DNA of 32,405 nt from an uncultured Ruminococcus sp. GTDB lineage: Bacteria > Bacillota > Clostridia > Oscillospirales > Acutalibacteraceae. A program made the position numbers and the translations under genes. This document shows, piece by piece, positions 1 through 32,405 of the stretch; position 1 is the stretch's first letter; every line of letters starts with the position of its first letter. Below the pieces are notes generated by a model. The model was not told the DNA's origin and made no database searches. It saw only the letters and a list, made by a program, of their open reading frames with translations. The stretch covers positions 1 through 32,405 of the forward strand of contig CAJOFK010000016.1 in the NCBI GenBank assembly GCA_905234015.1. Reading direction: 5' to 3'.

Positions 1-249
1 CGACTAAAGCACTTCCTGCTTCCTACTTTTAGGAAGGAGATTCTTCGACTACCGGTCCAAAATATAGTCGCCTCGTTTCGCCCTTGGAGCGGGCTCGCGG
101 CGCTCCTTATTTTGCGCAGCGCTTTTGCTCCCTTCATCCGCCACAGGCGGCGGTCGCAACGCTACCTGCGTCACCGCTCAGAATGACAAATTACTTTGCA
201 AAAACAAATCATTTCTTACTTTATTGGAGTTTCCTATAAAGGAAATAAA

Positions 250-273
250 GGCTGTCCCGTATTGAGACAGCCC
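250..273 (-). terminator. Intrinsic terminator downstream of the amino-acid SBP gene
   Basis: GGCTGTC...GACAGCC stem followed by TTTATTTCCTTT on the minus strand. Confidence 0.75.
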
Positions 274-285
274 CTTACATTTTTC

Positions 286-1167
286 TTATTTATCCTCTAA
301 GCAAAGAGAATCCTCAAGATAATAGTCGCTGTACTTTTTAGCGATTTTCTTAACTACGCCGTCCTTATTCATCTCAAGAAGAGTTTTCTCAACTAAGTCC
401 TTTAGCTCAGTGTTGCCCTTCTTAAAGCCGATAGCGTACTGCTCCTTGGAGATGATATCGCTTAATACGGTATACTTCTCGGGAGACTTGGAAACGTTGT
501 AATTAGCTACGCCGTTATCCATACATACAGCGTCAACAGCGCCTGACTCAAGGTTCATAAGAGCGGTGTTGTAGTCGCCGATCTGCTTTAATTCCTTAAA
601 GGAAGCGGCGAGCTTCTGGTTAGCCTTTGTGGCGTCGTCGCCTGTGAAAGCAGCTAAAGCTGAGGAGTCGGTCTGAACTGCTACTGTCTTGCCCTTTAAA
701 TCGTCGAGCGACTTAACGTCGGAGCCCTTCTTTACAACAACAACCTGGCTGTTGTTAACGTAAGGAACAGTCCATGTATAATCCTTCTCACGGCCGTTGA
801 TAGTAAAGCCGTTCCAGATACAGTTGATTGTGCCGGAGTTGAGCTCCATATCCTTTGAATCCCAGTCGATGGGCTTTTTCTTAAGAGTCCAGCCTAAACG
901 GTCGCAAACTTCCTGAGCGAGCTCAAGGTCAAAGCCTGTGTAATCACCTGTCTTCTTATCCTTGTAGCCGTAGGGCGGGAACTCGGCGTCGAAGCCTACT
1001 GTGAATGTTGTAGAGCCTTTGTCGTCTACTGTTGCGGCGGTTTTGCTGTCGTCAGTCTTTGCTGCGGAGCTGTTGCTGTCGGTAGAATTACCGCAGCCTA
1101 CTAAAGCGACTGTTGCGAGCATTACAACCGCAAGGATTAATGCTAATGTTCTTTTCATAATTTGCAC
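286..1167 (-). CDS. Amino-acid ABC transporter substrate-binding lipoprotein (SBP family 3)
   Basis: Lipoprotein signal (LATVALVGCGN) and SBP_bac_3 pattern (FTVGFDAEFPPYGYKDKKTGDYTGFDLELAQEVCDRLGW). Confidence 0.93.
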   Translation of the reverse strand: MQIMKRTLALILAVVMLATVALVGCGNSTDSNSSAAKTDDSKTAATVDDKGSTTFTVGFDAEFPPYGYKDKKTGDYTGFDLELAQEVCDRLGWTLKKKPIDWDSKDMELNSGTINCIWNGFTINGREKDYTWTVPYVNNSQVVVVKKGSDVKSLDDLKGKTVAVQTDSSALAAFTGDDATKANQKLAASFKELKQIGDYNTALMNLESGAVDAVCMDNGVANYNVSKSPEKYTVLSDIISKEQYAIGFKKGNTELKDLVEKTLLEMNKDGVVKKIAKKYSDYYLEDSLCLEDK

Positions 1168-1197
1168 CTCATTAATAGTATTTTAATCAGCTTTTTA

Positions 1198-1226
1198 AGT
1201 TTATCACAGCACCACACTAAAGTCAA
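1198..1226 (-). promoter_or_regulatory. Putative promoter of the amino-acid SBP gene (TTGACT-N17-TAAACT)
   Basis: -35 at 1221-1226 and -10 at 1198-1203 read on the minus strand, with a 17-bp spacer. Confidence 0.5.
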
Positions 1227-1272
1227 GTGCTTTATGTGTCTTCGTCAAACTATGCATTCCCTATTTGTGATT

Positions 1273-1330
1273 GATATCTCCCGAACGTATTTCAGCCTAT
1301 GAAGTTTTGGATAAAAAGGATAGGTTCTGC
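1273..1330 (+). repeat. Dispersed intergenic repeat, copy 1
   Basis: Matches 17073-17131, including GATAtC…CCTrTGAAGyTTyGGATAAAAAGGATAsGTTCTGC. Confidence 0.7.
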
Positions 1331-1485
1331 GAAGCAGTTCTCATTTCTCGGTTACGGGTTGCATTACGAATTACGCATTGTTCTTCCCTTCCCTTACGCC
1401 CTGAAACCCACAACTTGAATTATATTTCTGATTTAGAAAAATAAACGCCTGAAATAATGATAAAATATCACCCGGGTGATACAAT

Positions 1486-1866
1486 ATGAAAAAATGCGAT
1501 TACTGCGGAAAAGAGATATCGTATATGGAGCAGTACTGTGACGAGAACTGTCACCGCGGCGCTCTGAATTATTACGATAAACAGGAAAAATACTCAAAGC
1601 TCTTTTCGTTTATAAATATAGTATGTATCTTCGGTATTCCGATAGGACTTTTTATCTTTTCGTTCAGGAGCAGTATCGGCTTTACAATTCTATCCTTCTC
1701 GCTCGCGATAGAAGGGCTTACAATTCTTCTCCTTCCGTTTCCGGTTGAGAATATGATAACCTCAATGAAAATCAAAAAAGCGATTAACGTAACGAGAATT
1801 ATCGGCGCGGCGATACTGCTGCTCGGAATTATACTTATTGTACTTGATTTTATTTATTTCCTTTAA
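1486..1866 (+). CDS. Small zinc-ribbon (CxxC...CxxxC) multi-TM membrane protein, function unknown
   Basis: MKKCDYCGKEISYMEQYCDENCH followed by about three hydrophobic segments. Confidence 0.75.
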   Translation: MKKCDYCGKEISYMEQYCDENCHRGALNYYDKQEKYSKLFSFINIVCIFGIPIGLFIFSFRSSIGFTILSFSLAIEGLTILLLPFPVENMITSMKIKKAINVTRIIGAAILLLGIILIVLDFIYFL

Positions 1867-1933
1867 ATTCATAAAAAATGAATAAAAACGCCTCCTTCGG
1901 TTAACAATATGTTTGCGAAGGAGGTTTACTTTT

Positions 1934-2158
1934 ATGATAGACAAAATCGCTTTAATTTTATCAATTATCGGCGGCCTGAACTGGGGCTTAGTCGGTATAT
2001 TCCAGTTTGACTTAGTCGCGTTTATCTGCGGAGGCCAGACCGGAATCATCAGCAGGATTATCTATATCCTCGTCGGACTCGCTTCAATCTGGTGCATTTC
2101 GCTGCTGTTCAGAGATAACGAAATCGTCGAGGACACATCGATTAATTCGCACGCCTAG
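1934..2158 (+). CDS. DUF378-type small membrane protein
   Basis: IDKIALILSIIGGLNWGLVGIFQFDLVA is the DUF378 pattern. The start at 1934 is chosen because AAGGAGG lies just upstream. Confidence 0.88.
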   Translation: MIDKIALILSIIGGLNWGLVGIFQFDLVAFICGGQTGIISRIIYILVGLASIWCISLLFRDNEIVEDTSINSHA

Positions 2159-2184
2159 TCGGGAGCCCAAAAGCTTCCTACTGA

Positions 2185-2215
2185 AAAAGGGTTGGCTTTC
2201 GCCAACCCTTTACTG
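2185..2215. terminator. Bidirectional intrinsic terminator between the convergent DUF378 gene and ackA
   Basis: AAAGGGTTGGC-TTTC-GCCAACCCTTT perfect inverted repeat. Confidence 0.8.
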
Positions 2216-2221
2216 CTCTTA

Positions 2222-3427
2222 TTAAAGCTTTTCAACAATAGCCTTTGTATCTCTTGCGATAACGAGCTCCTCGTTGGTAGCAATGAGCTCTACGCGGATT
2301 TTTGAATTATCGGTAGAGAGCTTGCCCTCTTTACCGCGGATGCACGCGTCGTTAGCCGCTTCGTCAATCTCAACGCCGAGGCACTTAAGATAGTTACATA
2401 CCTCTTTACGGAGTGTGGGCTGATTCTCGCCGAGACCTGCCGTAAATACGATACCGTCGCAGCCGCCGAGCGCTACATAGAACGATCCGACATACTTAGC
2501 AATCTGATAGTAAAGCATCTCGTGAGTGAGCTTAGCTCTCTCGTTGCCCTCAGCCTCAGCCGCGCTTATATCGCGGTCGTCGCTTGAAACCCCGGAAACA
2601 CCTAAAAGTCCGGATTTCTTATTGAGCATATCATCCATCTGAGCGGGAGTCATATTCTCCTTCTCGGCAATGAATGTTACTACGGACGGGTCAAGCGCGC
2701 CGGAGCGTGTACCCATCATAAAGCCGTCAAGCGGAGTAAGTCCCATTGTTGTATCAATAACCTTGCCGCCGTCAATCGCGGTGATTGAGGAACCGTTTCC
2801 GATATGGCAGGTAATGAGCTTTAAGTCCTTAATATCCTTACCCATACGCTCAGCCATAACTTGGCTTACAAAACGGTGAGATGTACCGTGGAAGCCGTAA
2901 CGGCGAATTGAGTACTTCTCGTAATACTCGTAAGGAATAGCGTACATATACGCCTTTTCGGGCATTGTGCTGTGGAAAGCTGTATCAAATACAACTACCT
3001 GCGGTGTATCTGCTCCGAAAACCTCCTCGCTGCTTTCGATACCGAGAGCGTTAGCGGGATTATGTAAGGGAGCTAAAGGTCCTAACTTCTTAATATTCTC
3101 AATTACCTCTGGAGTTACAAGACAGGACTCGTGGAAAATCTTTCCGCCCTGTACTACGCGGTGGCCTACCGCGGTTACCTCGGAGAGTTCCTTAATAACT
3201 CCGACCTCGGGGTCAAGAAGCATATCCTTAACCTGCATAAAAGCTACTTTATGGTCGGGCATCGGAACTTCCTTTTTAATATCTGCCGTATCAGTCTTAT
3301 ATCCGATAACCGAACCCTCGCCGCCTATTCGCTCACAGTTACCCTTAGCGATTACGCTCTCATCGGTCATATCGATGAGCTGGTACTTTAAGGATGAGCT
3401 TCCGGCGTTGATTACAAGAATTTTCAT
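2222..3427 (-). CDS. ackA: Acetate kinase
   Basis: MKILVINAGSSSLKYQLID, RRYGFHGTSHRFV and ITCHIGNGSSITAI motifs; full length 401 aa. Confidence 0.98.
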   Translation of the reverse strand: MKILVINAGSSSLKYQLIDMTDESVIAKGNCERIGGEGSVIGYKTDTADIKKEVPMPDHKVAFMQVKDMLLDPEVGVIKELSEVTAVGHRVVQGGKIFHESCLVTPEVIENIKKLGPLAPLHNPANALGIESSEEVFGADTPQVVVFDTAFHSTMPEKAYMYAIPYEYYEKYSIRRYGFHGTSHRFVSQVMAERMGKDIKDLKLITCHIGNGSSITAIDGGKVIDTTMGLTPLDGFMMGTRSGALDPSVVTFIAEKENMTPAQMDDMLNKKSGLLGVSGVSSDDRDISAAEAEGNERAKLTHEMLYYQIAKYVGSFYVALGGCDGIVFTAGLGENQPTLRKEVCNYLKCLGVEIDEAANDACIRGKEGKLSTDNSKIRVELIATNEELVIARDTKAIVEKL

Positions 3428-3474
3428 TTTTTATTCCCCTTTATATTGAATACTTTTTAAAATCATACTATAAT

Positions 3475-3503
3475 ATAATAAACTATCCGATTTGATTTTG
3501 CAA
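3475..3503 (-). promoter_or_regulatory. Putative ackA promoter (TTGCAA-N17-TATTAT)
   Basis: -35 at 3498-3503 and -10 at 3475-3480 on the minus strand, 17-bp spacer. Confidence 0.6.
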
Positions 3504-3538
3504 GTTTTTTTTGAATAAATTCATAATAAAGGTGAAAA

Positions 3539-4699
3539 ATGCGTATAAATGCGGTAATATGCGAGTATAATCCGTTCCATAACGGACATAAATATCAGCT
3601 TGAAAAGATAAAAAAGAATAATAATCTGCCTGTTGCTGCAATTATGAGCGGTAATTTCACCCAGCGCGGCGACGTCGCAATAGCAGATAAATTCGCACGC
3701 GCAGAAGCGGCGGTACGAAACGGAGCCGACCTCGTTATTGAGCTTCCGGCGGCTTACGCCTGCTCAAACGCCGAGAACTTTGCAGGAGCGGGAGTTAAAA
3801 TCGCCGCGGCGCTCGGCTGTACGGAAAACCTGTGCTTTTCCGTTGAGGAGGATAACCCGGAGCTTTTAATAAAGGCGGCTGAATTATTTTCTGACGAATC
3901 CTTCAACCGTGAGGTAAAAGCGCTGATGAAGGACGGGCTTTACTATCCGCTCGCGGTTGAAAGAGCGTTTAATAAAATCGCTCCCAAGCTTGCCGAGGCT
4001 GTCGCAAAGCCCAACAATATTCTCGCTGTTGAGTACCTTAAGGCGCTCGCCGGCACTGAAATCAAGCCGATGATAATTAAGCGCAAGGGCAGTAATCACG
4101 ACTCAAAAATAATAACGGACGGCATATCAAGCGCCTCGAATATCCGCAGAATGATAATAGACGGAGAGAATTATAGAGGCCTCCTTCCCGAAAACGCCTC
4201 CGCCTTCCCATCCCCTGCCGATATTAAAAAGCTCGAAAAGCCGATTGTTTATAAGCTGCGCACAATGAGCCCGGACGACTTTAATAATCTCCCCGAGGTA
4301 AGCGAGGGACTTAATAACAGGATTTACGACGCAGTCAGGAATTATAATTCCGTAAAAGAAATAATAGACGCGGTAAAAACAAAACGCTACACTCACGCGC
4401 GGATAAGGAGGACGATAATCCACGCGCTTCTCGGCATAACGAAAGATGAAATGAAGCGGGAGGTGCCGTACATCAGGGTGCTTGCGTTTAACGAAACAGG
4501 AGCAAAAATACTCGGCGAAATAAAAAAAGCCGGCAGACTTCCGATTATCACGAATGTTGCCGACGGATATAAATCTCTTGACGAAAACGCCCGGAGGATT
4601 TTTGATATCGACCTTAAAGCGAGCGATATCTACTCCCTCGCCTCGGATAAAATCACGCCCTGCGGAATTGACTTCACAAGACCGCTTAAAAAATTATAA
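3539..4699 (+). CDS. tmcAL: tRNA(Met) cytidine acetate ligase (TmcAL / YlbM family nucleotidyltransferase)
   Basis: AVICEYNPFHNGHKYQLEK (HxGH nucleotidyltransferase signature), AIMSGNFTQRGDVAIADKFARAEAAVRNGADLVIELP. Confidence 0.95.
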   Translation: MRINAVICEYNPFHNGHKYQLEKIKKNNNLPVAAIMSGNFTQRGDVAIADKFARAEAAVRNGADLVIELPAAYACSNAENFAGAGVKIAAALGCTENLCFSVEEDNPELLIKAAELFSDESFNREVKALMKDGLYYPLAVERAFNKIAPKLAEAVAKPNNILAVEYLKALAGTEIKPMIIKRKGSNHDSKIITDGISSASNIRRMIIDGENYRGLLPENASAFPSPADIKKLEKPIVYKLRTMSPDDFNNLPEVSEGLNNRIYDAVRNYNSVKEIIDAVKTKRYTHARIRRTIIHALLGITKDEMKREVPYIRVLAFNETGAKILGEIKKAGRLPIITNVADGYKSLDENARRIFDIDLKASDIYSLASDKITPCGIDFTRPLKKL

Positions 4700-4730
4700 T
4701 ATTCTTTCATAAAATTTCTCGGATAAAAAC

Positions 4731-4755
4731 GGGGCTTGCTGATGCAGGCCCCGTT
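4731..4755. terminator. Intrinsic terminator between tmcAL and the convergent ABC permease gene
   Basis: CGGGGCTTGC-TGAT-GCAGGCCCCG stem. Confidence 0.7.
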
Positions 4756-4793
4756 AATTACGCGTTACGCAATATGAATTACGAATTAATTTA

Positions 4794-5675
4794 TTATCCC
4801 TTAACCGCGCCGGCTACTACTCCTTCAATAATATACTTCTGACACGCGAAATAGAATATTACTATCGGGAGAATACTGAGCACAACGAGCGCCATAATCG
4901 CGCCGTGGTCGGTTTGGCCGTAGCTTCCGTTAAGGAACTGCATATGAATCGGAATCGTCTTATACAGCTTTCCGTCGAGAATAAGATACGGAAGCAGATA
5001 GTCGTTCCATATCCACATTGTTTCAAGTATCGCGACCGAAATAAAGGTAGGCTTCATAATCGGGAGCACAACGCTGAAGAAGGTCTTTAACGGACCCGCG
5101 CCGTCAACGTCGGCAGCCTCCTCAATTTCTACCGGGATAGATTTTACAAAGCCCGAGAACATAAATATCGCGAGTCCCGCGCCGAAGCCGAGATACACGA
5201 AAAGTATTCCCCAGGGGGTAGTAAGCTTGAGCTTGTTAGCTGTATCGGAAAGTGTAAACATAACCATCTGGAACGGTACAACCATCGAGAATATACAGAA
5301 GAAGTATACTATCTTACAGAAAATTGTATTAGAGCGCTGGATATACCACGCTGCCATCGACGTACAGATAAGAATAAGAAATACGCCGCCTACGGTGATA
5401 AACAAGCTCCACAGCGCCGCCTCCCAGAACGGGTAGTTTCCGAATGTCATTCCCTTAACGTAGTTTGCGAAGCCGTTAAACGAATCCGCGTCCGGAAGCG
5501 AGAATAAATTCATTGCGATTCCGCCGTTAGTCTTAAACGAGTTATAAAGAACGATTAAGACAGGCATTACATAAAAGACAGATATTACCGCGAATAATAC
5601 AGTCATAAACTTCATTCCCGCGGTCTGCTTAACCTTTCTCTTAGGCTCTTTAGCCTTCGCAGCAATTTTAGCCAT
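4794..5675 (-). CDS. Carbohydrate ABC transporter permease (MalG-type)
   Basis: Multi-TM protein with EEAADVDGAGPLKTFFSVVLPIMKPTF (EAA loop). Confidence 0.93.
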   Translation of the reverse strand: MAKIAAKAKEPKRKVKQTAGMKFMTVLFAVISVFYVMPVLIVLYNSFKTNGGIAMNLFSLPDADSFNGFANYVKGMTFGNYPFWEAALWSLFITVGGVFLILICTSMAAWYIQRSNTIFCKIVYFFCIFSMVVPFQMVMFTLSDTANKLKLTTPWGILFVYLGFGAGLAIFMFSGFVKSIPVEIEEAADVDGAGPLKTFFSVVLPIMKPTFISVAILETMWIWNDYLLPYLILDGKLYKTIPIHMQFLNGSYGQTDHGAIMALVVLSILPIVIFYFACQKYIIEGVVAGAVKG

Positions 5676-6547
5676 TATGCCTGCACCTCTCTTCTTCTCG
5701 TAAAGTAAAGCTGTGCGAGGGAAATTGCTACTACAATCAGGAAGAATATTACGCCTTCAGCCTGGCCTACGCCCTTAGCGCTTATACCCTCGCCGTAGAA
5801 GGTTTTATAGATATTAAGCGCCATCATTCTCGTCGTCCAGATTCCGTCCGTAAGCGGTGCGCCTCCGGTAAGAGCTAAGTTCTGGTCGAAGAGCTTAAAC
5901 GAGTTTGTAAGCGTTAAGAACGTACATATTGTAATCGACGGCATCATCATCGGGAGAGTAACCTTAGTTAAAATCTGAGTCCGTTTTGCTCCGTCGATTT
6001 TAGCCGCCTCGTAGAGGTCGTGAGGTACGCCCTGGAAGCCTGCTATATAAATAATCATCATATAGCCCGCCTGCTGCCAGCACATAAGTATAATAAGTCC
6101 CCAGAAACCGAGGTCGGTATTAGTAACAAGCGACGGCATATCCATACTTCTTAAAAGTCCGTCAAAAATCTGATGCCATATATAACCGAGGATAATTCCG
6201 CCGATAAGGTTCGGCATAAAGAATACCGTACGGTAAATATTTGAGCCGCGGATTTTAAGCGTAAGCCCGTAAGCGATAAAGAACGCCATAACGTTAATAA
6301 GAATAACGCTTACTATAACGAAACCCAGCGTAAACCAGAACGAACGCAAAAAGCTGTCATCCTGAAACGCCTTTATGTAGTTATTAATTCCTACGAATGT
6401 AGCTTTATTTACTATCTGAAATTTAAAGAACGAAAGGTATATGCCCCTTATAAACGGATAAACAAATCCGACAATAAAAGCGGCAAGAGTAGGAAGAAGA
6501 AAGATTAAAGCATATAGTTTTCTTTTTGGTTTTTTAAACATATCCAA
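5675..6547 (-). CDS. Sugar ABC transporter permease (MalF-type)
   Basis: EAAKIDGAKRTQILTKVTLPMMMPS EAA loop. Overlaps the downstream permease start by 1 nt (TAATG). Confidence 0.93.
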   Translation of the reverse strand: MDMFKKPKRKLYALIFLLPTLAAFIVGFVYPFIRGIYLSFFKFQIVNKATFVGINNYIKAFQDDSFLRSFWFTLGFVIVSVILINVMAFFIAYGLTLKIRGSNIYRTVFFMPNLIGGIILGYIWHQIFDGLLRSMDMPSLVTNTDLGFWGLIILMCWQQAGYMMIIYIAGFQGVPHDLYEAAKIDGAKRTQILTKVTLPMMMPSITICTFLTLTNSFKLFDQNLALTGGAPLTDGIWTTRMMALNIYKTFYGEGISAKGVGQAEGVIFFLIVVAISLAQLYFTRRREVQA

Positions 6548-6633
6548 TACCTTTCCTTAAACGCAGGGGGCAGAAATTCCCTGCCCCCCTGTTCCTTTAA
6601 CTATTCATCTTTCATAAACATAAAGTTTATTTA

Positions 6634-7430
6634 TTATTCGGCAGCCTTTTCCTTCTCGGTTTTCCAGCCGTCTACGAACGCCTTCTTAACAGCGTCCCAC
6701 TTGCCTGTGCCGGCTGCATACTGAGTAAGAGCAGCGCCTACGCCGTCCTTCCAGTCCTCGGAAGGCATTGTTGTGAAGTTCCAGCTTACGGGAGTCTTTC
6801 CGTCCTTAGTAAGCTCGTTATCAATCTTAACGAAGATATTTGAGGATTCCTTAGCCTTCTTGAAAGGAATTACGAAGCTCATCTCGTTAGCCATAGCTTC
6901 TGTTCCTGTCTTTGAGGTTACGCACCAGTTGATGAAGTCCTCTGTTGCAGCCTTATCGTCGTCGGAAGCTTCCTCGTTAATGCACCAGTAGTTCTCGGTA
7001 CCTGTGCAGAGTCCCTGATTAGCCTCGTCGCCTACGCCGATATAAATCGGTAACATTCCGAGGTCCTTATCCTTAAGGCCGCCCTTTGTGATAGCGTCAT
7101 ATTCCCAGCTGCCGTTCTGGAAGAATACAGCGTTGCCCTTGATGAATTCTGTCTCAGCTTCGGAACCGGTCTTGGAAGCAAGCTCGGTTTTCTTGCAGGT
7201 AGAATCTGTGATATAAAGATCCCAGATATTCTTATAGTTCTCAAGGTAAGTACCCTTGATAGCGTCGGTATCGGAAATCTTATCCTTCTGATACTCGAAG
7301 TAAATCGGGAGGTTAGCAAGGTGAGTCTTGAATCTCCAGTCGGAGGATGAATCCATACCTGCCGATGTAAACGCGCCCTTAACGCCGAGCTTATCCTTAT
7401 TCTTCTGAATTTCGTCAGCTACATCTCGAT
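6634..7430 (-). pseudogene. Sugar ABC transporter substrate-binding protein, 5'-truncated fragment
   Basis: C-terminal part of a family-1 SBP. The open frame extends upstream of the ORF-track Met (…DVADEIQKNKDKLGVKGAFTSAGMDSSSDWRF…) and then meets an in-frame TGA near 7441. No signal peptide or N-lobe is present. Confidence 0.8.
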
Positions 7431-7602
7431 TTCGGTTATCTCAAAGGGGCTTCAGGAGAACGTCGGCTCGATTACCTCCCCTGTTCCTGATGACAAAGAT
7501 AATGAAACCGCGGAAATCGAAAACGCGGTCAACAGCGCTCAAAGCGGAAGCGATTACGTTTTCGTAAACGGAAAGATGATAAAGGTTGATAAGGATAATT
7601 AA
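7430..7602 (+). pseudogene. C-terminal fragment of an unidentified protein, 5'-truncated
   Basis: Plus-strand frame ISVISKGLQENVGSITSPVPDDKDNETAEIENAVNSAQSGSDYVFVNGKMIKVDKDN* ends at TAA 7600-7602 and is followed by a terminator. There is no start codon or RBS upstream, because the sequence there belongs to the oppositely oriented SBP. Confidence 0.6.
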
Positions 7603-7625
7603 AAGCTGATTATTACAAATAATTA

Positions 7626-7657
7626 CGCCTGACGCATAGTACGTCAGGCGTTTTTTC
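7626..7657 (+). terminator. Intrinsic terminator after the plus-strand gene fragment
   Basis: CGCCTGACG-catagta-CGTCAGGCG-TTTTTT. Confidence 0.85.
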
Positions 7658-7660
7658 TTA

Positions 7661-8893
7661 TTATTCAATTCTTACCTTTAACATCTTAATAACTGTCTTA
7701 GCCTTATAATTATCATTGCCCCCTGCAGTTATTCTTACCTTAAGCTTGTAAGTACTTTTTTCAGCTTTTTTCCATTTTGCAAAGGTAATAACTCCCTTTG
7801 AGTTTATCTTAAGATACTTTTTAATCTTCTCAGGCGCGCCCGCGAGCTTGCAGTTCACCTTACCCTGAGCTTTTTTAACTGTAATAGGCTTAATCCGCTG
7901 AGCCTTTTCCTTAAGCTTTTTTGCCATAATCGATACGGACTTAACAGTTACTTTAACAGGATTGGACTTCTTAACCCTTTCATTTGGTATCTCGGCAGCG
8001 GAGCCGTTAGCAGTCGGTTCGGTTGCCGCGGGCTTGGTTACCGCGGGCTCGGTTGTGACAGGTTCCGTAACGACAGGCGTTGTCACGCTCGGCTCTACTC
8101 CCTTTTCCGGCTCAAAATCCAGCTTAAACACCATTGTCTTAAGCGGTTTTTCACCTACAAGAGAAGCTGTAAGCATGCTGACAGCCAGCACATAGGTTTT
8201 TCCTGCTTCAACCTTAAAGGAAAGTGTTCCGTAGGATTCCGAATCATTCGCGTCAAGAAGCTTCATCTCATCGTTGTAGATATATCTGTAGGTTTTCCCT
8301 CCATTGCCCTTTGACGAAAAATAGAGCTTTCCGTTTTCATCGGGTATGATCTTAAAAAAGTGTGTATCTTCTCCGTTAATAATCTCAACATCCTCGACCG
8401 GCCTTGGAAGTCTATAGCCCCTCAATTCTCCGATATTTATGGATTTTTCAATTCTTTCAATCGGGTTATAAACAGTCGGCTCTATCTTCATAATCGACGC
8501 GCAGCCCTTATGGTCGAATCCATAATAGATTTCGTCCATTGTCACGATTTTATTATTTACAGCCTCATACATTTCGTATATACTTTCACCGTCGTAAACA
8601 TAAAGCATTACAACGTTCCCGGGTGTAATAATATTAAAGCCGAGGAATATATATGTATTTTCCATTTCCGAATCGACAGTATAGCATGCCAGAATCAAAG
8701 CGTGCCTGCCGGCGTTCCCGACCTGCCTCGCAGAATCAATATAATCTTTATATATATCGGTTTTTTCTCTGATAATATTAAGACATTCTTCATTAGAAAC
8801 AGTTATTTTATCCTCCGTTTTTGAATCAGCCGACGCTGTCATCGGTACAAATACAATCCAAAAGCATATAATTAAAGCTAATAATTTTTTCAT
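7661..8893 (-). CDS. Secreted protein with Thr/Pro-rich linker and C-terminal Ig-like/bacterial surface repeat domain
   Basis: Signal peptide MKKLLALIICFWIVFVPMTASA; linker VTTPVVTEPVTTEPAVTKPAATEP; C-terminal KLKEKAQRIKPITVKKAQGKVNCKL…KSTYKLKVRITAGGNDNYKA. Start moved to 8893 based on the RBS AAGGAAGGTG. Confidence 0.75.
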   Translation of the reverse strand: MKKLLALIICFWIVFVPMTASADSKTEDKITVSNEECLNIIREKTDIYKDYIDSARQVGNAGRHALILACYTVDSEMENTYIFLGFNIITPGNVVMLYVYDGESIYEMYEAVNNKIVTMDEIYYGFDHKGCASIMKIEPTVYNPIERIEKSINIGELRGYRLPRPVEDVEIINGEDTHFFKIIPDENGKLYFSSKGNGGKTYRYIYNDEMKLLDANDSESYGTLSFKVEAGKTYVLAVSMLTASLVGEKPLKTMVFKLDFEPEKGVEPSVTTPVVTEPVTTEPAVTKPAATEPTANGSAAEIPNERVKKSNPVKVTVKSVSIMAKKLKEKAQRIKPITVKKAQGKVNCKLAGAPEKIKKYLKINSKGVITFAKWKKAEKSTYKLKVRITAGGNDNYKAKTVIKMLKVRIE

Positions 8894-8894
8894 A

Positions 8895-10940
8895 TTATAC
8901 ACCTTCCTTATTTCTGCAAATTGCGCTTCCATACCACAAGGGTGAAGTAAGCGTATAATTGTTCATAAGAGTATATGTTACTGTATATTCTCCGATACAA
9001 GGCGGTGAAAACTGTACGCTTGCCTTACAATCATTTTGATAATATGATGAATAAACATTACCATTAGGAGCAGTTATTGAAATTTTTATTGATGGGTACG
9101 CTGTATCTTGAACAGTTCCGTAAACACATATATTTTGTCCTTGCTGCAAGCTGTTGCCATTTATTGGATTATCCTTATTCCAAACCAAAGAATAGCAAAT
9201 ATCTTGGCTAGTATTATCAATATAAAAATAATTAACACTATTAAAGGCGTTTTGCGAAAGCATAGCACCATAATCGTAGTCATAATCCCAAAAATGAGAA
9301 TATGGATATAAGCCATTATACTCATTTACTTGCGTCATTATTTTATATGCTTTATAAATATTAAACAATCCCGCGCCTGTTCGTTTTTCAAATCCAGTTG
9401 AAGTCTGATTATTAACATTATAATTAGACAAATTACATGTTGCGGAAGCAATAAGTAAAGATTTCACCAAATAAGGTTGACATAAAATATATGTACCGTA
9501 TAGATAAGATAATGCACCTGCTAGTATAGGAGCTGAGCATGACGTCCCTGATACATAGTCTTGTTGAAGGGGAGTCCCTATGAGTGTTCCAGGTGATATA
9601 ACATCTGGTTTATAGGACAAGCTATTTGAACTACAATAAGAACTATGGTCGGCAGCTGATACACCTGTATTATAGTCATTATAATTTCCAACTACTATAG
9701 AATTATAACCCATAGCATTTTTTCCAACTGAATCAGCTGGATTAACATATTGAATATAATAACTTCCATCCCCATTAGCAAAAGCTTTCCGAGCGTTCCC
9801 GGACGGAATAACAAGATTGACTCGATGTTCTAAAGAAATATGATCAAGCCATTTGCTTTCATCATAATATTCAGAAGATTCTGAACTCCATAATAATTTC
9901 ATATTATTATAACACACAATAGAAACAGATTGATCAATTAACCATTCAATGGCTTCTTTATATCCTGTACCATCAGATGCACAATATAAAGACACATTAG
10001 GCGCAACACCCGAACCATACATGCTTTGCCCAGCTATTAAACTTGCAGACATCAATGCGTGCCAACGATTGTTAATCATAGTTTGATTTGACATTCTATT
10101 AACATCTTCATTCCTATAAATCATTTTATTGTTCGCTGGATTTTGTTCATCAAACATATGCTGAAAAACATTGTAATAATCCCCATAAGTAGGTGAATTC
10201 TTTACAACATATGGAATACTTATTTCTAAAAGACCAATTTTTGTATTTCCTACCCCAACTCCTTCATTAATCAAATCCGTTATCCCCGTATAATCTTTCC
10301 AACAAGTATATCTATTTGAATTTGATTTTGATTTTGTGTTATTCCTGTCACTTGAATCTATTGGATAATCAATAAATCCCTTTGAAATATTATTACTAAT
10401 ATATATTCTATTTACATATTTATTCCTACATATCTGTATTATTTTTGCTTTATTTGTTTCGATTTCAATATTTGGAGCATATTTACATACATATTTAATT
10501 CTACTAACACTATCATTATGTATTATTGAATTTAATGCATAAGTATTTTTGTATTTTTGTATTTGTGACGAAATACTCCTTTTTATATCTATTGTTTTCT
10601 TTAATTGTTTGAACACTTCTTTTTTATATGTATTATTTTTTTCATTTACATTTTTTAATACATCTTTTATTCTGTTATTAGGCATAAATAAATCGATAAC
10701 ATCTTTTGAAACAGTATTTTTCACCTTATCTAATACCAACTTTTCTACTTCGCCATAATCAATATCTTCTACCCAAATTGAAACACTAACCATTTCGTCA
10801 TCATTCATCTTCTCAAGTTTTTTTGATAGATTAGGATCTAATTTAAACGAATAATCAACGGCAGACGTAGTAATTTGTGGATAACACATAAAACCTACAA
10901 CAATAAAAAAAGTAAGTAAATAACAAATAAAACGTTTCAT
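8895..10940 (-). CDS. Secreted S8-like (subtilase) serine peptidase with atypical catalytic Asp position
   Basis: Signal peptide; WHALMSASLIAG (His motif), VIPSGNAR (oxyanion Asn), VSGTSCSAPILAGALSYLYG (Ser motif); KIGLLEISI where VAVIDTGI is expected. Confidence 0.82.
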   Translation of the reverse strand: MKRFICYLLTFFIVVGFMCYPQITTSAVDYSFKLDPNLSKKLEKMNDDEMVSVSIWVEDIDYGEVEKLVLDKVKNTVSKDVIDLFMPNNRIKDVLKNVNEKNNTYKKEVFKQLKKTIDIKRSISSQIQKYKNTYALNSIIHNDSVSRIKYVCKYAPNIEIETNKAKIIQICRNKYVNRIYISNNISKGFIDYPIDSSDRNNTKSKSNSNRYTCWKDYTGITDLINEGVGVGNTKIGLLEISIPYVVKNSPTYGDYYNVFQHMFDEQNPANNKMIYRNEDVNRMSNQTMINNRWHALMSASLIAGQSMYGSGVAPNVSLYCASDGTGYKEAIEWLIDQSVSIVCYNNMKLLWSSESSEYYDESKWLDHISLEHRVNLVIPSGNARKAFANGDGSYYIQYVNPADSVGKNAMGYNSIVVGNYNDYNTGVSAADHSSYCSSNSLSYKPDVISPGTLIGTPLQQDYVSGTSCSAPILAGALSYLYGTYILCQPYLVKSLLIASATCNLSNYNVNNQTSTGFEKRTGAGLFNIYKAYKIMTQVNEYNGLYPYSHFWDYDYDYGAMLSQNAFNSVNYFYIDNTSQDICYSLVWNKDNPINGNSLQQGQNICVYGTVQDTAYPSIKISITAPNGNVYSSYYQNDCKASVQFSPPCIGEYTVTYTLMNNYTLTSPLWYGSAICRNKEGV

Positions 10941-11218
10941 AAGAACACACTATCCTTTCAGCCCACTAAACTTATTTTAAGTTATACAACCTTACTATGG
11001 GTAAATAAGGCGTAAACAGCACTTAATATATTGTCTATTGCTCTGCGACAAGTAAAACAAACAAAACTATGATGTTATTATTTGACAAATGCATCTTTAT
11101 ACTTTGTGAAATTTTAACTATTGATAAATCATAATAATAGTATATTTATAATAACATATTATTAAAAAACTTTAAAGGTTATAACTTGTAGAAAAAAGCA
11201 ACGTATAATTGGAGTCTA

Positions 11219-11248
11219 TTCACAAAAAAACACATACTTTTTTGTGAA
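11219..11248. repeat. Perfect 11-bp inverted repeat TTCACAAAAAA-N8-TTTTTTGTGAA
   Basis: Read directly at 11219-11229 and 11238-11248. Confidence 0.85.
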
Positions 11249-11358
11249 CTAAATTTTTCAGTATATCATATGCTAATATATTATGTGTTGCTCTGTCAAG
11301 ATAGAATTATACCAAAGATAGAATGTAATTTTTATAAATTGTTAACAAAGGTATTATT

Positions 11359-11550
11359 ATGAAAAATTTTAAAAATGAACCCTTAAATATTAAAAAACGC
11401 GGCGAGAACGGCAACAGACTTATTACCATCAGAATAAAAGAAGAAACTTTATCACAGCTCGATAAAATCGCAAATGAAACCAACTATTCAAGAAATGAAC
11501 TGATAAATATTATTCTTAAACACGGCGTTGACAACATCATTATCGAATGA
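11359..11550 (+). CDS. Ribbon-helix-helix (CopG/Arc-like) DNA-binding protein
   Basis: NRLITIRIKEETLSQLDKIANETNYSRNELINIILKHGVD is an RHH pattern. Confidence 0.8.
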   Translation: MKNFKNEPLNIKKRGENGNRLITIRIKEETLSQLDKIANETNYSRNELINIILKHGVDNIIIE

Positions 11551-11553
11551 AAA

Positions 11554-11580
11554 AGACGGCTCAATTCGAGCCGCCTTTAA
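11554..11580. terminator. Intrinsic terminator between the RHH gene and convergent dapL
   Basis: GGCTC-AATTC-GAGCC stem with A/T flanks. Confidence 0.6.
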
Positions 11581-11592
11581 ACTTATCATTAA

Positions 11593-12771
11593 TTACAATA
11601 CTTTCTTTATTCTCTCAATCGCTTCGATTGTATTATCCCTGTCGCCGAAAGAGGTTAAGCGGAAATAGCCCGCGCCGTTGTTTCCGAAGCCCTCGCCCGG
11701 AGTACCGACTACATTTGCCTTTTCGAGCAGGAAGTCGAAGAATTCCCAGCTTCCCATACCGTTCGGGCATTTAAGCCAGATGTACGGAGAGTTCTTACCG
11801 CCCGTATAGTAAATTCCGAGCTCGTCCATAGCCTCGGAGATAATACGCGCGTTTTCCTTATAATAATCAAGATTTTCTTTAATCTGACTGAGCCCTTCCT
11901 CGCTGAATACGGCGGCAGCCGCGCACTGAACAGGCCAGGAAACGCCGTTAAACTTAGTAGCCTCGCGGCGGTACCAGAGGTTATAGATATTATGTCCGTC
12001 GCGCTCAAGCTCCCTCGGAATTACGGTATAGCCGCAGCGAGTTCCGGTAAAGCCCGCGGTCTTAGAGAGAGAGCACATCTCGACAGCGCAATTTCTCGCG
12101 CCCTCAATCGCGTAAATTGAACGCGGGATATTATCCTCGGTGATAAACGCCTCATACGCCGCGTCGTAAAGAATAATAGCGTCGTTTTCGAGGGCGAAGT
12201 CAACCCACTTTTTGAGCTGGTCGTATGTATAGGCGGAGCCTGTCGGGTTATTCGGGGAGCAAAGATAGATTATATCGGCTTTTACGCCCTCGGGAGGCAT
12301 AGCCGCAAAGCCGTTTTCCTCGTTGGAATCTGCGTAAACTATCTTACGTCCTGCCATAATATTGCTGTCAACATAAACGGGATAAACCGGATCGGTCACC
12401 ATAACGGTGTTGTCCGCGGAGAAGATATCGCCGATATTTCCGCAGTCGGACTTAGCTCCGTCGGAAATAAAAATCTCGTCGGCGCTTACCTCTACGCCAA
12501 AGCTCTTATAATAGCCGGAAACTGCCTCTCTTACGAAATCGTAGCCCTCGTACTCGGGATATCCCTTAAATGTTTCTTTACGGCTTAAATCGTCGGCACC
12601 CTTCTTCATAGCCTCAACTACTACGGGAGCCAACGGAAGCGTTACGTCGCCGATACCGAGCTTAATAACCTTTTTATCGGGGTTCTTGCTGATAAAATCG
12701 TTAGTCCTCTTAGCTACCTCGGCAAAAAGATAGTTAGGAACCAGGTTGTCAAAGTTTTTGTTAATCTTCAT
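11593..12771 (-). CDS. dapL: LL-diaminopimelate aminotransferase
   Basis: KLGIGDVTLPLAPVVVEAMKKG, ETFKGYPEYEGYDFVREAV, FISDGAKSDCGNIGDIF, SLSKTAGFTGTRCGYTVIP. Confidence 0.95.
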   Translation of the reverse strand: MKINKNFDNLVPNYLFAEVAKRTNDFISKNPDKKVIKLGIGDVTLPLAPVVVEAMKKGADDLSRKETFKGYPEYEGYDFVREAVSGYYKSFGVEVSADEIFISDGAKSDCGNIGDIFSADNTVMVTDPVYPVYVDSNIMAGRKIVYADSNEENGFAAMPPEGVKADIIYLCSPNNPTGSAYTYDQLKKWVDFALENDAIILYDAAYEAFITEDNIPRSIYAIEGARNCAVEMCSLSKTAGFTGTRCGYTVIPRELERDGHNIYNLWYRREATKFNGVSWPVQCAAAAVFSEEGLSQIKENLDYYKENARIISEAMDELGIYYTGGKNSPYIWLKCPNGMGSWEFFDFLLEKANVVGTPGEGFGNNGAGYFRLTSFGDRDNTIEAIERIKKVL

Positions 12772-12794
12772 AAAATCACCTCTGTCACTTCAGT

Positions 12795-12823
12795 ATGATA
12801 CCACATAAAAGAATATAATGCAA
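12795..12823 (-). promoter_or_regulatory. Putative dapL promoter (TTGCAT-N17-TATCAT)
   Basis: -35 at 12818-12823 and -10 at 12795-12800 on the minus strand, 17-bp spacer. Confidence 0.6.
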
Positions 12824-12916
12824 GTTGCGGAAAATAAAATTTCAGTTTTTACGCAAATCTTTTTATAATCTCGTTAATTTTGCATTAATTTTACCAATAA
12901 CTTGCTTCGACAATAA

Positions 12917-12945
12917 AAGGGTTGGCTCAAACCGAGCCAACCCGA
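12917..12945 (-). terminator. Intrinsic terminator of the carB::dapF unit
   Basis: GGGTTGGCTCG-GTTT-GAGCCAACCC followed by TTTTATTG on the minus strand. Confidence 0.8.
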
Positions 12946-12961
12946 CATTTTATAAAAAGTA

Positions 12962-15900
12962 TTAAATTTCTATAACTCCGTCGAATACCTTAGTAGCCTC
13001 ACCGGTCATATATACGGTATCGTCGGTGTAGTTGATTATAAGGTCGCCGCCCTTAAGCTTGACGGTGATATCCTCGCCCTTTTTACAGAAGCCGTTTTCA
13101 CACGCGGCAACCGCAACGGCGCAGGCGCCTGTTCCGCAAGCCCAGGTCTCGCCCGAGCCTCTCTCCCATACTCTCATCTTGATAGTATGGTCATTTAACA
13201 CCTTAACGAACTCGGCGTTGACTCTTTCGGGGAATATCGGGTCGTTCTCGAACTGAGGTCCGATATGCTCAAGGTCGAAGCCGTCAACGTTATCAACAAA
13301 TACAACGCAGTGCGGGTTACCCATAGATACGCAGGTAACGTCGTAGTCCTTACCGCCGATTGTTACGCGCTCGCTTATCATACGGCTCTTTTCGCTCTTA
13401 ACGGGGATATTCTTCGGGTTGAGCTCCGCCTTACCCATATCAACTCTGAGGGTAGTTACCTCGCCGTCCTGAGTAAACGCCTTGAGGTTCTTGATACCGC
13501 TTAAGGTTTCAATTCTCAGCTCGTCGCGCTCGTTTATATCCATCATATTATGGTCGTAGAGGAATTTACCGACGCAGCGGATACCGTTACCGCACATCTT
13601 GCCCTCACTTCCGTCGAGGTTAAACATACGCATTTTAGCGTCAGCTACCTCAGAGGGACATACGAGAATAATTCCGTCGCCGCCGATACCGAAGTGACGG
13701 TCGGAAAGTCTAACCGAAAGCGCCTCGGGGTTGTTGATTTCCTGGTCGAAGGTGCTGCAGTAGATATAGTCGTTGCCGGCACCCTGCATTTTCGTGAATT
13801 TAAGCATCATCTTATCTGAACGCATATTGTTAATATCTACAAGCTCCGTGCTGACCTGAGAATAACGGCTTCTCAGGCAGTCCGCGAGAGCGTTCGCGGT
13901 ATCGAGCGAGGTAAGACAGGGAATATTTCTTTCAACGGTCTTACGTCTGATTTTAACGGAGTCACGGCTCGGAATTCTTCCCTTTGCCGAGGTTGAAATA
14001 ACGTACTGGATTTTTCCGCTTTCAATGAGCGAGATAGTATTGTTATGCTCGCTTTCGTGAATCTTCTTAACTATAGCGGCGTCGATGTTATATGATTTTA
14101 ATACGTCTGCCGTACCCTCGGTAGCGTAGATAGTAAAGCCCATATCGGAATACTTTTTAACGATATCGCCGATTTCAGCCTTATCGGAGTTACGGACGGT
14201 TACGAGTACGCCGCCGCCGTGCTTCATCTTATATCCGGCGCCGATAAGTCCCTTGTAAAGCGCTTCCTCCAAGGTTCCGGCAACGCCTAATACCTCGCCG
14301 GTAGACTTCATCTCGGGACCTAAGTGGTTATCAACGTTTATAAGCTTCTCAAAGCTGAATACGGGAACCTTAACCGCATAGTAAGGCGACTTCTTATAAA
14401 GTCCGGTGCCGTAGCCCATATCCCTGAGCTTTTCGCCGAGCATAGCCTTCGTAGCAAGGTCAACCATAGGAACTCCCGTAACCTTGCTGATATACGGAAT
14501 CGTACGCGATGAACGCGGGTTAACCTCAATAACGTTGAGCTGGCCGTTATATACAATGTACTGAATATTAACGAGTCCCTTTGTCTTTAAGGAAAGCGCG
14601 AGATTTCTCGTAGCCTCGATAATAATATCTACCATATCGTCGGTAACGTTCCACGCCGGATAAACCGCGATAGAGTCGCCGGAATGAACGCCCGAACGCT
14701 CGACGTGCTCCATAATACCGGGTATAAGGATATCCTCACCGTCGCAGATAGCGTCAACCTCAAGCTCGGTACCCATAAGGTACTTGTCGATAAGAATCGG
14801 GTTCTCAATCTCCTGAGCGAGAATAATCGCCATATACTCTCTTACGTCAGCCTCGTTAAAGGCGATAATCATATTCTGACCGCCGAGTACATACGAAGGA
14901 CGAAGCAGTACGGGATAACCGATTTTATCCGCTGCCTCGAGCGCTTCCTCAAGAGTCATTACGGTAACGCCCTTTGCGCGCGCAATATTATGCTTTTCAA
15001 GCAGTTCCTCAAAACGCTCTCTGTCCTCAGCCATATCAATAGCGTCGTAGGAGGTTCCGAGGATATTTACGCCCTGCTTGTCGAGGAACTGAGTGAGCTT
15101 AATCGCTGTCTGACCGCCGAACGCGACAACAACGCCGTAGGGCTTTTCGGTAGCGATAATACCCATAACGTCCTCGTTGGTAAGCGGCTCAAAGTAAAGC
15201 CTGTCGGCTGTATCGAAGTCGGTGGAAACCGTCTCGGGGTTATTGTTTACGATAACAACCTCAAAGCCCGCCTTTTTAAGCGCCCATACGCAGTGAACGG
15301 AGGCGTAGTCGAACTCGATACCCTGACCGATACGGATAGGACCTGAGCCGAATACGATAACAGTCTTTTTATCGCTGTTTCTTTCTTTTATAAACTCCTC
15401 AGCCTCATTCTCCTTATCAAAGGTCGAATAGAAGTAGGGTGTTTCCGCGTTGAACTCCGCCGCGCAGGTATCAACCATTTTATAAACGGGTACGAGCGGA
15501 TTTTCTATAGTCTGATCAGAATACTTCTCGATAGTGCGGTCTAAGAAACCGATTTCCTTAGCTTCTTTATAAAGCTCGTCGGTAAGCGGTTCGCTCTTAA
15601 GCGCCTCGCCTACCTTGATGATATTGATAAGCTTCTCTAAGAACCACTCGTCAATTAAAGTGATTTCGTGGATTTTATCAACTGAGATTCCGCGCTTTAA
15701 CGCCTCGTAAACACAGAACATTCTGAGGTCGTCGCAAACGCTCAGGCGGTCGAGGATTGAAGCGTCGCTCATTTCCTCAAACATCTCGTCGTCAAGGGTA
15801 TCGTGAGAAATTTCGGCTCCGCGGACAGCCTTCATAATAGCCTGCTCAAAGGTCGGAGCGATAGCCATAACCTCGCCGGTCGCCTTCATCTGAGTTCCGA

Positions 15901-17014
15901 GCGAACGCTTGGCGTATACGAATTTATCGAAAGGCCATTTCGGGAGCTTTACTACAACGTAGTCGAGCGCGGGCTCAAAGCAGGCGTAGGTAGAGCCCGT
16001 AACGGCGTTTTTAATCTCGTTTAATGTATAACCGATTGCGATTTTAGCCGCAACCTTTGCGATAGGATAACCCGTAGCCTTTGAAGCAAGCGCGGAAGAG
16101 CGCGAAACTCGGGGGTTAACCTCGATCACGGCATACTCGAAGGTCTCGGGATTTAAGGCGAACTGGCAGTTACAACCGCCCTCAACCTTTAACGCGGAGA
16201 TAATATCAAGCGCCGCGCTGCGGAGCATCTGATACTCCTTATCGGCTAAGGTTACCGCGGGAGCAATAACGATTGAGTCGCCTGTATGAACTCCGACAGG
16301 GTCGAAATTCTCCATTGAGCAGACGGTGATTACGTTGCCTAAGCTGTCGCGCATTACCTCGAACTCGATTTCCTTCCAGCCGGAAATACATTTCTCGATA
16401 AGGCACTGAGTAATCGGAGAAAGCTCAAGTCCGTTTGAGGCGATTTCACGGAGTTCCTCCTCGTTATTAACGATACCGCCGCCGGTACCGCCTAAGGTGA
16501 ACGCGGGACGTACAATTACCGGATAGCCGATTTCGTCGGCAAATGCTACCGCCGCCTCAACGTCGTTTACTACGGTCGAGGGAATAACCGGCTGGTTAAT
16601 CTCGAGCATAGTGTCCTTAAACATCTGCCTGTCCTCGGCCTTATCAATAGTCTCGGGAACGGCTCCTAAAAGCTTTACTCCGTATTTATCCAGGAAGCCT
16701 TCTTTTGCAAGCTGCATTGAGAGCGTGAGTCCCGTCTGACCGCCTAAGGTCGAGAGCAGCGAGTCGGGACGCTCCTTTATAATAATTCTCTTTACAATCT
16801 CTAAGGTAAGCGGTTCGATATAAACCTTATCCGCCATAGCGTTATCGGTCATAATCGTAGCGGGGTTTGAGTTAACGAGAATTACCTCGAGTCCCTCTTC
16901 CTTAAGCGCGCGGCACGCCTGAGTACCGGCGTAGTCAAATTCCGCTGCCTGTCCAATTACAATCGGGCCCGAGCCGATTACCATTACTCTCTTTATATCG
17001 GGTTTTAACGGCAT
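12962..17014 (-). CDS. carB-dapF: Fused carbamoyl-phosphate synthase large subunit (about 1069 aa) and diaminopimelate epimerase (about 281 aa)
   Basis: Single 1350-aa ORF. N-terminal VMVIGSGPIVIGQAAEFDYAGTQACRALKEEG and second half TVIVFGSGPIRIGQGIEFDYASVHCVWAL (CarB) plus an MGS-like domain. From about nt 13807 onward: MLKFTKMQGAGNDYIY, GKMCGNGIRCVGKF and GETWACGTGACAVAVAA (DapF with both catalytic Cys). Confidence 0.95.
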   Translation of the reverse strand: MPLKPDIKRVMVIGSGPIVIGQAAEFDYAGTQACRALKEEGLEVILVNSNPATIMTDNAMADKVYIEPLTLEIVKRIIIKERPDSLLSTLGGQTGLTLSMQLAKEGFLDKYGVKLLGAVPETIDKAEDRQMFKDTMLEINQPVIPSTVVNDVEAAVAFADEIGYPVIVRPAFTLGGTGGGIVNNEEELREIASNGLELSPITQCLIEKCISGWKEIEFEVMRDSLGNVITVCSMENFDPVGVHTGDSIVIAPAVTLADKEYQMLRSAALDIISALKVEGGCNCQFALNPETFEYAVIEVNPRVSRSSALASKATGYPIAKVAAKIAIGYTLNEIKNAVTGSTYACFEPALDYVVVKLPKWPFDKFVYAKRSLGTQMKATGEVMAIAPTFEQAIMKAVRGAEISHDTLDDEMFEEMSDASILDRLSVCDDLRMFCVYEALKRGISVDKIHEITLIDEWFLEKLINIIKVGEALKSEPLTDELYKEAKEIGFLDRTIEKYSDQTIENPLVPVYKMVDTCAAEFNAETPYFYSTFDKENEAEEFIKERNSDKKTVIVFGSGPIRIGQGIEFDYASVHCVWALKKAGFEVVIVNNNPETVSTDFDTADRLYFEPLTNEDVMGIIATEKPYGVVVAFGGQTAIKLTQFLDKQGVNILGTSYDAIDMAEDRERFEELLEKHNIARAKGVTVMTLEEALEAADKIGYPVLLRPSYVLGGQNMIIAFNEADVREYMAIILAQEIENPILIDKYLMGTELEVDAICDGEDILIPGIMEHVERSGVHSGDSIAVYPAWNVTDDMVDIIIEATRNLALSLKTKGLVNIQYIVYNGQLNVIEVNPRSSRTIPYISKVTGVPMVDLATKAMLGEKLRDMGYGTGLYKKSPYYAVKVPVFSFEKLINVDNHLGPEMKSTGEVLGVAGTLEEALYKGLIGAGYKMKHGGGVLVTVRNSDKAEIGDIVKKYSDMGFTIYATEGTADVLKSYNIDAAIVKKIHESEHNNTISLIESGKIQYVISTSAKGRIPSRDSVKIRRKTVERNIPCLTSLDTANALADCLRSRYSQVSTELVDINNMRSDKMMLKFTKMQGAGNDYIYCSTFDQEINNPEALSVRLSDRHFGIGGDGIILVCPSEVADAKMRMFNLDGSEGKMCGNGIRCVGKFLYDHNMMDINERDELRIETLSGIKNLKAFTQDGEVTTLRVDMGKAELNPKNIPVKSEKSRMISERVTIGGKDYDVTCVSMGNPHCVVFVDNVDGFDLEHIGPQFENDPIFPERVNAEFVKVLNDHTIKMRVWERGSGETWACGTGACAVAVAACENGFCKKGEDITVKLKGGDLIINYTDDTVYMTGEATKVFDGVIEI

Positions 17015-17072
17015 AATATCAATCCTTTTTTAAAAATTTCCACGTCAGTCCGTGCAGTTCCTATCTTAAATC

Positions 17073-17131
17073 CATATCCCCGCGGACGTTTTGCGTCCTG
17101 TGAAGCTTCGGATAAAAAGGATACGTTCTGC
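17073..17131 (+). repeat. Dispersed intergenic repeat, copy 2, in the carB-carA intergenic gap
   Basis: Matches 1273-1330 over about 55 nt with scattered substitutions. Confidence 0.7.
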
Positions 17132-17158
17132 ACCCGTTTTTTACTTACAGCTTAAAAC

Positions 17159-18235
17159 TTACTTATTATTCTTTATATTCTCAATAAACCTGTCAAAGAG
17201 GAAGGCGGTATCCTTGGGGCCGCCGCAGGCTTCGGGGTGGAACTGTACCGAAAAGGCGGGCATATCCTTATAGTTAATACCCTCGCAGGTACCGTCGTTT
17301 CCGTTTACGAAGCTTACCTCGGCGTTAGCGGGTACCGAGTCGTTAACTACCGCGTAGCCGTGGTTCTGAGAGGTGATGAAAACGCGGTCGGTGCTGAGCT
17401 CCTTCGCGGGCTGATTGGCTCCGCGGTGACCGTAATGAAGCTTTTCGGTTTTAGCTCCCTGAGAAAGCGCTAAGAGCTGATGGCCGAGACAGATTCCGAA
17501 GGTCGGGATTTTACTTTTGCAAAGCTTCTTAAGCTCGGCGATAGCCTCAACATTCTCCTCGGGGTCTCCGGGACCGTTCGAGAGCATAATTCCGTCGGGA
17601 TTAAGGGAAAGAATTTCCTCAGCCGTAGTATTATACGGTACAACCGTAAGATTACAGCCTCTCTTTACGAGCTCGCGGCCTATATTATGCTTTGCGCCGT
17701 AGTCGATAAGCACAACGTTATACTCGGGGTTCTCGGCCGAGAAGGTCTGCTTCTCGCTTATTGAGGTCGAGCTTACCGCCTTTTCAACCTTATAGGGCTT
17801 AATCTCCTCGATATCCTTTTCAAGATTATCGAGCGTATAAGTCAGCTTACAGTTCATTACGCCGTACTCACGCACAATCCGCGTAAGCGCACGGGTATCA
17901 ATATCGTAAAGTCCGGGAATACCGGAGCTTTTTAAAAAAGTGTCAAGATCACCCTCACAACGGAAGTTGCTGGGAGCTTGGCACCAATTACGAACAATAT
18001 AAGCTTTTAACGCGGGAGCAGCACTCTCGAAATCGGCGGGAATAACCCCGTAGTTGCCGATAAGCGGGAATGTCTGAATAACTACCTGACCGAAGTAGCT
18101 GGGGTCGGTAAGTGTCTCGAGATAACCTGTCATAGCAGTTGTAAAGACAAGTTCTCCCGTGGTTTCCTTTTGGGCACCAAAGGCTTTACCCTCAAAATAT
18201 GTGCCGTTTTCTAAAATAAGATACGCGCGGCTCAT
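17159..18235 (-). CDS. carA: Carbamoyl-phosphate synthase small (glutaminase) subunit
   Basis: AYLILENGTYFEGKAFGA, LSNGPGDPEENVEAI, PTFGICLGHQLLALSQGAKTEKLHYGHRGANQP. Confidence 0.97.
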   Translation of the reverse strand: MSRAYLILENGTYFEGKAFGAQKETTGELVFTTAMTGYLETLTDPSYFGQVVIQTFPLIGNYGVIPADFESAAPALKAYIVRNWCQAPSNFRCEGDLDTFLKSSGIPGLYDIDTRALTRIVREYGVMNCKLTYTLDNLEKDIEEIKPYKVEKAVSSTSISEKQTFSAENPEYNVVLIDYGAKHNIGRELVKRGCNLTVVPYNTTAEEILSLNPDGIMLSNGPGDPEENVEAIAELKKLCKSKIPTFGICLGHQLLALSQGAKTEKLHYGHRGANQPAKELSTDRVFITSQNHGYAVVNDSVPANAEVSFVNGNDGTCEGINYKDMPAFSVQFHPEACGGPKDTAFLFDRFIENIKNNK

Positions 18236-18279
18236 AAGATCTTCCTTTCTTCTACAAAAGATATACTAAATTAATAGTA

Positions 18280-18846
18280 TCAGTTTTGATATGTCCTTAT
18301 TACCTGTTTAGCTATTTCCAATTTACCGGTACGCATATTCATCGCCTGTTTTTCAATATAGCGGTGAGCCTGCGCCTCAGTCATTGATAAGCATTGAATT
18401 AAAAGCAGCTTTGCACGGTTGATAACCTTTATTTCCTCAAGCTCGTTTTTAAGCTTTTCGGCTTCGTCGTTTCCGGTAATCCTGTTCATATAGCCCATTG
18501 AATATCTTAACAGGTTTTTAAACAGCCTTACCTTAAGCGGTCTGGATACAACCAGCACTCCGCGCTCTGAAACAATATCGAAAACGTCGAGCGTTTTTTC
18601 CTTAGGTACAATCAGCACAACGCACGCATTCGTTTTTTCGGCGCAGAAAACCGAAAGCTCAAGCCCGTTTTCCTCCTTAAGCGGAGCGTTGATTATAATG
18701 AGCCCGAAGTCGTTATCATTCAGCTTGCGCTTAGCGTCGTCTGAGCTGAGCGTACATTGTATCCGTGAAAAGCCCTCATCCTTTAAAAGGGAGGCTACCG
18801 CCTTAATGCCGGTTTCAGTTTTGGAGATAATTAAAGCGTTTTTCAT
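18280..18846 (-). CDS. ANTAR-domain RNA-binding response-regulator-like protein
   Basis: Receiver-like N-terminus and C-terminal ANTAR pattern LEEIKVINRAKLLLIQCLSMTEAQAHRYIEKQAMNMRTGKLEIAKQVI. Start is ATG 18846, or GTG 18855. Confidence 0.88.
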   Translation of the reverse strand: MKNALIISKTETGIKAVASLLKDEGFSRIQCTLSSDDAKRKLNDNDFGLIIINAPLKEENGLELSVFCAEKTNACVVLIVPKEKTLDVFDIVSERGVLVVSRPLKVRLFKNLLRYSMGYMNRITGNDEAEKLKNELEEIKVINRAKLLLIQCLSMTEAQAHRYIEKQAMNMRTGKLEIAKQVIRTYQN

Positions 18847-18919
18847 AAACCTCACCGTCGTATTATTCCATCGTATTATTGTAATCTATTTCGGCTTAAA
18901 ATTTATTGCATATTAGAAT

Positions 18920-18966
18920 AAAAAGAAAAAAATCCACGGAGCCGTCGGGAATCCCGGCAGCCTGTG
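18920..18966 (-). terminator. Terminator-like hairpin plus T-tract upstream of the ANTAR gene (leader attenuator or end of an upstream RNA)
   Basis: Minus strand CACAGGCTGCCGGG-ATT-CCCGACGGCTCCGTG (imperfect stem) followed by GATTTTTTTCTTTTT. Confidence 0.6.
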
Positions 18967-19030
18967 CCGCCTTTGGAAAAGTTTAATTAAACGGAAACCT
19001 TAATAAACGGCGGAAGTTAACCTCAGCACC

Positions 19031-19218
19031 GTAGGGAACGAGTCCCGCCTCGTTGCGAGGCAACTGTCTGAATATATTTGCCCTGTCCTTTCGCGGCAGC
19101 GAAACAAATAAATCTTATCGACAATAACCGGTTTCCTTTTATTTTTTCGCTCCCGCGGAAGGAAAGACCGCATATATCGATAAGCACGGCTCGGAATTGG
19201 GTGGGACCAATTCCCTAC
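19031..19218. repeat. Inverted pair of related GTAGGGAA hairpins flanking about 130 bp (MITE-like or intergenic repeat)
   Basis: GTAGGGAACGAG-TCCCGC-CTCGTT at 19031-19054 (+) and GTAGGGAATTGG-TCCCAC-CCAATTCC at 19193-19218 (-), plus internal inverted CTTATCGA/TCGATAAG. Confidence 0.6.
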
Positions 19219-19329
19219 GGCTTTACTGCACAACTGCCCCAAAGAAAGCGTGCGCACCACGGTGCGTACGTTTTCTTCAGCCATCGCTCGTGCGCACGCA
19301 GGGCGCAACTGAGCGGGAAATATAAAATG

Positions 19330-19372
19330 TTTTTTACTTTATAAGGAACGCAGTTTCTTATAAAGTAAAAAA
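19330..19372. repeat. 20-bp-stem hairpin next to the RNase Y terminator
   Basis: TTTTTTACTTTATAAGGAAC-GCA-GTTTCTTATAAAGTAAAAAA, fully paired with one G-U. Confidence 0.75.
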
Positions 19373-19401
19373 GCCGGCTCAAATCGCTTTGAGTCGGCTT
19401 A
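19371..19401 (-). terminator. RNase Y gene terminator
   Basis: AAGCCGACTCAAA-GCGA-TTTGAGCCGGCTTTTTT on the minus strand. Confidence 0.8.
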
Positions 19402-19413
19402 TAAAAATCATAA

Positions 19414-20967
19414 TTATTTAGCAAAGTCAACGGCTCTCGCTTCGCGGATGATGTTAACCTTAATCTGACCGGGATACTCGAGATCCTCCTCGATTTTCTT
19501 ACAGATTTCTCTCGCGAGCGGTACCATACGCTCGTCGTTAACAACCTCGGGCTTAACCATAATGCGGATTTCCCTGCCCGCCTGAATAGCGTAGGAGTTT
19601 TCAACGCCCTTAAACGAGGACGCAACCTCCTCGAGTTTCTGGAGTCGCTTAATATAATTTTCAAGATTTTCTCTTCTTGCTCCGGGACGAGCCGCCGAGA
19701 TAGCGTCGGCTGCCTGAACGATACATGCGACAACCGTCTTAGCCTCAACGTCGCCGTGGTGAGCCTGAATAGCGTGAATAACAGCGTCGCTTTCCTTATA
19801 CTTACGCGCCGCCTCAACGCCGAGTTCGACATGGCTTCCTTCCATTTCATGGTCTAAAGCCTTACCGATATCGTGTAAAAGTCCCGCACGCTTTGCTACA
19901 GTCGGGTCCATACCGAGCTCTGACGCAATCATTCCCGAGATATAAGCAACCTCGAGGCTGTGGTCGAGAACATTCTGACCGTAGCTTGTACGGTAGCGAA
20001 GCTTACCGAGAAGCTTAACAAGCTCGGGGTGAATTCCGCGTACTCCGGTATCGAGTACGGCTCTTTCACCGGCCTGTTTGATTTTTGAATTAACCTCACG
20101 GCGAGCCTTATCAATCATCTCTTCAATTCTCGCCGGGTGAATACGTCCGTCGGAGATTAATTTCTCCAGTGCTACGCGCGCGATTTCGCGTCTTACGGGC
20201 TCAAAGCTCGAGAGCGTAATAGCCTCGGGCGTATCGTCAATAATAAGGTCGACGCCCGTCGCGTTTTCGATAGCGCGGATGTTGCGGCCTTCACGGCCGA
20301 TAATTCTTCCCTTCATTTCGTCGTTGGGAAGAGCTACTACCGAGACAGTAGCCTCGGAAACCTGTTCAGCGGCTAAGCGCTGAATCGACAGGGAGATAAT
20401 CTTACGGGCGAGCTTTTCGCTGTCGTCCTTAAGCTGCTCCTCGTACTCAAGGATTTTAACGCTTTTCTCGTGAGAAAGCTCCTGGTCGAGCTGTTCAAGC
20501 AGGTAATTTTTTGCCTGCTCCGCAGTATAACCGGAAATTCTCTCAAGCATTTCGAACTGGCTCTTTTTAACCTGTTCAACCTCTAAGACCTTCTCCTCGG
20601 CTTCCTTGAGCTTTTTACTAACTTTTTCTTCCTTTTTCTCAAGATTGTTCATCTTTCGGTCAAGGTTTTCTTCTTTTTGCTGAATACGTCTTTCCTGACG
20701 CTGTACTTCTCTTCTGCGGTCAGCGAGTTCTTTTTCGCTTTCGTTGCGGAAGCGGTGAACCTCGTCCTTACCCTCAAGAATGGCTTCTTTTTTCTTAGCT
20801 TCAGCGGTTTTCATCGCTTCGGAAACTATTTTATTAGCCTCTTGTTCAGCACTGCCGATTTGCTTTTCAGCCACGCTCTTGCGATACGCAATACCTATTC
20901 CCACGCCTATCGCGCAGAAAACAATCGCCGCGGCTGCAATGCAGATTACTGCAATTAATATCGGCAT
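19414..20967 (-). CDS. rny: Ribonuclease Y
   Basis: N-terminal TM, coiled coil, KH domain ([34 protein letters not shown]) and HD domain ([15 protein letters not shown]). Confidence 0.97.
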
Positions 20968-21323
20968 TTTGACACCTCCTTGATTTAGTTTTTTCTAAAC
21001 TTTTAATCTAACTTTAGAATCAAGCCCCAAGGTGCCGTTAGTAAAGATATTAAATTGTAATATGTTTGAACGCAATAAATGCGAAAAAGATAAATTGCAA
21101 ATTACAAAATATCTATATAAACGGCTCTTTCGAGTCTGATTAAGAAAATATGAAGTAAAAAAACTTCCGTATGTAAGCATACATACATATATACTATAAC
21201 TTAAAATCGGAATAATGTCAAGAAATTAATTGTATATAAGAATAATCTTTGTCACATTTTCCCCGATAAGCGCAAAAGATTTGGCAATTTAGTAAAAAAT
21301 TCCTAATTTGTTTCTCTAAACAC

Positions 21324-21352
21324 TTGCAATTGTAACAAAAATGCAATATAAT
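21324..21352 (+). promoter_or_regulatory. Putative gap promoter (TTGCAA-N17-TATAAT)
   Basis: -35 at 21324-21329 and -10 at 21347-21352, 17-bp spacer. Confidence 0.7.
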
Positions 21353-21384
21353 GTATATGACTAAATTTGACTGGAGGAATTATT

Positions 21385-22422
21385 ATGTCAGTAAAAGTTG
21401 CTATTAATGGTTTCGGCCGTATCGGTCGTCTCGCGTTCAGACAGATGTTCGGCGCTGAGGGTTATGATGTTGTTGCTATCAACGACCTTACAAAGCCCTC
21501 AATGCTCGCTAACCTTCTTAAGTATGATACAGCTCAGAAGGGTTATTGCGGTACAATCGGCGAAAATCTCCATACAGTAGAGGCAGACGACGAAGCCAAC
21601 ACAATCACAGTTGACGGCAAGACTCTCACAATCTACGCTGAGGCTGACGCTTCCAAGCTTCCTTGGGGCGAAATCGGTGTTGACGTAGTATTAGAGTGCA
21701 CAGGCTTCTATTGCTCAAAGGCTAAGTCTCAGGCTCATATCGACGCAGGCGCTAAGAAGGTTGTTATTTCTGCTCCCGCAGGCAACGACCTCCCCACAGT
21801 TGTATTCTCAGTAAACGAGGATGTTCTTACTCCCGAGGATAAGATTATCTCCGCTGCTTCCTGTACAACAAACTGCCTCGCTCCCATGGCTGATACTCTT
21901 AACAAGTATGCTCCCATTCAGAGCGGTATCATGAGCACAATCCACGCTTACACAGGCGACCAGATGATTCTTGACGGTCCTCACAGAAAGGGCGACATGA
22001 GAAGAGCTCGCGCAGGCGCAGCTAACATCGTTCCTAACTCAACAGGTGCCGCTAAGGCTATCGGCCTCGTAATCCCCGAGCTCAACGGCAAGCTTATCGG
22101 CTCCGCTCAGCGTGTACCCGTTCCCACAGGCTCAACAACAATCCTTACAGCTGTTGTTAAGGGCGACAACGTAACCGTAGAGGGAATCAACGCCGCTATG
22201 AAGGCTGCTGCTTCCGCAAGCTACGGCTACAACGAGGATCCGATCGTTTCTTCCGACATCATCGGTATGACCTACGGCTCACTCTTCGACGCTACTCAGA
22301 CAATGGTAGCTCCCATCGGCGACGGCCTCTATGAGGTTCAGGTTGTTTCCTGGTATGATAACGAGAACAGCTACACAAGCCAGATGGTTCGCACAATCAA
22401 GTACTTCGCAGAATTAGGCTAA
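21385..22422 (+). CDS. gap: Glyceraldehyde-3-phosphate dehydrogenase, type I
   Basis: [47 protein letters not shown] upstream of ATG 21385. Confidence 0.98.
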
Positions 22423-22445
22423 TTTAAAACTTAAAGCAATATTTA

Positions 22446-22475
22446 AGGGGCTTGCTCAGATGAGCAAGCCCCTTA
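22446..22475. terminator. Intrinsic terminator downstream of gap
   Basis: AAGGGGCTTGCTC-AGAT-GAGCAAGCCCCTT. Confidence 0.8.
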
Positions 22476-22493
22476 TTGCGTGTTGCACATTAA

Positions 22494-24698
22494 TTATATA
22501 GCCTTACCATTCACATACAGCTTATAACCGTTGAGGTCGATATTGCTGTTTGTTTTATCGGCGTTATCAAGAGAGGTAACGTAGGTATCGCCGGTTAAGG
22601 TGATTTTTGAGCTTTTATCGAGCTTAAGCGTAACGCTCTTTGCGGTTTTATCACCGTTAATCGTACCCTTATAGGTTGATTTAGTGAGGTTAATCGTAAC
22701 GGTTGAGATACTGTCCGCTTTAATATCGCCCGAAAGCTTCTGGTTCTCGGCGTTTAAAGTAACGTTGCCGCCGTTTGAGCCCGAGTTGCCCCATTCGCTC
22801 GTACCTTCGGCATTGATAAGAACTCCGCTGCCGAAATTGAGCGTAGTGTTTTTCAGGTTGATTTCCGCGTCGGTGTTCGTTACGAAGAACATCGGGGCGG
22901 TTTTATAATAGCTTGAGCTCTTTTTTATCGAAAGCGTTGAGTTTTCGGAAGTAAAAGTGCCTTTGCCCTCGCCTGCGTCGCCTGACATACTCTGATAAAT
23001 CATAACGCCTGCGTTATCGACGTTGTTGCGGTTGCCCGCACCGCTCGCCGTTAAGGTCGAGTTCTTTACCGTCGCGGAGTTTTTACCCTCAACAACCGTA
23101 ATCTGGGAGCCGTTGGCGGTACCCTTAGTATTGGTTACGGAGATATCGCCTGTCGAGTAGATTACCGGAGAACCGGCGCCGTTTGTAGTAAGGTCGGAGT
23201 TTTTAACCTTGACGGTACCCTCGCCGCGGTCAGTAGCGAGCGCCGCGCAGGATCCGCCCTTAGTATTAACGGTCACGTTATCGGCTTCAATATATCCGCC
23301 GTAGGTAGCGTCGAGTCCTCTCGCGGAGCTCTCGCCTGTCGTTGTGATTTTCGTATTGCTTACATATACTTTAGAGTTTTCGCCTGTTGAAAACACGGCG
23401 TTGCTGCCCTTAGCCGAGGTTTTAATCTCGGTGTTTTTTATTGTTGCGGTTGAGTTTTCTTTTACGAGCACACCCGCGTTCACTCCGTAAAATTCAGAGT
23501 TCTCGGTATTTGTGCTGTCGCCGGACTTCGTAATTTCAGCATCCTTTATCTCAGCGTTTCCGCCGTTTTCAACAAGTACCGCGCTGACGTCGCTGTCGGA
23601 GGAGCTGTAGCTCTCGGTAAGTGTTTTATTATCGGTTACGGTAGTTTTTCCTGACGCCGAAACGTTTGACGCTGAGGTTTTATCGGTTCCGTTCTGCTGA
23701 AAGGAATTGTTCTGCTGAGAGTTTCCGGGAAGCTGCATCTGCTGATGAGCCGAAGCCGCGCCCGAGGTTACGAGCTCGCAAACGGCTATCTGAGCTCCGG
23801 CAAGAGCCGCGCCGATAATTGCGGTGCACAGTATGAATATCAGAATTCTTTTAGCGCCTCTGAGCGACTCTCTGAATCCGCGCTTGTTAAAACCGGAGAG
23901 GATAAGATACATCACGAGCGCCGCGATAATAAGAGAATCCGCCGTCAACGCCGAATACTTTACAACCGTCATAAACGAGCCGCCCCTATGGTCAAAGCCG
24001 TCCTGCATAAATCCGCCGAATTGGTTGTTGTCGTTTTGGTTCTGACCGTTATCGGGAACGAAGCCGCCTGAATTATTATTTGAGTTGCTGTCGTTTGAGC
24101 TGTTGTTATCTGAATTTCCGCTGCCGGAACTGTTATTATCGGAGTTTGAGTCATTTGAATTTCCGTTAAAGCCTCGTCCGGGGAAGCTGTCGCCGTTGTT
24201 GTTTCCGTTATTATTATCCGGTACGAAGGCTGTTTGGTCGGAATTATCGCCGGAGGAGTTATCGCTCTGAGAGCTTCCGTTCATCTGCGGCGGCTGACCC
24301 GGCATACCGTTATCGGAGTTTTCGTTCTGAGAATCGCTGTCCTGAGAGTTATTACCGCTTTGACCGTCCGGCATCTGCGGCGGCTGACCGTTCTGATTAT
24401 CGGAATTGCCGTTCATCTGCGGCGGCTGACCCGGCATACCGTTATCGGAGCCGCTGTTCTGAGAATTACCGCTCTGAGAGTTATTATCCGAACTTCCGGA
24501 GTTGTTATCCGGGTTCTGCGAGCTGCTGCCGCCTTGCATATCGGGCGGCTGCTGCATACTGCCCTGACTGCTGCTCAGTTGAGGAGGGGCGCCCGATTTA
24601 CTGTCTCCGATGAAATTCATCGTGAGCACTGATACTCCGGCGAAAACCACCACCATTCCTATCATTACTGTATTTTTAACCTTGCGTGTAATTTTCAC
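22494..24698 (-). CDS. Membrane-anchored surface protein: Asn/Ser/Gln/Pro low-complexity region, two central TM segments, C-terminal beta-helix-like repeats
   Basis: N-terminal TM VMIGMVVVFAGVSVLTMNFI; low-complexity NSGSDNGMPGQPPQMNG…; TMs SLIIAALVMYLILSGF and ILIFILCTAIIGAALAGA; C-terminal repeats such as NAEIKDAEIT, TATIKNTEIKT, SKVYVSNTKITT. Confidence 0.7.
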   Translation of the reverse strand: MKITRKVKNTVMIGMVVVFAGVSVLTMNFIGDSKSGAPPQLSSSQGSMQQPPDMQGGSSSQNPDNNSGSSDNNSQSGNSQNSGSDNGMPGQPPQMNGNSDNQNGQPPQMPDGQSGNNSQDSDSQNENSDNGMPGQPPQMNGSSQSDNSSGDNSDQTAFVPDNNNGNNNGDSFPGRGFNGNSNDSNSDNNSSGSGNSDNNSSNDSNSNNNSGGFVPDNGQNQNDNNQFGGFMQDGFDHRGGSFMTVVKYSALTADSLIIAALVMYLILSGFNKRGFRESLRGAKRILIFILCTAIIGAALAGAQIAVCELVTSGAASAHQQMQLPGNSQQNNSFQQNGTDKTSASNVSASGKTTVTDNKTLTESYSSSDSDVSAVLVENGGNAEIKDAEITKSGDSTNTENSEFYGVNAGVLVKENSTATIKNTEIKTSAKGSNAVFSTGENSKVYVSNTKITTTGESSARGLDATYGGYIEADNVTVNTKGGSCAALATDRGEGTVKVKNSDLTTNGAGSPVIYSTGDISVTNTKGTANGSQITVVEGKNSATVKNSTLTASGAGNRNNVDNAGVMIYQSMSGDAGEGKGTFTSENSTLSIKKSSSYYKTAPMFFVTNTDAEINLKNTTLNFGSGVLINAEGTSEWGNSGSNGGNVTLNAENQKLSGDIKADSISTVTINLTKSTYKGTINGDKTAKSVTLKLDKSSKITLTGDTYVTSLDNADKTNSNIDLNGYKLYVNGKAI
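24277..24450 (-). repeat. 42-bp exact direct repeat in the low-complexity coding region (24277-24318 and 24409-24450)
   Basis: ccgttcatctgcggcggctgacccggcataccgttatcggag occurs twice, 132 bp apart; a partial third copy starts near 24367. Confidence 0.9.
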
Positions 24699-24837
24699 TT
24701 AAATCATCTCCTTTTTGATTTTGTACCCCTATAATAAACCCTGATTATAAAAACGGCGTGACTTAAATTTGAATTATTATTGAATTATTGTGAATTATTT
24801 TTTCACATTTATTTTCTTATTTTAATATAATGAAGTA

Positions 24838-24866
24838 TTGACAATTTTTATAATCCGTTATATACT
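24838..24866 (+). promoter_or_regulatory. Putative glnA promoter (TTGACA-N17-TATACT)
   Basis: -35 at 24838-24843 and -10 at 24861-24866, 17-bp spacer. Confidence 0.7.
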
Positions 24867-24878
24867 TGCAGTTGATGA

Positions 24879-24926
24879 CGCAGCAACGGCGCTGTGAGCT
24901 ATTGCTCACGGCGCTATTTTGTTTTT
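24879..24926 (+). promoter_or_regulatory. glnA leader attenuator: intrinsic terminator with overlapping ANTAR-like hairpin
   Basis: Terminator GGCGCTGTGAGC-TATT-GCTCACGGCGCT (24888-24915) plus ATTTTGTTTTT. Alternative hairpin CGCAGC-AACGGC-GCTGTG (24879-24896) shares bases with its 5' arm. Confidence 0.65.
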
Positions 24927-24941
24927 AAAGGAGAATGGATA

Positions 24942-27035
24942 ATGGTTAATGTTCCCGAATTATTCGGAAGTAATGTATTCAACGATGACGTAATGAGAGA
25001 TAAACTCCCTAAGCCCATCTATAAAGCTCTCAAGAAAACTATTCAGGACGGCGCAACGCTTGACGACAGCGTAGCAAACGCCGTAGCCCACGCTATGAAG
25101 GAATGGGCAATTGAAAAAGGCTGTACTCATTACACTCACTGGTTCCAGCCGCTCACCGGAGTTACCGCGGAAAAGCACGACAGCTTTATCACACCCGACG
25201 GCGACGGCAGAGTTATTATGACATTCTCGGGTAAAGAGCTTATCAAGGGCGAACCCGACGCGTCCTCATTCCCCTCAGGCGGTATCCGCGCAACATTTGA
25301 AGCGAGAGGCTACACCGCGTGGGACCCCACCTCCCCTGCTTTTGCAAAGGACGGAACGCTTTATATTCCGACGGCGTTCTGCTCATATACGGGAGAGGTT
25401 CTCGATAAAAAAACACCGCTTCTCCGTTCGATGGAAAAGCTCTCAAAGGAAGCCGTCCGCATACTTAATATTCTCGGAAAGCCCGAGGTTAACCACGTTG
25501 TTACAACCGTAGGTCCCGAGCAGGAATACTTCCTTATTGATAAAGATATGTATAACGCGCGCCCCGACCTTATCTTCACGGGACGTACACTCTTCGGAGC
25601 AAAGGCTCCCAAGGGTCAGGAGCTCGACGACCACTACTTCGGCTCGATTAAAACAAGAATCGGCGAGTTTATGGCGGAGCTCGACCGCGAGCTCTGGTCC
25701 TACGGCATTTACGCTAAAACCGAGCACAACGAGGTTGCGCCCTCACAGCACGAGGTTGCGCCGATTTTCACCACCGCCAACGTAGCTGTTGATAACAACG
25801 AGCTGCTTATGGAGATTCTTAAAAAGACAGCCGAGAAATTCGACCTCGTATGTCTCCTGCACGAAAAGCCCTTCGCGGGCGTTAACGGCTCGGGCAAGCA
25901 CAACAACTGGTCGCTCTTTACCAACACCGGCGAAAACCTCTTAAAGCCCGGCAAGAACCCCTCGGAGAACGTTCAGTTCTTAATCTTCCTCGCGGCTATC
26001 GTAAAGGCGGTCGACGATTATCAGGACTTACTCAGAATTTCCGTAGCTTCCGCAGGCAACGACCACCGTCTCGGCGCTAACGAGGCTCCGCCCGCAATCT
26101 TATCGGTATTCCTCGGCGACGATTTAGGCGCGGTAGTTGACTCAATCGAAATCGGCGAGGAGCACGAGAGCGAAGGCAAAAAGAGCATGGACCTCGGCGT
26201 TGAGGTTCTTCCCACAGTCCGCAAGGACACAACCGACCGCAACCGTACCTCTCCGTTCGCGTTTACCGGAAACCGCTTTGAGTTCAGAATGTTAGGCTCA
26301 GCCGCCAACATCGCCAGCGCGAATATCATTCTCAACACAGCCGTAGCCGAGGAGCTCAGGGAATTTGCCGACAGGCTCGAATCCGTAAAGGATGTTAAGT
26401 CGGCGGCTAAAAGACTCGTTGTAAGAACCTTTAAAAAGCATGACCGCATTATCTTCAACGGCGACAACTACTCCGAGGAGTGGGTTGAGGAAGCCGAAAG
26501 ACGCGGACTTTATAACTTAAAGAGCGTTCCCGACGCGGTAAGACATTATCTCGACGAAAAGAACATCAAGCTCTTTGCCGAAAACGGCGTACTTACCGAG
26601 CAGGAGCTCAACGCGCGCTACGAGGTTGAGCTTGAGAATTACGCGAAGCTAATCAACATCGAGGCGCTCACAATGCTCGATATGGCTAAAAAGGACATTA
26701 TCCCCGCCGTAACCGAGTACGTTAAGAGCTTAACCGATACGGCGCTCGCAAAGCAGGCGCTTTCACCCGATATTCCGACAAGCCTTGAGCGCGATCTTAT
26801 TATCGACTTAAGCCAGAAGCTCGTATGCTTCTCAAATAAGGTTAAGGATTTAGAGAACGACCTCATCAACGCAGGCGAGCACGCCGACGATATGCAGGAA
26901 TACGCGGATTATTACTGCCGCACCGTATTCGCGGATATGCAGGCGCTGAGGGCAATCGGCGACGATATGGAAACCGAAACCTCGTCCGAGTATTGGCCTT
27001 ATCCCTCATACGGCGAAATGCTTTTCGGAGTTTAA
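24942..27035 (+). CDS. glnA: Glutamine synthetase type III
   Basis: [63 protein letters not shown]. Start 24942 after AAAGGAG. Confidence 0.96.
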
Positions 27036-27053
27036 TTAAAAACAAACAGCAAA

Positions 27054-27088
27054 AGGGACTGTCGCAAATAATGCGACAGTCCCTTAAT
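27054..27088 (+). terminator. glnA terminator
   Basis: AAGGGACTGTCGCA-AATAA-TGCGACAGTCCCTT. Confidence 0.8.
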
Positions 27089-27117
27089 AGTTAACTGATT
27101 TATTAACCGCTGAAGAA

Positions 27118-27429
27118 TTAAGCAAACTTAACGGCTGTGCCTGTTGCTAAAATCTCGGCAGCGCCCTGCATAACGGATGAGCTTGAGAAACGTACGCATA
27201 CTACAGCGTCAGCGCCCATCTGCTCAGCCTTCTCAATCATTCTGCCGATAGCAACCTCTCTTGCCTCAGCGAGCATCTTTGTGTAGGAGCCTACTTCGCC
27301 GCCTACAATGCTTCTGAAGCCTGCACCCATATCCTTAAAAGCGTTCTTTGACTGAACTGTGCTTCCGGATACGAGACCGAGAGTCTGTAAGGCCTTGCCT
27401 GAAATTGTTTCTGTTGTTACGATAATCAT
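27118..27429 (-). CDS. YbjQ/UPF0145 family putative heavy-metal-binding protein
   Basis: IVTTETISGKALQTLGLVSGSTVQSKN…AREVAIGRMIEKAEQMGADAVVCVRF. Confidence 0.93.
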   Translation of the reverse strand: MIIVTTETISGKALQTLGLVSGSTVQSKNAFKDMGAGFRSIVGGEVGSYTKMLAEAREVAIGRMIEKAEQMGADAVVCVRFSSSSVMQGAAEILATGTAVKFA

Positions 27430-27459
27430 TTTTATACCTCCTAAAAATATAATAAACTG

Positions 27460-27488
27460 ATTATATATTATTTATGAATATAATGCAA
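27460..27488 (-). promoter_or_regulatory. Putative promoter of the YbjQ-family gene (TTGCAT-N17-TATAAT)
   Basis: -35 at 27483-27488 and -10 at 27460-27465 on the minus strand, 17-bp spacer. Confidence 0.65.
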
Positions 27489-27526
27489 GTATTTATTGTC
27501 GTTTAAAAAAGTATAAACGCCGGCAA

Positions 27527-27560
27527 TAAAGGCTGTTCAACGATCTTGAACAGCCTTTTA
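27527..27560 (-). terminator. gdhA terminator
   Basis: AAAGGCTGTTCAA-GATCG-TTGAACAGCCTTTATTG on the minus strand. Confidence 0.8.
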
Positions 27561-27578
27561 ATTTAAATTGCAAATTAA

Positions 27579-28940
<1,362 letters not shown>

Positions 28941-28971
28941 TCAAAGTTATAAGCATTTTTAACACTTTAAT

Positions 28972-29000
28972 ATAATAACATATGGATTTTTAAATTGCAA
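28972..29000 (-). promoter_or_regulatory. Putative gdhA promoter (TTGCAA-N17-TATTAT)
   Basis: -35 at 28995-29000 and -10 at 28972-28977 on the minus strand, 17-bp spacer. Confidence 0.65.
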
Positions 29001-29253
29001 GTTATTTTTTAATAAATTTCAGTTTTATATATATTTATTATTTTTTTGCGTCGGTTTTGCGTGGTTTTAGGCAACTTACTTGCATTTTAAGCGTAAAATC
29101 GGCTGTAAATACTCAAAATCCGGTTAAAACACCCCGTATACCGGTTTTAACGCTCACAATTATCCCTGCTTCCGATTACTTCTAAGCTTTTTCTTTACAA
29201 CCGTATTTATATTATGATATAATTTTTTCAACACAATTATGAGGTAAAACGAT

Positions 29254-30720
29254 ATGAAAAAGCTCGTTTCAATTATAATCTCAGCCGTGCTGACGCTCGC
29301 TTTTATGATATCGCCCGAAGCGCTGAAGGTTGATAAAATAAACTTTAATAATCCCGATTTTATACGGGGGATGGATATCTCGTCCGTTATCTCGCTCGAA
29401 AACTCCGGCGTAAAATTTTACGACGCTAAAGGAAATGAAGCCGATATTTTTAAAACGCTTTCTGAAAACGGCGTGAATTACATCCGCGTGAGAGTATGGA
29501 ACAATCCTTTCGATAAAGACGGCAACGGCTACGGCGGAGGAAATAACGACGTAAATACCGCCTGTAAAATCGGAAAGCGCGCGGCGGATAACAATATGAA
29601 GCTGCTGGTTGATTTTCACTACTCCGATTTCTGGGCGGATCCGTCTAAGCAAAAGGCTCCGAAAAGCTGGGAAGGCTTAACCGTTGAGAATAAGGAAATT
29701 ATAATCGCCGAATATACCGAAAACTCCCTTAATGAGATTAAAAACGCGGGAGCCGATATCGGAATGGTACAAATCGGCAACGAAACCAACGGCGGGCTCG
29801 CGGGCGAATACTCCGAGGAAAACAAGGCGAAGCTTTTTAAAGCCGCAGGAGAGGCAGTCAGGGAGTTTAACTCTGAGGTTAAAATCGCCGTACATTTCAC
29901 CAACCCCGAAAATACCGAAACGATGAAATACTTCGCGGACTATCTCAATAATTACGAAGTTGATTACGACGTTTTCGCGGTTTCCTACTACCCTTACTGG
30001 CACGGAAGCCTTTCAAATCTCACCGAGGTTTTAAGCTATCCTGCCGAAAAATACGGTAAGTACGCTATGGTAGCGGAAACCTCCTACGCCAACACCTTAA
30101 CCGATACGGACGGTCATCCCAACACAGTTTCCGAATACAGCAACAACTCGGGCGATAACCTGCTGTGGGACTTTACACCTCAGGGACAGGCGGACGAGGT
30201 ACGCGCCGTAATGAACGCCGTCAATAACGTTAAGAACAATAAAGGTCTCGGAGTGTTCTACTGGGAAGGCGCGTGGATAAGCGTCGGCGATACAAGCACG
30301 CTCAGCGGAACTCAATACACCGAAAGGCTCAACGCCAATAAAAAACTGTGGGAAAGCTTCGGAAGCGGCTGGGCTTGTTCTTATTCGGTCGAATATGACG
30401 CTGACGACGCCGGTAAATACTACGGCGGCTCGGCAGTTGATAATCAGGCGTTTTTTAACGCTCAGGGAAAGCCTCTCCCCTCCTTAAAGGTTTTTAAATA
30501 TGTATATTCCGACGTGCTCCGGGGCGACTCAAACGACGACGGCGAGGTTGATATCCTCGACGCAACCGCAATCCAAAAGCACGCTGCAAAGCTAAAGGAC
30601 ATAAACGAAACCGCCGCCGATGTTAACGGCGACGGAGCTGTTACTATTACAGACGCGACAATCATTCAAAAGTATATCGCGAAGATTGAGGTTGAATGTA
30701 ACATTAATCAGTTAGTCTGA
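29254..30720 (+). CDS. Secreted GH53 arabinogalactan endo-beta-1,4-galactanase with C-terminal type I dockerin
   Basis: RGMDISSVISLENSGVKF, VNYIRVRVWNNP, DFHYSDFWADPSKQKAPKSW, QIGNETNGG, MVAETSY. Dockerin repeats GDSNDDGEVDILDATAIQKHAAKL and ADVNGDGAVTITDATIIQKYIAKI. Confidence 0.95.
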   Translation: MKKLVSIIISAVLTLAFMISPEALKVDKINFNNPDFIRGMDISSVISLENSGVKFYDAKGNEADIFKTLSENGVNYIRVRVWNNPFDKDGNGYGGGNNDVNTACKIGKRAADNNMKLLVDFHYSDFWADPSKQKAPKSWEGLTVENKEIIIAEYTENSLNEIKNAGADIGMVQIGNETNGGLAGEYSEENKAKLFKAAGEAVREFNSEVKIAVHFTNPENTETMKYFADYLNNYEVDYDVFAVSYYPYWHGSLSNLTEVLSYPAEKYGKYAMVAETSYANTLTDTDGHPNTVSEYSNNSGDNLLWDFTPQGQADEVRAVMNAVNNVKNNKGLGVFYWEGAWISVGDTSTLSGTQYTERLNANKKLWESFGSGWACSYSVEYDADDAGKYYGGSAVDNQAFFNAQGKPLPSLKVFKYVYSDVLRGDSNDDGEVDILDATAIQKHAAKLKDINETAADVNGDGAVTITDATIIQKYIAKIEVECNINQLV

Positions 30721-31510
30721 TTTTTACTATTTCACGGGGATTGTTAAACCTCGGCAGCGCGACGGTATTTGAACAGCCTGCGCTCACTACGAGCCTGTTG
30801 TCAAACACTCCCTTATCATATTTCGGGGGTATGCCCTCGCCTGAGGACAAAATCCCCTTGCCGAAGAACCGTACCTGACCGCCGTGGTTATGTCCCGCGA
30901 GCACGAGGTCGATATCGGTATCCTTAATAAACAGGTCGTAGCAAATCGGGTGGTGGCTTAATAGGATTTTATAACCGTCCTTTTCGGCGTAAGCCTTAAG
31001 CCACTCCTCGTCATAAAAGGTAGAGAGCCCGCCTATAACAACCTTTCTGCCCTTTAAATTAACCGTGACGTCACGGTTATCGAGCAGGGTTATTCCGAGC
31101 CTGTCAAAAAGCTCAAAATCCTCCTCTAAAAACAACTGCTCGTGGTTTCCTACGCTCATATATACGGGCGCGATTTCGGAGAATTTTTTGAGTAAGTCAT
31201 AGGTTTTTTCAATCGGAAGTCTTTTATTGCGGGTAATTATCATCGCCGCGCGGTTAACGTAATACGCAATTTCAAAAAGCACTTTTCTTACTATTCCACG
31301 CTTTTTATCGGGGGTGCCGTATTTATTGCCGTCATAACGCTCCAGCGTATCGCCGGCTATCGCGATAATATCGGGCTCAGCCTGCTTTATCAGCTCTATG
31401 AATCGGTCGTCGGGGCGCTCGTGAATATCCGCGGCAAGCGCAATCGTAAGCGGCGTTTTAAATCCGGAGCCGGTAATATTATATTCAGTTAAAACAGGAA
31501 TTTTCGCCAT
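30704..31510 (-). CDS. Metallophosphoesterase (YaeI/YkuE-like)
   Basis: IALAADIHERPDDRFIELIKQAEPDIIAIAGDTLERYDG, MSVGNHEQ, LLSHHPICYD, LVLAGHNHGGQVRF. Start 31510 after AAAGGAG. Confidence 0.93.
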   Translation of the reverse strand: MAKIPVLTEYNITGSGFKTPLTIALAADIHERPDDRFIELIKQAEPDIIAIAGDTLERYDGNKYGTPDKKRGIVRKVLFEIAYYVNRAAMIITRNKRLPIEKTYDLLKKFSEIAPVYMSVGNHEQLFLEEDFELFDRLGITLLDNRDVTVNLKGRKVVIGGLSTFYDEEWLKAYAEKDGYKILLSHHPICYDLFIKDTDIDLVLAGHNHGGQVRFFGKGILSSGEGIPPKYDKGVFDNRLVVSAGCSNTVALPRFNNPREIVKIRLTD

Positions 31511-31583
31511 AATTACCGCTCCTTTCATTATAATAATATTATATCCTTTCAGCGTAACCGTGTCAAACGAATGAGGTGAAAAA

Positions 31584-32393
31584 ATGATTATCGACACCCA
31601 CACCCATATCGGGCATATGCTCAATTTCAATATGAAGGAAAGCGACCTGCTTTATTCTATTGAGAAATACAATATTGACTTCTCGCTCGTAAGCAATATC
31701 GAGTGCGTTGAAGCCGGCCATAAGGGACATATTATCCCGAAATTTCTGCAAAAAAACGAGCAGAAGGTTCTTGAAAGAACGCTCGGCTTCGTGCGCAAAC
31801 ATCCGGATAAGCTCGGGGCGCTTATATGGCTTAAGCTCAGGCGCGGAGAGCCCGGCGGAAAATTCATAAAGACGATTGAGGACAACCTCGATATCATCTA
31901 CGGCATTAAGCTTCATCCGTTTCATTCGAGAGTAGCTCCCGATGATAAGAAAGCGGAATTCGTTTATAAGCTCGCCGAAAAATACAGCCTTCCCGTAGTA
32001 TCGCACACAGGCGGCTGTGAAGAAGCGCGCTCAATTCACCTTTACAACGCCGCGAACGCTCACCCGAACATCAACTTCGTTATGGTTCATATGGATTTAG
32101 GCACCGATAACCGCGAGGCGCTCGAGCTGCTCGGAAAGCTCCCGAACCTGTACGGCGATACAACGTGGGTTCCGATTCAGACGACCGTCGAAGCAATTAA
32201 GCGTTACGGAAGTGAGAAAATGCTTTTCGGCTCCGACAACCCTATCGACGGCAGAGACACCTATCTTTGCAATAAAACAGGCGACCGCTCGCTGTATCAG
32301 CAGTATTTTAACGAGCTTAAAAAGCTTATCTCAGCGGAGGATTACGATAATCTTATGTATAAAAACGCCGTAAGACTGTTTAAAATAAAATAG
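31584..32393 (+). CDS. Amidohydrolase-family metal-dependent hydrolase (TIM barrel)
   Basis: IIDTHTHIGH, GIKLHPFHSR, LPVVSHTGG, MVHMDLGT, MLFGSDNPIDGR. Confidence 0.9.
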   Translation: MIIDTHTHIGHMLNFNMKESDLLYSIEKYNIDFSLVSNIECVEAGHKGHIIPKFLQKNEQKVLERTLGFVRKHPDKLGALIWLKLRRGEPGGKFIKTIEDNLDIIYGIKLHPFHSRVAPDDKKAEFVYKLAEKYSLPVVSHTGGCEEARSIHLYNAANAHPNINFVMVHMDLGTDNREALELLGKLPNLYGDTTWVPIQTTVEAIKRYGSEKMLFGSDNPIDGRDTYLCNKTGDRSLYQQYFNELKKLISAEDYDNLMYKNAVRLFKIK

Positions 32394-32405
32394 TTTTCCT
32401 AAATA

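Follow-up and report, generated by a model that had tools for sequence, protein, structure and literature searches.

Does a single ANTAR-type hexaloop, placed at the very start of an mRNA, suffice for control by antitermination? The question is raised by the leader of glnN in a 32,405-nt stretch of DNA from an uncultured Ruminococcus sp. (the window, which here always means the whole stretch analysed). In the studied systems two hairpins are required. EutV needs both in vivo, with P1 as the necessary recruitment hairpin for antitermination (PMC8934654), and NasR also needs both (PMC7496416). The EutV structure paper (NAR, 2022) narrowed the minimal ANTAR site to one hexaloop and requested bioinformatic evidence of single sites, which its authors expected only where transcription imposes no time pressure (PMC8934654). 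It was the only paper on single-hexaloop ANTAR sites found by our literature search, which covered sources outside subscription journals. ANTAR control of nitrogen genes, glutamine synthetase included, is already known (PMC3369931, PMC3369936), and according to a review (PMC6316151, on Stutz 2007), NitR of Clostridium saccharobutylicum is reported to respond to nitrogen limitation by inducing GS/GOGAT genes through antitermination. What is new here is the RNA with its single hexaloop. We consider it about 80% probable that the glnN leader is a transcription attenuator controlled by the genome's ANTAR protein through a single hexaloop right at the 5' end of the mRNA.

Direct reading places the promoter, the hexaloop hairpin and the terminator (Table 1) exactly where an earlier sequence-only reading had put them. 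That reading called the region a glnA leader; the leader stands, but the gene encodes a type III synthetase (Pfam GSIII_N, E 1.7e-81; Gln-synt_C-ter; Gln-synt_C) and is glnN, not classical glnA. Its proposal of an ANTAR-type hexaloop that competes with the terminator is supported. Positions 24888-24896 are common to the hexaloop hairpin and the 5' arm of the terminator, which makes the two hairpins mutually exclusive. Computed fold energies are -7.6 kcal/mol for the hexaloop hairpin and -23 kcal/mol for the terminator, and the leader folds better than its shuffles (z = -3.7). A consensus scan of 400 nt of the glnN region found one terminator-like site, the one described, with 0.2 expected. Scanning the window with Rfam 15 models to E 1 gave no match at gathering score (best weak match E 0.36). 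In the window's genome the exact motif precedes both glnN copies; the third exact match is no such leader. The window's gdhA does not carry such a leader.

Table 1. Features of the glnN leader and of the ANTAR gene in the window (positions count from the first letter of the window).
Feature	Position	Strand	Basis or remark
Sigma-A type promoter of glnN, TTGACA-N17-TATACT	24838-24866	+	11/12 consensus
-35 box, TTGACA	24838-24843	+	direct sequence reading
-10 box, TATACT	24861-24866	+	direct sequence reading; 17-nt spacer
Predicted transcription start region of glnN	24871-24875	+	5-9 nt 3' of TATACT
Candidate single hexaloop antiterminator hairpin, CGCAGC-AACGGC-GCTGTG	24879-24896	+	sequence, conservation, fold
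Hexaloop hairpin, 5' arm CGCAGC	24879-24884	+	
Hexaloop AACGGC	24885-24890	+	A1 = 24885, G4 = 24888
Hexaloop hairpin, 3' arm GCTGTG	24891-24896	+	
Intrinsic terminator, 12-bp hairpin (24888-24915) plus ATTTTGTTTTT	24888-24926	+	fold, covariation, scan
Terminator 5' arm, GGCGCTGTGAGC	24888-24899	+	followed by loop TATT
Terminator 3' arm, GCTCACGGCGCT	24904-24915	+	
T-tract, ATTTTGTTTTT	24916-24926	+	
RBS of glnN, AAAGGAG	24927-24933	+	sequence; ATG at 24942
glnN, type III glutamine synthetase, 697 aa, proposed regulated gene	24942-27035	+	Pfam
ANTAR protein with degenerate receiver, proposed trans-acting antiterminator	18280-18855	-	PF03861; likely start 18846

Folding of the growing transcript predicts a cotranscriptional switch: transcripts of 24-38 nt hold the hexaloop hairpin, and from about 42 nt onwards the terminator replaces it. 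In the default state, this 12-bp terminator would fold once it emerges and RNA polymerase would halt ahead of the RBS. At low nitrogen, the ANTAR protein would bind the hexaloop, the first structure to fold, through A1, G4 and the C:G closing pair; the bound hairpin would occupy the terminator's 5' arm and polymerase would read into glnN. One hexaloop might suffice if the ANTAR protein is a constitutive or partner-controlled dimer with a pseudo-receiver as in AmiR, and/or if polymerase is still promoter-proximal and slow.

The sequence-only reading had named conservation in relatives as a check, and the hairpins pass it strongly. Our genus sample comprises 150 genomes, 146 of them with a type III synthetase. 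The element is present in 64 of the glnN leaders read, with A1, A2, G4 and the C:G closing pair invariant; the invariance of A1 and G4, here and in the alignments below, is partly fixed by the motif search itself. The loops are AAAGGC (25 leaders), AAGGGC (16), AACGGC (11), AATGGC (7), AAGGGT (3), AACGGT (1) and AAGGAC (1), all of which fit AANGRY. Among other Clostridia, the loop-plus-stem motif occurs in 45 of 80 glnN leaders, against 0.26 in shuffles.

The position of the element is as constant as its loop. In 63 of the 64 genus leaders, the promoter has a 17-nt spacer and stands directly 5' of the element, the conserved AGC lies 9-16 nt from the end of the -10 box and the stem starts 7-14 nt (median 12) 3' of it; in the window the distance to the 6-bp hairpin is 12 nt. 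Transcription usually starts about 6-8 nt 3' of the -10 box, so the hairpin should begin at about +1 to +8. The transcript would thus begin with the hairpin, and no P1 fits.

For the missing P1, the sequence-only reading had offered two explanations, a single-hairpin variant or a start further upstream. The second would make this a classical dual-hexaloop ANTAR attenuator with a P1 hexaloop ahead of the described hairpin, and the window has candidates for both parts: a second promoter-like site, TTCACA-18-TATAAT, at 24802-24831, and an A1/G4 hexaloop, ttaatatAATGAAgtattga, that can be drawn at 24829. The ttaatatAATGAAgtattga hairpin, however, consists almost only of A/T, has no C:G closing pair, overlaps both the upstream -10 box and the glnN -35 box, and is without counterpart in relatives, where upstream A1/G4 hexaloops were seen in 2 of 64 genus leaders versus 4.4 in shuffles. 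Since the near promoter is also kept with its exact spacing in all but one leader, an upstream start with a P1 is very unlikely, and the evidence favours the single-hairpin explanation. The element shares the A1/G4 hexaloop, the C:G closure, the terminator overlap and the occurrence in genomes that encode an ANTAR protein with the dual-hexaloop motif (Ramesh 2012), but each element has one hexaloop where that motif has two in a row, P1 and P2, with a constrained linker; it is therefore a variant apart from the motif and not a member of it.

A hairpin at the very 5' end could also act mainly against mRNA decay or in tuning translation, the second hairpin being a weak terminator, which in the window lies 12 nt from the RBS. 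A protective stem would have no need of an invariant A1, A2 and G4, of mutual exclusion with a terminator or of a T-tract, and the RBS of relatives often lies another 30-60 nt downstream. We regard this explanation as highly unlikely.

Covariation bears on both hairpins of the proposed attenuator. We used an alignment of 45 genus leaders (alignment A1) and one of more distant Clostridia elements (alignment A2). In the genus alignment, 95% of terminator cells are paired, both-sided changes occur at 6 of the 12 pairs, and they amount to 58 cells versus 14.6 in shuffles. The loop-closing pair is C:G in 45/45 leaders, and the antiterminator stem CAGC/GCTG is nearly invariant, so covariation of that stem is uninformative within the genus. 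In the distant alignment, the same stem is 86% paired, with 41 both-sided changes, versus 20.9 in shuffles. Its covariation score is 0.58 versus 0.30, and no slid register scores above 0.21. Members of this alignment were picked by the loop and its flanking C/G, nearly all 14-23 nt from a -10-like box, and not by stem length, apart from four members added from a stem-rule list. Stem variants elsewhere in Clostridia include AAAGGC-AAAGGC-GTCTTT, GAAGC-AATGGC-GCTTC and CGAC-AAAGGC-GTCG.

The near-palindrome ACAGC-N6-GCTGT sits at the start site just 3' of the promoter, a usual position for a DNA operator, and could in principle be read as one for a repressor or an activator. Yet a G-U at one stem position in 18 of 33 distant elements breaks a DNA palindrome and not an RNA stem, the six bases between the arms are conserved as read on a single strand (AANGRY), and the overlap with the covarying terminator is kept. 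A DNA operator is extremely improbable; stem covariation across Clostridia with many G·U pairs indicates that the hexaloop element acts as RNA.

The candidate regulator is encoded on the minus strand, 6.0 kb from the leader, in agreement with the earlier claim of an ANTAR gene at that distance. Its ANTAR domain (PF03861) scores 54.3 bits (E 1.2e-14; curated cut-off 27.3) and is the only one in the window's genome. Residues K149, E160 and M172, with which EutV contacts the hexaloop, have their counterparts in K146, E157 and M169, invariant in 78/78 relatives, and contact Y164 is replaced by an invariant H161; AmiR also has His there. The receiver is degenerate: Response_reg scores 25.3 bits, under the 30.2 cut-off, and the protein lacks the phosphoacceptor Asp and the acidic pair of phosphorylated receivers. 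The Asp is Asn in 75/78 relatives and the acidic pair is Ser-X in most. Its sequence suggests a protein that binds RNA and is not controlled by phosphorylation; its input would come from a partner protein.

Element and ANTAR genes occur together in three samples, with p values that overstate certainty because genomes and not independent events are counted. Genus elements were called with an RNA model (R1) and ANTAR genes by the ANTAR domain. The 150 genus genomes divide into 82 with both, 27 with ANTAR only, 8 with the element only and 33 with neither (p 9e-10); absences of either are uncertain because most genomes are MAGs. Restricting the sample to the 81 genomes that are at least 90% complete gives 51, 17, 0 and 13, respectively, and 40 genomes of other Clostridia give 22, 7, 0 and 11 (p 1.4e-5). 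At class level, we searched 291 genomes with a stem-free promoter and loop pattern. It matched in 72, and a reversed control pattern had only a handful of matches. Here 61 genomes have both, 84 ANTAR only, 11 the element only and 135 neither (p 2.5e-12), with the element undercounted, as the pattern's spacing limit misses even the window's own element.

The link also holds at the level of loci and protein families. Of 80 glnN loci, 31 have an ANTAR gene no further than 8 kb away; 30 of these have the element and the remaining one a near variant with the loop AAAGGA. The ANTARs of element-bearing genus genomes fall in one clade with the window's ANTAR (support 100/100), and most of those sampled from element-free genus genomes fall in another group. 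Two genomes (G010, G088) have ANTARs that group with distant element carriers, and they hold a divergent form of the element. In the genus, glnN leaders of no-ANTAR genomes such as G015 and G033 lack the hexaloop. Where an ANTAR gene is present and R1 does not match, the five glnN leaders read (G023, G035, G050, G082, G102) also have no hexaloop. Weak R1 matches in G120, G135 and G140 proved to be convergent or promoterless terminators and not leaders, and class-level matches with the loop AATGAT and a 1-2 bp stem were judged chance.

Co-occurrence could still be incidental to nitrogen physiology, with the terminator answering to another antitermination signal such as a different RNA-binding protein, leader translation or polymerase speed. 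ANTAR dependence of glnN readthrough is an inference, and about five of the 11 class-level pattern genomes without an ANTAR match (G228, G232, G437, G471, G476) have elements that look real; these may reflect an assembly gap or another binder. Against such a signal, A1 and G4 of the loop, together with the C:G closing pair, are what published work names as ANTAR determinants, ANTAR genes adjoin glnN in many genomes in addition to co-occurring strongly with the element, and the glnN leader has no space for a leader peptide. We therefore think a non-ANTAR signal very improbable. The real-looking promoter-hexaloop elements in no-ANTAR genomes stand, for example, ahead of amtB.

The proposed attenuator is not confined to glnN. 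Reading translations to name genes outside the window, we found the promoter-hexaloop-terminator unit ahead of amtB (G008, G054) and glmS (G117), ahead of asnA, amtB, glnN and glnA in class-level loci, and ahead of gltB in G010. The glmS leader (L304, G117:C28) is a 5'-terminal hexaloop attenuator of the proposed type, before a glutamine amidotransferase of cell-wall synthesis. A nitrogen supercluster (L300, G010:C75:15500-33500) has hexaloop motifs ahead of purC (two), glnN, gdhA and gltB; it comprises purC, asnB, amtB with a PII-like C-terminus, glnN, gdhA, a split glutamate synthase, type I glnA and an ANTAR gene. In some glnN leaders (L099, L105, L114, L115, L119, L122), two single-hexaloop units follow one another about 70-175 nt apart, and each unit has a hairpin of its own. 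In another locus (L307, G232:C65), about 136 nt separate a hexaloop element, whose stem has 7 bp, from a downstream ORF; the start of that ORF, by eye only, resembles a GatD-like glutamine amidotransferase.

Taken further, the leaders probably represent a distinct class widespread in Clostridia, in which an mRNA-leading single hexaloop serves as both recruitment and antiterminator hairpin, P1 is not generally required, and one pseudo-receiver ANTAR coordinates a regulon of glnN, glnA, amtB, asnA, gltB, gdhA and glmS by attenuation alone. Single-hexaloop sites would then be part of real attenuators and conserved across dozens of genera, and such leaders offer natural RNAs on which the role of P1 can be tested directly. 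They suggest a route of nitrogen-assimilation control in many gut and soil Clostridia. For organisms in which little is known about nitrogen control, they also provide a clear regulon and a candidate regulator.

Comparison with known systems shows which parts are shared. The closest likeness in RNA is to the eut leaders bound by EutV of Enterococcus faecalis (PMC3369931, PMC8934654), which have the A1/G4 hexaloop and a hairpin over the terminator's 5' arm; the window loop matches the eut 13-mer AGCAANGRRGCUY except at loop position 6, C for R (PMC3369931), and the ANTAR protein keeps the three contact residues given above. EutV differs in its two consecutive hairpins with an obligatory P1, whereas here there is one hairpin and no P1, and in its activation by phosphorylation of Asp54, where the present protein has Asn. 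The SELEX consensus for NasR on the Klebsiella oxytoca nasF leader likewise combines a C:G closing pair with an A1/G4 hexaloop, but NasR requires the two-hairpin motif and has a NIT sensor domain in place of the receiver (PMC7496416). NitR is comparable in protein role, as an ANTAR-family inducer of GS/GOGAT genes according to the review (PMC6316151). AmiR of Pseudomonas aeruginosa, also an ANTAR protein, has a pseudo-receiver that does not undergo phosphorylation (PMC3369936, PMC8934654), but it controls amidase through AmiC, and its leader is described with P1 and P2.

Some further features of the window were noted. On the minus strand (18855-11593), carA, carB-dapF and an LL-diaminopimelate-aminotransferase-like gene directly follow the ANTAR gene; all of them possibly share one transcript, which would tie the nitrogen regulator to glutamine-using genes. 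A 734-aa Asn/Gly/Ser-rich, secreted-looking repeat protein is encoded between gapA and glnN (22494-24698, minus). The carB-dapF gene (12962-17014, minus) fuses CarB, the carbamoyl-phosphate synthase large subunit, in-frame to DapF, diaminopimelate epimerase, in 1350 aa. This fusion is intact in 8 other sampled genus genomes and in 5 genomes of other families in the order, with open frames of about 1325-1430 aa; other genomes have separate genes.
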